Source: Limimaricola cinnabarinus
GTDB lineage: Bacteria > Pseudomonadota > Alphaproteobacteria > Rhodobacterales > Rhodobacteraceae
NCBI RefSeq assembly: GCF_002723615.1
Contig: NZ_KZ304962.1
Location: 1 to 64,000 of the forward strand
Reading direction: 5' to 3'
Length of the DNA: 64,000 nucleotides
The notes beneath the pieces were generated by a model. The model was not told the origin of the DNA. It did not search any database and worked only from the letters and a program-made list of their open reading frames with translations. Every line of letters begins with the position of its first letter. The first letter of the stretch is position 1. The position numbers and the translations under genes were made by a program. Below are positions 1-64,000 of the stretch, one piece after another.

Positions 1-1368
1 GCGCAGGCGGCGGGTGGATCCGTGGCAGCCCGTCCAGACAGGATGCTCAAAAACCTTGCGGATCTCGCTAAGACTAAATGGCTTTCGGTCGTCCCGGGCT
101 CGACGGTGGGATCGAACACGCAGCTTGTCTAGCTTAATGCTTGAGCTGACCGGAATGCCGTCGCTTTCCGCTCTGTCGAGCAACTGTTTCAGCAGGCCAA
201 GATTGCGGTTGATCGTTGCAGCGCTCAGACCTCTTTTCTCGGCGGGCAGGTCCGCTGCAGCCTCGATGATCTGCGGCACCGTGAGGTCACGATCCTTCGG
301 GCTTTTTCCCCAGCTTTTGGGAAGCTTGTAATGGGAATCCCTGAAGCGCGCGCAATGCCTATGGTTCAGGTTTCGGATATCGCTGATCCCTGTGACCTGC
401 TGCAGGATTCGGGCTGCGGTCATGATCTGCGTTTGAAACTTCTCGTCGACGCCGTCACGACTTTTGTCATCGACCAAACGAGCACAGACTGCGTCAATCC
501 GACTATCGTATTCGAGGTCATCGGAAGGCACGTCTTCCTTGGTTTCCATGGTCGTCAATGCAATGTCCGAGCGCTCAGTCGTGCAAGCCTCGTTACCTGC
601 TGCGGGCTGGACTGGTAACGGGTTGGTACCGCGATCCATCGCAGGATCCGCGCAAGGAGGGGCATAGGCTGCGGTCATGGCCTCCCTCCTGATTTCAGCA
701 GCGAGAGTGATCTCGGGGCTGATGTCGTCGGAAGCGTTCGCGGCTGCGCTTTCGAGGTAAGCCGCAGCGCGCCCCTTTAGAATGATCTGGCGGGCAGTGA
801 TCAAGTCGAGGGCTGACAGGTTCCGCCGACCAATGGCCTCGGAGGTCTTGCGACCGATCAGGCCCGTCCATGATCGAGAAAAATACGCGTCCCGCAGAAC
901 GTCCATATGGGCGACGACGGAGTTGCATTCCTCCTCGCTCAGTCCCTCCTGCGCAAGCGATTGCCGGTCCTGTTCGCTGAAGTGTGCCGACTGGCCACGG
1001 GTCGCCACTAGCCTATGCGCATGTCCCGATACGAGATCGGCCCGCCGTTCCGCCTCGACCGCGTTCGGCGCGCCATCTGCGAGAGCGAGAAGCTCATGCT
1101 TTGCAATCTGAGCCTGCGCGTCGCGCAAGCTATGCTCCAGCAGACGCCGGGCCTCTTCGGGGGAAAGGTTTTCGTGTTCCATGGCCCAAAATACAGCTTC
1201 GCTCTGCGCTGTCACAATAGCGGCGAGACGCCTAGCGGCCGGTAATCCACAGGTTTGTAAGCTCAATTGCATTACGGCAGGCGCTCCACGCCTGACCAGC
1301 GTGCGAGGCAGTCGACGGCGCCACGTATAGACGGCGCCTCTTCGGAAGACATGGTTCATTGCGGTCAT
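1..1368 (-). CDS. Site-specific tyrosine recombinase/integrase, 5' part (runs off the left edge)
   Basis: The minus strand is open without a stop from near 1455 to the first base of the window, giving at least 456 codons. The start chosen (MTAMNHVF) has GGAGG five bases upstream; an in-frame ATG lies four codons earlier. The N-terminus carries RRGAVYTWRRRLP, typical of the short N-terminal domain found on large rhodobacterial integrases. A long helical middle region follows. Residues about 290-430 look like the SAM-like core-binding domain (ATINRNLGLLKQLLDRAE), then a catalytic-domain entry (RKPFSLSEIRKVFEHPVWTGC). The catalytic Arg/His/Tyr residues would lie beyond the edge. The gene starts 132 bases from the 3' end of tRNA-Gln and points away from it, the usual arrangement of an integrase with its tRNA target. 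Base composition is visibly less GC-rich than the flanking genes, which suggests acquired DNA. Confidence 0.85.
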   Translation of the reverse strand, partial: MTAMNHVFRRGAVYTWRRRLPRTLVRRGAPAVMQLSLQTCGLPAARRLAAIVTAQSEAVFWAMEHENLSPEEARRLLEHSLRDAQAQIAKHELLALADGAPNAVEAERRADLVSGHAHRLVATRGQSAHFSEQDRQSLAQEGLSEEECNSVVAHMDVLRDAYFSRSWTGLIGRKTSEAIGRRNLSALDLITARQIILKGRAAAYLESAAANASDDISPEITLAAEIRREAMTAAYAPPCADPAMDRGTNPLPVQPAAGNEACTTERSDIALTTMETKEDVPSDDLEYDSRIDAVCARLVDDKSRDGVDEKFQTQIMTAARILQQVTGISDIRNLNHRHCARFRDSHYKLPKSWGKSPKDRDLTVPQIIEAAADLPAEKRGLSAATINRNLGLLKQLLDRAESDGIPVSSSIKLDKLRVRSHRRARDDRKPFSLSEIRKVFEHPVWTGCHGSTRRLR

Positions 1369-1426
1369 GCCACCCTCCATCGAGAGCAGGCCGTCCGAGA
1401 TCCCCGTCATCCAGTGCTGCACCGTG

Positions 1427-1447
1427 GTGTGACAGCTCTGTGTGACA
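1427..1447. repeat. Direct repeat GTGTGACA x2 upstream of the integrase
   Basis: Two identical 8-bp copies, GTGTGACA at 1427-1434 and 1440-1447, lie 13 bp apart start to start, between the integrase start and the tRNA-Gln 3' end. Position and spacing fit either recombinase arm-type sites or an operator for a regulator of the integrase. Both roles are inferred; only the repeat is seen. Confidence 0.4.
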
Positions 1448-1499
1448 TGCCCCAGTCACGTTTAGGGGCATCAACAATATCAATGACTTAGGAAAAACC

Positions 1500-1574
1500 T
1501 GGCTGGGGTGGTAGGATTCGAACCTACGGTACACGGTACCAAAAACCGCTGCCTTACCACTTGGCTACACCCCA
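1500..1574 (-). tRNA. tRNA-Gln (anticodon TTG)
   Basis: The minus strand folds into a complete cloverleaf. The 7-bp acceptor TGGGGTG pairs with CACCCCA, the discriminator is G, and an encoded CCA follows. The T arm contains GGTTCGAATCC and the anticodon loop reads TTTTGGT with anticodon TTG. Length is 75 nt including CCA. Its 3' end faces the integrase gene, so it is the likely attachment site of the element that extends to the left. The tRNA itself is intact. Confidence 0.97.
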
Positions 1575-1715
1575 GCAGGTGTGGCGGCTGTCTAACCTTG
1601 TCCTGCGGGGGGTTCAAGAGCGGAAATCGCGGTTTGTGCAGCTTCCGCGAGGGCAATTTCACGGTGGCGGGGCGGGGGATCCTAGCTGGCGGAGTCCCCG
1701 CCCCGTATGGCGGGG

Positions 1716-2549
1716 TCAGACGCGGATCGGGTCGGTCTTGGCCAGCCGGTCGAACCCCATCAGCGTCTCGATCAGACGCGGCATCTGCTCCAGCGGCACC
1801 ATGTTCGGCCCGTCGGAGGGCGCGGTATCGGGCGCTTCGTGCGTCTCGAGGAACACCGCCGCGATGCCCAGGGAGACGGCGGCGCGGGCCATGACGGGGG
1901 CGAACTCGCGCTGACCGCCCGAAGCGCCGCCAAGACCGCCGGGCTGCTGCACCGAATGGGTCGCGTCCATCACCACCGGGTAGCCGGTCTTCATCATCGT
2001 CGGCAGGGAGCGCATGTCGGCCACCAGCGTGTTGTAGCCGAAGGAGACGCCGCGCTCGGTGAGCAGGATGCGGCTGTTGCCGGTCGAGGCGATCTTCTCG
2101 GCGACATTGGCCATGTCCCAAGGTGCCAGGAACTGGCCCTTCTTGACGTTGATCGCGGCGCCGGTCTCGCCCGCGGCGATGAGCAGGTCGGTCTGGCGGC
2201 ACAGAAAGGCCGGGATCTGCAGGATGTCGGCCACTTCGGCCACCGGCGCGCAGTGATCGGCGGCGTGGATGTCGGTCAGCACCGGGCAGCCGATGGCGCG
2301 CTTCACGTCGTCGAGCACCTTGAGACCGGCCTCCATGCCGAGCCCGCGCTTGCCCGAAAGCGAGGTGCGGTTGGCCTTGTCGTAGCTGCCCTTGAACACG
2401 AATTGCGCGCCATGCGCGGCGCAGGCCTCGGCCAGTCGGCCCGCGATCATCTGCGCATGGTCCGAGGATTCGAGCTGGCAGGGCCCGGAGATGAGGGTGA
2501 GGGGGCGGTCATTGCCGACCGTGAGGGGGCCTACTTGGACGTCGATCAT
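1716..2549 (-). CDS. kdsA: 3-deoxy-8-phosphooctulonate (KDO-8-P) synthase
   Basis: A cytoplasmic class I DAHP-type aldolase that condenses phosphoenolpyruvate with arabinose-5-phosphate to give KDO-8-phosphate for lipid A core and poly-KDO capsule linkers. The 277-aa length is normal. Visible motifs are GPCQLES near residue 22, KGSYDKANRTS in the PEP-binding region, DIHAADH and DATHSVQQPGG. Cys24 in GPC is the residue that marks the metal-dependent class; the metal-independent E. coli type has Asn there. It lies downstream of two capsule-export genes on the same strand, from which a strong hairpin separates it, so it may be transcribed separately. Start MIDVQVG is the natural first Met. Confidence 0.96.
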   Translation of the reverse strand: MIDVQVGPLTVGNDRPLTLISGPCQLESSDHAQMIAGRLAEACAAHGAQFVFKGSYDKANRTSLSGKRGLGMEAGLKVLDDVKRAIGCPVLTDIHAADHCAPVAEVADILQIPAFLCRQTDLLIAAGETGAAINVKKGQFLAPWDMANVAEKIASTGNSRILLTERGVSFGYNTLVADMRSLPTMMKTGYPVVMDATHSVQQPGGLGGASGGQREFAPVMARAAVSLGIAAVFLETHEAPDTAPSDGPNMVPLEQMPRLIETLMGFDRLAKTDPIRV

Positions 2550-2595
2550 GGGGCAGGGCCTTTCGCGTGCTGTCTGGCCCCGGTCTAGCGCGCAA

Positions 2596-2622
2596 GGCGG
2601 GCGGCGTCACGCGCCGCCCGCC
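2596..2622 (-). terminator. Perfect 11-bp hairpin between kpsE and kdsA
   Basis: Arms GGCGGGCGGCG (2596-2606) and CGCCGCCCGCC (2612-2622) enclose loop TCACG just past the kpsE stop codon. There is no clear U-tract on the minus strand, so termination may be weak, or the hairpin may protect the mRNA end. Confidence 0.55.
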
Positions 2623-2628
2623 GCCCGC

Positions 2629-4296
2629 TCAGCTCGAGACCTGCTCGCGCAGGATCGAGACGGTGAGCGACAGCATCAGGTAGATGCCCGAAAAGATCAG
2701 CAAGGCCAGCGCCGTGTTCTCGAGCGCCTTGGGATAGGTCGCCTCGTCGGGCGCCACCGGCTCGACCCCGAGCGACAGGTAGCGCACCTGCCGGTTGGCC
2801 TCGATCTGCGCGGCCTCCATCTGCTGCAGCGCCTGCTGCACCAAGAGCGTCTGGAAGCCGTAATCCTCCTCGGCCAGCCGCAGCTCGGTGTTGCGCGCGG
2901 CGAGCGATGAGCCCGCCTCCGAGGCTTCGGTCATCTCGCGGCGCAGATCGGTGATCAGCTCCTCGATGCCCGCGATCTGGCTCTTGATCGAATTCACCTG
3001 CGCCTCGTTGGGGCGACGCACGGCGAGCCGGGTCTGCAGCTCCAGCTGCAGCTGCTGGCGCTGCGTCTCGAGCGCCGAGATCTGCTGGGTGCGCGCCGCC
3101 GTCTCGCCCACCGGGTCGATCTGCTGCACCTCCTCCTGGATGCGCAGCCAGTTGGCCAGCGCCTCGGCCCGGCGCGCCTCGGCCGCCTCGTAGCTGTCGC
3201 GCGCGCCCTGCATCTGGTCGTTGCGCAGCCGCGCGGTGAGCTGGTCGACCTGCTCCTCGGCATAGCCCAAGAGCGCCTCTGAAAACCGCTGCGAGGTTTC
3301 GGGGTCGGGCGCGATCACCTCCATCTTCACGATCCCCTCGGTCGGATCGTAGGAGATCTTCACATGGTCCTGGTAGAGGTCGTAGGCGGCCTCGTTGGTG
3401 GCGGGCTGGTGGAGGCGTTGCAGCGGGTCGATCGCCGGGTCGGAGAACACCTGCTTGAAGCCTTCCTCCTCGTCGAGCCGCACCATCGCGGCGCGCGAGG
3501 TGAGGTAGGACTGCACGGTGATGCTGTCCTGCTGGGTCGCCATCGAGGTGCCCTGGAACAGCCCGCCCAGCCCTGCGCCGCTTTGCGGCTCGGCCTGCTG
3601 GATGACGAATTCCGAGCGGGTGGCGAACATCGGCGTGGCGACGGCGAAGAAGTAATACCCCGCCAGAACCGTCGGCAGCAGCACGAAGAGCATCAGCCGC
3701 AGGCCCAGAAGCGCCATCCGACGACGACGACGACGGGCGAGATCGCGCTGGATGCCGCGGATCTCGGAGGCGCGCTGCTCGGCCGGGTCGGCCCGCTCGG
3801 TCGAGGGCAGCTGCCGGTCGCCCTCCGGCACGGTCGAGGGCAGCTGCACGCGCGGCGCGGGCACGGGGGCGGACGCAGACGCGGACGCAGTCTTGTCCTG
3901 CTCCTGCTCGGGCACGACCAGCTCGATGATGTTCGAGCGCTGGAACGGGTCCACCCCGAGCGCGCGCAGCTGGCGCACCGCGTCGAAATCCGACGCCACC
4001 TCCAGCCCCTGCTTTTGCGCCACCCGTCGGGCCATGCGCAGCTGCCGGCCGGTCAGCCCCTCGCGGCGGATCTTGTCGATGTCGTGCTCGGCCTCGGTGG
4101 CGACAGCTTCCTCGACCGAGGCCTCCTGCTGCGGCAGGCGCTGCTGGAGCGGGTGCATCGTCACGGCGGCGGGGGCGGGGCGGGCCTCCATCGCGGCGGC
4201 GGCGGCGGCGCGCGCGGCCTCGGGATCGGCGGGCCGGGGTGCGAGCGGCGCGCCGGCGCGCAGCCGGTAACGGGTCACCTTAGGCGTGGTAGTCAT
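2629..4296 (-). CDS. kpsE: Capsule polysaccharide export inner-membrane protein, KpsE/CtrB family
   Basis: This is the polysaccharide co-polymerase/adaptor of an ABC-type capsule exporter, linking the inner-membrane transporter to the outer-membrane channel across the periplasm. From start MTTTPKV the protein has 555 aa. Residues 1-190 form an extended cytoplasmic region that is Ala/Pro-rich, with a conserved-looking block LTGRQLRMARRVAQK at 81-95 and DPFQRSNIIELV near 116. An arginine run precedes the first membrane segment (about 194-219), a long coiled-coil periplasmic part follows, and a second membrane segment lies near 525-549. The N-terminal extension is far longer than in E. coli KpsE (about 380 aa) but usual in Rhodobacterales as I recall. 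The start overlaps the end of kpsT by 17 bases, indicating coupled translation. Confidence 0.88.
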   Translation of the reverse strand: MTTTPKVTRYRLRAGAPLAPRPADPEAARAAAAAAMEARPAPAAVTMHPLQQRLPQQEASVEEAVATEAEHDIDKIRREGLTGRQLRMARRVAQKQGLEVASDFDAVRQLRALGVDPFQRSNIIELVVPEQEQDKTASASASAPVPAPRVQLPSTVPEGDRQLPSTERADPAEQRASEIRGIQRDLARRRRRRMALLGLRLMLFVLLPTVLAGYYFFAVATPMFATRSEFVIQQAEPQSGAGLGGLFQGTSMATQQDSITVQSYLTSRAAMVRLDEEEGFKQVFSDPAIDPLQRLHQPATNEAAYDLYQDHVKISYDPTEGIVKMEVIAPDPETSQRFSEALLGYAEEQVDQLTARLRNDQMQGARDSYEAAEARRAEALANWLRIQEEVQQIDPVGETAARTQQISALETQRQQLQLELQTRLAVRRPNEAQVNSIKSQIAGIEELITDLRREMTEASEAGSSLAARNTELRLAEEDYGFQTLLVQQALQQMEAAQIEANRQVRYLSLGVEPVAPDEATYPKALENTALALLIFSGIYLMLSLTVSILREQVSS

Positions 4297-4933
4297 AAAG
4301 CTCGCGCGCCTCCTCGAGACTGTCGAACATGTGCAGACGGCCATGCCGCAGCACCGCGGCCTGCCGGGCAAAGCGCTCCAGCGTCTGCGGCTGGTGCGAG
4401 ACGATGATCACCGTCGTCGTCTCCAGCCGCTCGCGCAGGATTTCGCCGGCCTTGCGGTTGAAGGCGGCATCCGTGGTCTGCGGCATGCCCTCGTCGATCA
4501 GGTAGATGTCGAAATCCAGTGCCAGCATCAGCGAGAAGGTGAAGCGCGCGCGCATCCCCTGGCTGTAGGTGCCGACGGGCCGGTCGAAATATTCCTCGAT
4601 GCCGCAGAGCCAGCGGCAGAAGGCCTCGACGTAGTCGGGATCGAGCCCGTAGAGCCGGGCGATGTAGCGCGCGTTCTCGCGCGCGCTGTGGCGCGGCACC
4701 ACCCCGCCCATGAAGCCCAGCGGAAAGGAGATCCGGCAGCCGCGGATGATCTTTCCCTCGTCGGGCTTTTCCAGCCCGGCCATCATGTTGATCAGCGTGG
4801 TCTTGCCGGTGCCGTTGGAGGCAAGAATGCCGAGCGAGCGGCCCAGCTCGACCCGGAACGAGGCCCGGTCGAGGATGATCTTGCGCTGCTTGCCGGTCCA
4901 GAAGGACTTGCTGACCTGGTTGAATTCGAGCAT
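4280..4933 (-). CDS. kpsT: Capsule polysaccharide ABC transporter ATP-binding protein, KpsT/CtrD family
   Basis: ATPase of the capsule exporter, 217 aa from MLEFNQVSK; the start is supported by GGGGAG seven bases upstream. Walker A is ASNGTGKTT (residues 38-46), the signature is YSQGMRARF and Walker B is IYLIDEG, followed by MPQTTDAAF. This IDEGMPxTDxAF block is characteristic of the KpsT family. The permease KpsM and outer-membrane KpsD are not adjacent and must be elsewhere if the exporter is functional. It is first in a two-gene minus-strand unit with kpsE. Confidence 0.9.
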   Translation of the reverse strand: MLEFNQVSKSFWTGKQRKIILDRASFRVELGRSLGILASNGTGKTTLINMMAGLEKPDEGKIIRGCRISFPLGFMGGVVPRHSARENARYIARLYGLDPDYVEAFCRWLCGIEEYFDRPVGTYSQGMRARFTFSLMLALDFDIYLIDEGMPQTTDAAFNRKAGEILRERLETTTVIIVSHQPQTLERFARQAAVLRHGRLHMFDSLEEARELYDYHA

Positions 4934-5188
4934 GTGCTCCCCGCTTCGGCACCCGGCTGTCAATGCCACGACCGACCTTCGGGGTCGATCCGGGCTTCCA
5001 TGATTCCGATCTAGGACCGGTTTATGGCGAAACGACGCCTAAATCCTTACCAAATCGGGGGAATGTTTCCGCGCAGGGGCGCATCCCGCGGCGGGGCCGC
5101 CCGGCGCCTGCCGTCCCGATGCGGCGAAACTTCCGCACCGCTCATGCGTTTGGAGGGCGAACCCCCTTCAGCCGAAAGGAACGTCATC

Positions 5189-5263
5189 ATGCGCAAGTTC
5201 GTCAAGTATTTCGCCATCTGGAAGCTGGCTCGCAAGGTGCTGCGCGGCGGTCGCCGGGCGTGA
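5189..5263 (+). CDS. Predicted 24-residue basic amphipathic peptide
   Basis: A short ORF encoding MRKFVKYFAIWKLARK followed by VLRGGRRA. It is preceded by AAAGGA eight bases before the ATG, a good ribosome-binding site. Nine of 24 residues are Lys or Arg, and they alternate with aromatic and aliphatic residues so that a helix would have one charged and one hydrophobic face. It lies in the 370-base gap between the divergent kpsT and the UDG-like gene. I recognise no family. It could be a membrane-active small protein, a leader peptide or a chance ORF; the strong RBS is the main argument for translation. Confidence 0.45.
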   Translation: MRKFVKYFAIWKLARKVLRGGRRA

Positions 5264-5304
5264 GCCCGCATGTCGGCGGCGGGCGGGCCGCGAGGTAGGC
5301 GGCG

Positions 5305-5892
5305 ATGGAGAAGCTGCATGCCGAGCTTTCCGCCTGCCGCCTGTGCGCCGACCGTTTCGCCGCCACCGCGACGCGGCACGCGCCGCGCCCCGTCGTCTGG
5401 TTTCGCCCCGGTGCAAGGCTCCTGATCGCGAGCCAGGCGCCGGGGCTTCGTGTGCACGAGGCGGGCACGCCCTTCTGGGACCGCTCGGGCAAGCGGCTGC
5501 GCGACTGGCTCGGCATGGACGAAGAGACCTTCTACGACCGCAGCCGCGTCGCCATCGTGCCGATGGCCTTCTGCTTTCCGGGATATGACACCAAGGGCTC
5601 CGACCTGCCGCCGCCGCCCATCTGCGCGCAGGTCTGGCGCGATCGCGTTCTGTCGGAACTGACCGACATCCGCCTCACCGTGCTGATCGGCGGCGCGGCG
5701 ATGAACTGGCATCTGGGCCGCGGGCCGGGCGTGACCGAGCGGGTGCGGCAATGGCGCGACTTCGGCCCCGGCCTCTTTCCCTTGCCTCATCCCTCGTGGC
5801 GCAATACCGCGTGGATCAAGCGCAACCCGTGGTTCGAGGCGGAGGTTCTGCCCGCGCTCAAGGCGCGCGTGCGCGAGGTGATGGAGGATTGA
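5305..5892 (+). CDS. Uracil-DNA glycosylase superfamily protein
   Basis: A 195-aa protein with the UDG-like fold. The N-terminus has CRLC (Cys11, Cys14), motif A region ASQAPGLRVHEAGTPFWD, a central block FCFPGYDTKGSDLPPP and the C-terminal motif PHPSWR, equivalent to the DNA-intercalation loop of UDGs. Members with this pattern are usually annotated as uracil-DNA glycosylase-like proteins. Only two of the four Cys ligands used by Fe-S family 4/5 UDGs are obvious, so an Fe-S cluster is uncertain. The next gene starts two bases after its stop, so the two are likely co-transcribed. Confidence 0.85.
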   Translation: MEKLHAELSACRLCADRFAATATRHAPRPVVWFRPGARLLIASQAPGLRVHEAGTPFWDRSGKRLRDWLGMDEETFYDRSRVAIVPMAFCFPGYDTKGSDLPPPPICAQVWRDRVLSELTDIRLTVLIGGAAMNWHLGRGPGVTERVRQWRDFGPGLFPLPHPSWRNTAWIKRNPWFEAEVLPALKARVREVMED

Positions 5893-5894
5893 GC

Positions 5895-6674
5895 ATGGAA
5901 ACCGGACTGGACGTGGCCTCGGCGGCCATGCAGGCCGCCCCCGAGGACGACGCGGCGCGGCTGCGCTATTACGGCCGTCTCGCGGATGCGGAGCTTTACC
6001 TGCTGCTCGCCGACGAGGCGGGCGAGGAAAGCGTGACCCCGGTGACCATCGAGGAGGCGGGGCAGAGCTATGCCGTGGCCTTCGACCGCGAGGAGCGGCT
6101 GTCCGAATACGCGGGCGCCGCCGCCTTTCACGCCGCCGTGCCGGGCCGGGCGCTGGCGCAGATCCTCGGCAGCCAGGGCCTCGGCCTCGCGCTCAACCCG
6201 CGCGTGGCCCCCTCGGCGCGGCTTTTGCCGCCCGAGGCGCTGACATGGCTGGCCGAGACGCTGACCCATGCGCCGCAGGAGGCGTCAGAGCGCCCCGTCG
6301 CGGTGAACCCGCCGCGCGACGTCTCGGAGGCCCTGCTCGCCGCGCTCGACGAAAAGCTGACCTCGGCGCGCGGGCTGGCGCGCGAGGCGTTCCTCGTCCG
6401 GGTCGAATATGCCGATGGCCGCGAGGCGCCGCTCCTGGCCTTTCTCGACCCCGCGCCCATGGCCGAGCGCGGCCTCGCCGTCGCGGTGGGCGAGGCGCTG
6501 ACCTTTTCGGGGCTGGAGGAGGGCGCGCTCGACGTGACCTTCCTCGAAAGCCAGACGGAGACCGCGCGCCGCATCGCCCGCGCCGGGCTGCGGTTGAAGC
6601 TGCCGCAGCCGCATGTCACCCCCGGCCCCAAGGCGCCCGGCACCGACCCCGAAAAGCCGCCCCGCCTGCATTGA
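5895..6674 (+). CDS. SseB family protein
   Basis: A 259-aa soluble protein of the SseB family, whose bacterial members are mostly of unknown function (the name comes from an E. coli protein implicated in serine sensitivity). The N-terminal half shows the family pattern YYGRLADAELYLLL, then VAFDREERLSEYAG and AAFHAAVPGRALA. A second, degenerate repeat follows, containing FLVRVEYADG and LLAFLDPAP. A Pro-rich tail ends the protein. The start METGLDVAS follows the upstream stop by two bases, so translation is probably coupled to the UDG-like gene. Confidence 0.85.
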   Translation: METGLDVASAAMQAAPEDDAARLRYYGRLADAELYLLLADEAGEESVTPVTIEEAGQSYAVAFDREERLSEYAGAAAFHAAVPGRALAQILGSQGLGLALNPRVAPSARLLPPEALTWLAETLTHAPQEASERPVAVNPPRDVSEALLAALDEKLTSARGLAREAFLVRVEYADGREAPLLAFLDPAPMAERGLAVAVGEALTFSGLEEGALDVTFLESQTETARRIARAGLRLKLPQPHVTPGPKAPGTDPEKPPRLH

Positions 6675-6677
6675 GGC

Positions 6678-7604
6678 TCAGTAGCCGCGCGCCCGGTCCA
6701 CGAGGTGCAAAAGCGGCTCGCCCGCCTCGGCGCGGCGGATGTTCTCGACGATCACCTGTGCTGCGGTGGCGGGCCGCGTGGCCGAGGCGACATGCGGCGT
6801 CACGGTGACGCGCGGATGCGCCCAGTAGGGGTGGTCGCGGGGCAGCGGCTCGGTGCGGAACACGTCGAGCGTGGCATGGCCGATCCGGCCCGTGTCGAGC
6901 GCCGCGAGCAGCGCGTCATCGTCGATCAGCGGGCCGCGGCCGGGGTTGATCAGCGCGGCCCCCCGCGCGGGCAGGGCGAGGCGCGCCGCATCGAGCAGGT
7001 TCTCGGTCTCGGGCGTCAGCGGCAGCAGCGTCACGACGATCTGCGCGCCCTCCAGCGCCTCCGAAAGCCCATCCTCGCCCGACAGGCAGCGCAGCCCCTC
7101 GATCCGCTTTTGCGTCCGGCTCCAGCCCGTCACCGGAAAGCCCAAGCCCGCCAGCGCCTGCGCGCAGGCCCGGCCCAGCGCGCCGAGGCCCAGCATGGTG
7201 ACGGGCCGGTCGGCGGCGAGAGGCGGCGCTTCGGGCGTCCAGTCCTGCTCGGGGTTCACCACATGCGCGTCCATCCCCAGATGATGGCGCAGCGCGTGGC
7301 CTGCCACGTATTCGACCATGCCGCGCTCCAGCCCGTCATCGACCATGCGGGCGAGCGGCTGGGTCAGCGTCGCGTTGCCGACGATCCGCTCCACCCCGGC
7401 CCAGAGCGACAGCACGGCGCGGGCGCGGATGAAGGGGGTGAAGTCGCGCAGATCGTCATTGGGCGCATAGACGATGTAATCGACCGTCCCGGGCGCGGCC
7501 TCGCGCACGACCTCGGCCTCGATGCCGGCGCGGGCCAGCGCGGAGGGGAGCAGGTCGCGGTAGTCGGCCCAGTTGCTTTCGGGGGCGGAGAACAGGATCT
7601 TCAT
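6678..7604 (-). CDS. ghrA: Glyoxylate/hydroxypyruvate reductase A
   Basis: A 308-aa member of the D-2-hydroxyacid dehydrogenase family that reduces glyoxylate and hydroxypyruvate with NADPH in the cytoplasm. The Rossmann motif GLGALG is at 139-144, followed by GWSRTQKRIEG, which suits an NADP-binding loop. The substrate/catalytic blocks NPGRGPLIDDDALL, DVFRTEPLP and TPHVASAT carry the expected Arg, Glu and His. The start MKILFSAPE lies one base after the rodA stop, so it is the last gene of the elongation cluster transcript. This gene order is common in Rhodobacterales. Specificity is inferred from the GhrA-like sequence. Confidence 0.9.
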   Translation of the reverse strand: MKILFSAPESNWADYRDLLPSALARAGIEAEVVREAAPGTVDYIVYAPNDDLRDFTPFIRARAVLSLWAGVERIVGNATLTQPLARMVDDGLERGMVEYVAGHALRHHLGMDAHVVNPEQDWTPEAPPLAADRPVTMLGLGALGRACAQALAGLGFPVTGWSRTQKRIEGLRCLSGEDGLSEALEGAQIVVTLLPLTPETENLLDAARLALPARGAALINPGRGPLIDDDALLAALDTGRIGHATLDVFRTEPLPRDHPYWAHPRVTVTPHVASATRPATAAQVIVENIRRAEAGEPLLHLVDRARGY

Positions 7605-7605
7605 G

Positions 7606-8745
7606 TTACCTCGGCTTGTGGACATGCGCGCTCTGCACCAGCCCGAAGGCCAGGAGCAGCACCAGCATCGCAGAGCCGCCATAGCTCACCAAGGGCAGCG
7701 GCACGCCGACGACGGGGGCAAGGCCCATCACCATCGACATGTTCACCGCGAAGAACAAAAAGAACGTCATGGTGATGCCGATCGTCAGCAGAGAGGCGAA
7801 GCGGTCGCGGTTGTTCACCGCGGAGGCGACGCAGAAGAAGATGATCAGCGCGTAGAGTGCCAAGAGCGTCGAGGCGCCGACGAAGCCCAGCTCCTCGGCC
7901 AGCGTGGTGAAGATGAAATCGGTGTGCTTTTCGGGCAGGAAATTGAGCCGGCTCTGCGTGCCCTGCATGAAGCCGCGCCCGGTCCAGCCGCCCGAGCCCA
8001 GCGCGATCTTGGCCTGTGTGATGTGGTAGCCCGCGCCCAGGGGGTCGTTCGAGGGGTCGAGAAAGGTGTCGATCCGGCGATACTGGTAGTCCTTGAGGAG
8101 CTGCCACGACGTTCCCCGTGAAACGAAGACGGCATAGACCGTGCCGACGCCGGCGGCGATCACGGTGGCGAAATAGGCCCAGTGGACGCCGGCGGCGAAC
8201 ATCACCGTCGCCCCGCCGATCAGCAGCAGAAGCGCGGTGCCGAGATCGGGCTGCGCCAGCGTCAGCAGCGTCGGGATCGAGATGAAGACCACCGGCAGCA
8301 GCACCCAGAAGATATGCGAGGTGCGCCTGAGCGGCAGCCAGTCGTAATAGGCGGCCAGCAGCATCACGAGGCTGACCTTCATCAGCTCGGAAGGCTGCAA
8401 CCGGATCGGGCCGAGGTCGATCCAGCGCTGCGCGCCCATGCCGACCGTGCCGAACATGTCCACCGCCACCAGAAGCGCGAGCGAGCCGCCATAGGCCAGG
8501 AGCGCCATGTTGCGCCAGAACCAGATCGGCACCATGGCGACGATGATCATCGCCACCATGCCGACGCCGAAGCGCTTCATCTGCGGCTCCATCCAGGGCG
8601 TGGGCGAGCCGCCGGCCACCGAGTAGAGCATCAGGAAGCCGAAGCCGCAGACCGCCGAGATCAGCAGGATCACCGGCCAGTTGAGGTAAAGCAGCTTGCG
8701 AAACCCGGTGGGGACGAACTTGGCATTGGCTTCGAGGTAGCTCAT
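7606..8745 (-). CDS. rodA: Peptidoglycan glycosyltransferase RodA
   Basis: A SEDS-family membrane protein of 379 aa that polymerises lipid II during lateral wall growth together with PBP2. About ten hydrophobic segments are visible. Conserved SEDS blocks include GAQRWIDLGPIRLQPSELMK, AQPDLGTALL, the loop with LNFLPEKHTDFIFTTLAEELG and PLPLVSYGGSAML near the C-terminus. The start MSYLEANAKF was chosen because it follows the mrdA stop by one base; longer upstream reading is a shadow of mrdA. Confidence 0.96.
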   Translation of the reverse strand: MSYLEANAKFVPTGFRKLLYLNWPVILLISAVCGFGFLMLYSVAGGSPTPWMEPQMKRFGVGMVAMIIVAMVPIWFWRNMALLAYGGSLALLVAVDMFGTVGMGAQRWIDLGPIRLQPSELMKVSLVMLLAAYYDWLPLRRTSHIFWVLLPVVFISIPTLLTLAQPDLGTALLLLIGGATVMFAAGVHWAYFATVIAAGVGTVYAVFVSRGTSWQLLKDYQYRRIDTFLDPSNDPLGAGYHITQAKIALGSGGWTGRGFMQGTQSRLNFLPEKHTDFIFTTLAEELGFVGASTLLALYALIIFFCVASAVNNRDRFASLLTIGITMTFFLFFAVNMSMVMGLAPVVGVPLPLVSYGGSAMLVLLLAFGLVQSAHVHKPR

Positions 8746-8746
8746 C

Positions 8747-10687
8747 TCAGGCCCTGTCCGAGGAGGTCGTGCCGCGCGCGACGTGGTTCTCGATCCGCTT
8801 TTGCTGCGCGGCGATCTCGTCGCGCAGGTTCGACGGGTAGGCCTCGAGCGGCGGCGGGCCGTCATAGAGCGCCTGCAGCGTCACGTCCCGCGCGATCGGG
8901 GCCGCGACCGAGGAGCCGCCGCCGCCATGTTCGACGATGACCGACACCGCGAAGCGCGGGTTGTCATAGGGCGCGAAATTGACCCACAGCGCGTGGTCGC
9001 GCCGTTCCCATGGCAGGTCGGCGTTCGAGGTGACGCCGCGCGCGCGCTCCTCGGCGGTGATGCGGCGCACCTGGCTGGTGCCCGACTTGCCCGCCATCTG
9101 CATCCCCTCGGCCACGATGCGCGAGCGAAAGCCGGTGCCGCGCCGGGCGTTGGAGACGTCGTTCATCGCCGCGCGCACCCGGCGCAGGTAGTTCTCGTTG
9201 AGCCCCATCGGCTCGCCCGCGCCCGAAGGCTGGATCACGCCGCCGACCGAGTGGATCAGCCGGGGCCGCACGTCGCGCCCCGTCGCCAGCCGCGCCGTCA
9301 TCACCGCGAGCTGCAAGGGTGTCGCCAGAACATAGCCCTGTCCGATCGAGGCGTTGACCGTGTCGCCGATGCGCCAGGCCTGGCCATAGCGGTCGCGCTT
9401 CCATTGGGTGTCGGGCGCCACGCCCGCGCTCACCGCCGACATCGGCACGTCATGCGCCACGCCGACGCCGAGCCGCCGCGCCATCTCGGCGATGCGGTCG
9501 ATGCCGATCTTCTGGCTGACCTCGTAGTAATAGACGTCGCAGCTTTCCTGAAGCGAGCGGTGCATGTCGACATTGCCGTGCCCGCCGCGCTTCCAGCAGT
9601 GGAACCGCGTGCCGCCCACCTCGGTGTAGCCCGGGCAATACTCGGTGTCCTCGGGGCCGACGAGCCCCGATTCCAGCGCCGCCAGCGCCACCACCATCTT
9701 GAAGGTCGAGCCGGGCGGATAGGCGCCCTGCACGGTCTTGGCCGAAAGCGGGCGGTACTTGTTTTCGTTGAGCGCGCGCCAGTCTGGCCCCGAGATGCCG
9801 CGCACGAAGAGGTTCGGATCGAAGGTCGGGGCCGAGGCCACGGCGCGCAGGTCGCCGGTCTCCAGGTCCATCACCACCACCGAGGCGCTTTCGCCCTCGA
9901 GCCGCGCCTCGGTATAGCTTTGCAGCTTGCTGTCGAGGGTGAGCTGCAGGTCGGCGCCCGACTTGCCCTCCTCGCGGTCGAGCTCGCGCATCACCCGGCC
10001 CGTCGCGTTGACCTCGATCCGCTTGGTGCCGGCCGAGCCGCGCAGCTCCTCCTCGAACTTCGCCTCCACCCCGGTCTTGCCGATCTGGAAGCGCGGGATC
10101 TGCATGAGCGGGTCGGGGTCGTCCATCTTCGACAGGTCGTAATCCGAAACCGGCCCGACATAGCCCACCACATGCGCCGTGTCCGAGCCGCGCGGATAAT
10201 GCCGCGACAGGCCCACCTCGGCGGTGATGCCGGGCAGGGCGGGGGTGTTGACGGTGACCTTGGCCACGTCGTCCCACGGCACGCGCTCGGCCACGGTGAC
10301 GGGGACGAAGCCGGGGCGGCGCGCCATCTCGGCCTTGGCGTCCTCGATCGCCTCCTCGGGCAGCGAAATGAGCCGCGCCAGCCGGTCGAGCGTGTCGTCG
10401 ACATCGCCCGCATCCTCGCGGGTGATGATGATGCGGTAATTCTGCTCGTTGACCGCGAGCGGCACGCCGTTGCGGTCGAAGATCAGCCCGCGCGAGGGCG
10501 GGATGAGCCGCATGTTGATGCGGTTTTCCTCGGCGAGATTGCGGTAGATCTCGCCCTCCTCGACCTGCATGGAGCGCATCCGCCAGCCCAGCACGCCGAT
10601 CATGCCGAGCTGCGCGGTGCCGATCAGCAGGCTGCGCCGGGCGATGCGGCGGGTGCTTTCGGCGGTTTCCTTGGGCGGGCGTTTCAT
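8747..10687 (-). CDS. mrdA: Penicillin-binding protein 2, peptidoglycan transpeptidase
   Basis: A class B PBP of 646 aa that cross-links new peptidoglycan in the elongasome. An N-terminal membrane anchor follows a basic stretch (residues about 20-45). The dimerisation domain contains SRGLIFDRNGVPLAVNEQNYR. The transpeptidase domain has the nucleophile motif STFK (Ser327), SCD as the second motif and KSGTSQ as the third (KTG replaced by KSG, usual for PBP2). The start MKRPPKET overlaps the mreD stop as ATGA, implying coupled translation. Confidence 0.96.
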   Translation of the reverse strand: MKRPPKETAESTRRIARRSLLIGTAQLGMIGVLGWRMRSMQVEEGEIYRNLAEENRINMRLIPPSRGLIFDRNGVPLAVNEQNYRIIITREDAGDVDDTLDRLARLISLPEEAIEDAKAEMARRPGFVPVTVAERVPWDDVAKVTVNTPALPGITAEVGLSRHYPRGSDTAHVVGYVGPVSDYDLSKMDDPDPLMQIPRFQIGKTGVEAKFEEELRGSAGTKRIEVNATGRVMRELDREEGKSGADLQLTLDSKLQSYTEARLEGESASVVVMDLETGDLRAVASAPTFDPNLFVRGISGPDWRALNENKYRPLSAKTVQGAYPPGSTFKMVVALAALESGLVGPEDTEYCPGYTEVGGTRFHCWKRGGHGNVDMHRSLQESCDVYYYEVSQKIGIDRIAEMARRLGVGVAHDVPMSAVSAGVAPDTQWKRDRYGQAWRIGDTVNASIGQGYVLATPLQLAVMTARLATGRDVRPRLIHSVGGVIQPSGAGEPMGLNENYLRRVRAAMNDVSNARRGTGFRSRIVAEGMQMAGKSGTSQVRRITAEERARGVTSNADLPWERRDHALWVNFAPYDNPRFAVSVIVEHGGGGSSVAAPIARDVTLQALYDGPPPLEAYPSNLRDEIAAQQKRIENHVARGTTSSDRA

Positions 10688-11214
10688 GCGGAGATCCTCC
10701 GGGTGTCGATCGGGCCGCGGGCGATGCCGAACAGCCAGCGCGCGGCAAAGGCGGCGAGCGGATAGGCCAGCGCCGTGGCGAGCGCCTGGCTCGCCACCAG
10801 CCCCGGCGGCGGGGCCGGGATCATGGCGATCAGCATCACCGCCTGCGCCGTGGCCAGTATGCCCGCCACCGCCAGCGCCGCCGCCGCCCATTCGACGCCG
10901 AAACCGCCGGCGCGCAGCCGCGGCTGCCTGCGGCGCAGCATCTCGGTGGCGATCACCGTCAGCGCGGCCATGAGACCGGGCGGGCGCTGGAACAGGAAAT
11001 CGGCCAGCAGCACCACGCCCGCGATCAGCCAGACCGGCGCCAGCCGGGGGCGGCGCAGCGTCCACAGCAAGAGCACGGCAAGCAGCAGATCCGGCCCCGC
11101 CCAGCGCGGCGGCAGCGTGTCGAGCGGCAATAGCCGCGCGATGATCAGCACCAGCGCCAGCGCCGCAAGGCCCGCCCGGCCAAGCCAGAGCCGCGTGGGC
11201 CTCGGGCTAGCCAT
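10684..11214 (-). CDS. mreD: Rod shape-determining protein MreD
   Basis: A 176-aa hydrophobic protein with about five membrane segments, part of the MreBCD elongation complex. Sequence conservation is low, as usual for MreD; the assignment rests on size, hydrophobic pattern and exact position between mreC and mrdA. The start MASPRPTRLW overlaps the mreC stop by eight bases, and the end overlaps the mrdA start as ATGA. Confidence 0.9.
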   Translation of the reverse strand: MASPRPTRLWLGRAGLAALALVLIIARLLPLDTLPPRWAGPDLLLAVLLLWTLRRPRLAPVWLIAGVVLLADFLFQRPPGLMAALTVIATEMLRRRQPRLRAGGFGVEWAAAALAVAGILATAQAVMLIAMIPAPPPGLVASQALATALAYPLAAFAARWLFGIARGPIDTRRISA

Positions 11215-12190
11215 CCTGCGTCTCCGCATCATCGGCCGCCGTCTCGCCCACGGGCACGAGGCTCTCGGGCGCGGGGGCGGGCGGGCCAAAGACCTCGCGC
11301 GGCTCGGGCACGATCAGCCGGCCGGCCTCGTCCAGCACCTCGGCCTCGTGGCTCCTGAGCACGCGCAGGAACTCCAGCCGCTCGTAATCGGCGGCGAGCC
11401 TGATCCTGAGCCGCCCATCGGCGCTCATGGTCACCTGTCCCACCAGCAGGTCGGCGGGGAACATGCCGCCATCGCCCGAAGAGACGACACGGTCGCCGGG
11501 GCGCACGAGATCGGGGTTTTCCAGAAAGTCGATCGGCGGATAGATCGTGTTGTCGCCCGCGAGGATCGCGCGCTGCCCCGAGGGCTGGATCGTCACCGGG
11601 ATGCGGCTCGAGGTGTCGGTGAGCAGCAGAACCCGGCTGGTGGACTGCCCCACGCCGGAAATCCGGCCAACGAGCCCGATCCCGTCCATCGCCGGCCAGC
11701 CATCGAGCACGCCGTCGCGCGCACCGACATTGAGCAGCACCGATTGCCGGAAGGGCGAGCCGCTGTCGGCCATGACTACGCCGGTGATGTAGGTCAGCTC
11801 GGGGTCGAGCCGGACCTTGTTGAGATCGAGAAGCTTGGCGTTCTCCTGTTCGAGCTGCAGCGCCGCCTCGCGCCAGGCGCGCATCTGCTGCAATTCGCGC
11901 CTGAGCTGGCGGTTCTGCTCGTGCAGATGCGCGTAGCTCTGGAAGTTGGACGCCATGGTGGCAAGCCCCGTGACCGGGGCGAGCGCCCAGTCGAAGGAGG
12001 GCAGCACCCGGTCGATCACCTCGGCGCGCATCCTCTCGACCCGCGGGCTGTCGATGCGCCACAGCGCGAAGAGCGCCAGAAGCGCAAGCACCAGGAGCCC
12101 GACCAGCAGCCTGCGGATCGGGCGGGCGAACTCCTCGCCGCTGTGACGTGATCTGGCCAAGGAGCGCGTACCCCCCCCGTGATATGGCAT
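11207..12190 (-). CDS. mreC: Rod shape-determining protein MreC
   Basis: A 327-aa periplasmic scaffold with one N-terminal membrane segment (about 27-45), a coiled-coil (about 85-125, LHEQNRQLRRELQQMRAW) and the two beta-domains (VGRISGVGQSTSRVLLLTD, GDRVVSSGDGGMFPADLLVG). The C-terminal tail is acidic and Pro-rich. The start is uncertain: the ATG used here is followed within four codons by a run of eight Gs, while an in-frame TTG at 12160 (LARSRHSGEE) starts just after that run. Confidence 0.94.
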   Translation of the reverse strand: MPYHGGGTRSLARSRHSGEEFARPIRRLLVGLLVLALLALFALWRIDSPRVERMRAEVIDRVLPSFDWALAPVTGLATMASNFQSYAHLHEQNRQLRRELQQMRAWREAALQLEQENAKLLDLNKVRLDPELTYITGVVMADSGSPFRQSVLLNVGARDGVLDGWPAMDGIGLVGRISGVGQSTSRVLLLTDTSSRIPVTIQPSGQRAILAGDNTIYPPIDFLENPDLVRPGDRVVSSGDGGMFPADLLVGQVTMSADGRLRIRLAADYERLEFLRVLRSHEAEVLDEAGRLIVPEPREVFGPPAPAPESLVPVGETAADDAETQDG

Positions 12191-12210
12191 GTCGCCCCAA
12201 TGCGGGGCAG

Positions 12211-12230
12211 GGCGCCCGCGGGCGGGCGCC
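12211..12230 (-). terminator. GC hairpin immediately downstream of mreB
   Basis: Arms GGCGCCCGC and GCGGGCGCC (9 bp, loop of two, or 8 bp with a four-base loop) lie five bases after the mreB stop and 21 bases before the mreC start. With no U-tract, it is more likely an attenuator or mRNA-stabilising element that raises mreB over the downstream genes than a full terminator. Confidence 0.45.
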
Positions 12231-12234
12231 GCGG

Positions 12235-13383
<1,149 letters not shown>

Positions 13384-13416
13384 TCAGCGCATTTTCGCCG
13401 CCGCGACGCGGCGTTC

Positions 13417-13447
13417 GGGGGGCAGGGCCCGCATGGCCCCGCCCCCC
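13417..13447 (-). terminator. GC-rich imperfect hairpin downstream of leuA
   Basis: GGGGGGCAGGGCC and GGCCCCGCCCCCC face each other across a short loop (CGCAT), with one mismatch, just past the leuA stop. No U-tract is visible on the minus strand. A plausible end for the leuA transcript before the mreB promoter. Confidence 0.4.
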
Positions 13448-13454
13448 GGCGCGC

Positions 13455-15038
13455 TCACTCGCCCGCATCCATGTAGCCCACGCCCTTGACGTCGGCATTC
13501 GGCGCGGTCTTCTCGCGCCGCACCAGCAGACGGTTGACCGCGTTGATATAGGCCTTGGCGGAGGCGACCACGGTGTCGGTGTCGGCGGACTGGCCGGTCG
13601 CGATCCGCCCGTCCTCCTCGAGCCGCACCGAAACGGTGGCCTGCGCATCCGTCCCTTCGGTCACGGCGGCCACCTGGTAGAGCTGCAGCCGCGCCTCATG
13701 CGGGAACAGCGCCTTGATCGCGTTGAAGGTGGCGTCTACGGGGCCGTCGCCGGTGGCGTCGACCGACTTCTCCGCGTCGTCGATGGTCAGCGTCATCTCG
13801 GCGTGCTGCGGGCCTTCGGTGCCGCAGATCACCTTGAGCGACTTGAGCCGGACCCGGTCGGAGACCGCCTCGTTCTGGCGCACCAGCGCGATCAGGTCGT
13901 CGTCATAGACCTCCTTCTTGCGGTCGGCCAGCTCCTTGAACCGCACGAAGGTGTCGTTGAGCTGGTTCTCGGCCATCTCGAAGCCCAGATCCTTGAGCTT
14001 GGCGCGCAGCGCCGCGCGGCCCGAATGCTTGCCCAGAGGCAGCGAGGTGCCCGCGAGGCCCACATCCTCGGGGCGCATGATCTCGAAGGTCTCGGCGTTC
14101 TTGAGCATCCCGTCCTGATGGATGCCGGACTCGTGCGCGAAGGCGTTCTTGCCGACGATCGCCTTGTTGAACTGCACCGGAAAGCCCGAAACGGTGGCGA
14201 CGCGGCGCGAGATGTTCATGATCCTGCGGGTGTCGACGCCGGTGTCCCAGGGCATGATGTCGTGGCGCACCTTGAGCGCCATCACCACCTCTTCGAGCGC
14301 GGTGTTGCCCGCGCGCTCTCCGAGCCCGTTGATCGTGCATTCGATCTGCCGCGCGCCGCCCTCGACGGCGGCCAGCGAATTGGCCGTCGCCATGCCCAGA
14401 TCGTTGTGGCAGTGGGTCGCGAAGATGATCTCGTCCGCGCCCGGCACCTCGGCGATCAGCCGGCGGATCAGGTCGGCGCTCTCGACGGGGGCGGTATAGC
14501 CCACCGTGTCGGGGATGTTGATCGTCGTCGCCCCGGCCTTGATCGCGATCTCGACCACGCGGGCGAGATAGTCCCACTCGGTGCGCGTCGCGTCCATCGG
14601 CGACCACTGCACGTTGTCGCACAGGTTGCGCGCATGGGTCACCGTGTCGTGGATGCGCTGGGCCATCTCGTCCTGGCTCAGGTTCGGGATGGCGCGGTGC
14701 AGCGGCGAGGTGCCGATGAAGGTGTGGATGCGCGGCGAGCGGGCCTGCTTCACCGCCTCCCAGCAGCGGTCGATATCCTTGTAGTTGGCGCGGGCGAGGC
14801 CGCAGATCGTGGCCTGCTTCGACTGGCGGGCGATCTCGCTCACCGCCTTGAAATCGCCCTCCGAGGCGATCGGAAAGCCGGCCTCGATGATGTCGACGCC
14901 CATCTCGTCGAGCAGCTCGGCGATCTCCAGCTTCTCGGCATGAGTCATGGTGGCACCGGGCGATTGCTCGCCGTCGCGCAGCGTCGTGTCGAAGATCAGG
15001 ACGCGGTTCTCGGGGCGGGTGTCGGGCGTGGTGGTCAT
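13455..15038 (-). CDS. leuA: 2-isopropylmalate synthase
   Basis: First committed step of leucine biosynthesis: acetyl-CoA plus 2-oxoisovalerate to 2-isopropylmalate. The 527-aa length fits the long form. The catalytic TIM barrel has DTTLRDGEQSPG at the start, HTFIGTSPLH, the metal-binding HCHNDLG and GLGERAGN. The C-terminal LeuA dimer/regulatory domain (about 395-510) should mediate leucine feedback. The start MTTTPDTRP is preceded by GAAGGAA. It stands alone and is preceded by a leucine-rich leader ORF with a hairpin, which indicates attenuation control. Confidence 0.97.
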   Translation of the reverse strand: MTTTPDTRPENRVLIFDTTLRDGEQSPGATMTHAEKLEIAELLDEMGVDIIEAGFPIASEGDFKAVSEIARQSKQATICGLARANYKDIDRCWEAVKQARSPRIHTFIGTSPLHRAIPNLSQDEMAQRIHDTVTHARNLCDNVQWSPMDATRTEWDYLARVVEIAIKAGATTINIPDTVGYTAPVESADLIRRLIAEVPGADEIIFATHCHNDLGMATANSLAAVEGGARQIECTINGLGERAGNTALEEVVMALKVRHDIMPWDTGVDTRRIMNISRRVATVSGFPVQFNKAIVGKNAFAHESGIHQDGMLKNAETFEIMRPEDVGLAGTSLPLGKHSGRAALRAKLKDLGFEMAENQLNDTFVRFKELADRKKEVYDDDLIALVRQNEAVSDRVRLKSLKVICGTEGPQHAEMTLTIDDAEKSVDATGDGPVDATFNAIKALFPHEARLQLYQVAAVTEGTDAQATVSVRLEEDGRIATGQSADTDTVVASAKAYINAVNRLLVRREKTAPNADVKGVGYMDAGE

Positions 15039-15085
15039 GTCGGAAATTCCTTCTGGTCCGGGTGCTTGGTCCGGCGCGTTCATCC

Positions 15086-15121
15086 CCTCTGAGCGGTCGC
15101 GCCGAATGGCACGCTCAGAGG
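15086..15121 (-). promoter_or_regulatory. Perfect 10-bp hairpin overlapping the leu leader stop codon
   Basis: On the minus strand CCTCTGAGCG (15112-15121) and CGCTCAGAGG (15086-15095) are exact complements with a 16-base loop. The first arm contains the TGA of the leucine-rich leader peptide, so a ribosome stalled at the Leu codons or released at the stop would change whether this hairpin forms. No U-tract follows, so it may be the anti-terminator or a translational or Rho-linked switch instead of a classical terminator. Confidence 0.6.
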
Positions 15122-15192
15122 CGCGTAAGGAGAAGGAGGGTCCGAAGCGCGGGCAGGGCCGCGGGGGACGAAAGGGTGACGTTCCGGCTCAT
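15115..15192 (-). CDS. leuA leader peptide (25 aa, leucine-rich)
   Basis: A short ORF begins MSRNVTL and continues through LPALRT to a run of four Leu codons (CTC CTT CTC CTT) and a final TRL before TGA. Seven or more of 25 residues are Leu. It lies 77 bases upstream of leuA on the same strand. There is no convincing Shine-Dalgarno sequence, but a TATAGT box ends seven bases before the ATG, so the mRNA may start at or very near the ATG (leaderless), as known for some alphaproteobacterial amino-acid leader ORFs. Predicted function: ribosome-mediated sensing of charged tRNA-Leu. Confidence 0.7.
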   Translation of the reverse strand: MSRNVTLSSPAALPALRTLLLLTRL

Positions 15193-15199
15193 GGGGCGG

Positions 15200-15205
15200 A
15201 CTATA
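15200..15205 (-). promoter_or_regulatory. Candidate -10 box (TATAGT) of the leuA leader transcript
   Basis: TATAGT on the minus strand lies seven bases before the leader-peptide ATG, which would put transcription initiation at about the A of the ATG. The -35 region (GTTTTC at about 17 bp spacing) is weak. This is inferred from sequence only. Confidence 0.4.
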
Positions 15206-15230
15206 TCGACCGAATCCGCGATGAAAACCC

Positions 15231-16031
15231 CTAAGCGTCCAGAAGTCCCAACTCCGCGTCAGAGGCCACGCGGTCATACTTGTCGGCGGGCGGCATGGGC
15301 CGGTCGCGCCAGTCGGGCGCGAAGGCGAAGCTCGACCTTTGCCGCCCCTCGGGCAGCGCGCCGTTGCCCGCGCCCACCGCGTAATCATAATAGAGCTTCA
15401 CGATCTGATCATAGCGCACCTGCTGCGCCGCCTCGTGGCCGAGGCAGGCCGCGCGCCAGCGCGCGACGCGGGCAAATTCGGGCGTGTCGGGCAGGGCGAA
15501 GCCCTCGTAATGCTCCAGAAACCAGAACCGCATCATCAGCGGCGTGTAGACGATCTCGGCAAGGCCGAAGCGGTCGAACAGCCACGTGCCCTCCGGGTTG
15601 TGCCGCTCCAGCATCTCGTTCAGCCAGCGGTAATGCCCGAGCAGCGCCTCGCGCTTCTCGTCGGTCTTCGCACGGTCGGTGTTCATCACGTAGAGATATC
15701 CGGCCATGCCGAACGGCCCCTCGCGGGTGATGAAGAGCCGCTCGATCCCGCGCTCGAACGGGTCTTCGCGGGCGGTGCGCGGCTTGGCCCAGCGCTCCTC
15801 GACATAGCGCAGCAGGACGAGGCTTTCCTTCAGCACGCCGCCATTTTCGGTCTCCAGAACGGGAAGCGCCGTGGTGCCGCCGGTCTTTTCCAAAAGCCAG
15901 TCGGGCCGCGGTTCGGTGATGTCGATGACGTGGAACTCCACCGCCTCCGACAGCCCCTTGAGCGCCAGCAGGATCTCGACGCGCTGCGAAAACGGGCAGA
16001 CGGGGATGTGGTAGATGACGGGGCGGTCCAT
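15231..16031 (-). CDS. Glutathione S-transferase family protein
   Basis: A 266-aa cytoplasmic GST-like protein. The N-terminal thioredoxin-fold domain starts with YHIPVCPFSQRVEILLALKG, in which Cys10/Ser13 occupy the active-site region, then has TTALPVLETENG (cis-Pro) and ESLVLLRYVEE. The all-helical C-terminal domain begins near residue 95. Substrate cannot be told from sequence. The start MDRPVIYH has GGAGGA upstream; it is divergent from the SDR gene at 16124. Confidence 0.88.
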   Translation of the reverse strand: MDRPVIYHIPVCPFSQRVEILLALKGLSEAVEFHVIDITEPRPDWLLEKTGGTTALPVLETENGGVLKESLVLLRYVEERWAKPRTAREDPFERGIERLFITREGPFGMAGYLYVMNTDRAKTDEKREALLGHYRWLNEMLERHNPEGTWLFDRFGLAEIVYTPLMMRFWFLEHYEGFALPDTPEFARVARWRAACLGHEAAQQVRYDQIVKLYYDYAVGAGNGALPEGRQRSSFAFAPDWRDRPMPPADKYDRVASDAELGLLDA

Positions 16032-16123
16032 GGCGATCCTCCTGCTTGCGGGCCCGATCATGCCACGCGCCGGGCGCTCCGTCACGGATTGACCGCGCGC
16101 CGCGCCCGGCTAGGTCGCGGCGC

Positions 16124-17492
<1,369 letters not shown>

Positions 17493-17496
17493 CGGC

Positions 17497-19110
17497 TCAC
17501 TCCCGCGCCGGCGTGGTCTCGATCGTGACAGCGCCCGCATCGGGCGCGGCCTCGATGATCTGCGGGGCCTCCGGCGCGTCGGCATCCGGCTCCGCCTCGC
17601 CCGTCTCGCCCGTCTCGCCCGTCTCGGCCTGCGCGGCCGCCGCGTCGCCGCTCGTCTCCGCGTCGCCGCTCGTGTCCTCCTCGGGCAGGGTCACCCGCGG
17701 CCGCTCGACCGGCGCGTCGCCGACAAAGGCGCCGTCGCTCCAGCCGCCTTCCTCGGTCTCGCCTGTGGCATAGCGCATCACGCCCTGGCCCTGCCGCCGC
17801 CCGCCGCGGAACATGCCCTCATAGACGTCGCCATTGGCATAGGTCGCGACACCTTCGCCCTCGATCTCCCCATTCGACCATTCGCCCTCATAGGTGAAGC
17901 CGTCGGGCATGGTGATCTTGCCGGTCCCGTGCCGCTGCCCGTCCTCGAAGCCGCCCTCGTAGACGGTGCCGTCGGCATAGGTGGCGACGCCCTGTCCCTC
18001 GCGCTGGCCCTCGACCCAGTCGCCCTCGTAGCTGTAACCGTCGGCATAGGTCATCCTGCCCTGCCCGTGGTTCTGCGCATCGCGGAACTCGCCCTCATAG
18101 ACGAGGCCGTTGGCATAAGTGGCCACGCCCGTCCCCTCGATCACGCCCTCGGACCAGTCGCCCTCATAGGTCGAGCCGTCGGTATAGGTGATCTTGCCGG
18201 TGCCATGGGCGAGGTCGTTCTCGAACTGGCCCACATAGACCGAGCCGTCGGGATAGGTGACCTCGCCCTCGCCCTCGATCCGCCCCTCGACCCAATCGCC
18301 CTCGTAGCGGTAGCCGTCGGTGCCGGTGAAGCTGCCCGTGCCGTGGCGGCGATCGTTCTCGAAGGCGCCTTCGTACACGTCGCCATTGGCGTATTCGACC
18401 CGGCCCTGTCCCTGCCGCTTTCCGGCGCTGAAGCTGCCGGTATAGACATCGCCGCCCGGCTGCTCCAGCCGGCCTTCGCCCTCGATCCGCCCATCGACCC
18501 AGCCGCCCTCATAGACCAGACCGTCGGGCATGGTGAGCCGGCCCTCGCCGTCGCGCTCGCCGCCCTTGAGCGTGCCTTCGTAGACCGCGCCGTCGGGATA
18601 GGTGATCTTGCCTTCGCCCTCCTTGACGCCGTTGATCCACTGGCCCTCGTAGACATAGCCGTCGGGGCTGGTCAGCGTGCCGATGCCGTGATGCATGGCG
18701 TTGCGGAATTCGCCCTCGTAGCGGCTGCCATTGGCGTATTCGGCGGTGCCGCGGCCGGTGATCTTGCCGTCCTCCCATTCGCCCTCATAGGTGCCGCCAT
18801 CGGCGAAGGTGATCCGGCCCACCCCCTCGGGCTTGCCGCGCGCGAACTGGCCCTCATAGACCGAACCGTTGGGAAAGGTGGCCTGGCCCTCGCCGCGGAT
18901 CTCGCCCTCGAACCATTCGCCGACATATTCGTAGCCATTGGGCAGCCGGTAGCTGCCCTGGCCGTGCTGGCGGCCATTGAGGAAGGTGCCCTCATAGACG
19001 CCGCCATCCTCGTATTGCTTGGTGGTGATCTCCTGCGCGAGGGCGAAAGGCACCTGCGCGAATCCCATTGCCGCCGCGAGAGTGAACGCGCGCATGGCTC
19101 CTGCCGACAT
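17497..19110 (-). CDS. Secreted MORN-repeat protein (about 18 repeats)
   Basis: A 537-aa protein with an N-terminal signal peptide (about 1-30, MRAFTLAAAMGFAQVPFALA). It then has about 18 tandem 23-residue MORN repeats of the form YEGxWxxGxxxGxGxxxYxxG, spanning roughly residues 37-455. A degenerate last repeat and an acidic Ala/Glu/Thr-rich tail follow. In eukaryotes MORN repeats form elongated beta-hairpin rods that contact lipids or proteins; bacterial periplasmic versions are of unknown function. At the DNA level the repeats are divergent enough to be stable. Start MSAGAMRAF; MRAF is an alternative. Confidence 0.92.
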   Translation of the reverse strand: MSAGAMRAFTLAAAMGFAQVPFALAQEITTKQYEDGGVYEGTFLNGRQHGQGSYRLPNGYEYVGEWFEGEIRGEGQATFPNGSVYEGQFARGKPEGVGRITFADGGTYEGEWEDGKITGRGTAEYANGSRYEGEFRNAMHHGIGTLTSPDGYVYEGQWINGVKEGEGKITYPDGAVYEGTLKGGERDGEGRLTMPDGLVYEGGWVDGRIEGEGRLEQPGGDVYTGSFSAGKRQGQGRVEYANGDVYEGAFENDRRHGTGSFTGTDGYRYEGDWVEGRIEGEGEVTYPDGSVYVGQFENDLAHGTGKITYTDGSTYEGDWSEGVIEGTGVATYANGLVYEGEFRDAQNHGQGRMTYADGYSYEGDWVEGQREGQGVATYADGTVYEGGFEDGQRHGTGKITMPDGFTYEGEWSNGEIEGEGVATYANGDVYEGMFRGGRRQGQGVMRYATGETEEGGWSDGAFVGDAPVERPRVTLPEEDTSGDAETSGDAAAAQAETGETGETGEAEPDADAPEAPQIIEAAPDAGAVTIETTPARE

Positions 19111-19288
19111 GACCGATTGCCCCCGATCGCCGGGACCGGTTCGCCCGGGCCCTGTTTCCGCTTTGGCGACAGAGTAGCCGCGGGCCGGGGGCAAGACAAC
19201 CTGCGCGGCACGCCGGGCGGCGCGGTCTTGCACCGTTGCATCGGCCCGCTAGGCTGGGCCCTGTGCCCGGCGGCAAAGGGGGATGGAG

Positions 19289-19717
19289 ATGAGCGGAAAC
19301 AAGACCATGCCCACGCAAGAGAGCGTCGCGGCGTTTCTCGGCGCGGTGACGCCCGACCGCCGGCGCGAGGACGCCCAAGCGCTCGATGCGCTGTTTCGCG
19401 AGGTGACCGGTTTCGTGCCACAGATGTGGGGGCCCTCCATCATCGGCTACGGCGCTTACGACTATGTCTATGACAGCGGCCGCTCGGGGCGCTTTCTCGC
19501 CACCGGGTTTTCGCCTCGAAAGGCGCATCTGGTGCTCTACATCATGCCCGGCTACGACGAGGCCAACCCGATCCTTGCCCGCCTGGGCAAGCATCGCACG
19601 GGCAAGTCGTGCCTTTACATCAACAGGCTCGCCGATGTGGATCGCGGCGTTCTGGCGGAGCTGATCCGGCACGGGCTCGACCGGCTGGAGAGCTACTGGC
19701 CGGTGCATCCGATCTGA
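19289..19717 (+). CDS. DUF1801 domain-containing protein
   Basis: A 142-aa soluble protein with the DUF1801 (YdhG-like) fold. Characteristic segments are PDRRREDAQALDALF, MWGPSIIGYGAYDY, TGFSPRKAHLVLYI and GKSCLYINRLADVD. The start MSGNKTM is preferred over the ATG two codons upstream because GGGGGATGGAG gives it better Shine-Dalgarno spacing. No biochemical role is established for the family. Confidence 0.88.
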   Translation: MSGNKTMPTQESVAAFLGAVTPDRRREDAQALDALFREVTGFVPQMWGPSIIGYGAYDYVYDSGRSGRFLATGFSPRKAHLVLYIMPGYDEANPILARLGKHRTGKSCLYINRLADVDRGVLAELIRHGLDRLESYWPVHPI

Positions 19718-19743
19718 AGGCCGGGCGCAGGCCGGGACAAGAG

Positions 19744-21189
19744 ATGACCGAGGACGACACACCGCTCAGGGGCCGCTGGATCGCCATGGCGGCGCTTCTG
19801 GTGGCGGGCTTCATGAACCTGATCGACGTGACCATCGTCAATGTCGCCATCCCGTCGCTGCAGGCGGCCTTCGACGCCACCGACAGCCAGATCGAATGGG
19901 TCGTCGCCGCCTATATCCTGAGCTTCGCGCTGTTCCTGCTGCCCGCGGGCCGCTTGGGCGACGTGGTGGGCCGCAGGCGGATGTTCGTGATCGGGGTCAC
20001 GGTCTTCACCATCGCCTCGGCGCTGTGCGGCCTCGCACCCGGCATCGGCAGCCTCGTGGCGGCGCGCGTCCTGCAAGGCATCGGCGGCGCGATGATGACG
20101 CCGCAGACGCTGGCGCTGGTGCCCGCGCTGTTTCCGCCCCGCGAGCGCGGCGCGGCCTTCGCGCTGTTCGGGCTTTCGGCGGGGCTGGCGAGCGTGACCG
20201 GGCCGGTGCTGGGCGGGTTCCTGATCGGGGCCGACATCGCGGGGCTCGACTGGCGGCCGATCTTTCTCGTCAACATCCCCGTCGGCGTGATCGCGGTTCT
20301 GGGGGCGATGCGATACGTGCCGAAGATCCCCGGCGACGCGGCGCTGCGGCTCGATCTCGTCGGCATGGCGCTGGCGGGCACGGGGCTGATGCTCCTGCTG
20401 TTTCCGCTGATCGAGGGGCGGCAGCTCGGCTGGCCGGCCTGGATCTTCGCGATGATGGCGGCGGCGCTGCCCATGGGCGTGGCCTTCGTGCTGTGGCAGC
20501 GCCGGCAGGCGCGCAATGGGGCGCCGCAGCTCATCCCGGCGAGCCTTCTGGCCAATGCCGATTACGTCACCGGCTCCGCGCTCGCCACGCTGCTCTTCGC
20601 GGGCATCCCCGGCTTCTTTCTCGTCTTCGCGATCTTTTTGCAGGTCGGCTTCGGGCTGACGCCGCTGGAATCGGGGATCACCACCATGCCGTTTTCGCTC
20701 GGCGTGCTGGGGGCTTCGGCCCTGTCGGGGCGGCTTGGCACGCGCTGGCCGCGCCTGCGGATCACGGCGGGGGCGATACTCTTGGTGATCGGCATGACCG
20801 CGCTGGGGCTGGTGCTGCCCGAGGCGGGCGGGGCGCTGTCGCGCATGGCCTTCATCGCGCCGCTCGGGATCGCGGGGCTGGGGCTCGGCACCGCCGTCTC
20901 GCCGCTGTTCCAGACGGTGCTGGCCAATGTCGCCGACCGCGACACCGGCGCGGGCTCGGGCGCGCTGCAGAGCTTCCAGCAGGTCGGCGGCGCGCTGGGC
21001 GTGGCGGTGATGGGGCAGATCTTCTTCGGCATGCTGCGCGGCGGCGGCGATTACCCGGAGGCGATGGCGGCCGCGCTGTGGTTCAACGCGGCCGCCTTCG
21101 TCGCCGTGGCGCTTCTGGTCTGGCGGTTGCCCGAGCCGCGCCTCGTGCCCGATACCGGGCAGGAGGCGGACCCGACCCCGGCGGAGTGA
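19744..21189 (+). CDS. MFS transporter, DHA2 (drug:H+ antiporter) family
   Basis: A 481-aa inner-membrane carrier with about 14 hydrophobic segments. The motif-A region GRLGDVVGRRRMF lies between helices 2 and 3, and motif C-like GLASVTGPVLGGFLIG is in helix 5. The N-terminal FMNLIDVTIVNVAIPSLQ matches the DHA2 signature DxTIVNVALP. It likely exports drugs or hydrophobic compounds; the substrate is not predictable. It begins 26 bases after the DUF1801 gene and converges directly on the MBL gene with no space for a terminator. Confidence 0.92.
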   Translation: MTEDDTPLRGRWIAMAALLVAGFMNLIDVTIVNVAIPSLQAAFDATDSQIEWVVAAYILSFALFLLPAGRLGDVVGRRRMFVIGVTVFTIASALCGLAPGIGSLVAARVLQGIGGAMMTPQTLALVPALFPPRERGAAFALFGLSAGLASVTGPVLGGFLIGADIAGLDWRPIFLVNIPVGVIAVLGAMRYVPKIPGDAALRLDLVGMALAGTGLMLLLFPLIEGRQLGWPAWIFAMMAAALPMGVAFVLWQRRQARNGAPQLIPASLLANADYVTGSALATLLFAGIPGFFLVFAIFLQVGFGLTPLESGITTMPFSLGVLGASALSGRLGTRWPRLRITAGAILLVIGMTALGLVLPEAGGALSRMAFIAPLGIAGLGLGTAVSPLFQTVLANVADRDTGAGSGALQSFQQVGGALGVAVMGQIFFGMLRGGGDYPEAMAAALWFNAAAFVAVALLVWRLPEPRLVPDTGQEADPTPAE

Positions 21190-22119
21190 TCACATCATCA
21201 GCTGGTAGCTGTGCGGCACCCAGCGAAAGCCCTCGCCCTCGGCGGCAACGAAGCCGAGGCCGGGGAAGGGCATGTGGTAGCCCATCACCGCCATCCTCTC
21301 CTCGGCGGCCATCGACAGCACCCGGCGGCGCGTTTTTACGGCCATCTCCTTGTCGACGTCGAAGCTCACATGCCAGCCGGGCTGGCCGACCGACCAGACC
21401 GGATGGTTCGCCAGATCGCCCATGAGCAGCAGCGCATGATCGCCGCCCTGCGCGGTGAAGACGAGATGGCCCGGCGTGTGGCCGAAGGCCTCCATCGTGG
21501 TCAGCGGCCCGACCGTGTCGCCCTCGGACAGGAAGGTCAGCTCGCCTTCGAGTGGACGCATCTTGGCCTCGAAGGCGTCGTTCTCCTGCCCGGCCCAGTA
21601 ATCGAACTCGACCCGGCCCGCGTGATGCGCGGCATTGGCAAAGGTCTTCTCGCCGCTTTCGGTCATCAGGCCGCCGATATGGTCGCCATGCATGTGGGTC
21701 AGCACGACATGGGTGATGTCGGAGGGGGCTTTGCCCGCCGCTTCCAGCGCCGCGGTGATGCCCGCGGCATCGGTGCCGGTATCGACGAGAATGACGTCGC
21801 CGCCGGCTTCGATCATCACCGGGTTGAAGAAGAACCGCGCCGCGTCCGCGGGGATGAAATGCGCCTCGCTCACCTGCGCGAAGGTCTCGTCATCGACATT
21901 GAGCCCGAAGATCGAATGCGGATCGGGCACGATGCGGCTGCCGGCGAGCAGGTCGGTCACCTTGATGTCGCCGAGCATGAACACCCGGTGCGTCGGCAGC
22001 TCCAGACCGTCGCTGCCGGAGGGCTGGGCGTGGGCGGCGCGGGGCAGGCCGAGCCCCGCGGCGAGCGGCAGGGCGGCCCCGGCCATGAGCGCCGCGCGGC
22101 GGCTGATCGAATGGGACAT
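21190..22119 (-). CDS. Tat-exported MBL-fold metallo-hydrolase
   Basis: A 309-aa protein with an N-terminal twin-arginine signal (SRRAALMAGAALPLA, cleavage near AHA). The metallo-beta-lactamase fold is shown by DVILVDTGTD, the zinc motif THMHGDHIGG, FGHTPGH, GDLANHPVW and GYHMPFPG. It is related to periplasmic MBL-fold hydrolases; the substrate is unknown. The start MSHSISRR has GAGGAGACGCG upstream. Confidence 0.92.
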   Translation of the reverse strand: MSHSISRRAALMAGAALPLAAGLGLPRAAHAQPSGSDGLELPTHRVFMLGDIKVTDLLAGSRIVPDPHSIFGLNVDDETFAQVSEAHFIPADAARFFFNPVMIEAGGDVILVDTGTDAAGITAALEAAGKAPSDITHVVLTHMHGDHIGGLMTESGEKTFANAAHHAGRVEFDYWAGQENDAFEAKMRPLEGELTFLSEGDTVGPLTTMEAFGHTPGHLVFTAQGGDHALLLMGDLANHPVWSVGQPGWHVSFDVDKEMAVKTRRRVLSMAAEERMAVMGYHMPFPGLGFVAAEGEGFRWVPHSYQLMM

Positions 22120-22202
22120 GTCGCGTCTCCTCTGGGAATGTGTCTGGGGCTGTGTCCCGCCAGAGGGTAGCGCGGCCATGGCCCGCGCCTAGCGCCGGGG
22201 CG

Positions 22203-22622
22203 TCAAAGCCACCACTGGTCGATCGCGGCGATGTCGTCGTCGGACCAGCCGAAATGATGCGCGAACTCGTGCACCGTCACATGCGCGACCATCTCGGCCA
22301 CGCTGACATCGCCCCGCTCGGCCCATTCGTCGAGGATCGGCCGGCGAAACAGCCAGACCACGTCGGGCCCGTGCGGCACGTCCCAGTTGGATTTCTCGGT
22401 CATCGGAATGCCCTCGTAGAGCCCGGTCAGATCGAAGGGCTCCATCTCCATCTGGTCGAGGATCTCCTCGGGCGCGAAATCGACGACGCGCAGCGCCACC
22501 TCGGCGGCGGCCTTGCGGAACGGCTCCGGCAGGGTGGCGATGACGTGGCGCGCGATGGTCTCGATCTCGTCGAGAGAGGGCGCGAGGGGGCTGCCCGCGA
22601 AGGGGTCGGATGTGCTGTCCAT
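22203..22622 (-). CDS. Metallopeptidase family protein (minimal zincin)
   Basis: A 139-aa cytoplasmic protein with the zinc-protease motif HEFAHHFGW near residue 118, preceded by VAEMVAHVTV. The family (short zincin-like metallopeptidases, COG3824 type) commonly has this length and a GIPMTE block, seen here. The start MDSTSDPF is divergent from gltX, with 61 bases between the two starts. Confidence 0.9.
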   Translation of the reverse strand: MDSTSDPFAGSPLAPSLDEIETIARHVIATLPEPFRKAAAEVALRVVDFAPEEILDQMEMEPFDLTGLYEGIPMTEKSNWDVPHGPDVVWLFRRPILDEWAERGDVSVAEMVAHVTVHEFAHHFGWSDDDIAAIDQWWL

Positions 22623-22683
22623 GCCCCTGATATGGACAAAACGCCCCGCCTGTGAAAGAGCCCATGGCGAACAGGAGAGCCCC

Positions 22684-24003
22684 ATGACAACGACCCGCTT
22701 CGCCCCGTCCCCCACCGGCTGGATGCATATCGGCAACCTGCGCGCCGCGCTGTTCAACCACGCCATCGCCCGCCAGCAGGGCGGCGAGTTCATCCTGCGC
22801 ATCGACGACACCGACCAGGAACGCTCGAAGCCCGAATATGTCGACGGCATCCTCGACGCGCTCGACTGGCTGGGGATCACCCATGACCGGGTGGAGCGGC
22901 AATCCGACCGGCTCGACCGCTACGAGGCGGCGCGCGAGAAGCTGATCGCCGACGGGCGGCTCTACGAATGCTTCGAGACGCCCGCCGAGCTCGATCTCAA
23001 GCGCAAGAAGCAGCTCAACATGGGCAAGCCGCCGGTCTATGACCGCGCCGCGCTCGACCTCACCGACGCGGAGAAGGACCGCCTGCGTGCCGAGCGCGGC
23101 AGCCATTGGCGCTTCAAGCTCGACCGCGAGCGGATCGAGTGGGAGGACGGCATTCTCGGCCCCGTCTCGATCGACGCGGCCTCGGTCTCCGACCCGGTGC
23201 TGATCAAGGAAAGCGGGCAGGTGCTCTACACCTTCGCCTCCTCGGTCGACGACGCCGAGATGGGGATCACCGACGTGGTGCGCGGCTCCGACCACGTCAC
23301 CAACACCGCGACGCAGATCCAGATCATCCGGGCGCTGGGCTTCGAGCCGCCGCGCTTCGCGCATCACTCGCTGCTCACCGGCCCGCAGGGTGAAGCGCTC
23401 TCCAAGCGGCTCGGCACATTGTCCCTGCGCGACCTCAAGGAGGCGGGGATCGAGCCGATGGCGATCCTGAGCCTGATGGCGCGTCTGGGCTCTTCGCAGC
23501 CGGTGGAGCTGCGCCAGACGCCGCAGGAGGTGATCGAGGGCTTCGACATCGCCACCTTCGGCTCGGCGCCCACCAAGCTCGACCCCGCCGATCTGGAGCC
23601 GCTCACCGCGCGCTGGCTGTCGCAGCAGCCGCTCTCGGAAGTGGCCGATGACGTGGCGGCGGCGGGCGTGCCCGACGATCTAGCCGCGCCCTTCTGGGAG
23701 GCGGTGCGCGAGAACCTCAAGACCCGCGCCACCATTGCCGAATGGTGGGCGGTGTTCCGCGACGGCCGGGCGGGCCGCGCCGCGCCCGAGGATGCCGAGT
23801 TCGTGGCGCAGGCGCTGGGCCTTCTGGGCGAGCCGCCTTACGGCCCCGAGACGTGGAAGCAGTGGACCGATGCGGTGAAGGCCGAGACGGGGCGCAAGGG
23901 CAAGGGGCTGTTCCTGCCGCTGCGCCGTGCTGTCACCGGCATGGATCACGGCCCCGACATGGGCGGGGTCATGGCGCTGATGCAGGTCAAGCCCAAGCTC
24001 TGA
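22684..24003 (+). CDS. gltX: Glutamate--tRNA ligase
   Basis: Class I aminoacyl-tRNA synthetase of 439 aa. HIGH-type motif is APSPTGWMHIGN, and the KMSKS loop appears as ALSKRLGTLS. The catalytic insert RFKLDRERIEW and the helical anticodon-binding domain (about 310-439) follow. It is shorter than the usual 465-480 aa; alphaproteobacteria often carry two GltX paralogues, and this looks like the shorter one. Whether it charges tRNA-Glu, tRNA-Gln or both is not decidable here. The start MTTTRFAPS has GGAGAG upstream. Confidence 0.95.
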   Translation: MTTTRFAPSPTGWMHIGNLRAALFNHAIARQQGGEFILRIDDTDQERSKPEYVDGILDALDWLGITHDRVERQSDRLDRYEAAREKLIADGRLYECFETPAELDLKRKKQLNMGKPPVYDRAALDLTDAEKDRLRAERGSHWRFKLDRERIEWEDGILGPVSIDAASVSDPVLIKESGQVLYTFASSVDDAEMGITDVVRGSDHVTNTATQIQIIRALGFEPPRFAHHSLLTGPQGEALSKRLGTLSLRDLKEAGIEPMAILSLMARLGSSQPVELRQTPQEVIEGFDIATFGSAPTKLDPADLEPLTARWLSQQPLSEVADDVAAAGVPDDLAAPFWEAVRENLKTRATIAEWWAVFRDGRAGRAAPEDAEFVAQALGLLGEPPYGPETWKQWTDAVKAETGRKGKGLFLPLRRAVTGMDHGPDMGGVMALMQVKPKL

Positions 24004-24071
24004 AGCGCCGCCGGGCTGGACCGGCCCGCCCTGCGCCATATCTTCCGCCTCTGGATCACCGGAGGCGGATC

Positions 24072-24962
24072 ATGCGCGACTGCATCATCGTGGGCGGCGG
24101 CCCGGCGGGGCTCTCTGCCGGGATCTACATGGCGCGGTTCCTGCGCGACACGGTGCTGTTCGACGCGGGCCGCCCGCGCGCCGACCGCATCCCGCGCAGC
24201 CGCAACCTGCCGGGCTATCCCGACGGCGTCACCGGGCCGGAGCTGCTCGACGGCATGCGCCGCCAGCTCGATCACTACGACGTCGAGATCCGCCGCGACC
24301 GCGTCACCAGCGCCCATCGCATCGAGGGCGGCTTTCGCGTCGAGGCCGAGGGCGGCGCGGTCGAGGCGCGGGCGCTGATCCTCGCCACCGGCGTGACCAA
24401 CCGCCCGCCGCGCATCCCCGAGGATCTGCATGACGAGGGCGTGGCGCGCGGGCTGATCCGCTACTGCCCGATCTGCGACGCCTACGAGGTGCGGGGCCAG
24501 AAGGTCGCCATCCTCGGCTCGGGGCCACATGCCGTGGCCGAGGGGCGCTTCGTGAAGCATTACGCCGAGGACGTGACCGTGGTGCGCCCCGAGCACGCGC
24601 CGCTCGATAATGACGGCGAAAAGGCGCTGTCGCAGGCGGGGCTGAAGATCCTGCCTTCGCATCGCCGCGACATCCGGCTCGACGATGACGGGATCGTGGT
24701 CGAGATGGAGGACGGGCGCGAGGAGCGCTTCGACACGCTCTATGTCGCGCTCGGCACCGATCCGCATTCCGACCTCGCCCGCGATCTCGGCGCGGAGCTG
24801 ACGGAAGCCGGCTGCATCCCGGTCGATGCCCATTGCGAAACCAGCATCGAAGGGCTCTTCGCCATCGGCGACGTGGTCGCCGGGCTCGACCAGATCGCTT
24901 ACGGCATGGGCCACGCGGCGGTGGCCTGCACCGAGATCCACAACCGGCTGCTCGGGTGCTAG
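24072..24962 (+). CDS. NAD(P)/FAD-dependent oxidoreductase, thioredoxin-reductase-like
   Basis: A 296-aa two-dinucleotide-binding flavoprotein. FAD motif is GGGPAGLSAG at 9-18; the redox-active CPIC lies near residue 137; the NADPH motif GSGPHAVAEG follows; the C-terminal FAD block is GLFAIGDVV. Size and the CxxC are like TrxB, but the NADPH loop and the LPGYPDGVTG region resemble the thioredoxin-reductase-like group of unknown partner. GGAGG lies close upstream of the ATG. Confidence 0.87.
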   Translation: MRDCIIVGGGPAGLSAGIYMARFLRDTVLFDAGRPRADRIPRSRNLPGYPDGVTGPELLDGMRRQLDHYDVEIRRDRVTSAHRIEGGFRVEAEGGAVEARALILATGVTNRPPRIPEDLHDEGVARGLIRYCPICDAYEVRGQKVAILGSGPHAVAEGRFVKHYAEDVTVVRPEHAPLDNDGEKALSQAGLKILPSHRRDIRLDDDGIVVEMEDGREERFDTLYVALGTDPHSDLARDLGAELTEAGCIPVDAHCETSIEGLFAIGDVVAGLDQIAYGMGHAAVACTEIHNRLLGC

Positions 24963-24963
24963 C

Positions 24964-27489
24964 TCAGTCCTGCGCGCGCAGCACCTGCGCGGGCCGCACC
25001 TTCAGGGGCCGCCACGCGAAGGCGAGGCCCGCCAAGAGGCTCGCCGTCGCGCCGCCCGCGACGATGCCGATGGCCGAGGGCCAGATCACCGCGAACTCCG
25101 TCTCCATGACGAAGCGCGACACGGCCCAGCCGCCAAGCACGCCTGCGCCCAGCGCCACGAGGCCTGCCGCCGCACCCAGAAGCGCCGCGCGCAGCGCGAA
25201 GCTCGCGAGGATGCGGGCGCGCGAGGCGCCCAGCGTCTTGAGCACCGCCGCCTCGTAGGTGCGCGATCGCTCGCCCGCCGCCGCGGCCCCGATCAGCACC
25301 AGAAAGCCGGTGAGCAGCGTCGCCGCCGCGCCGTAGCGCGTGGCCGCGGCGATGCCGTCGACCACCCGCGTCACCTGCGCGATGGCGTCGCGCACCCGGA
25401 TCGCGGTGATGTTGGGATAGGCATCGGCCAGATCGCGCAGGATCGCGGCCTCCGCCTCTTCCTCGGCATAGACCGTGGCGATCCAGCTATGCGGCGCACC
25501 GGCGAGGGCCGAAGGATTCATCGACATCACGAAGGCGATGGCGGCGGAGCCGAAATCGACGCGGCGCAGATTGGCGATGGTGGCGGTCACGTCGCGGCCC
25601 AGCACGTTGACGGTGATCTCGTCACCGACCCCGAGCCCGATCTCCAGCGCCTCCTCCTCGGCAAAGCTCACCAGCGGGGGGCCGTCATAGCCGGCCTCCC
25701 ACCATTCGCCCGCGACGATCTCCTCGCCCTCGGGCGGGCTCGCGGAATAAGTCAGGCCCCGGTCGCCATGCAGCACCCAGTGATCGGCCACCTCGCGCGC
25801 GGGCCGCCCGTTGATCTCGGAGAGGATGCCGCGCAGCATCGGCGCGCTGTCGACGCGGGAAACCTGCGCATCGCCGTCGAGCCGCGCGCGGAAGCCCTCG
25901 ATCTGGTCGGGCTGGATGTCGACGAAGAAATAGGCGGGCGCGACCTCTGGCAGGTCGCTCTCGATCGCGCGGCGCAGATTGCCGTCGATCTGGCCCACCG
26001 CGGCCAGCACCGACAGGCCGAGCCCGAGCGAAAGCACCACCGAGCCCGTCTCGCCGCCGCGCTTGCCGATCGCGCCCAGCGCCAGCCTGAGGCCGGGCCG
26101 CCCGCGCAATCCGCGCCCGGCGCGGCGCGACAGCGCCTGCACACCCAAGGCGGCGAGGGTCAGGAGCAGCAAGGCCCCCGCGATGCCGCCCGCGGTCGAA
26201 AGCGTCAGCCGCCACGTGCCCGAAAACAGCACCGCCGCGCCCAGAAGCACCGCCAGCAGCCCGAGGATCGCGCCCATGTAGCGTCGCCGGGGCAGGGCGC
26301 GGCCCGCGTCCATCGCGTCGCGAAACAGCGTGGCGGCGCGCACGTTCTCGGTCCGCGCCAGCGGCCAGAGCGTGAATATCCCCGCCACCAGCGCGCCGTA
26401 GAGCGCCGCCTCGATCAGCGGGCGGGGGTAGAGGCCGAACTCCGCCGGGATCGGCAGCCGCGCCGTGATCAGCGGCGCAAGCGCCAGCGGCAGCAGCGCG
26501 CCCAGCGCCAGGCCGATGACGAGGCCCAGGAGCGTCAGCGCGCCGATCTGTAGAAAATAGGTGAGAAAGATCGTCGCCCGCGTCGCCCCCAGCGTCCTGA
26601 GCGTGGCGATGGTCGCGGTCTTGCCCGAAAGATAGGCGCGCACCGCCGCCGAGATGCCGACGCCGCCCACCGCGAGGCCCGACAGGCCGATCAGCACCAG
26701 AAACGAGCCCAGCCGGTCGATGAAACGCTCGGTGCCGCCCGCGCCGCGGCGCGCGTCGCGCCAGCGCAGCCCGCTGCCCTCGAACCGCGCCTCCGCCTCG
26801 TCCTCCAGCGCCTGCAGATCCGCCGTCTCGGGCAGGTCCATGCGGTACATGGTCGAAAACAGCGTGCCCTCGGACAGAAGCCCCGAGGCGGCGAGATCCG
26901 CGCGCAGAACGAGGCTGCGCGGACCGAAGTCGAAGCCGCCCGCCGCGCTGTCGGGATAGCGCGCGAGAATGGCGGAGAGCACGAAATCCTGCGTGCCGAG
27001 CCGCACCCTGTCGCCGGGGCTGAGCGCCATCCGGTCGGTCAGCGCCCGCTCCATGACGATGCCGGGCAGGCCCTCCGCGCCCGCGAAGGCCCGATCAAGC
27101 GGCATCTCGGGCTCCAGCCGGACCGCGCCCACCAGCGGATAGGCCCCGTCCACCGCGCGCACCTGCGTCAGCGCGCGCTCGCTCTCCCCGCCGCGCTCGA
27201 TCACCGCCATGGAGCGGAAATCCACCGCCTCCGAAACCGTGTCGGCGACGCTCTGCATCCAGGCCAGCTCTTCGTCGCTGGCGTAACGATAGGTCAGCTC
27301 GATCTCGGCATCGCCGCCGAGGATCGCGGCGCTTTCGCGCTCCAGCCCCGACTGGATCGCGGAGCGGACCATGCCGACGGCGGCGATGGCGGCGACGCCG
27401 AGCGCGAGGCAGGCGAGAAAGATCCGAAAGCCGCGCAGCCCGCCGCGCAGCTCGCGCCGGGCAAAGCGGGCCGACAGCGCGAGGCTCAT
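24964..27489 (-). CDS. ybbP: ABC transporter permease, YbbP/FtsX family
   Basis: An 841-aa membrane protein with about ten membrane segments and large periplasmic domains, of the FtsX/MacB-type permease superfamily. The N-terminus RFARRELRGGLRGFRIFLACLA is typical of YbbP. Its start overlaps the ATPase gene as ATGA. Together with the ATPase and the divergent esterase it forms the widespread ybbP-ybbA-tesA group. The export substrate is unknown; lipid or lipoprotein handling is often proposed. Confidence 0.93.
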   Translation of the reverse strand: MSLALSARFARRELRGGLRGFRIFLACLALGVAAIAAVGMVRSAIQSGLERESAAILGGDAEIELTYRYASDEELAWMQSVADTVSEAVDFRSMAVIERGGESERALTQVRAVDGAYPLVGAVRLEPEMPLDRAFAGAEGLPGIVMERALTDRMALSPGDRVRLGTQDFVLSAILARYPDSAAGGFDFGPRSLVLRADLAASGLLSEGTLFSTMYRMDLPETADLQALEDEAEARFEGSGLRWRDARRGAGGTERFIDRLGSFLVLIGLSGLAVGGVGISAAVRAYLSGKTATIATLRTLGATRATIFLTYFLQIGALTLLGLVIGLALGALLPLALAPLITARLPIPAEFGLYPRPLIEAALYGALVAGIFTLWPLARTENVRAATLFRDAMDAGRALPRRRYMGAILGLLAVLLGAAVLFSGTWRLTLSTAGGIAGALLLLTLAALGVQALSRRAGRGLRGRPGLRLALGAIGKRGGETGSVVLSLGLGLSVLAAVGQIDGNLRRAIESDLPEVAPAYFFVDIQPDQIEGFRARLDGDAQVSRVDSAPMLRGILSEINGRPAREVADHWVLHGDRGLTYSASPPEGEEIVAGEWWEAGYDGPPLVSFAEEEALEIGLGVGDEITVNVLGRDVTATIANLRRVDFGSAAIAFVMSMNPSALAGAPHSWIATVYAEEEAEAAILRDLADAYPNITAIRVRDAIAQVTRVVDGIAAATRYGAAATLLTGFLVLIGAAAAGERSRTYEAAVLKTLGASRARILASFALRAALLGAAAGLVALGAGVLGGWAVSRFVMETEFAVIWPSAIGIVAGGATASLLAGLAFAWRPLKVRPAQVLRAQD

Positions 27490-28157
27490 GCCGAGACCCG
27501 CCCGTCGGTCAGCCGCACCACCCGGTCGCAGCGCTCGGCCAGCTCGGGCGCATGGGTCACCATCACCAGCGTCGCGCCATGCCGGTCGCGCAGATCGAAC
27601 AGCAGCTCCATGATCGCCGCGCCATTGGCGGCGTCGAGATTGCCGGTGGGCTCGTCGGCCAGAAGGATCTTGGGGTGCGGCGCGGTGGCGCGGGCCAGCG
27701 CCACGCGCTGCTGCTCTCCGCCCGAGAGCTGGCCGGGGTAATGCCCCGCGCGGTGACCGAGCCCCACGGCGGCGAGCTGCGCCTCGGCGCGCTCATGCGC
27801 GTCGCGCGCGCCCGCAAGCTCAAGAGGAATTGCGACGTTTTCCAGCGCCGTCATGGTCGGGATCAGGTGGAAGGACTGGAACACCACCCCCATATTGTCA
27901 CGGCGGAACCGCGCGAGCGCGTCTTCGCCCAGCGCGGTGAGATCATGGCCCAGCGCCATGACCGTGCCGCCGGTGGCGCGCTCCAGCCCGCCCATGAGCA
28001 TGAGGAGAGACGATTTGCCAGAGCCACTCGGACCGATGAGCCCCAATGTCTCGCCCGGCGTCACGTCGAGCGTGATCCCGTGCAGGATCTCCACCGGCCC
28101 GGCATTGCCCGAGAGCGTCAGCTCGGCGTCGTGGAGGGAGAGAACCGGATCGGTCAT
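27486..28157 (-). CDS. ybbA: ABC transporter ATP-binding protein, YbbA family
   Basis: A 223-aa LolD/MacB-type ATPase. Walker A is GPSGSGKSS, the Q-loop is VFQSFHLIPT, the signature is LSGGEQQRVALARA, Walker B is ILLADEPTGNLD and the H-loop is VTHAPEL. It partners the overlapping YbbP permease. The start MTDPVLSLH lies 52 bases from the divergent esterase gene, so the two units share a promoter region. Confidence 0.95.
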   Translation of the reverse strand: MTDPVLSLHDAELTLSGNAGPVEILHGITLDVTPGETLGLIGPSGSGKSSLLMLMGGLERATGGTVMALGHDLTALGEDALARFRRDNMGVVFQSFHLIPTMTALENVAIPLELAGARDAHERAEAQLAAVGLGHRAGHYPGQLSGGEQQRVALARATAPHPKILLADEPTGNLDAANGAAIMELLFDLRDRHGATLVMVTHAPELAERCDRVVRLTDGRVSA

Positions 28158-28209
28158 GCGGGGGGCCTTCCTTCGTGCGCGCCCCGAGCGATATGGCACG
28201 CCGCTCGCG

Positions 28210-28881
28210 ATGCGCAAGCTGCTCGCGCCGCTGCTGATCGTCGCAGCGCCGCTCGCCGCCGGGCCCGCGCTGGCCGACGAGGTCGTCATCGCGGCGCTGG
28301 GCGACAGCCTGACCGCGGGCTACGGCCTGCCGCAGGGCGAGGGGCTGGTGCCGCAGCTGCAAGGCTGGCTCGATGCGCAGGGCGCGGAGGTTCGGTTGAT
28401 CAATGCGGGCGTGTCGGGCGACACCTCGGCGGGCGGGTTGTCGCGCACCGACTGGACGCTGACGCCCGAGGTCGACGCGATGATCGTGGCGCTGGGCGGC
28501 AACGACTTCCTGCGTGGGCTCGACCCCGAGACGATGCGCGAGAACATCGACGGCATCCTCGGCAAGGCCGAGGCGGCGGGCATCGAGACGCTGCTGGTGG
28601 GGCTGAAGGCCGGGCCGAATTACGGCCCCGACTACGCGGAGGCGTTCGACGCCGCCTATGCCGATCTGGCCGAGGCGCATGACGTGCCGCTCTACCCGGA
28701 CATCTTCGCCGCTTTGCAGGAGGGGCGGGACGTGGAGACGGCGCGGCGCGATTACCTGCAGTCCGACGGTCTGCACCCCAACGCCCGAGGCGTGGCGCTG
28801 ATCGCCGCCGAGCTGGGGCCGCATGTGCTCGATCTGGCCAAGCGGGCCTCGGGCGAGGAGGCGCGGGCCGAGGCGCGCTAG
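28210..28881 (+). CDS. tesA: Periplasmic arylesterase/lysophospholipase, SGNH family (TesA-like)
   Basis: A 223-aa secreted SGNH hydrolase. The signal peptide (about 1-22) ends ALA. Block I GDSLTAGYGL has the nucleophile Ser; block II is NAGVSGDTSAGG; block III is GGNDFLRG; block V DGLHPNARG carries the Asp and His. The divergent arrangement with ybbA-ybbP is conserved in many proteobacteria and suggests a shared role in envelope lipid handling. Confidence 0.93.
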   Translation: MRKLLAPLLIVAAPLAAGPALADEVVIAALGDSLTAGYGLPQGEGLVPQLQGWLDAQGAEVRLINAGVSGDTSAGGLSRTDWTLTPEVDAMIVALGGNDFLRGLDPETMRENIDGILGKAEAAGIETLLVGLKAGPNYGPDYAEAFDAAYADLAEAHDVPLYPDIFAALQEGRDVETARRDYLQSDGLHPNARGVALIAAELGPHVLDLAKRASGEEARAEAR

Positions 28882-28929
28882 GCGCTTGCGGCATCGCGGC
28901 AGGCGAAAGCGGCGGGGGGCCGGAACGGA

Positions 28930-28963
28930 AACGGGCGCGGGCCTCGCAAGGCCCGCGCCCGTT
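28930..28963. terminator. Long perfect hairpin between tesA and cspA (bidirectional terminator)
   Basis: Arms of 15 bp, AACGGGCGCGGGCCT and AGGCCCGCGCCCGTT, with loop CGCA. It lies between two convergent genes and ends in GTTCTATCT on the plus strand, a modest U-rich tail. It probably serves both tesA and cspA. Confidence 0.75.
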
Positions 28964-29001
28964 CTATCTCGTGGCGAAGGGGCGGCTTGCGCCCCCGCGG
29001 C

Positions 29002-29208
29002 TCAGAGCGGCTTGAGGTTCACGGCCGACTCGCGGCCGTCACGGCCGGCTTCGATGTCGAAGCTGATCTTCTGGTTGTCGGCGAGGCCGGTCAGGCCCGA
29101 ACGCTCAACCGCGGAGATGTGGACGAAGACGTCCTTGCTGCCGCCGTCGGGAGCGATGAAGCCGAAGCCTTTGGTGGTGTTGAACCATTTCACGGTGCCG
29201 GTAGCCAT
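29002..29208 (-). CDS. cspA: Cold shock protein, CspA family
   Basis: A 68-aa single cold-shock domain that binds single-stranded RNA/DNA as an RNA chaperone. RNP1 is KGFGFIAP and RNP2 is VFVHIS. The start MATGTVKWF is standard. The roughly 240 bases upstream are less GC-rich than the surroundings and hold no gene on this strand, which fits the long structured 5' leader of csp mRNAs. Convergent with tesA. Confidence 0.97.
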   Translation of the reverse strand: MATGTVKWFNTTKGFGFIAPDGGSKDVFVHISAVERSGLTGLADNQKISFDIEAGRDGRESAVNLKPL

Positions 29209-29448
29209 CGTGCTGTCTTCCTTAACAAGTGTCCGCTCGCGGTATTGCAGCGGTATTCGGCTCTGTCAGTGCTGATCGAGGGACTGAGGCCGTAAAGGAG
29301 ACAGTGGTCGATAGAGGTAACGTCGCCTTGTCCAGTTAACCCGAATCGGACAGAAAATCAATTCGCATTCGGAGGCGCCAACCCGGATCGGCGGCGCGTT
29401 TTGCCCCCGTCGGCGGTGTCCCGCCGCTTGCCTGAAGGGAGCGCGACG

Positions 29449-29541
29449 ATGATCGAGATCTGCAACCACCGGCGCGGCGCCATGCCCGCAGGGGGCCGCG
29501 CGCCCGCTTTCGCTTTCGCCCACTTCCGAGGCCCGGCATGA
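29449..29541 (+). CDS. Possible 30-aa ORF translationally coupled to nadD
   Basis: An ORF starting MIEICNHRRG has GGGAG seven bases before its ATG and ends in TGA that overlaps the nadD start (ATGA). nadD itself has no obvious Shine-Dalgarno sequence beyond GAGGC, so this ORF could bring ribosomes to it. No family is recognised; it could be chance. Confidence 0.35.
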   Translation: MIEICNHRRGAMPAGGRAPAFAFAHFRGPA

Positions 29542-30164
29542 GCATGGGCTGGCCGAGCGCGCGGGCCGGGCAGGCGGTGGGGCTTTTGGGCGGCTCCTTC
29601 GATCCGGCGCATGAGGGGCATCTGGCGATCACGCGCGAGGCGATCCGCCGGTTCCGGCTCGACCGGGTCTGGTGGATGGTCAGCCCCGGCAATCCGCTGA
29701 AGGAACGCCGCCCCGCGCCGATGGCGCAGCGCATCGCGCAGGCCGAGACCGTGGCGCGGCACCCGAAGATCTGCGTCACCCCGATCGAGACCCTGCTCGG
29801 CACGCGCCACACCGCCCAGACCCTCGACCGGCTCAGGGCGCGCTATGTGGGCGTGGATTTCGTCTGGCTGATGGGGGCCGACAACCTCGTGCAGCTGCAT
29901 GAATGGCGGGACTGGCACCATATCGTGCAGACCGTGCCGATGGGGGTCTTTGCCCGGCCCGGCGACCGGCTGGGCGCGCGGCTGTCGCGCGCGGCGCGCA
30001 TCTATCGCGGCGCGCGGCTGCCGATGCGCGCGGCGCCCCTGCTGGCCCGCGCGCCGGCCCCGGCCTGGTGCTTCGTGAACCTGCCGATGTCGTCGGCCTC
30101 CTCCACCGCGATCCGCGCGGCGGGCAACTGGTCGCCCTGCATGCGAAAACTTGTGAAAGCGTGA
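29538..30164 (+). CDS. nadD: Nicotinate-nucleotide adenylyltransferase
   Basis: A 208-aa nucleotidyltransferase converting NaMN and ATP to deamido-NAD. Motifs are GLLGGSFDPAHEGHL (nucleotide-binding, with the HxGH variant HEGH), VWWMVSPGNPLK, LMGADNLVQ and the C-terminal ISSTxIR-like SSASSTAIR. Start MSMGWPS; a start at the next ATG (MGWPS) is also possible. Confidence 0.95.
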   Translation: MSMGWPSARAGQAVGLLGGSFDPAHEGHLAITREAIRRFRLDRVWWMVSPGNPLKERRPAPMAQRIAQAETVARHPKICVTPIETLLGTRHTAQTLDRLRARYVGVDFVWLMGADNLVQLHEWRDWHHIVQTVPMGVFARPGDRLGARLSRAARIYRGARLPMRAAPLLARAPAPAWCFVNLPMSSASSTAIRAAGNWSPCMRKLVKA

Positions 30165-30211
30165 GGCGCGGGGCGTTGCCCCGGCGGGCGGACGCGCTCT
30201 ATTTATGCCCC

Positions 30212-31744
30212 ATGAAAGCAAGTTTGACCCGACGCGGGCTGCTCATGGGCGGCCTTTCCCTGACCGCCTCGGCCGCGATGGCGCAGCCGCTCACCTCGCT
30301 GCGCCCCGAGGCCCGGCCCGGTGGGCCGGTGGCGCTCGATGCGCGGCCCTCCGGGCTGCGCCCGCGCCTGCGCGATTCGACCGCCCGCTTCGTCGAGGAA
30401 GCGCGGCTGGGCGGGCGCACCGGCTTCGTGGCGCTCGACGCCCGCTCGGGCGAGATCCTCGACCAGCACGACGCCTATACCCGGCTGCCGCCCGCCAGCG
30501 TCGCCAAGGCGATCACCGCGCTCTACGCGCTCGAGGCGCTGGGCGGGGACCACCGCTTCGAGACCCGCCTCGTCGCCACCGGCCCGATCGAGAACGGCAT
30601 CGTGCAGGGCGACATCGTGCTGGAGGGGACGGGCGATCCGACGCTCGACACCGATGCGCTGGCCGAGATGGCGATCGAGCTCAAGGCGCTGGGCGTGCGC
30701 GGCGTCTCGGGCGATTTCGCGGTCTGGGGCGGGGCCGTGCCGCAGCAAAGCCAGATCGACCCGGTGCAGCTGCCGCATCTGGCCTACAACCCGGCCGTCT
30801 CGGGGCTCAACCTCAACTACAACCGCATCTATTTCTCATGGGCCCGCGAAGAGGGCGATTATGCGCTGTCGCTCGATGCGCGCGGCGCCGATGCGCGGCC
30901 CGAGGTGGCGGTGGCGACGATCGAGGCGGTGGATCGCGGCACGCCGGTCTATACCTATGCGCAGCAGGACGGCATCGACGTCTGGACGGTGGGACGGCGC
31001 TATCTGGGCGACAGCGGCTCGCGCTGGCTGCCGGTGCGGCGGCCCGCGCTTTATGCGGGGCAGGTCTTTGCCGAGCTGGCCGAGGCGCAGGGGATCGCGC
31101 TCGGGCCGGTGACCGAGGCGGGCGCGGCCCCGCGCGGCACGGTGCTGGTGCGCCACCGCAGCGCCGATCTCACCAAGCTCGTCCGCGACATGCTGCTTTA
31201 TTCGACCAACCTCATCGCCGAGCAGATCGGCCTTGCCGCCTCGGTCGCGCGCGGCGCGGGCGTGACCGACCTGCCCGGCTCGGGCCGGGCCATGTCCGAA
31301 TGGGTCGAGGCGCGGTTCGGCGTGACGCCCGACCTCGTCGATCATTCGGGGCTGGGCGGGGCGAGCCGGATCAGCGCCATGCAGATGGGCAAGATCCTCG
31401 CCACGCCGCTGGCGCGCGAGACGCTGCGCCCGCTGTTGAAATCCATCCGTCTCTACGGCCCGCGCGGCGAGGGGCTGGCGCGCCCGCCCGGTGTCGTGGT
31501 GGCCAAGACCGGCACGCTCAACTTCGTCAGCGCGCTGGCGGGATACGAGCGCACCATCGGCGGGCGCGACATCGCCTTTGCGATCTTCTCGGGCGACGTG
31601 GAGCGCCGGATCGACGCGCAGGACGACGAGGAGGAGCGCCCCGAGGGCGCGCGCGGCTACAATGGCCGCGCCAAGTGGCTGCAGCAAAGGCTGTTGCAGC
31701 GCTGGGGCATCGCCTATTCCGCGCCGGAAGCGAACCAGGGCTGA
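30212..31744 (+). CDS. dacB: D-alanyl-D-alanine carboxypeptidase/endopeptidase (PBP4 type)
   Basis: A 510-aa class C penicillin-binding protein that trims or opens peptidoglycan cross-links in the periplasm. The N-terminal signal TRRGLLMGGLSLTASAAMA has a twin-arginine look. Active-site motifs are SVAK (Ser96, Lys99), STN in LLYSTNLIAEQ and KTGTLN near residue 430. Domain insertions between motifs 1 and 2 match the DacB family. It begins 47 bases after nadD and is likely co-transcribed. Confidence 0.94.
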   Translation: MKASLTRRGLLMGGLSLTASAAMAQPLTSLRPEARPGGPVALDARPSGLRPRLRDSTARFVEEARLGGRTGFVALDARSGEILDQHDAYTRLPPASVAKAITALYALEALGGDHRFETRLVATGPIENGIVQGDIVLEGTGDPTLDTDALAEMAIELKALGVRGVSGDFAVWGGAVPQQSQIDPVQLPHLAYNPAVSGLNLNYNRIYFSWAREEGDYALSLDARGADARPEVAVATIEAVDRGTPVYTYAQQDGIDVWTVGRRYLGDSGSRWLPVRRPALYAGQVFAELAEAQGIALGPVTEAGAAPRGTVLVRHRSADLTKLVRDMLLYSTNLIAEQIGLAASVARGAGVTDLPGSGRAMSEWVEARFGVTPDLVDHSGLGGASRISAMQMGKILATPLARETLRPLLKSIRLYGPRGEGLARPPGVVVAKTGTLNFVSALAGYERTIGGRDIAFAIFSGDVERRIDAQDDEEERPEGARGYNGRAKWLQQRLLQRWGIAYSAPEANQG

Positions 31745-31771
31745 GGCGTCAGGCCCCGGCCCAGCGCCCGC

Positions 31772-31951
31772 TCAGACCTTGGCCCCGCGCCCGCGCGGCC
31801 CCATGAAGAACCACACGATCAGGCCGAGCACCGGCAGGATCAGGATGGCCAGCGTCCAGATCACCTTCTTGCCCGTCGAGGCCGAGGAGGTGATGACGTT
31901 CCAGATGGCGTAGAGATCGAGCAGGAAGACGATCAGTCCGAAGATGCGCAT
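31772..31951 (-). CDS. PLDc_N domain-containing small membrane protein
   Basis: A 59-aa protein with two membrane segments (residues about 3-22 and 32-51). It has the family pattern [12 protein letters not shown], then [16 protein letters not shown] and VWFFMGPRG. PLDc_N proteins are short, common in bacteria and have no defined function despite the name. A small gene; AAAGGGCC lies upstream of the ATG. Confidence 0.85.
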
Positions 31952-32011
31952 GGCATGGCCCTTTCTTGGCTATGCCGAAGGAACGCCCGCCCGGACCGAT
32001 CGGGTCCGTTG

Positions 32012-32428
32012 CTACAGCGTCATGTGCCGCGCCCGCGCGCCGCGCTCGATCGCGGCGGCATGCAGCCGGTCGATCGAAAGCTCGTAGCGGATCTCCTCGA
32101 GCATCCGCCCCTCGCCCTCGGTGACGTTGCCATCGGCGGCGGCGACGTCGCAGGCCAGCGCATAGGCCGTCTCGAACAGCCGCTCGGGCAGGGTCTCGCG
32201 GATGAGGCCGAACAGCGCGTCGAGCCCGTCCTCCTGCTCCAGCAGGTCGAACACGGTGCTGGAGATGCCCGACAGGTCGTCGCCATAGTCGGAGAAGACC
32301 GGCAGGTGATTGACCATGTTGGTGATCTTGACCAGCTCCGAGGTGCGGATCGTCTCGTCCGAGGCCGAGACGGCGATCATCAGCGCCACCAGCGCATCCT
32401 GCGCGGTCAGGGGAGGGGTGTCGCTCAT
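32012..32428 (-). CDS. TerB-like protein
   Basis: A 138-aa helical protein of the tellurite-resistance TerB fold. The N-terminal half has [25 protein letters not shown] and the C-terminal half [17 protein letters not shown]; these acidic loops (SASDE and AADGN) are the paired metal-binding positions of the family. The rest of a ter operon is absent, so a tellurite role is not implied. Divergent from lysS. Confidence 0.88.
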
Positions 32429-32518
32429 GGGTCTTGGCTCCTTGTATTCGAGGCCAATTTATTGACGCCGTGCCCCCCCGGCAATAGGAGAGCCGGATCA
32501 TTCCCAAGAGGTGACACG

Positions 32519-34099
32519 ATGTCCGAGATGCGCGACGCGGCGATGCAGAGCAAGGCCTGGCCCTTCGAAGAGGCGCGCGCGCTGCTCAAACGTCTGGGCG
32601 GCAAGGACCCCGAAAAGGGCCACGTGCTGTTCGAAACCGGCTACGGCCCGTCGGGCCTGCCGCATATCGGCACCTTCGGCGAGGTGCTGCGCACCACGAT
32701 GATCCGCCGCGCCTTCGAGGCGATCTCGGACATCCCCACGCGCCTCGTCTGCTTCTCGGACGATCTCGACGGCATGCGCAAGGTGCCCGAGAACGTGCCT
32801 GAGCAGGAAATGATGCGCGAGAACCTGCAAAGGCCGCTCACATCCGTGCCCGACCCCTTCGGCACGCATGACAGCTTCGGCGGGCACAACAACGCCATGC
32901 TGCGCCGCTTCCTCGACACCTTCGGCTTCGATTACGAGTTCGTCTCCGCGACCGAGTTCTATCGCTCGGGCAAGTTCGACGACACGCTGCGGCTGGCGAC
33001 CGAGCGCTATGACGACATCATGGCCATCATGCTCAAGAGCTTGCGCGACGAGCGGCGCGAGACCTATTCGTGTTTCCTGCCGATCCACCCCGAGACCGGC
33101 CGCGTGCTCTATGTGCCGATGAAGCATGTCGATGCCAAGGAGCACACTGTCACCTTCGACGACGAGGAGGGGCGCGAATGGACGCTGCCCGTCACCGGGG
33201 GCAATGTGAAGCTGCAATGGAAGCCCGATTTCGGCGCGCGCTGGGCCGCGCTCGGCGTCGATTTCGAGATGTATGGCAAGGACCACTCGACCAACACGCC
33301 GATCTATGACGGCATCTGCAAGGTGCTGGGCGGCCGCGCGCCGCATCACTTCACCTATGAGCTGTTCCTCGACGATCAGGGCCAGAAGATCTCCAAGTCC
33401 AAGGGCAACGGCCTGACCATGGATGAGTGGCTGAGCTATGCTTCGACGGATTCCCTGAGCTACTTCATGTATCTCAAGCCCAAGACCGCCAAGCGGATGC
33501 ATTTCGACGTCATCCCCAAGATGGTGGACGAGTATCACCAGCAGCTGCGCGCCTATCCCGGTCAGGACCTCAAGGCGCAGCTCGCCAACCCGGTGCATCA
33601 CATCCACCAGGGCGAGGTGCCCGCCTCCGACATGGTCGTGCCGTTCCAGATGCTGCTCAATCTCGTGAGCGTGTCGGGTGCCGAGGACAAGGGTACGCTG
33701 TGGGGCTTCATCCGCCGCTACGCGCCCGAGGCCGCGCCCGAGACGCATCCCGGCCTCGACGACGCGGCGGGCTTTGCCATCCGCTACTACGAGGATCGGG
33801 TGAAGCCGACCAAGACCTACCGCGCGCCCACGGATGAGGAGCGCGCCGCACTCGAGGATCTGCGCGCGCGGCTCGCGGCGTGGGAGGGCGGCGCCGATGC
33901 CGACGGGCTGCAATCGGAGGTCTTCGCGGTGGGCCGCGAGCGGCAGTTCGAGCCGATGCGCGCCTGGTTCAAGGCGCTCTACGAGGTGCTTCTGGGGGCT
34001 TCCGAAGGCCCGCGTTTCGGCGGCTTCGTCGCGCTTTACGGCGTCGAGAACACGATTGCGCTGATCGACCGGGCGCTAGCGGGCGAGCTGGCGGGCTGA
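32519..34099 (+). CDS. lysS: Lysine--tRNA ligase, class I
   Basis: A class I LysRS of 526 aa, the archaeal-type enzyme that replaces class II LysRS in most alphaproteobacteria. HIGH-type motif is [12 protein letters not shown] and the KMSKS motif is KISKSKG. The helical C-terminal anticodon-binding part begins near residue 350. The start MSEMRDAA is preceded by AAGAGGTG. Confidence 0.96.
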
Positions 34100-34135
34100 G
34101 GCCGCTTCGCGCCCACGGCTCGCGCTGACGTGATG

Positions 34136-34159
34136 CCGGGAAAGACCCGTCTTTCCCGG
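34136..34159 (+). terminator. 10-bp hairpin downstream of lysS
   Basis: Arms CCGGGAAAGA and TCTTTCCCGG enclose CCCG, 36 bases past the lysS stop. No U-tract follows, so it may terminate inefficiently. Confidence 0.5.
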
Positions 34160-34255
34160 CGGTTCGGCCATGGAGACCGCAGGGGTGTCGATAGGGGTGA
34201 AACCGATCGGCGCATGCGGTCGTAGCTTCTCCACACGCAGCGGGGAGGAGCATCC

Positions 34256-34666
34256 ATGCGCAACGCAATCACGGCCCTTCTGCTGTCGGCCGCGCTTTCG
34301 GGCACGGCGGCGGCGCAGGAGAGCGAAGGCGCGGCCATCGCGGCGGTGATCGACGACCAGCTCGCCGATTTCACCGCGCGCGATCTCGACGGGGCCTATG
34401 AGCATGCCAGCCGGACCATCCGGCGCATCTTCGGCAGCGCCGGGAATTTCGGCGCCATGGTCGAACAGGGCTACCCGATGGTCTGGGACAATGCCGGCGC
34501 GCGCTATCTGGCCTTGCGCGAAGAGGGCGATGTCTGGTGGCAGCGGGTGCTGCTGCGCGATGCGCGCGGCGTGCCGCATCTTCTCGATTACAGGATGATC
34601 GAGACGCCGCAGGGCTGGCGCATCGACGGCGTCTCGCTCGTGGCGGGGCCGGATGTCGGCGTCTGA
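34256..34666 (+). CDS. DUF4864 domain-containing secreted protein
   Basis: A 136-aa protein with a signal peptide (about 1-20, ending TAAA). The mature part AAVIDDQLADFTARDLDGAYEHAS and the later IFGSAGNFGAMVEQGYPMVW match DUF4864, a family with an NTF2/SnoaL-like build and unknown role. GGGGAGGAG lies just upstream of the ATG. Confidence 0.85.
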   Translation: MRNAITALLLSAALSGTAAAQESEGAAIAAVIDDQLADFTARDLDGAYEHASRTIRRIFGSAGNFGAMVEQGYPMVWDNAGARYLALREEGDVWWQRVLLRDARGVPHLLDYRMIETPQGWRIDGVSLVAGPDVGV

Positions 34667-34843
34667 GCCGTTGCGCGGCGCGGGCCTGCGGCGCGCGCTT
34701 CGGTGGCGGGGGCTTCACGCCTCGGCGCTATAGCTGTCGGTCGTCCGGTGCCGCGGCCCGGACAGGACCGGGCGGGCCGGTGCGGCGCGGGGCAGGGGGG
34801 CCTTGGTGCCCCCGACCCGCCCCACAGCGACAGGGGCCACGCC

Positions 34844-37120
34844 ATGCCGATCACCGAAGCACTCAAGCCGACACCCTTCGCCGCCGGGCTGGAGGTCTGG
34901 TCGAGCGGCGACGGCACGCCGGGCTCGGACACCTATGCGCAGTCGGGAGCGGGGGTCTTCGTGCCCGCCGATCAGGATTTCGGCGGCGCGCTGGAGATCC
35001 TGAAGACCAATTCGGTGCAAAAGCTGCGCTACATGGGCGAGACGCCGGTGCGGCCGGGGCTCTATATCCGCGTCACCGCGCGGGCAAAGGCGCTGTCGGG
35101 GCCGCTGCCGGGGCTGCGCATCGCGGGCTGGGCCGGGCGCGAGAGCGGCGCGCATCTGGGCGGGGTGGACGAGGCGGGCCCGGTGACCGAGCTTGCCGCC
35201 TACGGCGAGGTGGTCGAGGTTTCGGCCATCATCGGGCCGGGGCTGCAGGAGGGGGTGGATCTGATCTGGCCGCAGGCGGATTACGGCCATCTCGGGCTGG
35301 ACCTGACCGGGGCCTCGGGCGGGGTGGTGCGGATCGACGACATCGAGATCGAGGATGTGACCCATCTTTTTGCCGCCGATCTGGCGGGGGTGGTCGATGT
35401 GCGCGATTACGGCGCGCGCGGCGATGGCACCGGCAACGAGGCCACAGCCTTCGCCGCCGCCGACGCGGCGGCGGCGGGCCGGACGGTGCTGGTGCCCGAG
35501 GGGCGCTACCGCATCGCGTCCGATGTCACCTTCCGCAGCCATGTGCGCTTTGTCGGCACGGTCGAGCCGGTGGGCGCGACCAAGCTGATCCTGCAGCGCG
35601 ATTTCCGCTTCGGCGCCTATCTCGACGCGCTGGGCAACGAGGAGCTGGCCTTCACCAAGGCGTTCCAGGCGCTGCTGAGCTTCTCGGACCACGAATCGCT
35701 CGATCTCGAAGGGCGGCGGATCGGCCTCACCAAGCCCTTCGACATGGCCGCCGCCGTGCCCGACCGCGAGACCTTCGCCACCCGCCGGGTGGTGCGCAAC
35801 GGCCAGTTCCAGCCGATCGACGGCGCGGCCTGGACCCCGGCCACCGTGACATCGCGCGCGAGCTACGCCGCGGCCAATCCCTACCGGCTCGACAACGTGG
35901 CCAAGGCGGGCTCGATCGCGCCCGGAAGCCTCGTGACCGGCAACGGGGTGGGACGCGAGGTCTATGTCAAATCGGTCGATGCCGCCAATGACCGGGTGGT
36001 GCTGAGCCAGCCGCTTTACGACGCCGAGGGGGTGCAGATCTTCACCTTCACCCGGTTTCGCTACCTGATCGACTTTTCGGGCTTCAGGGATCTCAGCCAG
36101 TTCGTCTTCGACGACATCGAGTTCCAGTGCAACGGCGTCGCCTCGGGCCTCATCCTACCGCCCGCCGGGCTCACCTTTCATTTGCGCGACTGCTTCGTGA
36201 CCAAGCCGCGCGACCGCGGGCTCACCTCGCATGGCGGCGGTTGCCAGGGGATGATGATCGACCGCTGCCAGTTCTTGTCGAACGAGCAGGGGCTGCCGGT
36301 CGAGCAGAGAAAGACGCTGTGCTTCAACGCCAACGCCAATGACGTGAAGATCCGCGATTGCCGGATCGTGCTGTTCGAGCATTTCTGCGTGCTGGCGGGC
36401 ACCGGCAACCTGATCTCGAACAATCACTGGTTCCACGGCGATTCCTCCTCCGACGGCGTGCGCAAGGGCGGCATCATCCTGACCCGGCCCAACCCGGCCT
36501 CGCTGATCGTCGGCAACTACATCGACAACAACTTCATCGAATGGAGCAACGAGCACGATGAAAGCCCCGCGCGCGGCACGCAGTTCAGCTTCGGCGGGCT
36601 GACGGTGACGGGCAACATCTTCATCTGCACCGATGCCGCGCGCTGGTTCAACTGGATCGTGATCAAGCCGCGCGGGCCGGGGCATTACATCCACGGGCTG
36701 CACGTCACCGGCAACGTGTTTCGCACCTTCAACGGCAATATCGACCGGGTCGAGCGGGTCGATACCAGCTTTGCCGATCTCGATTACGGGCGGATGCGCG
36801 ACATCACCTTCGAGAGCAACGCCTTTCACGGCATCAACGAACCCGCGCGCAACCCGGCGAGCCTGAGCCACCGGGAGGCCGCGGCGACGCGGGTCTGGGT
36901 GATCAACAGCGCGCCGCTTCTGCCCTTCGGGGGGCGGGCGCGGGTGGTGGAGGCGGCGCTGCCCGAGGGGCGGCTGGAGGACGCCTCGGGCGGGACCGTC
37001 CATGAAAGCCCTTGGATCGACCCCGAGCACGGGGCCGGCGGGCGGAAGTTTCGCGTGCTGTGGAGCAGGCCGGTCGCCGGGCGGATGCGCTGCCGGGTGC
37101 GGATGGATCAGCCGGGATAG
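34844..37120 (+). CDS. Large right-handed beta-helix protein, GH28-related (pectate-lyase-3-like)
   Basis: A 758-aa protein without a signal peptide. Residues about 1-180 form an N-terminal beta-rich domain resembling a carbohydrate-binding or tail-spike head. At about 184 the classic entry VVDVRDYGARGDGTGNEATAF starts a right-handed beta-helix with repeated short Asn-rich strands (NLISNNHWF, VGNYIDNNF, VTGNIFI, VTGNVFRTF). Such proteins include exopolysaccharide-modifying enzymes and phage-type tail spikes. The substrate is unknown. CAGGGGCC provides the RBS. Neighbouring genes do not point to a phage. Confidence 0.82.
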   Translation: MPITEALKPTPFAAGLEVWSSGDGTPGSDTYAQSGAGVFVPADQDFGGALEILKTNSVQKLRYMGETPVRPGLYIRVTARAKALSGPLPGLRIAGWAGRESGAHLGGVDEAGPVTELAAYGEVVEVSAIIGPGLQEGVDLIWPQADYGHLGLDLTGASGGVVRIDDIEIEDVTHLFAADLAGVVDVRDYGARGDGTGNEATAFAAADAAAAGRTVLVPEGRYRIASDVTFRSHVRFVGTVEPVGATKLILQRDFRFGAYLDALGNEELAFTKAFQALLSFSDHESLDLEGRRIGLTKPFDMAAAVPDRETFATRRVVRNGQFQPIDGAAWTPATVTSRASYAAANPYRLDNVAKAGSIAPGSLVTGNGVGREVYVKSVDAANDRVVLSQPLYDAEGVQIFTFTRFRYLIDFSGFRDLSQFVFDDIEFQCNGVASGLILPPAGLTFHLRDCFVTKPRDRGLTSHGGGCQGMMIDRCQFLSNEQGLPVEQRKTLCFNANANDVKIRDCRIVLFEHFCVLAGTGNLISNNHWFHGDSSSDGVRKGGIILTRPNPASLIVGNYIDNNFIEWSNEHDESPARGTQFSFGGLTVTGNIFICTDAARWFNWIVIKPRGPGHYIHGLHVTGNVFRTFNGNIDRVERVDTSFADLDYGRMRDITFESNAFHGINEPARNPASLSHREAAATRVWVINSAPLLPFGGRARVVEAALPEGRLEDASGGTVHESPWIDPEHGAGGRKFRVLWSRPVAGRMRCRVRMDQPG

Positions 37121-37200
37121 CCTTCGGGGGGAACCGGGCAGGGGGCTGGCGCGTCTGGGATGTGGCCCCCTGCGGATCGGGCTGTCCCATGGAGACGATG

Positions 37201-37521
37201 ATGAACACGATCGCGACCCCCGCCGAACTGGTACGAACTTCCGTGACCTTCTGGACCCTGATGGCGGAGACGCAGGCGGTCATGGCCTACCGGATGATGG
37301 GCATGGCCGGTCTTTGGGCCGTCACCGGCTCGGAAAACCGGCTCATGGTCGACGAGAAGGCCCCGGCCTTTGCCGAGGCGATGATGGCGGGCAGCCGGGC
37401 GATGATGTCGGGCCAGCGGCCCGACCAGATCGCGCTTGCGGCGATGACGCCGCTGCAGCGGCAGACCGGGCGCAACAATCGCCGCCTTGCGCGGCGCGGT
37501 CCCAATTTCCTCAAGCCATAG
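37201..37521 (+). CDS. Small Met/Ala-rich protein of unknown function
   Basis: A 106-aa protein. It has a helical Met-rich middle (AYRMMGMAGLW, AEAMMAGSRAMMSG) and a basic tail (GRNNRRLARRGPNF). Similar proteins occur widely in Rhodobacterales, in my recollection, sometimes under unhelpful names; no function is established. Their length and amphipathic helices recall phasin-like surface proteins, which is only a guess. The start MNTIATPA is chosen because GGAGACG gives it good spacing; two ATGs lie just upstream. Confidence 0.65.
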   Translation: MNTIATPAELVRTSVTFWTLMAETQAVMAYRMMGMAGLWAVTGSENRLMVDEKAPAFAEAMMAGSRAMMSGQRPDQIALAAMTPLQRQTGRNNRRLARRGPNFLKP

Positions 37522-37560
37522 GGCGAAAACCGGCGGCTTTGCGCCGAGGCCGCGCCGGTG

Positions 37561-37618
37561 GCCCAACCGCCCGGAACGCCCGGGGCCGCCGGGCGGTTGG
37601 GCGGTTGGGCGGTTGGGC
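37561..37618. repeat. Inverted repeat with a triplicated 8-bp arm (GGCGGTTG)
   Basis: GCCCAACCGCCC (37561-37572) is complementary to GGGCGGTTGGGC, which occurs three times in overlapping register from 37591 to 37618 because GGCGGTTG is repeated in tandem. It can form alternative hairpins after the upstream small gene and probably acts as its terminator. The triplication is likely a slippage product. Confidence 0.55.
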
Positions 37619-37629
37619 GAGGCCATTCC

Positions 37630-37673
37630 CCCATCAAGGCCCCATCAAGGCCCGATCAAGGCCCGATCAAGGA
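37630..37673. repeat. Four tandem 11-bp units (CCCATCAAGGC type)
   Basis: The units read CCATCAAGGC, CCCATCAAGGC, CCGATCAAGGC and CCGATCAAGGA, differing at one position (A/G of CATC/GATC). They end about eight bases before the next ATG, and each contains AAGG, so the last copy can act as ribosome-binding site (AAGGA). Copy-number change here could alter translation of the next gene. Confidence 0.6.
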
Positions 37674-37681
37674 CAGCGATC

Positions 37682-37927
37682 ATGACCTCTCCCTATGCGT
37701 TTTCCCTGCAGGCCTGGCGCAGCGGGCTTTCGCTGTGGCAGGCGGGCTTCGAGATGCAGCTTTCGATGCTCCGCGGCTTTTACGGCCTCGCTCCGGCCCG
37801 CCATGAGGCGGCCGACCCCTCCCGGCGGCAAGCGGACTCGGACGCGCCGGCTGTCGATTTCGCCAAGCGGGCCGCGCAGGGCATCGAAGCGGCCCAACCG
37901 CCGCAGACCGACGATCTGCCCGTCTGA
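37682..37927 (+). CDS. Small protein of unknown function
   Basis: An 81-aa protein beginning MTSPYAFSLQAWRSGL. It has an amphipathic helix rich in Trp, Phe and Leu (LWQAGFEMQLSMLRGFYG), then a polar, probably disordered tail. It follows the Met-rich small protein, and the pairing suggests related roles. No family is recognised with confidence. A phasin-like granule or membrane association is possible but unproven. Confidence 0.55.
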   Translation: MTSPYAFSLQAWRSGLSLWQAGFEMQLSMLRGFYGLAPARHEAADPSRRQADSDAPAVDFAKRAAQGIEAAQPPQTDDLPV

Positions 37928-38069
37928 CATGCCGGTCCCGAGTGCTGCGGGGCAGGGAGGCGCGCCCTTGCCGCTGCGGGCCGGGATGATGCCCGAATGC
38001 CGGACCACCGGGCGCGGGCCGCGAAGCGGCCGCGTTTCGCGCCGGAGCGCAAGATCGGATGGTGTGGAA

Positions 38070-38146
<77 letters not shown>

Positions 38147-38258
38147 ACTGCGCGCGTATCTGGCCTGTCTGCCGGGAAGTGTCAAGCGCCGCGCCCGAGT
38201 TTTTCGACATCCTTCTCCCGCAGTGCCGGGCGCGGGGCGCGCGCCTTGCCGATCCGGC

Positions 38259-38927
38259 CTAGAAGCGCCACCAGCTTTCCAGGGTGAGCCCGCCGCCGCG
38301 GTCGCCGGTCAGCGCGCGGGTCAGGCCGAGCCGCAAATCGAGCGTTTCGCTTGCCTGCCAGACGAGCGAGCCGCCGGTCTTGGCATAGATGTCGCCCGAA
38401 AGCCCGTAGCCCGCCTGGGCCTGGATCAGGCCGGTCCAGCGCGGCGCAAGCTCGCGGCCCCATGTGCCCTCGATCTTGGCCTGGTGCGACAGCCGGGTGA
38501 CGCCGAGCTGGCCCTGCGCATCGAGCGCGAGCCAGCCATTCCCGAGCCCGCGGCCCCAATGCAGGCCGAGCCGGCCGGTCGCCTCGTGGTCGCCATCCGG
38601 GAGCAGCGTCACCCCCAGCCCGGTCGAGACCGCCCAGACATCGCCCTCAAGCTCGGGCCGCCAGGGCAGGCGTATCCAGGCGAAAAGGCTTCCGGCCGTG
38701 CCCGCATCGGCGGCGTAGCCGTCGATCCCGAAGGTCAGCCGCGGCGTGATGCCGTGTTCGAGATAGAGCGTCGGGTCGTAATGCACCGGCCGGGTCGCGC
38801 CGTCGAACAGCGCCACGTTGCCCCCGAGCGACAGGAAGCTCGTGCCTTCCTCGCGCGGCCAGGCCCCGGCATGGGCCATCCCCGCCCAGAGGGCGAAACA
38901 CAGTGTCAGCATGAGCCTGCGTCGCAT
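38259..38927 (-). CDS. Predicted outer-membrane beta-barrel protein
   Basis: A 222-aa protein with a signal peptide (about 1-20, ending AHA). Alternating hydrophobic/polar strands are rich in Gly and aromatic residues, and the C-terminus WWRF ends in Phe, the usual BAM-recognition residue. The strands suggest a small barrel of about 10-12 strands. No specific family or substrate is recognised. It follows the YdcF gene on the same strand. Confidence 0.7.
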
Positions 38928-38989
38928 CCGCCCTCCGCTCGCCCGAATGCCCCGTCTTCGAGGCTGGGCAAGAGCGGTTAAGGGGGGCG

Positions 38990-39472
38990 TTAATGGTGCC
39001 GCAACCGCCACAGATAGGCGCCATAGGCGGGGATTTCGCGCAGCGCGAGCTTGAGCTGCGGGACGAGCCGCGCGCCCTGCGGCGGCGCATGGCCGCGCGC
39101 ATCGAGGCCGAAGCGGCGCGCCACGAGCCGCGCGCGCGGCAGATGCGCGGCGTCGCTGACAAGGATGACGCGACGCGTGCCGAGCCGGTCGAGTATCGGC
39201 AGGGCGAGGCGGATATTGTCGAGCGTGTCGCGCGAGGCGGTTTCGGGGTGGATCGCGTGCTCCGGCACGCCCGCTTCGATCAGGAGATCCCGCATCGCCT
39301 CGCCCTCGCTCGGCGGATGCCGCCCCAGCCCGCCGCAGGGCACCAGATAGGTCACCTCGCCCGCATGCCACAGCGCGGCCCCGTGCATGGCGCGGCGGCG
39401 CAGGGTGGGGGAGGGGCCGGTCTCCCAGACGGCGGCACCGAGGATCAGCGCGGCGGTGATCGGCTCTGTCAT
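38990..39472 (-). CDS. YdcF family protein (DUF218)
   Basis: A 160-aa single-domain DUF218 protein. Family motifs are LILGAAVWETGPSPTLRRR, CGGLGRHPPSEGEAMRD, TASRDTLDNIRLALPIL and ILVSDAAHLPRARLVARR. DUF218 proteins such as ElyC/YdcF are implicated in envelope or vancomycin-related functions, but biochemical activity is unsettled. It lacks the N-terminal membrane segments of ElyC. Confidence 0.88.
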   Translation of the reverse strand: MTEPITAALILGAAVWETGPSPTLRRRAMHGAALWHAGEVTYLVPCGGLGRHPPSEGEAMRDLLIEAGVPEHAIHPETASRDTLDNIRLALPILDRLGTRRVILVSDAAHLPRARLVARRFGLDARGHAPPQGARLVPQLKLALREIPAYGAYLWRLRHH

Positions 39473-39586
39473 GGCGAGGCTCTTTGCTGCTGGCGCGGGG
39501 CTCGATCTAGCGCGGCGGACAGCCGCGGCACCTTTCCCGCGCGCGCCCGCGCGCTAGGCTTGCAGGCAACACGAAGGGGAAACGTG

Positions 39587-39859
39587 ATGGAAGAACTGCT
39601 GCAGGGGATCGGCATCGCCGTTCTCGTCATTCTGGCGCTGGTGGGCCTGGCCGTGGGCTGGCTGGCAAGCGCGCTTTCGGGCGGGCGCAGGCGGGCGCTC
39701 TACATGGTGGTCGGCGCGCTCGCGGCGATGGCCACGCCCTTCGTCCTTGCGGCGCTGGGCGTGACCGTTCTGGCGGCGGGCGGGCTTCTGCTCGTCGTCG
39801 TGGTGGCGCTGATCGGCGCGGCGCTGGTCCTGGCGCTGGTGCGCGCGATCGCGAAGTGA
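39587..39859 (+). CDS. Small multi-span membrane protein (GlsB/YeaQ-like)
   Basis: A 90-aa protein with three hydrophobic segments separated by a short basic loop (SGGRRRAL). The segment GLAVGWLASALSGG followed by MVVGALAAMATPFVLA resembles the transglycosylase-associated GlsB/YeaQ/YmgE group, but the match is loose. GAAGGGGAAAC provides the RBS. Confidence 0.65.
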   Translation: MEELLQGIGIAVLVILALVGLAVGWLASALSGGRRRALYMVVGALAAMATPFVLAALGVTVLAAGGLLLVVVVALIGAALVLALVRAIAK

Positions 39860-39872
39860 GGGCAGGCCGCGC

Positions 39873-42080
<2,208 letters not shown>

Positions 42081-42208
42081 GGGCGGACTCCTCGAGGCCG
42101 AACCAATCTGGCCTCTTTTCGTTCCTGTACAAGAGGGGTGCGGCGTCTTTGCCGCCTTGCATGGCAGTGCGGTTTTGCCGATAACGCCGATCAGATCAGA
42201 AGGGACCA

Positions 42209-42523
42209 ATGATGCGCGCACGGATCTACAGACCCGCCCGGACCGCCACCCAGTCGGGCACCGCCAAGACCGAGGCCTGGATCCTCGAATACGCGCCCGC
42301 CTCCAAGCGCGAGATCGACCCGCTGATGGGCTGGACCAGCTCGACCGACACGCAAAGCCAGGTGCGGATGTATTTCGACAGCCGCGAGGCGGCGGTGGCC
42401 TATGCCGAGAAGCACGGGCTCGACGCGATCGTGCAGGAGCCGCATGTGCGCAAGCACAACATCCGCCCCGGCGGCTATGCCGAGAACTTCTCGAACTCGC
42501 GCCGCGGGGCCTGGACGCACTGA
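42209..42523 (+). CDS. NADH dehydrogenase accessory subunit, NDUFS4-like (ETC complex I subunit)
   Basis: A 104-aa homologue of the mitochondrial 18-kDa complex I subunit NDUFS4, found in alphaproteobacteria as a supernumerary subunit. Signature segments are [38 protein letters not shown] and the C-terminal [12 protein letters not shown]. It is predicted to bind at the NADH-oxidising arm of complex I. The start may be the second Met (MRARIYR). Confidence 0.92.
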
Positions 42524-42637
42524 TTTTGTCAATCCGACTCAAGTTGAGGCGGTTTGGCGGTCGAGATCCGGCGAAGGGGCCGGACGACGCAGCATCGAGT
42601 GTCCAACCAACTCGGACGACATAGACTTCTACCAAGG

Positions 42638-42653
42638 GCGGCCCGAGGGCCGC
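42638..42653 (+). terminator. Hairpin downstream of the NDUFS4-like gene
   Basis: The palindrome GCGGCCCGAGGGCCGC folds into a 6-7 bp stem followed by TCGTTTCGTTTC, a U-rich tail on the plus strand. It fits an intrinsic terminator ahead of the MYG1 gene. The preceding 110 bases contain no gene I can support. Confidence 0.6.
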
Positions 42654-42676
42654 TCGTTTCGTTTCAGGGATCAGCC

Positions 42677-43639
42677 ATGACCATCACCCATCTCGTCACC
42701 CATTCGGGCGGCTTTCACGCCGACGAACTTCTCTCCTCGGTCATCCTGACCCGGCTGTTTCCCGAAGCCGAGCTGGTGCGCAGCCGCGACAAGGCCTGGA
42801 TCACACCCGCAGAGGGGCGGATCATCTATGATGTGGGCGGGCAGTATGACGCCGAGGCGCGGATCTTCGATCATCACCAGAAGCCCAACCCCCTGCGCGA
42901 GGATGGCCAGCCCTACAGCTCCTTCGGGCTGATCTGGGCGCAATACGGGCGCGATTACCTGCGCGCGCTGGATGTGCCCGAGCAGGATGTCGAGAAGATC
43001 CACGCCTCCTTCGATCGCGGCTTCGTGCTGCCGGTCGACCTGCTCGACAACGGCGCGGTGGATGCCTCCGCCGCGGGGCCGCTGTATTCGGGGCTGACGC
43101 TGCCGGCGCTGCTGGAAAGCCTGAAACCCGCCTTCGACGACCGCGAAGAGGGGGCCGACGACCGCGCCTTTGCCGCCGCCGTTCCGGTCGCGCGCGCCTT
43201 CGTCGAGGCCCGCATCCGCCGCTCGGCGGCGAAATACCGCGCCGAGGCGATGGTGCTGGCGGCGATCGAGGCGGCGGGCGAGGGGCGCGTCCTCGAGCTG
43301 CCCATGGGCATGCCGTTCCGCGCCGGAATCGAGGCGGCGGGGGCCGATCACCTGCTCTTCGTCGTCCATCCGCGCGGCGCGGACTGGGCGCTGACGACGA
43401 TCCGCACCGGCGACGACACCTTCGCCACACGCGCCGACCTGCCCGCCGCCTGGGCGGGGCTGACGGATGCGGCGCTGGAGGCCGCGTCGGGCGTGGCGGG
43501 GGCGAAGTTCTGCCATAATGGCCGGTTCATCGCCGTGGCGTCGAGCCGGGAGGCGATCATGGCGATGGCGGAGCTGGCGGTGACGGAGGCATCGAGGTCC
43601 GATGCGGCGCAGAACGCGGCCTCCCGGCCCGCCGGATGA
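42677..43639 (+). CDS. MYG1 family protein (predicted DHH-type metal-dependent phosphohydrolase)
   Basis: A 320-aa protein of the MYG1/UPF0160 family, whose eukaryotic members are 3'-5' RNA exonucleases. Metal-binding motifs are [13 protein letters not shown] near residue 9, [17 protein letters not shown] near 52-68 and the later GGL-type region. The bacterial role is not established; nucleotide or RNA turnover is inferred. Its start follows the terminator region, with CAGGGAT as RBS. Confidence 0.9.
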
Positions 43640-43804
43640 CCCGAAGCGGAGGGCCGGGGCTCATCGGTCTTCCGCTTTCAGCCAGGGCCCGCCCGGCCTT
43701 CGCGCGGCTTCGGTCATGAAGGCGGCGGTGTCCGGCTTCGATGGTTGCGCGAGGCGCTGACGAGGCGCATGACTCGTCCAGATTCGAAACCCTCGGAAGC
43801 CGTC

Positions 43805-45136
43805 ATGACCCATCTTCTTCATCGTTCCACGCGCCTTCAGCCACGCCGGGCCGTCGCGGCGAGCGGGCTGACCATCACCGACAGCGAGGGGCGCGACTAT
43901 ATCGACGCCTGCGGCGGTGCCGCCGTCTCCTGCCTGGGCCATGGGCACCCGGACGTGATCGCCGCGCTGCACAAGCAGGCCGACACCGTCGCCTATGCCC
44001 ATACCGGCTTCTTCACCACCGAGGCCGCCGAGCGTCTGGGCGACCGGCTGGTGGCCGACGCGCCCGAGGGGATCGGGCACGCCTATCTCGTCTCGGGCGG
44101 CTCGGAGGCGGTCGAGGCGGCGCTGAAGCTCGCGCGGCAATACGCGACCGAGCGCGGCGAGGAGAGCCGCCGCCACGTGATCGCGCGGCGCCAGAGCTAT
44201 CACGGCAACACGCTGGGCGCGCTGGCGGCGGGCGGCAATGAATGGCGCCGGGCGCAGTTCCGCCCCCTTTTGATCGAGACGCATCACATCGCGCCCTGCT
44301 TTGCCTATCGCGAGCAGCGCGAAGCCGAGAGCGACGCCGATTATGCCGCCCGCGCGGCGGGGGAGCTGGAGCAGAAGATCGCCGAGCTCGGGGCCGAGAA
44401 CGTGCTGGCCTTCGTGGCCGAGCCGGTGGTGGGGGCCACGGCGGGGGCGGTGCCGCCGGTGGGCGACTATTTCAAGCGCATCCGCGAGATCTGCGACCGG
44501 CACGGCGTGCTTCTGATCCTCGACGAGGTGATGTGCGGCATGGGCCGGACCGGCACGCTGCATGCCTGCGAGCAGGAGGGGATCGCGCCCGACCTGATGA
44601 CCGTGGCCAAGGGGCTTGGCGGTGGCTACCAGCCGGTCGGCGCGGTGCTGCTGAGCGAAAGGATCTATGAGGCCATTTCCGGCGGCTCGGGCTTCTTCCA
44701 GCACGGCCACACCTATATGGGCCACCCGATGGCGGCGGCTGCCGCGCTGGCGGTGCAGGAGGTGATCGCGCGCGACGACCTGCTGTCCAATGTGCGCGAG
44801 ATGGGCGCGCATCTGCGCGCGCGGCTGGAGGAGGCTTTCGGCAGCCATGCCCATGTCGGCGACATTCGGGGCAGGGGGCTGTTCCAGGCGATCGAGCTGG
44901 TCGCGGACCGCGAAAGCAAGGACCCCTTCGACCCCGCGCACAAGCTGCATGCCCGGATCAAGGCGGCGGCGATGGAGCGCGGGCTGATGGTCTACCCGAT
45001 GGGCGGCACGATCGATGGGGTGCGCGGCGATCACGTGCTTCTGGCGCCGCCCTTCATCGTCGGGCGCGAGGATGTCGACCGCATCGTCGCGCGGCTGGCG
45101 AAGGCGGTCGAGGCGGCGCTGGGAGAGATCGCATGA
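43805..45136 (+). CDS. Class III PLP-dependent aminotransferase (aspartate aminotransferase family)
   Basis: A 443-aa fold-type I aminotransferase. Cofactor motifs are GGSEAVEAALKLARQY, ILDEVMCGMGRTG (Asp) and TVAKGLGGGYQP with the Schiff-base Lys. QHGHTYMGHP is the conserved Thr/His region. It belongs to the omega/class III group (beta-alanine, taurine or putrescine type); the amine donor is unknown. The 3' end overlaps the next gene as ATGA. A start eight to twenty codons upstream is possible, but MTHLLHRS matches family starts. Confidence 0.88.
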   Translation: MTHLLHRSTRLQPRRAVAASGLTITDSEGRDYIDACGGAAVSCLGHGHPDVIAALHKQADTVAYAHTGFFTTEAAERLGDRLVADAPEGIGHAYLVSGGSEAVEAALKLARQYATERGEESRRHVIARRQSYHGNTLGALAAGGNEWRRAQFRPLLIETHHIAPCFAYREQREAESDADYAARAAGELEQKIAELGAENVLAFVAEPVVGATAGAVPPVGDYFKRIREICDRHGVLLILDEVMCGMGRTGTLHACEQEGIAPDLMTVAKGLGGGYQPVGAVLLSERIYEAISGGSGFFQHGHTYMGHPMAAAAALAVQEVIARDDLLSNVREMGAHLRARLEEAFGSHAHVGDIRGRGLFQAIELVADRESKDPFDPAHKLHARIKAAAMERGLMVYPMGGTIDGVRGDHVLLAPPFIVGREDVDRIVARLAKAVEAALGEIA

Positions 45137-45675
45137 CCGCGCTGGCACCGCTGACCGACGCCGACTGGCCCGGCGGGATCGCCGACATGCTGCCGGGCTT
45201 TGCGGGGAAACTCGATATCTACCGCGTCATGGCGCATCACCCGCGGCTTTTGCGCGCGTGGTCGGATCTGCGCCAGCACGTGGTGGTCGACACCACGCTG
45301 GGGCTGGAGCGCAGCGAGGTGGTGATCCTGCGCACCGGGCTGCGGCACGGCTCGGATTACGAATGGGGCCACCATGTCAGCCGCGCGCGCAAGCTCGGCA
45401 TGGAGGAGGCGCGCATCGCCTCGATCAGGGGGCCGCTCGAGGCGATGACGCCCGAGGACGCCACGCTGGCGGGCGCGGTGGACGCGCTTCTGGAGACGTC
45501 GCGGCTTTCGCTCGCGCAGCAGGCCGGGCTCGAGGCGCTGGTCGGCCGCGAGGGGATGTTCGACCTGATGGCGACGGTGGGGTTCTACACGGTTCTGGCC
45601 TTCATCGCCAACAGCGCGGAATTGGCTCTCGACGCCAACATTCGGGCGGAGTTGGAGAAAACGCCCGCGCCGTAA
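45133..45675 (+). CDS. Carboxymuconolactone decarboxylase family protein (AhpD-like)
   Basis: A 180-aa helical protein of the CMD/AhpD superfamily. The core HHPRLLRAWSDLRQHV, SEVVILRTGLRHGSDYEWGHH and EALVGREGMFDLMATVGFYT are family features. The CxxC of true AhpD peroxidase partners is absent, with GSDYEWGHH in that position, so a redox role is doubtful. Coupled to the aminotransferase gene, so the two may act on the same catabolic route. Confidence 0.88.
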   Translation: MTALAPLTDADWPGGIADMLPGFAGKLDIYRVMAHHPRLLRAWSDLRQHVVVDTTLGLERSEVVILRTGLRHGSDYEWGHHVSRARKLGMEEARIASIRGPLEAMTPEDATLAGAVDALLETSRLSLAQQAGLEALVGREGMFDLMATVGFYTVLAFIANSAELALDANIRAELEKTPAP

Positions 45676-45786
45676 CCTGTTGACAGCGGCGGGCTGTTGA
45701 CTTTCATCGGTGGTGCAGCAGGCTCAGTCGGAGCCTGATCGCCAAGGCGACCAACGAACATCAAGAAACCTCAAGGGAGAGAGCCC

Positions 45787-46755
45787 ATGAAAACCTATCT
45801 CGTCGGAGCCGCGACCGCGCTGACCCTCGCCGCGGGCGGAGCCGCCGCGCAGGACGGCCAGCAGTTCATCTCGATCGGCACCGGTGGCGTGACCGGCGTC
45901 TACTACCCGACCGGCGGCGCGATCTGCCGCCTGGTGAACCGCGGCCGCGCCGATCACGGCATCCGCTGCGGCGTCGAGTCGACCGGCGGATCGGTCTACA
46001 ACATCAACGCCGTGCGCTCGGGCGAGCTCGAGTTCGGCGTCGCCCAGTCCGACTGGCAGTTCCACGCGATCGAGGGCACCTCGCAGTTCGAGGAGCAGGG
46101 CGCGTTCGAAGACCTGCGCGCGGTGTTCTCGGTCCATCCCGAGCCCTTCACCGTCGTCGCCCGCGCCGATGCCGGCATCGAGACCTTCGAGGATCTCAAG
46201 GGCAAGCGCGTCAATGTCGGCAACCCCGGCTCGGGCCAGCGCGGCACCATGGAGGTGCTGATGGAGGCCATGGGCTGGACCATGGACGACTTCCAGCTCA
46301 CCTCCGAGCTGCAGGCCGCCGAGCAGTCCCAGGCGCTGTGCGACAACAACATCGACGCCATGGTCTACACCGTCGGCCACCCCTCGGGCTCGATCCAGGA
46401 AGCGACCACCGCCTGCGACGCGGTGCTGGTCGATGTCTCGGGCGAGGCCGTGGATCAGCTCGTCGAGGAAAACCCCTATTACCGCACCGCCACCATTCCG
46501 GGCGGCATGTATCGCGGCAATGACGAGGACACCTCGACCTTCGGCGTCGGCGCGACCTTCGTCTCCTCGGCCACCGTGCCCGAGGATGTCGTCTACGAGG
46601 TGACCAAGGCGGTGTTCGAGAACTTCGACCAGTTCAAGAGCCTGCACCCGGCCTTTGCCGAGCTGACCAAGGAAGAGATGGTCGCCGACGGTCTCTCCGC
46701 GCCGCTGCATGCGGGTGCCGAGAAATACTACCGCGAGGCCGGGCTGATCGAGTGA
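45787..46755 (+). CDS. TAXI family TRAP transporter solute-binding protein
   Basis: A 322-aa periplasmic receptor with a signal peptide (about 1-21, ending AAA). The TAXI signature [17 protein letters not shown] starts the mature protein, with the characteristic Cys in [11 protein letters not shown]. Later blocks include [17 protein letters not shown] and [16 protein letters not shown] receptors are commonly linked to glutamate/glutamine-like or other dicarboxylate ligands, but the ligand here is unknown. GGGAGAG lies before the ATG. It is followed by the fused permease. Confidence 0.95.
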
Positions 46756-46780
46756 TCGCCACGCCTGGCTGAACGACCTG

Positions 46781-46806
46781 CCGGGGCGCGCCCGATCGCG
46801 CCCCGG
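46781..46806 (+). terminator. Perfect 10-bp intercistronic hairpin between TRAP receptor and permease
   Basis: CCGGGGCGCG and CGCGCCCCGG enclose CCCGAT. It lies 25 bases past the receptor stop with no U-tract. This position is typical of stem-loops that keep the abundant receptor mRNA stable while limiting read-through to the permease. Confidence 0.65.
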
Positions 46807-46863
46807 CCTTCGCCGTCCCGAAGGGGCGGCTTTTCGAAATGATCGAACAGGGGGACGCGTCCG

Positions 46864-49503
46864 ATGGGCGACCAGCGCGAGGACCGGGACGACCGGCAAT
46901 ATTCGGACGACGATCTTCAGGACCTCGTCACCAGTTCGGATTCGGGCGCCCGCGCCCCTGTGAACCGCGCCACGGCGATGCTGATCGCCGGCACGGCGAT
47001 GGCATGGTCGCTGTTCCAGCTCTGGATCGCCCAGCCGCAGCTGTGGTTCGGCGCCTACCTGCCGGTGCTCAACTCCTCGCAGACCCGGCCCATCCACCTG
47101 ATGTTCGCGATCTTCCTCGCCTTTCTCGCCTATCCGGCCTTCAAGTCGAGCCCGCGCGAGCGCATTCCGCTGGTCGATTGGGGCCTCGCGCTGATCGGCG
47201 CCTTCTGCGCCTTCTACGTCTTCTGGTTCTCGGACCATCTCGCCATGACCGCCCGCTCGGGCCTGCCGACGCAGACGCAGGTCATCATCGGCTCGGTCGG
47301 CCTCGTGGTGCTGCTCGAAGCCTCGCGCCGGGCGCTGGGGCCGGCGCTGACCATCGTGGGCGGGCTGTTCCTCGCCTATGCCTATTTCGGCACGGGCTGG
47401 CTGATCCCCAACCTGATCGAGCATGAGGGTCTCTCCTTCACCTCGCTGATCAACGCGCAGTGGCTCGACACGGCGGGCGTCTTCGGCATCCCGCTTGGCG
47501 TCTCGACCGCCTTCGTCTTTCTCTTCGTGCTGTTCGGCTCGCTTTTGGACAAGGCGGGCGCGGGCAACTATTTCATCCAGCTCGCCTTCGCGGGGCTGGG
47601 GCATCTGCGCGGCGGCCCGGCCAAGGCCGCCGTGGTCGGATCGGCCATGACCGGTCTCATCTCGGGCTCGTCCATCGCCAACGTGGTGACCACCGGCACC
47701 TTCACCATCCCGCTGATGAAGCGCGTGGGCTTCTCGCGCGAGCAGGCGGGCGCGGTCGAGGTGGCCTCGTCGGTCAACGGCCAGATCATGCCGCCGGTCA
47801 TGGGGGCGGCCGCCTTCCTCATGGTCGAGTTCATCGGCATTTCCTATCTGGAGGTGATCAAGCACGCCTTCATCCCGGCGGTGATCTCCTACATCGCGCT
47901 GGTCTACATCGTGCATCTCGAAGCGCTGAAGCGCGAGATGCCGGCGCTGGGCGAGAGCAAGAGCTTTGCGGGGATGCTGGTGAAGTTCGCGCTCGGCTTC
48001 GTGGTGGCGGGCATCGGCTTCACCGCGCTGATCTACGGCGTCGAGGCGCTGGAATCCGCGCTGCCCTCGCTCACCGCGCCGATCATGATGCTGGCGCTGG
48101 CGGCGGTCTATCTCGGTCTCGTCTGGGTCGCGGCCAAGCGGCCCGATCTGCATATCGACGACCCCTCCGACGAAGAGATCAAGCTGCCCACCGTGGCCGA
48201 GGTCTATGCCACCGGCCTGCATTACGTGCTGCCGATCCTCGTTCTCGTCTGGTTCCTGATGGTGGAGCGGCAGAGCCCGGCCAAATCGGCCTTCTACGCC
48301 ACCTGCCTGATGCTGCTGATCATCGTCACCCAGCGCCCGATCAAGGCGCTGTTCCGGGGCGAGGGCAGCCGGATCGCGCATGAATTCGGCGCGGGCCTGC
48401 ACGATCTGCGCGACGGCCTCGTCGCGGGTGCGCGCAACATGATCGGCATCGGCGTCGCCACGGCGGCCGCCGGCATCATCGTCGCCACCGTCACCAAGAC
48501 CCCGATCGGCACCGAGCTTGCCGGCCTCGTCGAGCAGCTTTCGGGCGGCATCCTGATCCTGATGCTGATCTTCGTGGGTCTGTTCTCGCTCATCCTCGGC
48601 ATGGGGCTGCCGACCACCGCCAACTACATCGTGGTGTCGTCGCTGATGGCCTCGGTGGTGGTGAATCTGGGCGCGCAGGAGGGGCTGATCGTGCCGCTGA
48701 TCGCGGCGCATCTCTTCGTGTTCTACTTCGGCATCATGGCCGATGTGACGCCGCCCGTGGGTCTGGCGAGCTTTGCCGCCGCCGCCGTCTCTGGCGGCGA
48801 TCCGATCAAGACCGGCTTCACCGCCTTCTTCTACTCCCTGCGCACCGTCGCGCTGCCCTTCCTGTTCATCTACAACCCGGCGCTGATCCTCTACGGCATC
48901 GACCTCGGGACATGGGCCGGGATGGGGCAGGCGGCCTTCATCTTCGTGGTGGCGACCTTCGCGATGCTGCTCTTTGCCGCCGCGACGCAGGGCTATTTCC
49001 TCGCGCCGTCGAAGATCCACGAATCCGCCGCGCTCCTGCTGGTGGCCTTCACGCTCTTCGTGCCGGGCTTCTGGCTCAACCAGCTGCAAAGCCCGTTCCA
49101 GACCTACGCGCCCTCCGAGTTCGAGACGGCGGTGTCCGAGGCCGATCCGGGCGATACGCTGCGGCTCAAGATCCAGGGGCCGGATTTCAACACCGGCGAG
49201 ATGGCCGAGACGACGCTGGTGATGCAGGTGGCCGAGGGTGCCGTGGCCGAGCGGATCGACGCCTCGGGGCTGCTGCTCTACCCCGAGGGCGAGACGATGC
49301 GGCTCGACGAGCCGATGTTCGGCACCACCGCGGCCGAGAAGCTGGGCGATTTCGACTTCTACGCCGAAACGCCGGTGGAGCTGGCGCAGGTGCAGGCGCC
49401 GCGCGAGCGGATCACGAAATACGTGTTCTACATCCCGGCCCTGCTGCTTCTGGGCGTGGTGGTGCTGTTGCAGCGCCGCCGCCAGACCGTCCCCGCCTTC
49501 TGA
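46864..49503 (+). CDS. TRAP transporter fused permease (4TM/12TM, DctQM type)
   Basis: An 879-aa inner-membrane protein in which the small (DctQ) and large (DctM) subunits are fused, the usual state for TAXI systems. A polar N-terminus of about 35 residues precedes the first four membrane segments. The large-subunit part holds SAMTGLISGSSIANVVTTGTFTIPLMK, GQIMPPVMGAAAFLM and MGLPTTANYIV, all hallmark sequences. A periplasmic-looking C-terminal extension (about 735-850) precedes a final membrane segment. It works with the receptor upstream, driven by a sodium or proton gradient. Confidence 0.95.
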   Translation: MGDQREDRDDRQYSDDDLQDLVTSSDSGARAPVNRATAMLIAGTAMAWSLFQLWIAQPQLWFGAYLPVLNSSQTRPIHLMFAIFLAFLAYPAFKSSPRERIPLVDWGLALIGAFCAFYVFWFSDHLAMTARSGLPTQTQVIIGSVGLVVLLEASRRALGPALTIVGGLFLAYAYFGTGWLIPNLIEHEGLSFTSLINAQWLDTAGVFGIPLGVSTAFVFLFVLFGSLLDKAGAGNYFIQLAFAGLGHLRGGPAKAAVVGSAMTGLISGSSIANVVTTGTFTIPLMKRVGFSREQAGAVEVASSVNGQIMPPVMGAAAFLMVEFIGISYLEVIKHAFIPAVISYIALVYIVHLEALKREMPALGESKSFAGMLVKFALGFVVAGIGFTALIYGVEALESALPSLTAPIMMLALAAVYLGLVWVAAKRPDLHIDDPSDEEIKLPTVAEVYATGLHYVLPILVLVWFLMVERQSPAKSAFYATCLMLLIIVTQRPIKALFRGEGSRIAHEFGAGLHDLRDGLVAGARNMIGIGVATAAAGIIVATVTKTPIGTELAGLVEQLSGGILILMLIFVGLFSLILGMGLPTTANYIVVSSLMASVVVNLGAQEGLIVPLIAAHLFVFYFGIMADVTPPVGLASFAAAAVSGGDPIKTGFTAFFYSLRTVALPFLFIYNPALILYGIDLGTWAGMGQAAFIFVVATFAMLLFAAATQGYFLAPSKIHESAALLLVAFTLFVPGFWLNQLQSPFQTYAPSEFETAVSEADPGDTLRLKIQGPDFNTGEMAETTLVMQVAEGAVAERIDASGLLLYPEGETMRLDEPMFGTTAAEKLGDFDFYAETPVELAQVQAPRERITKYVFYIPALLLLGVVVLLQRRRQTVPAF

Positions 49504-49550
49504 GGGGGAGCGCCGGCCCTCACCTCGACCCGAAGGGAGAAAGAGAACAC

Positions 49551-49576
49551 AAAGGCCGGACCAGTGTCCGGCCTTT
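49551..49576 (+). terminator. 10-bp hairpin downstream of the TRAP operon
   Basis: AAAGGCCGGA and TCCGGCCTTT enclose CCAGTG, 47 bases past the permease stop. The A-rich 5' and TTT 3' flanks are included in the stem, typical of a bidirectional intrinsic terminator. Confidence 0.75.
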
Positions 49577-49630
49577 GCGCGTTCCATGTCATGGGGCATT
49601 CGGGCTCATGCGCGAAGGAGGGCGAAAGGC

Positions 49631-50680
49631 ATGAAACAGCGAGATGGCGAAAGGCCCGGCCCGGGCAACGAGGCGGCATCGCGGCACGAAGGCGCGCATC
49701 CGGCCGAACCGGCCAGGCCCGAACAGGCCGAAGGCGAAAGCGAGCGGGGGCGCGAGGCATGGCGGCCCCGGCAGATCCAGCCGCCGGGCTGGCGCGACAT
49801 CGCCCTCAGGGTGGGGCGCAGGATCGGCCGGGATCTCGTCCCGCTGGTGGCGGCCGGGGTCGCCTTCTTCGGCATGCTGGCGCTGTTTCCCGCGCTTGCG
49901 ATGCTGGTTTCGCTCGCGGGGCTGTTCTTCGAGCCGGAGCTTGTCCTGCGGGAGGTCGACACGTTGCAGGGGCTCGCGCCGGCGGAGCCCTTGGCGGTGG
50001 TGCGCGACCAGCTGGGCGAACTCGTGGGGCAGGCCCCGGGACAGGCCACGGCGACCGCGACGATCAGCTTCGTGCTGTCGCTGTTCTGGGCCTCGCGCGG
50101 GATCGACAACCTGGTGAGCGGCATCAACATGGCGCATGTCGAGACCGAGACGCGCAACATCATCTCGCGCAACCTGGTGTCGCTGGGGCTGACGGCGGTG
50201 CTGACGGCGATGGCGCTCGCCGCGCTGGCGCTGGCCGTGGCGGTGCCCGCGGCACTCGAGACGCTGGGGCTGTCGGGCCCGGCCGACACCATCATCCGCA
50301 TCGGCCGCTGGTCGGTGCTGGGGCTGTTGTCGATGCTGGCGCTCGGCCTGCTCTATCGCTACGCGCCCGCGCGCCGGGCGCCGAGATGGAGCTGGGTCAC
50401 GCCGGGCGCGGTGCTCGCCACGGCGCTGTGGCTGGGCAGCTCGGTGCTGTTTGCGCTCTTCGTGCGCAATTTCGGAAGCTACCAGCCGACCTACGGGGCG
50501 CTGGCCGGTGTGGTCATCCTGCTTCTCTACATCTGGATGACCGCCTTCGTCGTGCTGCTCGGCGCCTTGCTCAACGCCGAGATGGAGCACCAGTCCCGCC
50601 GGGACACGACGCGCGGACCGGTGCGGCCGATGGGCGAGCGCGACGCGCAGATGGCCGATACGCTGGGGCGCAAGCCATGA
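49631..50680 (+). CDS. YihY/virulence factor BrkB family membrane protein
   Basis: A 349-aa protein with a charged, probably disordered N-terminal 55 residues and six membrane segments. The family pattern VAAGVAFFGMLALFPALAMLV, FWASRGIDNLVSGINMAH, WVTPGAVLATALWLGSSVLFALFV and FGSYQPTYGALAGVVILLLYIW is clear. The function of this family is unsettled; the old RNase BN name is wrong. A GAAAGGC RBS precedes the ATG. Confidence 0.93.
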   Translation: MKQRDGERPGPGNEAASRHEGAHPAEPARPEQAEGESERGREAWRPRQIQPPGWRDIALRVGRRIGRDLVPLVAAGVAFFGMLALFPALAMLVSLAGLFFEPELVLREVDTLQGLAPAEPLAVVRDQLGELVGQAPGQATATATISFVLSLFWASRGIDNLVSGINMAHVETETRNIISRNLVSLGLTAVLTAMALAALALAVAVPAALETLGLSGPADTIIRIGRWSVLGLLSMLALGLLYRYAPARRAPRWSWVTPGAVLATALWLGSSVLFALFVRNFGSYQPTYGALAGVVILLLYIWMTAFVVLLGALLNAEMEHQSRRDTTRGPVRPMGERDAQMADTLGRKP

Positions 50681-50737
50681 GCCGGGCAAGCGCCCTTCGC
50701 GGCGGGAGAGAGGCCCCACCGCGAAGGGCCGGATGGC

Positions 50738-51127
50738 TCAGCCGTTGGCGAGCACCTCGACCGTGACATGGCCGACACCGCTGGCGATCAGGCCGATATT
50801 GCCCGCAGCCCCCTTCGACAGGTCGATGATGCGGCCCCCCGCATAGGGCCCGCGATCGTTGATCCGCACCACGACCGACTTGTCGGTCGCCTCGTTGGTG
50901 ACGCGCACCCGCGTGCCGAAGGGCAGGTCGGGATGGGCGGCGGTGAGGCTGTTCATGTCGTAGGTCTCGCCATTGGCGGTGAGCCGCCCGTGGAACCCCG
51001 GCCCGTACCAGGAGGCGGCGCCTTCGAAGGTCCGGGTGACGCTGTCCGAATGGGCGATGGCGATCGGTGCCGCCAGCAGGCAGGTCGCGGTCAGCAGGGT
51101 ACGGAGCAGGGCGTTGGGCTTGATCAA
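50738..51127 (-). CDS. rlpA: Septal ring lytic transglycosylase RlpA-like protein
   Basis: A 129-aa secreted double-psi beta-barrel protein. The signal peptide (about 1-25) ends IAHS. The core has GAASWYGPGFHGRLTANGETYD and DLPFGTRVRVTNEATDKSVVVRINDRGPY, which contain the catalytic-site residues of RlpA. No SPOR domain is present, so it is a minimal form. No ATG lies at the right place; a TTG (LIKPNALL) with AGGA seven bases upstream is the likely start. Confidence 0.88.
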   Translation of the reverse strand: MIKPNALLRTLLTATCLLAAPIAIAHSDSVTRTFEGAASWYGPGFHGRLTANGETYDMNSLTAAHPDLPFGTRVRVTNEATDKSVVVRINDRGPYAGGRIIDLSKGAAGNIGLIASGVGHVTVEVLANG

Positions 51128-51531
51128 GGGTCCGTCCTTCGATTGTGGTCCTCGTCTCTGCGCCCCATCTGCGCGGCCCGCCGCCGCGATGCAACGGCCG
51201 AGGCGGCCCGGTTCCCTCGTGGGCAGAAAGCGGGCGAAGGCTCGCCATTTCACGCGGTCCTTGCGGCGTGCATCCGCCGAAATCGGCAATTCCGGGCCCG
51301 TTTTGCCTCCGGGGTCTTGCAATGACGGCGGGATTCCCGATTTCAGGCGGTCCGCTTCGAGGCAGGTCTCCTGTCGCCCCCTTCGAAAGCGCGGCCTCGA
51401 TCCGCGCGTCATGGCTGGCGGCGAAGGTCGCGGCGGGCGGCATGGGGATGACGGGCGCGGGCGTGCGCGCGGTTTGCCCAACAGGCGGGCTTGGGCTAAC
51501 CACGAGGGCGAAGCAGCGCGGGAGCCGCCCT
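51128..51531. other. Intergenic region between rlpA and the xyl regulator, no gene supported
   Basis: About 400 bases between two divergent genes. It must contain both promoters. I see no RNA gene, no palindrome matching the TTGAT-type operator and no ORF with coding character. Confidence 0.5.
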
Positions 51532-52572
51532 ATGTTACGTCCGACGGTGCATGATGTGGCCCGCGTGGCCAATGTCAGCCTTTCGACCGTCGACCGCGTG
51601 CTCAACGGCCGCGACGGGGTGCGCGCGGCCACGCGCGAGCGGGTGCGCGCGGCGATGCGCGAGCTGGGCTACGAGCGCGACATCATGGCCGCCAACCTGT
51701 CGCGCAAGCGGGTCTACAAGGTGCATTTCACCCTTCCCGAAGGGTCCAACAGCTTCATGCGCAACCTCGCCGAAGAGGTGCGCGCCCAGGCGCGCGAGGC
51801 CGCGCGCGACCGCACCCGGATCAGCATCTCCACGGTGCCGCCCTTCGACGGGCGCGCGCTCGCGGCCGATCTGCGCCGCCTGCGCGACGCGGCCCCCGAG
51901 GCCGTCCCGGACGGGGTGGTGGTGGTCGCCACCGATGCCGCCGAGGTCCGGCAGGCGGTCTCGGAGCTGCGGGGGGCGGGCATCGAGGTGATCACGCTGG
52001 TCTCTGACCTGCCGGCCTCGGCGCGCAGCCGCTTCGTCGGGATCGACAACGTCTCGGCCGGGCGCACGGCGGCGGGGCTTCTGGGCCGGTTCTGCCGGGG
52101 GCAGAAGGGCCGGATCGCGATCGTCGCGGGCTCCATGCTGCTGCGCGACCATGTCGAGCGCAGGCTGGGCTTCGAACAGGTGATGCATGCCGAGTTCGCG
52201 CATCTTGCGCCGATGCCGCCGATCGAGGGGCGCGATGCCGCCGATGAGGTGGAGCGGCGGGTAAGCGAGGCGCTCGAGGCGCGGCCCGACATCACCGGGA
52301 TCTACAGCCTTGGCGGCGGCAATGGTGGTCTGCAAAGGGCGCTGCTGCGCGTCTCTCCCACGCCGCGCCCGATGGTGGTGGCGCATGAGCTGACCGAGCA
52401 ATCGCGCCACGCGCTGCAGGACGGGGTGTTCGACGCGGTGCTGCACCAGGATATCGGCCACGAGGTCCGCAGCGCGCTCGACATCCTGCGCGCGCTGATC
52501 GACGCCACGCCGGTCGAGGCGGGCAGGGGGCTGATCCGCACCGAGATCTTCTTGCGCGACAACCTGCCCTAG
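51532..52572 (+). CDS. xylR: LacI-family transcriptional regulator of the xylose locus
   Basis: A 346-aa LacI/GalR regulator. The HTH TVHDVARVANVSLSTVDRVLNGRDGV is at residues 4-29, followed by the hinge helix (ERDIMAANLSRK). The effector domain has the periplasmic-binding-protein fold (VGIDNVSAGRTAAGLL, ITGIYSLGGGNGG). It probably binds the palindrome TTGATGTACGTTAATCAA in front of xylA and the similar copy at 55111; a CG-centred palindrome is what LacI proteins prefer. It is followed by xylA after 141 bases. Confidence 0.85.
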   Translation: MLRPTVHDVARVANVSLSTVDRVLNGRDGVRAATRERVRAAMRELGYERDIMAANLSRKRVYKVHFTLPEGSNSFMRNLAEEVRAQAREAARDRTRISISTVPPFDGRALAADLRRLRDAAPEAVPDGVVVVATDAAEVRQAVSELRGAGIEVITLVSDLPASARSRFVGIDNVSAGRTAAGLLGRFCRGQKGRIAIVAGSMLLRDHVERRLGFEQVMHAEFAHLAPMPPIEGRDAADEVERRVSEALEARPDITGIYSLGGGNGGLQRALLRVSPTPRPMVVAHELTEQSRHALQDGVFDAVLHQDIGHEVRSALDILRALIDATPVEAGRGLIRTEIFLRDNLP

Positions 52573-52618
52573 CTTCCGGCGCGGAGAGGCGGAGGGAATG
52601 GTTTGCGCATGAAGGTTT

Positions 52619-52636
52619 TTGATGTACGTTAATCAA
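52619..52636. promoter_or_regulatory. Predicted LacI-type operator upstream of xylA
   Basis: TTGATGTACGTTAATCAA is an 18-bp palindrome with central CG and outer TTGAT/ATCAA arms, set in AT-rich DNA. It lies 78 bases before the xylA start. A near-identical site stands at 55111-55128 before the transporter remnant, which supports a shared regulator. Confidence 0.7.
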
Positions 52637-52713
52637 AATTCAGTCGCACCGGCGGGGCGGCCCGTTCATCGGCCCCTCCGCGAAGCGCGGGGCGCAAGGG
52701 AGAGCGAGAGACC

Positions 52714-54015
52714 ATGACAGATTTCTTCAAGGGGATCCCGGCGATCCGCCATGGCGGCCCCGAGGCCGACGGCGATTTCGCCTTTCGCCATTACGACCCG
52801 GACGAGGTGGTGATGGGCAAGCCGATGAAGGCGCATCTGCGCTTCTCGGTCGCCTATTGGCACAGCTTCGCCTGGGAGGGGGGCGACCCTTTCGGCGGCC
52901 AGACCTTTGATCGGCCCTGGTTCGGCGAGGGGATGGAGAAGGCCAGGCTCAAGGCCGACGTGGCCTTCGAGATGTTCGAGATCCTCGGCGCGCCCTATTT
53001 CTGCTTTCACGACGTCGATGCGCGGCCCGAGGGCGCGGATTTCGCCGAGAACACCCGCAACCTGCGCGAGATCACCGACTACTTCCAGGGCAAGATGGAA
53101 GAGACCGGCACCAGGCTCCTGTGGGGCACGGCGAACCTGTTCTCGCACCGGCGCTACATGTCGGGCGCGGCGACCAACCCCGACCCGGATGTCTATGCCT
53201 TTGCCGCCGCGACGGTGAAGTCCTGCATCGACGCCACGCATCAGCTCGGCGGCGAGAACTACGTGCTGTGGGGCGGGCGCGAGGGCTACGAGACGCTGCT
53301 CAACACCGATATGGGGCGCGAGCGGCAACAGGCGGGGCGCTTCCTCGCGCAGGCCGTCGAATACGCCCGCAAGATCGGCTTTGACGGCACCATCCTGATC
53401 GAGCCCAAGCCGCAGGAGCCGACCAAGCACCAATACGACTACGACGTCGCCACGGTCTACGGCTTCCTCAAGGAGTTCGGGCTGGAGAAGGACGTGAAGG
53501 TCAATATCGAGCAGGGCCACGCGATCCTCGCCGGTCACAGCTTCGAGCACGAGCTGGCGCTGGCGCGCGAGCTGGGCATCTTCGGCTCGATCGACATGAA
53601 CCGCAACGATTACCAATCGGGCTGGGACACCGACCAGTTTCCCAACAACGTGCCGGAGATGGCGCTGGCCTATTACGAGGTGCTGCGCGCGGGCGGCTTC
53701 ACCACCGGCGGCACCAATTTCGACGCCAAGCTCAGGCGCCAGTCGCTCGACCCCGAAGACCTGATCCTCGCCCATGTCGGCGGCATGGATGCCTGTGCGG
53801 CGGGCTTCAAGGCGGCGGCGAAGATGCTGGAGGACGGCAAGCTCGAGGCCGCGCGCGAGGCGCGCTACGCGGGCTGGGACAGCCCCGAGGCCAAGGCGAT
53901 GCTGGACGGCGGGTTCGAGGAGATCGCCGCGCGGGTCGAGGCGGAGGGGATCAACCCCGCGCCGCGATCCGGGCGGCAGGAGCGGCTCGAAAATCTCGTG
54001 AACCGCTACCTCTGA
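52714..54015 (+). CDS. xylA: Xylose isomerase
   Basis: Converts D-xylose to D-xylulose in the cytoplasm; 433 aa, a class II enzyme. Motifs include [12 protein letters not shown] (catalytic His and Asp), [32 protein letters not shown] (metal ligands Glu and Lys/His region), [19 protein letters not shown] and the second metal-site block [20 protein letters not shown]. It is complete with no missing residue. No xylB follows it; downstream lies only the eroded transporter. Confidence 0.97.
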
Positions 54016-54054
54016 GGCAAGGCGGCGGCCCCGCCGGGGGCCGCCGCATCCCCG

Positions 54055-54680
54055 TCAGAACGGGCTGTCGGGGAAGTAGTAATCCTCGGCATTCTCGGGC
54101 GTCACCAGCTCCGCGTGCCCCTTGGCGGCCAGATCGCGCAGGAAGGCGTAGATCTGCTGCTTGGTGCCGATGTCTATGCCGCGGGTCGGCTCGTCGACGA
54201 GGAGAATGCGCGGCTCCGACAGCATGGTCTTGGCCAGCAGCAGTCCGCGCAGCTTGCGATCCTCGGTCAGGTAGCACAGCCCCCGCGCCAGCGCGTCCGA
54301 GGGGCGGCGGATCACGGCAGGCGCGCCCTCGATCTCCAGCGTCTCCATCCGCGCCGGATCTCGCGGCCCAGAAACACGTTCTGCTCGACGGTGAGCTGCT
54401 CGGCGAGGTTGAACTCCTGGTGGATCATCACGATCCCGGCCTCCTCGCCCTCATGCAGGCTGGCAAACCGCGCCTCCTGTCCGTCGAGTTCAATGCGCCC
54501 GGAGGAGGGGGGCTGGTAGCCCGCCATGATCTTCATGGTGGTGGATTTGCCCGCCCCGTTCTCTCCGATCAGCGCGTGGACCTCGCCGGGATAAAGGTCG
54601 AGATCGACGCCGTGCAACACCTCGACCGGCCCGAAGCTGCGCCTTATCTCGCGCAGCGACAGGATCGGCGCGGCGCTCAC
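54055..54680 (-). pseudogene. Remnant of a xylose-type sugar ABC transporter (xylG ATPase fused to a binding-protein tail)
   Basis: The 5' part is a normal XylG-like start: ILSLREIRRSFGPVEVLHGV, Walker A GENGAGKST, Q-loop MIHQEFNLAEQLTVEQNVFLGRE. Near 54350 the frame breaks and the sequence jumps to a segment from the second ATPase domain (IEGAPAVIRRPSDALARGLCYLTEDRK). Near 54240 it jumps again to EPRILLVDEPTRGIDIG. Near 54117 it continues as VTPENAEDYYFPDSPF, which is the C-terminus of a sugar-binding protein. At least three internal deletions are therefore present and no functional ATPase can be made. The permease is missing entirely. Confidence 0.85.
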
Positions 54681-55017
54681 AGCCTCGTCCAGGCCGCGTC
54701 GGCGCGCGAGGAGGCGACGCAGGCGGCGATGAAGCCCATGCCCGCCATGCCGTCCCCGATCCCCGGCAGCAGCGCTTGCGCGGTGTCGCGGTCACCGCCC
54801 GCCTGCACCGCGCGGATCGCGTCGGCGGCCTCGGCATGGAACGTGGCGAAGGCTTCGAGATAGCCCTCGGGGTGGCCCGCGGGGATGCGGCTCACGGCGT
54901 TGGTCGCCTCCTGCGCGCCGCCGCCGCGGCGGATCAGGCGGCTGGCCTCGCCATGCGGGGTGAACCACAGCGCGTTGGGCGCCTCCTGCGCCCATTCGAG
55001 CCCGCCCGTCGCGGCTC
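54677..55017 (-). pseudogene. C-terminal fragment of a Gfo/Idh/MocA-family oxidoreductase
   Basis: An open frame without an N-terminal domain reads GGLEWAQEAPNALWFTPHG, IPAGHPEGYLEAFATFHAEAADAI and ends GMGFIAACVASSRADAAWTRL, the usual end of sugar-dehydrogenase-like Gfo/Idh/MocA proteins. The NAD-binding half (GxGxxG) is absent. The stop overlaps the XylG start as ATGA, showing that both once belonged to one operon. Confidence 0.8.
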
Positions 55018-55349
55018 CTCCACAAAGCGCACGTCGCGGGCGCGGCCCGCTTTCGGATCGCCCCCGGGTTGCCCGGGGCAGTCCTCCCTCACGAAAGCGT
55101 ATGAAGCATTTTGACTTACGTCAATCATGCTCGGGCAAGAGCCGTGAAGGGCGCGCGGCCGATGGGGTGATGGGAAGGGGGGTCGCCATGCCGGGGCGAT
55201 GGCCCGAGGCAGGCGGCGTGGCCGCGAAAGGCGGCGCGGCGGCCATCCCGGCAAGACGGGGCGGGAATGCCGGGGGGCGTGTCTTGAGCGAGGCGTCCCG
55301 CGCCCCAAGGCCGGTTCGGCCATGGGCGCGGGCGCCAAAGAGCGGTGGC
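55018..55349. other. Intergenic region with the promoter remnant of the eroded transporter operon
   Basis: About 330 bases with no gene. On the minus strand it holds the operator at 55111-55128, a GAGGGAGGAC ribosome-binding-like site and a CCCCGGG/CCCGGGG hairpin, but no start codon leads into an intact gene. The reading after it is not homologous to a sugar-binding protein N-terminus, so the first gene of the old operon has been lost. Confidence 0.6.
55111..55128. promoter_or_regulatory. Second copy of the LacI-type operator, before the transporter remnant
   Basis: TTGACTTACGTCAATCAT matches the xylA operator at 13 of 18 positions, including the TTGA arm, the central TACGT and AATCA. It lies upstream of the pseudogenes on the minus strand. 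It is evidence that the xyl regulator once controlled this transcription unit too. Confidence 0.65.
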
Positions 55350-55628
55350 TCAGAGCGTGGCGGCGGCCGGGCCGGAGCCCTGCTGCGGCGCCGCAAGCGG
55401 CATCTCCGCGATCACGTCGGCATCCGCGCCCAGCTCACGGCGGGCATCGGCCACGATCCGCTCCGCCTCCTCGATCGTGTCCGCGGGCTTGCGCCACAGG
55501 AACTCCGTTCCGTCCTTGTCGCGCCGCCGGGCGACGACGTCGTATTCGGTGGCGGCCTGTGGCCCGGAGCGGAGGCGAAGCCCGGTATCGGTGCATTGCA
55601 GCGGAACGATCTCGATCGAGTGGGTCAT
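55350..55628 (-). CDS. Hypothetical protein, 92 aa
   Basis: A small soluble protein beginning MTHSIEIVPLQCTDTG. The middle VVARRRDKDGTEFLWRKPADTIEEAERIVADARREL has a beta-strand/helix look, and the tail is Ala/Pro-rich. No family is recognised. It is the only intact gene between the xyl remnant and tRNA-Arg. Confidence 0.6.
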   Translation of the reverse strand: MTHSIEIVPLQCTDTGLRLRSGPQAATEYDVVARRRDKDGTEFLWRKPADTIEEAERIVADARRELGADADVIAEMPLAAPQQGSGPAAATL

Positions 55629-55837
55629 TGACTTGTCGCGTGTTGTTTCGGATGCCGCCCTCTTAGCGCAACGGGCGCCTGCATGTAACCGCTTGGCGCC
55701 AGAAGGCCGCGGGCGCTGTGTCCTGCGCCGTTCGCCTGCAATTGCCGGGTTGAGTCGCCCCGCGAATTTGCGCATCTTCGCGCCGACTCGTCAGAGTCGC
55801 CCCCGGCGCGCGGTTTCGGCCCCGAGCCGGCCTTCGC

Positions 55838-55914
55838 GGTCCCATAGCTCAACTGGATAGAGCAGCTGACTTCTAATCAGCAGGTTCGGGGTTCGAGTCC
55901 TCGTGGGATCGCCA
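55838..55914 (+). tRNA. tRNA-Arg (anticodon TCT)
   Basis: A 77-nt cloverleaf with encoded CCA. Acceptor GGTCCCA pairs with TGGGATC (one G-T pair), the D arm is GCTCAACTGGATAGAGC, the anticodon stem CTGA/TCAG holds loop CTTCTAA, and the T arm is CGGGGTTCGAGTCCTCG. It decodes AGA, a rare codon in this genome. AT-rich DNA and broken genes follow its 3' end. Confidence 0.96.
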
Positions 55915-55964
55915 TGGGCCGTTTTCCTCTTTCGCAACTTATTGATAGTAATTGGTCTTTTGGC

Positions 55965-56392
55965 GTGTGTTTACAGCCGGTTCGGCGGTGTCTACAACTC
56001 GTCACCCCCGCCGCGCTGCTGGCGCTCGGCGCTGCCTGTGCCATGACCGCGGGGCCGGTGGGCGGGAACGGGGCGCGCGTTGCGGATCACTTCGAAGGCC
56101 GCGTCACGCAGGTCACGGCGCCGCTGACCTTTCGGCTCGTTTGCTGCGAGACGCTGCTGGGCCTTGCCGATCTGGCGCCGGTCGATGCCACCCCCGCCAC
56201 GGCCCAAAAGCTGCGCGCGGCGCTTCTGGGGCAGGTTCTGTCCTGCACGACCGGCAGCGGGCTGACCGAGGCGGGGGGCGGCGCGTGCGCTGCCTCGACG
56301 CGAATGGCACGCCGCTCTCAAGGCGGCTGGCAAGGTTCGGCCTGGCCGAGAGGCGATGCGACAGCGGTGCCGCCACGCGCGACGCCTGCTGA
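55965..56392 (+). pseudogene. Frameshifted secreted protein, loosely nuclease (SNase)-like
   Basis: The first part has a hydrophobic signal-like segment (LVTPAALLALGAACAMTA), then GRVTQVTAPLTFRL, LGLADLAPVDATPATAQKLRAALLGQVLSCT. After the G-rich tract near 56273-56279 the sensible reading moves to another frame: VRCLDANGTPLSRRLARFGLAERRC and a stop. The joined product of about 140 aa resembles secreted thermonuclease-like proteins, but the match is weak. A one-base change in the G run, natural or a sequencing error, would explain it. No good start codon is seen; the ATG at 55914 lies in the tRNA. Confidence 0.4.
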
Positions 56393-56455
56393 GACGAAAG
56401 CGGCGCGGGGCGGTCCCGTGCCGGGGTGAGAGCGGCGCAATTCGGAGCGGCGTCA

Positions 56456-56802
56456 AGGGCACGCCCGAGCGGGCGCTGCTCTACTGGGGCGGCCTGATCG
56501 GCATCGAGATCGACGACCCGCTCACCGGGATGGAGGGGGATGACGCGATCTACGGCCTGCAGGACAACGACAGGCTGCTCGGTCTGGCGGGCAACGACAT
56601 CCTCGCCGGGCACGAGGACAACGACCGGCTGGTCCGCGGGCCGGGCAATGATGCCGCGCGCGGCGGCGCGCGGCGCGACCTGCGCCGCAACCACATGGCG
56701 CAGGAGGGCGAGGATGTGCGCATCGATGACGGCGCGGGCATGGTGATCATGTTGCGCGACCTGGCCCTCGGCGATCTGCACGCGCGCGACGTCCAGTTCT
56801 GA
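56456..56802 (+). pseudogene. Degenerate C-terminal fragment of an RTX (calcium-binding repeat) protein
   Basis: The reading contains three or four worn nonapeptide repeats (GMEGDDAIYGLQDNDRLLGLAGNDILAG, then HEDNDRL and GPGNDAARGGA). It ends with DVRIDDGAGMVIMLRDLALGDLHARDVQF, the usual C-terminal secretion-end pattern of RTX proteins (GxGxxIxLxGVxLxDLxxxDF). The N-terminal part is missing and the repeats are mutated at the GGxGxD core, so it is unlikely to bind calcium well. The 5' boundary is approximate. Confidence 0.6.
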
Positions 56803-56860
56803 GCGCCACGAGGCGCGGCGCCCCCGAAAATCCTTCGGGCGCCGCGCCGATGGGGCGGGG

Positions 56861-57076
56861 TCAGTCGGCCTTTCTTTGCAGCCGGGCCGCGCGCAGGGCG
56901 GCGATCTTGGCGGTGCGGGCCTCGGTCTCGGCGTCGAGGATGGCGCGGGCGGCGCGGGTGGTGATGTCGCCCTTGGTTTCGGCGACGGGCGCCGGGGCGG
57001 GCCGGGCGGGGGCGGCGCCATTCGCCTGGGACATGCGGGCTTCGAGGTTGGCGAAGGTCAATTCGAGGGCGTTCAT
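56861..57076 (-). CDS. Hypothetical protein, 71 aa
   Basis: A short protein starting MNALELTFANLEARM. It has a Pro/Ala linker (APARPAPAPVAETKG) and a charged helix (ILDAETEARTAKIAALRAARL) at the C-terminus. GACAGATC precedes the ATG; the RBS is weak. No family is recognised; the short N-terminal helix plus C-terminal helix suggests a protein-protein adaptor. Confidence 0.5.
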   Translation of the reverse strand: MNALELTFANLEARMSQANGAAPARPAPAPVAETKGDITTRAARAILDAETEARTAKIAALRAARLQRKAD

Positions 57077-57087
57077 GATCTGTCCTT

Positions 57088-57125
57088 TGTCGGGGCACGG
57101 TGTCGGGGCACGGTGTCGGGGCACG
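57088..57125. repeat. Three tandem copies of a 13-bp unit (TGTCGGGGCACGG)
   Basis: Units at 57088-57100, 57101-57113 and 57114-57125 (the last lacks one G) are identical. They lie 12 bases upstream of the 71-aa gene on the minus strand. They look like a slippage array; they could affect that gene's promoter spacing. Confidence 0.75.
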
Positions 57126-57331
57126 TTCGGACCATTGCGTCGGGGTCGGCGCGCCGCCTGTGCCGTTGCGATAGAAGCTATGTCGCCACCGTCATCCGGC
57201 AAGGTGCCGCGAGGTGCGGCATTGCGCATCATGCCGCGCGGGGGTGCGAAAGGGGCTGTGGCGGCGCGGCGGGGCGGTGTAGACCAAGCCCCGAGGATCG
57301 GCATCAAGACCAACCCATGAGGACAGAGCAG

Positions 57332-58066
57332 ATGATGACACGGGCAATCGGCATGGCGGGGCTTTCGGCGGCCTTTGGCCTCGCGGCGGCGGCCGCATCG
57401 GCGCAGGGGCTGGCGGGCGGCACGCTCGCGCTCGAAACCTCCGCCTTCTTCGAAGAGGGCGCGATCGGCCATACCAGCTATTCGGGCGGGCTTCAGTTCG
57501 ACATCGGGCTGGGCTTCGGCGCGGCGATCGACCTGGCCTCCTATGGCTTTTCGGGCTTCGGGGCCGATGGCAGCAATGCGACGCTGCACGCGCTTTACGA
57601 TTTCGGCCCCTATGTGATGGGCCTCGACGGCGCGGTGGTCGGGGCCTTCATCGGGCGCGACGGCTACGAGGAGGGCGACGCGGAGATCCTTGGCGTCGAG
57701 GCTGCCGCATCGGTCTTCGGCCTGCGTGCGGAGGGCTATCTCGTCCGCCATGACGGCACGCGGGGGCAGGCCGACGTGGCCGGTCTTTCGGCGCGCTACG
57801 AGATCACGCCCGCGATCTTCGCCACGGGCGGGGTCGGCTATGCCGATGCCGATGAGGGCGCGCTGACCCGCATGGCGCTGGGCGGCGGCTACCGGATCGA
57901 GGGCGGCCCGCGGCTCTGGGGCGAGCTGGGCCGGATCGAGGCCGAGGACGAGGCCTTCGGCGGCGACGAGACCTTTCTCGCCATCGGCGCGGAGATCGGC
58001 TTCGGCCCGCTGTCGGGCACCAGCTTCGGCACGCGCAGCCTGTTCGACGTGGTGCCGGGGCTCTAG
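57332..58066 (+). CDS. Predicted outer-membrane/porin-like protein
   Basis: A 244-aa protein with a signal peptide (about 1-26, ending ASA). The mature part alternates short Gly- and aromatic-rich strands (YSGGLQFDIGLGFGAAIDL, ATLHALYDFGPYVMGLDG, GLSARYEITPAIFATGGVGYA), as in small beta-barrels. No C-terminal Phe is present (ends VVPGL), so the barrel call is tentative. The start is the ATG with GAGGACAG upstream; an ATG five codons earlier lacks an RBS. Confidence 0.65.
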   Translation: MMTRAIGMAGLSAAFGLAAAAASAQGLAGGTLALETSAFFEEGAIGHTSYSGGLQFDIGLGFGAAIDLASYGFSGFGADGSNATLHALYDFGPYVMGLDGAVVGAFIGRDGYEEGDAEILGVEAAASVFGLRAEGYLVRHDGTRGQADVAGLSARYEITPAIFATGGVGYADADEGALTRMALGGGYRIEGGPRLWGELGRIEAEDEAFGGDETFLAIGAEIGFGPLSGTSFGTRSLFDVVPGL

Positions 58067-58860
58067 GCCCCGCCCGAGAGCCCGAGCGCGCGCAGTTGCG
58101 CGCAGACGAGAGCGGCCCAGTCCTCGGGCCGCTCCATCGGGGGCAAGTGCCCGGCGCGGCGCAGGATCTCGAAGCGCGCGCCGGGGATCAGCTCCACCGT
58201 CTCGCGCATGAGATCGGTGGGCACCGAGCGGTCCTCGGCGCCCGCGATGCCCAGCACCGGCAGGCGCAGCCCCGAGACCGGGGTCCACAGATCGGTGCCC
58301 GAGACGGCGGCGCAGCCGCCGAGATAGCCCTCCAGCTGCGTGCCCCCCAGCATCCGCCGCGCCCGCCCCGCCGCCGAGCCGTGGCGCGCGTCGCGCCCGA
58401 GCCAGCGGTCGAGCACCGTCTCGACCTGTGCCGCGAGCCCGTCGCGCCGGATCGTGGCGATGCGGTCCTCCCAGATCCTGGGCGTGCCGATCTTGGCCGC
58501 GGTGTTCGACAGGATCAGCGCGCGCACGAGGTCGAGCCGCTTGACCGCCAGCCCCTGCGCCACCATGCCGCCCAGCGACAGCCCCGCCACCACCGTCTCG
58601 CGCAGGCCATGCGCCTCGATCACCGCCTCGGCATCCGAAACCATCTGCCCCATGGAGTAGGGCGCGGGCGGCACGTCCGAGCCGCCATGGCCGCGCAGAT
58701 CGTAGCGCAGCGCGCGGATGTCGCCGGGCAGCAGCGGCAGCACCGCGTCCCACAGCGTCATGTCCATCCCGAGCCCGTGCAGAAGCACCAGCGCGGGCGC
58801 GCCCTCGGGCCCCTCGATCCGGGTGGCGAGCCGGCAGCCATCGCGCGCCCCGACGATCAC
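58063..58860 (-). CDS. Alpha/beta hydrolase, 3-oxoadipate enol-lactonase-like
   Basis: A 265-aa alpha/beta hydrolase close to PcaD. The oxyanion-hole segment is LLHGLGMD, nucleophile elbow GLSLGGM (Ser), Asp in GAEDRSVP and His in RRAGHLPPME. It is last in a four-gene minus-strand unit; its start overlaps the dehydratase stop as ATGA. No other beta-ketoadipate genes are near, so a true enol-lactonase role is uncertain. Confidence 0.85.
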   Translation of the reverse strand: MIVGARDGCRLATRIEGPEGAPALVLLHGLGMDMTLWDAVLPLLPGDIRALRYDLRGHGGSDVPPAPYSMGQMVSDAEAVIEAHGLRETVVAGLSLGGMVAQGLAVKRLDLVRALILSNTAAKIGTPRIWEDRIATIRRDGLAAQVETVLDRWLGRDARHGSAAGRARRMLGGTQLEGYLGGCAAVSGTDLWTPVSGLRLPVLGIAGAEDRSVPTDLMRETVELIPGARFEILRRAGHLPPMERPEDWAALVCAQLRALGLSGGA

Positions 58861-59831
58861 CGGGCCGTCTCCAGCGCGCGGGCGAAGAGCGGCCCGTCGA
58901 CATTGCCGCCCGTCGCCACCGCGATCACTGCCTCGCCCTCGATCTCGCCGGGGTGAAACAGCGCCGCGGCCAGCGCCACCGCGCCGCCCGGCTCGATCAC
59001 GATCTTCAGGTGCCGGAAGGCCAGCGCCATGGCGCGCAGCACCTCCTCCTCGGTCACCACGAGGCCGGGCCCGGCGAGGCGGCGCAGGATCGGAAAGGTG
59101 ATGTCGCCCGGCTGCGGCGTGACGATGGCGTCGCAGATCGAGCCGTTCAGCCGGGCGTTGCGGCGGATCTCGCCCGCGGCGAGGCTGCGGGCCGTGTCGT
59201 CGAAGCCCTCGGGCTCTGTAGTGCGCAGCCGCATCTTCGGGGCCTGCGCCTCAAGCGCCAGCGCGATGCCCGCGCTGAGCCCGCCGCCACCGCAGCAGAC
59301 CAGCACCTCCGCTTCGCTCACGCCGAGCTCCGACGCCTGCTCGGCGATCTCCAGCCCGGTGGTGCCCTGACCCGCGATCACCAGCGGCGCGTCGAAGGGC
59401 TTGATCAGCGTCAGCCCGCGTTCCTCGGCCAGCGCCGCGCCCATGGCGTCGCGGTCGTCGGTCTCGCGGTCGAAGGGCACGACCTCCGCGCCCAGCGCCC
59501 TCGTCCCGTCGATCTTGGCCTGCGGCGCGTCCTTGGGCATCAGGATCACCGCCGGGATGCCGTGTTCGCGCGCGGCATGGGCCACGCCCTGCGCGTGGTT
59601 GCCCGAGGAAAAGGCGATGACGCCGCGCGCGCGGATGTCTTCGGGGAGGGCCGAGACGGCGGACCAGCCGCCGCGCGCCTTGAAGGAGCCGGTGACTTGC
59701 AGGCACTCGGCCTTCACCAGCAAGGGGCGGCCTGCCATGCGGTCGAGCGCGGGGGCCCTGAGAAGCGGCGTGCGCCGCAGCCTGTCGCCGATGCGGGCGC
59801 GTGCCGCGCGGATCATCTCGATATCGCTCAA
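58857..59831 (-). CDS. Threonine/serine dehydratase-like PLP enzyme
   Basis: A 324-aa fold-type II PLP enzyme of the threonine ammonia-lyase/serine racemase group. The PLP Lys lies in QVTGSFKARGG; the Asn in AFSSGNHAQGVA; the phosphate-binding glycine loop is CCGGGGLSAG. No C-terminal regulatory domain is present, so it is a catabolic or short biosynthetic type. Hydroxyectoine/ectoine-type dehydratases share this form. A TTG start is preferred: it overlaps the upstream TGA (TTGA) with GGAGGACGGGC before it; the ATG 27 bases upstream would extend into the hydrolase gene. Confidence 0.83.
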   Translation of the reverse strand: MSDIEMIRAARARIGDRLRRTPLLRAPALDRMAGRPLLVKAECLQVTGSFKARGGWSAVSALPEDIRARGVIAFSSGNHAQGVAHAAREHGIPAVILMPKDAPQAKIDGTRALGAEVVPFDRETDDRDAMGAALAEERGLTLIKPFDAPLVIAGQGTTGLEIAEQASELGVSEAEVLVCCGGGGLSAGIALALEAQAPKMRLRTTEPEGFDDTARSLAAGEIRRNARLNGSICDAIVTPQPGDITFPILRRLAGPGLVVTEEEVLRAMALAFRHLKIVIEPGGAVALAAALFHPGEIEGEAVIAVATGGNVDGPLFARALETAR

Positions 59832-60670
59832 AGCCCGTCCTCCATGGCCGACCGGCACTTCGCCAGCCAGCCCTGCAATGCCGCGAGGGATCGGGCCTCG
59901 TCAAGAAAGGGCACATGGCCGCGGCCCGGCACGTCGGCAAAGATCATGCCGGGGTTGCGGCGGCGCATCTCACCCGCTGTCTCTCGGGTCAGCAGTTCGG
60001 AATTCGCGCCCCGGATCAGCGCCACGGGCAGGCCCGAGAGCGCATCGAAGAGCGGCCACAGATCGGGCGCGGGCTGCACCGCGCCGCCCAGCACCGCCTC
60101 GCGCAGAGCCGGGTCGTAGCGCAGCTCGAGCCCGTCAGGCGTCTGCTCGTAATGCGCGCGCACCTCCGCCAGCCAGCGGTCATGCGGCACGTCCTCGAAG
60201 CCGGTCCATGTCCTGGCGCGAAAGCGTGCGGCCTCTTCCCATGTCCTCTGCGCGGGACGCCGCCCGAGATAGCCCTTGATCGTCTCCAGCCCCGCGGGCG
60301 CGATCTCGGGGCCGATGTCGTTGAGCGCCACGCCGATCAGCCGCCGCTTCGCGCTGGCGGCGAGCGCCATGGCGATCAGCCCGCCGCGCGAGGTGCCTAG
60401 GATCGCGGCGCGCTCCAGCCGCAAGTGATCCATCAGCGCCAGCACGTCGCGCGCCTCCTGTCCCACCGTGTAGCTCGCCGGATCGGCCCGATCCGACCGC
60501 CCCCGGCCGCGGTAATCGGGCCGGATCAGCCGGACGCCGCCCAGATGCGGCGCGACATGGTCGAAATCGGCGGCGTTGCGCGACAGGCCGGGCAGGCACA
60601 GAAGCGGCAGGCCCTCGCCCTCGTCGAGGTAATGCAGCCCGACGCCGTCTTCCGCCGCAAAGCGCGGCAT
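59828..60670 (-). CDS. Alpha/beta hydrolase
   Basis: A 280-aa alpha/beta hydrolase. Oxyanion-hole segment is CLPGLSRNAADF, the Arg/Asp-rich loop is RPDYRGRGRSDRAD, the nucleophile elbow is GTSRGGL (Ser), and the catalytic His is in GRGHVPFLDE. The substrate is unknown. The start MPRFAAEDG overlaps the HAD stop as TGATG, and its own stop overlaps the dehydratase start, so translation is coupled through the operon. Confidence 0.86.
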   Translation of the reverse strand: MPRFAAEDGVGLHYLDEGEGLPLLCLPGLSRNAADFDHVAPHLGGVRLIRPDYRGRGRSDRADPASYTVGQEARDVLALMDHLRLERAAILGTSRGGLIAMALAASAKRRLIGVALNDIGPEIAPAGLETIKGYLGRRPAQRTWEEAARFRARTWTGFEDVPHDRWLAEVRAHYEQTPDGLELRYDPALREAVLGGAVQPAPDLWPLFDALSGLPVALIRGANSELLTRETAGEMRRRNPGMIFADVPGRGHVPFLDEARSLAALQGWLAKCRSAMEDGL

Positions 60671-61347
60671 CAGGCGAAGCCCGCGATACGGGTCAGGTCG
60701 GGCAGCACATGGGTCGGGCGCGACCAGAGCCTGTCGCGCGGCTCCTCGTTGCGGTTCACCCATGCGGTGATGAAGCCGTAGCCCGTGGCCCCCGCGATGT
60801 CCCAGAAGTTCGAGCTGACGAAGAGCACCTCGTTCCTGGTGCAGCCGAAATGCTGGCCGACGAGGTCGTAGACCCGCGCATCGGGCTTGTAGACCCCGGC
60901 GGCCTCGGCCGAGAGCACCGCGTCGAGGCTGCCGCCGATGCCGGCGCTCTCAACGGCGCGGTCGAGCATCTGCGGCGCGCCGTTCGACAGGATCGCGACG
61001 TTGCGGCCCTTGGATTTGAGGTCGGCCAGCACCTCGCGCGCTTCGGGAAAGGCGGGCAGCGTGTCGTAGAGCGCCAGGAGCCGCGCGCGCAGGTCGGGGT
61101 CAGGCAGCCCGGATTTTTCGAGCGCATAGGTCAGCGCGTCGGCGGTGACATGGCCGAAATCGATGTGGTGGCCCGCGATGCTGCGCAGCCATGTGTATTC
61201 GAGCTGCTTGGTGCGCCAGTCGCGCGAGACCTGCTCCCAGCTTTCGGCCAGCGCCTCGCCGCCCGGCTCGGCGCTGGCGATGCGGGCCGCGCCGGCGACG
61301 TCGAAGATCGTGCCGTAGGCGTCGAAGACGATGGTGCTGATGGTCAT
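60670..61347 (-). CDS. Haloacid dehalogenase, type II
   Basis: A 225-aa HAD-superfamily enzyme of the (S)-2-haloacid dehalogenase type. Nucleophile motif I is FDAYGTIFDV (Asp10 region), motif II is LSNGAPQML (Ser/Asn), the Lys is in GVYKPDARVYD, and motif IV is FVSSNFWDIAGA. The DAYGT form, with SSNxWD, is the dehalogenase mark that separates it from phosphatases. It leads the four-gene operon of small-molecule hydrolases. Confidence 0.9.
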   Translation of the reverse strand: MTISTIVFDAYGTIFDVAGAARIASAEPGGEALAESWEQVSRDWRTKQLEYTWLRSIAGHHIDFGHVTADALTYALEKSGLPDPDLRARLLALYDTLPAFPEAREVLADLKSKGRNVAILSNGAPQMLDRAVESAGIGGSLDAVLSAEAAGVYKPDARVYDLVGQHFGCTRNEVLFVSSNFWDIAGATGYGFITAWVNRNEEPRDRLWSRPTHVLPDLTRIAGFA

Positions 61348-61524
61348 GAAATCCCCCTGTGGTGGCGAGGCTGGCATGCCTCGTGTCCCAGTGAAAGGCT
61401 TCTGGGGGCGATCGGGTTGCGAATTGGGCGCAGTCTTCCTACCTAGGGGGGGACAGACGAGGAGCACCCGCCAGACGCGGCCTCCGGAAATTCACCCCCA
61501 CGATCCCAGTTCAAGGAGAGGCTC

Positions 61525-61959
61525 ATGACGCAAGTCAAGCAGGGCGACACCGTGCGCATCCATTACACCGGCACTCTGAATGACGGCCAGACCTTCGATT
61601 CGAGCGAGGGCCGCGACCCGCTCGAATTCCAGGTCGGCTCGGGCCAGATCATTCCCGGTCTCGACAGCGCCATGCCCGGCATGGAAGTCGGCGAGAAGAA
61701 GACCGTCGAGGTCGCCTGCGACAACGCCTATGGCCAGCCCGACCCGAACGCCCGCCAGGCCGTGCCGCGCGATTCGATCCCGGCCGACATCCCGACCGAT
61801 CCGGGCACCCGCCTGCAGATGCAGACCCCGCAGGGCCAGGTCGTGCCGGTCACCGTGATCGAGGCCAATGAAGAGCAGGTCGTGCTCGATGCGAACCACC
61901 CGCTTGCCGGTCAGGACCTGACCTTCAATGTCGAGCTCGTGGGCGTCGACCCGGCCTGA
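61525..61959 (+). CDS. FKBP-type peptidyl-prolyl cis-trans isomerase, SlyD-like
   Basis: A 144-aa protein with the SlyD architecture: an FKBP half (GDTVRIHYTGTLNDGQTFDSSEG, GLDSAMPGMEVGEKKTV), then an insert-in-flap domain from about residue 70, and the return strand NHPLAGQDLTFNVELVGV. It lacks the His/Cys-rich metal-binding tail of E. coli SlyD. It aids protein folding in the cytoplasm. AAGGAGAGG gives a very strong RBS, which suggests high expression. Confidence 0.95.
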   Translation: MTQVKQGDTVRIHYTGTLNDGQTFDSSEGRDPLEFQVGSGQIIPGLDSAMPGMEVGEKKTVEVACDNAYGQPDPNARQAVPRDSIPADIPTDPGTRLQMQTPQGQVVPVTVIEANEEQVVLDANHPLAGQDLTFNVELVGVDPA

Positions 61960-61981
61960 TCTCGGGCTTCGAACATCCGGG

Positions 61982-62017
61982 AAAGGCCCCGGCAGCGTGC
62001 GCTGCCGGGGCCTTTTT
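61982..62017 (+). terminator. Intrinsic terminator of the FKBP gene
   Basis: A 15-bp perfect stem (AAAGGCCCCGGCAGC with GCTGCCGGGGCCTTT), loop GTGC and a run of five T. This is the clearest Rho-independent terminator in the window and fits a highly expressed single gene. Confidence 0.92.
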
Positions 62018-62055
62018 CATGTGACATCCCGACCCGTGGAGGCGAAGAAGGGGCC

Positions 62056-62379
62056 ATGCCGATCCTGCCGCTCTACCTCCTTGCCGCCCTGCTCGAAATC
62101 TCCGGCTGCTTCGCGGTCTGGGCCTGGTGGCGGGCAGGGGGCTCGGCGCTGTGGCTGATCCCCGGGGCCGCCGCGCTGGCGGGCTTTGCGCTGCTGCTGG
62201 CGCTCAGCCCCGCCGCCTTCGCGGGAAGGGCCTTCGCGGCCTATGGCGGGGTCTATATCGCGGCCTCTCTGGGCTGGCTCTGGATCGCGGAAGGCCAACG
62301 CCCCGACCGTTTCGACGCGGGCGGGGCGCTCCTATGCCTGATCGGCGCGGCGCTGATCCTCTGGGGGCCGCGCGGCTAG
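62056..62379 (+). CDS. YnfA family (UPF0060) membrane protein
   Basis: A 107-aa protein with four membrane segments. The family signature [17 protein letters not shown] is at residues 10-26, with [15 protein letters not shown] and the C-terminal [18 protein letters not shown]. YnfA proteins are small exporters related to the SMR group; their substrate is not settled. The final bases overlap the convergent VOC gene stop. Confidence 0.95.
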
Positions 62380-62804
62380 TCTTTCTGTGCCGCCATCGCG
62401 GCCTGCATCTTTTCGGCGTCCATCCAGCCGGTCTCCAGCACGTTGCCGTCCGGGTCGCGGATGGTGCGGCCATACATGACATCGCCGTGCTCGACCGTCT
62501 TGCCGGTGTCGCTGCCGCCCTGCGCCACCGCCGCCTCGACGATGGCGTCGACCGCGTCGCGGCTCTCGCGCGGGATCGCCACCAGAACCCCGACCGTCTC
62601 GTGCGGATCGGCGACGGGGCCGGGGGCGAAGCCGGCGAAGGTTTCGCGGTCGAGCAGCATCAGGCAGACGCCATCGGTCACGCGGATGCAGGTGGTTTGA
62701 TCGCCGGTGAACTGCGCCACAACGGAAAAGCCCAAGCCCTCGTAGAAGGTGCGGGCGCGGGCGGCGTCCTTCACGGGCAGGTTGATGAAGACGTCCTGTG
62801 ACAT
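62376..62804 (-). CDS. VOC family protein (glyoxalase/bleomycin-resistance fold)
   Basis: A 142-aa vicinal-oxygen-chelate protein. It begins [26 protein letters not shown], with [19 protein letters not shown] in the middle and the closing [18 protein letters not shown]. One metal-site position is at the Glu of LETGW. The function cannot be named from the fold. The start MSQDVF has GGAAAGGCT... beyond it; a weak RBS. Confidence 0.88.
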
Positions 62805-62868
62805 GGAAAGGCTCGCGACAGGGGAAACCTGCCGCGAGCCTAAACCCGTTGCGCTTTCGCGCAAGTCT

Positions 62869-63654
62869 TCAGATGTTCTCGCTCTGGGGCATGCCCAGCA
62901 CGTGGTAGCCGCCATCGACATGCACGATCTCGCCGGTGGTGCAGGCCGCCGCATCCGAGCAGAGGTAGAGCGCCGTGCCGCCCACCGCCTCGAGCGTGGC
63001 GTTGGCGCGCAGGGGCGCGTTGGCGTCGGTGTGCTTGAAGGTCTTGCGCGCGCCGCCGATCGCGGCGCCCGCCAGCGTCTTCATCGGCCCGGGCGAGACC
63101 GCGTTGACGCGGATGCCCTCGGGGCCGAGATCGTTGGCGAGGTAGCGCACGCTGGCCTCCAGCGCCGCCTTGGCCACGCCCATGACGTTGTAGAAGGGCG
63201 TCACCTTGTTCGAGCCCTGATAGGTCAGGGTGATGATCGAGCCGCCGGCGCTCATCAGCGGATGGGCGCGGCGGGCGATGTCGATCAGCGAGTAGCAGGA
63301 GATGTCGAGCGAGTTGCGGAAGTTCTCGCGGCTGGTGTTGATGAAGCGGCCCGTCAGCTCGTCCTTGTTGGAATAGGCGATGGCGTGGACCACGAAATCG
63401 AGCCGGCCCCAGCGCTCCTCGATCTTCTTGAAGGCCGCGTCGAGCGAGGCGTCGTCGGTGACGTCCACGTCGAGCAGGAAGTCCGAGTTGAGCTGCGCCA
63501 CGAGCGGCGCGACGCGCCGCCCGAAGGTCTCGCCCTGATAGGAGAAGGCCATCTCGGCCCCCGCGCCATGCAGCGCCTTGGCGATGCCCCAGGCGATCGA
63601 CCGGTCGTTCGCGACCCCCATGACAAGGCCGCGCTTGCCCACCATCGACATCAT
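62869..63654 (-). CDS. fabI: Enoyl-[acyl-carrier-protein] reductase (NADH)
   Basis: A 261-aa SDR-type enoyl-ACP reductase, the last step of fatty-acid elongation and the target of triclosan. Cofactor region is GVANDRSIAWGIAKAL, the Ile/Ala segment is VHAIAYSNKDE and the catalytic Tyr-x6-Lys is seen in PFYNVMGVAKAALEA. It follows fabB after 22 bases on the same strand, the common fabA-fabB-fabI order. Confidence 0.96.
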   Translation of the reverse strand: MMSMVGKRGLVMGVANDRSIAWGIAKALHGAGAEMAFSYQGETFGRRVAPLVAQLNSDFLLDVDVTDDASLDAAFKKIEERWGRLDFVVHAIAYSNKDELTGRFINTSRENFRNSLDISCYSLIDIARRAHPLMSAGGSIITLTYQGSNKVTPFYNVMGVAKAALEASVRYLANDLGPEGIRVNAVSPGPMKTLAGAAIGGARKTFKHTDANAPLRANATLEAVGGTALYLCSDAAACTTGEIVHVDGGYHVLGMPQSENI

Positions 63655-63676
63655 GTCCGTCTCTCCCGCCTCTGCG

Positions 63677-64000
63677 TCAGTCGTCGTAGCGGGACAGCAG
63701 CATCGAGCCGTTGGTGCCGCCGAATCCGAAGCTGTTGGTCATCACCGTGTCGAGCCCGGCATTCTCGCGCAGCTCGGTCGCGATCTCGCCTTCGTTGATC
63801 CCCTCGGCGAGGTTCTCGACATTGATCGAGGGCGCGATGTAGTCGCCCTTGAGCATCAGCAGGCAATAGATCGCCTCCTGCGCGCCGGTCGCACCCTGGC
63901 TGTGGCCGGTCATCGACTTGGTCGAGGAGATCGGCGGGGTGGAGCCCTCGCCGAAGACGCGGCGCACCGCCTCGACCTCGCCCACGTCGCCCACGGGCGT
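63677..64000 (-). CDS. fabB: 3-oxoacyl-[acyl-carrier-protein] synthase I, C-terminal part (cut by the right edge)
   Basis: The reading frame is open to the last base. It contains TPVGDVGEVEAVRRVFGE, SSTKSMTGHSQGATGAQE with the second catalytic His (residue His in TGHSQG) and the end TNSFGFGGTNGSMLLSRYDD. KxxxGH-x-xGATGAxE marks the FabB type. Start and the Cys nucleophile lie to the right, outside the window. Confidence 0.94.
   Translation of the reverse strand, partial: TPVGDVGEVEAVRRVFGEGSTPPISSTKSMTGHSQGATGAQEAIYCLLMLKGDYIAPSINVENLAEGINEGEIATELRENAGLDTVMTNSFGFGGTNGSMLLSRYDD

Follow-up and report, generated by a model that had tools for sequence, protein, structure and literature searches.

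The stretch of DNA analysed here (the window, 64,000 nucleotides) comprises bases 1-64000 of contig C12 in a 67-contig, 3.80-Mb draft Limimaricola genome (G000). At its left edge, an integrase gene that runs off the contig lies beside the 3' end of a tRNA-Gln(TTG) gene, raising the question of whether the assembly breaks off within an integrated element and, if so, what kind of element this is, where its other end lies and what it carries. For comparison within the genus we used a set of eight Limimaricola genomes (G000 to G007), in which G001 is treated as L. cinnabarinus LL-001 and G002 as L. hongkongensis DSM 17492. The relevant features of the window are:

1500..1574, minus strand: intact tRNA-Gln(TTG) gene, with its 3' end as the target (ARAGORN)
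1494..1516, no strand assigned: tRNA-side attachment repeat, an exact 23-bp direct repeat of C26:23200-23222 (whole-genome DNA search and longest common string)
1..1422, minus strand: 5' part of a type A tyrosine recombinase gene, 474 of 667 aa, cut by the contig end, with the rest at C27:5-586
1177..1353, minus strand: DUF6538 domain, integrase aa 24-82 (Pfam PF20172, 39.3 bits against a cut-off of 27)
1..1, no strand assigned: end of contig C12, the element apparently continuing in C27 and C26, outside the window

A sequence-only reading of this DNA had described a minus-strand frame open from about 1455 to base 1, and this is confirmed: counted stop-free, the frame spans 485 aa, and from the GTG at 1422 it runs to base 1 without a stop for 474 aa. 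The distance of 132 bases given there to the tRNA-Gln 3' end holds if measured from an internal ATG at 1368, but from the GTG it is 77 bp. A Pfam domain search recovers no catalytic domain within the window, because base 1 of the window is also base 1 of C12 and the gene is cut there. With the 667-aa L. cinnabarinus integrase as query, residues 1-474 map to C12:1-1422 and residues 474-667 to C27:5-586 (both at 94%), and the other matches in G000 are two on C1 at 30-31%. By the gene order of the relative, the end of C12 and the start of C27 have three bases in common; the C27 start also carries four bases absent from the relative's integrase gene at the junction, which are taken as a contig-end flaw. 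On either contig the integrase frame is uninterrupted, and the C27 piece contains the motifs TGAR, HSLRH, GHAGR and RYGD, which we take to be the catalytic residues (R, HxxR, H and Y). The full L. cinnabarinus relative matches the phrog_1 integrase of PHROGs with 80.3 bits and PF00589 with 21.4 bits, the latter below its cut-off of 27.1. Hence, the proposed check of the catalytic domain by profile comes out positive for the motifs and phrog_1, but not for the Pfam model. On these motifs and the phrog_1 match, the protein cut at window base 1 is predicted to belong to the tyrosine recombinases/integrases, and the earlier call of a large tyrosine recombinase holds, with its DUF6538-containing N-terminal part in the window and its catalytic motifs in the C27 piece.

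The other end that the sequence-only reading had foreseen, marked by a second copy of the tRNA-Gln 3' end, does exist. A search of the whole genome with the tRNA junction (E up to 0.001) returned four matches, namely the junction itself, one on C26, a tRNA-Pro gene and a tRNA-Ser gene. The C26 match contains the exact 23-bp copy, on the minus strand of that contig; no tRNA was found around it, and the 15-base core of the repeat has a single occurrence in each of C26 and the window and is absent from C27. A tRNA-integrated element is recognized by an intact tRNA whose 3' end recurs as a direct repeat at either end of the element, and both features are seen here. On its element side, the C26 attachment (att) copy repeats the tRNA end in inverted orientation (C26:23200-23230, CTGGGG/CCCCAG), as does the element side of the distal att near 743-767 of locus L113 (TGGCTCCG/CGGAGCCA); such inverted tRNA-end repeats, present at some distal att copies, are perhaps a pair of core-binding sites for the integrase.

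The connection between C27 and C26 is provided by a single gene. The N-terminal part of a PreP-type M16 protease (PF00675; 241 aa, of which residues 2-230 match 21-259 of 2fge) is encoded at the end of C27, and an M16 C-terminal part (PreP_C; residues 829-963 of 2fge) at the start of C26. The C26 half of this gene occurs in two of 61 genomes, G000 and G006. Both pieces have close counterparts in G006: contig G006:C230 matches C27:6182-29717 (23.5 kb) at 98.6% identity, and G006:C384 matches C26:1-1256 at 97.7% and extends the M16 frame by 200 aa upstream; the end of G006:C230 has no direct overlap with C26. Together, the M16 halves and the C384 extension indicate that the gap between C27 and C26 holds at least ~0.6 kb of a very GC-rich gene, and that the element measures ~55 kb. 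The best explanation of these data is a layout of C12:1-1516, C27 (29.7 kb), a gap of ~0.6 kb and C26:1-23222, in which we infer both contig joins and which places the two att copies ~55 kb apart; only ~1.5 kb of the element falls inside the window. The C27 M16 piece was also considered as PqqF, but with 20.8 bits against a cut-off of 320 it was not assigned to that family.

The lower GC content noted by the sequence-only reading is real in 1-1499 (59.2% vs 69.5% in 1601-64000), but it does not extend across the element: C27 has 67.7% GC overall and its PQQ region 70.5%. Low GC thus marks the integrase-proximal part only and was rejected as a limit of the element. Elsewhere in the window, 17703-19211 matches G006 in many shifted registers and, therefore, contains internal repeats.

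As had been anticipated, the element carries accessory genes, those for PQQ/alcohol oxidation and transport lying on C27 and C26. C27 codes for PqqB, PqqC and PqqE (pqqB/C/E), a PQQ-dependent alcohol dehydrogenase, the acetaldehyde dehydrogenase ExaC and a pseudoazurin, all above their NCBIfam cut-offs. The nearest solved structures to the dehydrogenase are 6zcv and 6zcw, and it keeps the motif WDFDGVNE with both Asp residues. According to an excerpt of PMC11845868, 6ZCW is PedH, and the second Asp marks rare-earth enzymes. The PedH/ExaF type is defined by a second metal-binding Asp two residues past the first; the predicted cargo enzyme has this residue and is probably rare-earth-dependent. 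Its likeness to the lanthanide-dependent ethanol dehydrogenase PedH/ExaF, as described in that excerpt (PMC11845868), thus covers both its best solved relatives and the two Asp of the motif; unlike PedH/ExaF, it sits on a putative mobile island, alongside pqqB/C/E and an aldehyde dehydrogenase of the ExaC type. The dehydrogenase is found in three of the eight Limimaricola genomes (G000, G006 at 100% and G001 at 95%). To the right of the tRNA, G000 and G006 share four long matches at 83-87% identity; set against this background, the 98.6% identity of the PQQ region indicates that this stretch moved recently. In G006:C384 (L124; reverse strand, 3586-8115 after reversal), next to where the shared PQQ region ends, we recognized by eye two tyrosine and one serine recombinase-like genes, which may have carried the region. 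Nearer to the integrase, C27:3743-4594 (L019) encodes a Ser/Thr kinase matching PD-T4-6 defence kinase models (best 172 bits); kinase models being broad, this match may be generic.

C26 contributes a sugar-type ABC transporter cluster that includes an oxidoreductase of the Gfo/Idh/MocA type and a protein resembling xylose isomerase, and part of G001:C120 matches C26:11901-20000 at 96% identity. The genes that come first inside the integrase in L. cinnabarinus (L024:12375-14040) are predicted to encode a GmrSD_N/DUF262-type protein (NsnA model, 115.7 bits) and an unassigned 202-aa protein, a different cargo in the same place. In L. hongkongensis, SoxX, A, B and C lie beside the type A integrase. 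The idea that Sox is a cargo peculiar to the L. hongkongensis element is weakened by the presence of SoxB in six of the eight genomes (93-98% in the five besides G002; absent from G000 and G004).

A scan of named genomes for the integrase returned two loci, in L. cinnabarinus LL-001 (94%) and L. hongkongensis DSM 17492 (85%). Within the genus set, the type A integrase occurs at tRNA-Gln in three of the eight genomes (G000, G001 and G002; 85-100% to the L. cinnabarinus protein), and so the same integrase is not at the same place in all relatives, in line with the mobility proposed by the sequence-only reading. A distant type B integrase occupies the position in G005, G006 and G007; the one of these that was scanned, from G005, contains DUF6538. 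In G003, an N-terminal piece of a type B-like gene adjoins istA- and istB-like genes (judged by eye), bringing to four the genomes with an integrase lineage other than type A at this tRNA. In G004 no integrase lies beside tRNA-Gln and the neighboring DNA is itself variable, with a LysR gene there in one of the eight genomes; a clean empty site was not found among the eight. The flank common to G004 and G007 is present in seven of the eight genomes (missing from G001), and in G000 and G002 it is located in the interior of long contigs, well away from their ends; hence, chromosome order differs and this flank is uninformative about an empty site.

Distal att copies were found in six of the eight genomes, all except G003 and G004. 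At the inner ends of these copies, the three type A genomes have one sequence type in common and the three type B genomes a second one, an agreement of six in six that has chance odds of 1 in 20 and is weak by itself. Outside the distal att, G001 has the N-terminus of a type A integrase, truncated by the contig end, G005 has a type A remnant containing a stop, and G007 has upstream sequence resembling that of type A; in both G002 and G006 the remnant found there is N-terminal and type B-like. Outside the C26 att of G000 we found no integrase remnant, but just sequence resembling what precedes the remnants in G002 and G006. As the same flank type precedes an integrase N-terminal remnant in those two genomes, plain chromosome is not the simplest reading of the DNA beyond the C26 att. 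The recurrence of integrase-proximal DNA of other elements outside the distal att implies that elements stack at this tRNA, and new arrivals seem to land at the tRNA, pushing older elements out. This agrees with the published accretion of integrative and mobilizable elements (IMEs) and decayed elements, as far as it is set out in the excerpted text of PMC5704250. Hence, the tRNA-Gln place is a serial integration hotspot rather than a one-island site: as the edge of an integrated element it stands as an island end, but not as the end of a single island.

What kind of element ends here is addressed by a backbone block of 6.6-7.2 kb, represented by C26:5039-11664 at 90% in G001:C180 and by C26:4668-11894 at 84% in G002:C5, in each case on the same contig as the distal att. 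No match to the block was reported in G003 to G007, with 37 candidates scored per genome; further partial copies occur in G000 itself, on C18 and C47 (82%), so that the block is not confined to this site. The block encodes a DUF6035/CoiA nuclease-like protein, an AAA+ protein with an M41 domain, a NikA-like protein and a relaxase, the last of which is not a phage trait. The relaxase frame, recognized by comparison with G001, is open over 478 aa in G000, has matches of 90% in G001 and 82% in G002, and scores 30.6 bits against PF03432 (cut-off 24.6); the NikA-like match reaches 24.1 bits, short of its cut-off of 27. Among 72,556 plasmid records searched with the relaxase, there were two weak partial matches. 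The proteins of C26 and C27 that were scanned represent part of the frames, and among them we detected no mating-pore/conjugation-pore genes, no type IV secretion genes in general domain scans, and no phage structural genes with Pfam and NCBIfam; PHROGs was applied to seven proteins, five from this kind of element and two others. IS-type transposases are present inside the element, in both C27 and C26, and may be a sign of decay. Within the same block, C26:5059-8906 (L021) places the DUF6035/CoiA nuclease-like gene beside that for the 797-aa AAA+/M41 protein, which matches the defence ATPase IetA (84.6 bits), and this predicted gene pair, located in the backbone of three genomes, could be a defence pair. 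As a separate observation, both ends of the 750-kb scaffold G002:C5 (1-20586 with the integrase end, and 672258-750699 with the distal att and backbone) seem to lie within the same element, which may reflect a circular replicon, a rearrangement or a scaffolding effect.

An IME is distinguished by having an integrase of its own and its own relaxase or oriT, and the element has predicted genes for an integrase and a relaxase. In our assessment, window 1-1516 is quite probably the tRNA-proximal end of an IME of ~55 kb. Such an element would be joined at its att site to the tRNA-Gln(TTG) 3' end by the DUF6538-bearing tyrosine recombinase with the tRNA left whole, a recombination point suggested by the two att copies and the intact tRNA. 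It would probably excise as a circle, which its own relaxase could nick with the NikA-like helper and which, as the scanned proteins include no pore component, would exit through a conjugation pore supplied by another element. The next element to arrive could insert at the tRNA end and so displace its predecessor outward.

The IS-type transposases of C27 and C26 could also suggest that the island was integrase-borne once, and that IS insertions and gene loss have left it as a resident metabolic island incapable of excision or transfer. The recently shared 98.6% stretch (C27:6182 to C26:1256) fits this as well, as its borders lie inside the element and not at the att sites, and so its move may have used another carrier. 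However, with an integrase frame that is open on both contigs, a relaxase frame that is open and conserved in three genomes, and two att copies that are exact over 23 bp, we consider an immobile island unlikely. The relaxase and its helper are also what one would expect of a full integrative and conjugative element whose own secretion system was partly lost in the assembly gap or missed by the scans, which took in part of the frames; but the ~0.6 kb missing between C27 and C26 is too small to hold a secretion system and pore genes are absent among the C26 and C27 proteins scanned, making this very improbable. That C27 and C26 are foreign to the element, the assembly split hiding some other arrangement and the C26 att being the end of a different element, is hard to credit: although no contig spans either join and related partial backbone copies lie elsewhere in G000, the integrase and the M16 gene each run across a join, and the distal-end type matches the integrase type in all six genomes with a distal att. 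A prophage or prophage remnant is the least credible of all, since, although the tyrosine recombinase at a tRNA matches a PHROG integrase and prophages of the same broad bacterial group, the roseobacters, are reported in tRNA genes, tRNA-Gln among them (excerpt of PMC8224337), the element differs from these in having a relaxase and in that the scanned proteins of C26 and C27 include no phage structural protein.

The IME reading makes the element a member of a kind already known, notable for its cargo and with a history of stacking. Tandem accretion of IMEs and CIMEs is already described in the excerpted text of PMC5704250, and the elements treated there share with ours a single tyrosine integrase at a tRNA 3' end, a relaxase without pore genes seen, stacked neighbors and the use of the same target by distantly related integrases. 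Ours is unlike them in its DUF6538 integrase, its alphaproteobacterial host and its large metabolic cargo, and its movement and function are predicted from sequence. In the open-licence literature we found no paper naming DUF6538 and none combining Limimaricola with pyrroloquinoline, and the excerpted text of PMC12016528 describes no Limimaricola genomic island. What appeared as the edge of a draft assembly becomes an element to which two ends, a gene for transfer and a clear cargo can be assigned. The site offers a natural layered array, and the position of an element within it may reveal its relative age; the contents suggest that a marine bacterium can acquire PQQ-dependent, and probably rare-earth-dependent, alcohol oxidation as one package.

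Beyond the genus, we surveyed 394 Rhodobacteraceae genomes, nearly one per genus, with three candidates scored per genome. At least 15 of these, the own genome included, have integrase matches at E 1e-60 or better. The 14 others contain 17 loci, ten beside tRNA-Asn(GTT), three beside tRNA-Gln(TTG) and four without a tRNA. At each of the 13 loci with a tRNA, it lies on the strand of the integrase and at its 5' side; at all four tRNA-less loci, the integrase is preceded by a bare tRNA-Asn 3' end, which is what pushed-out elements would be expected to show. More distant integrases within Limimaricola lie beside tRNA-Cys, tRNA-Ser and tRNA-Asn. In a tree of 25 integrases, in which two rows have long branches and uncertain places, types A and B stand apart, and hence the tRNA-Gln site has been used by more than one lineage. 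On this tree the Gln label is clustered (four changes against a shuffled mean of 6.9, as low in 6 of 500 shuffles) and the Asn label is not clearly so (seven against 8.4, as low in 105 of 500), with long branches and near copies limiting both tests. It is a serious, if still tentative, possibility that these integrases define an unnamed alphaproteobacterial IME family, in which DUF6538 recombinases would have specialized for tRNA-Gln/tRNA-Asn 3' ends, with the elements stacking at one tRNA and passing a lanthanide-dependent alcohol-oxidation module and PQQ-making genes between species of a marine genus. In other genera, very similar integrases also occur in pairs, L115 and L121 in G020 (both on C1, 118 kb apart) and L108 and L119 in G093. 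One member of each pair lies beside a full tRNA-Asn and the other beside a bare tRNA-Asn 3' end, and both pairs are likely tandem arrays.
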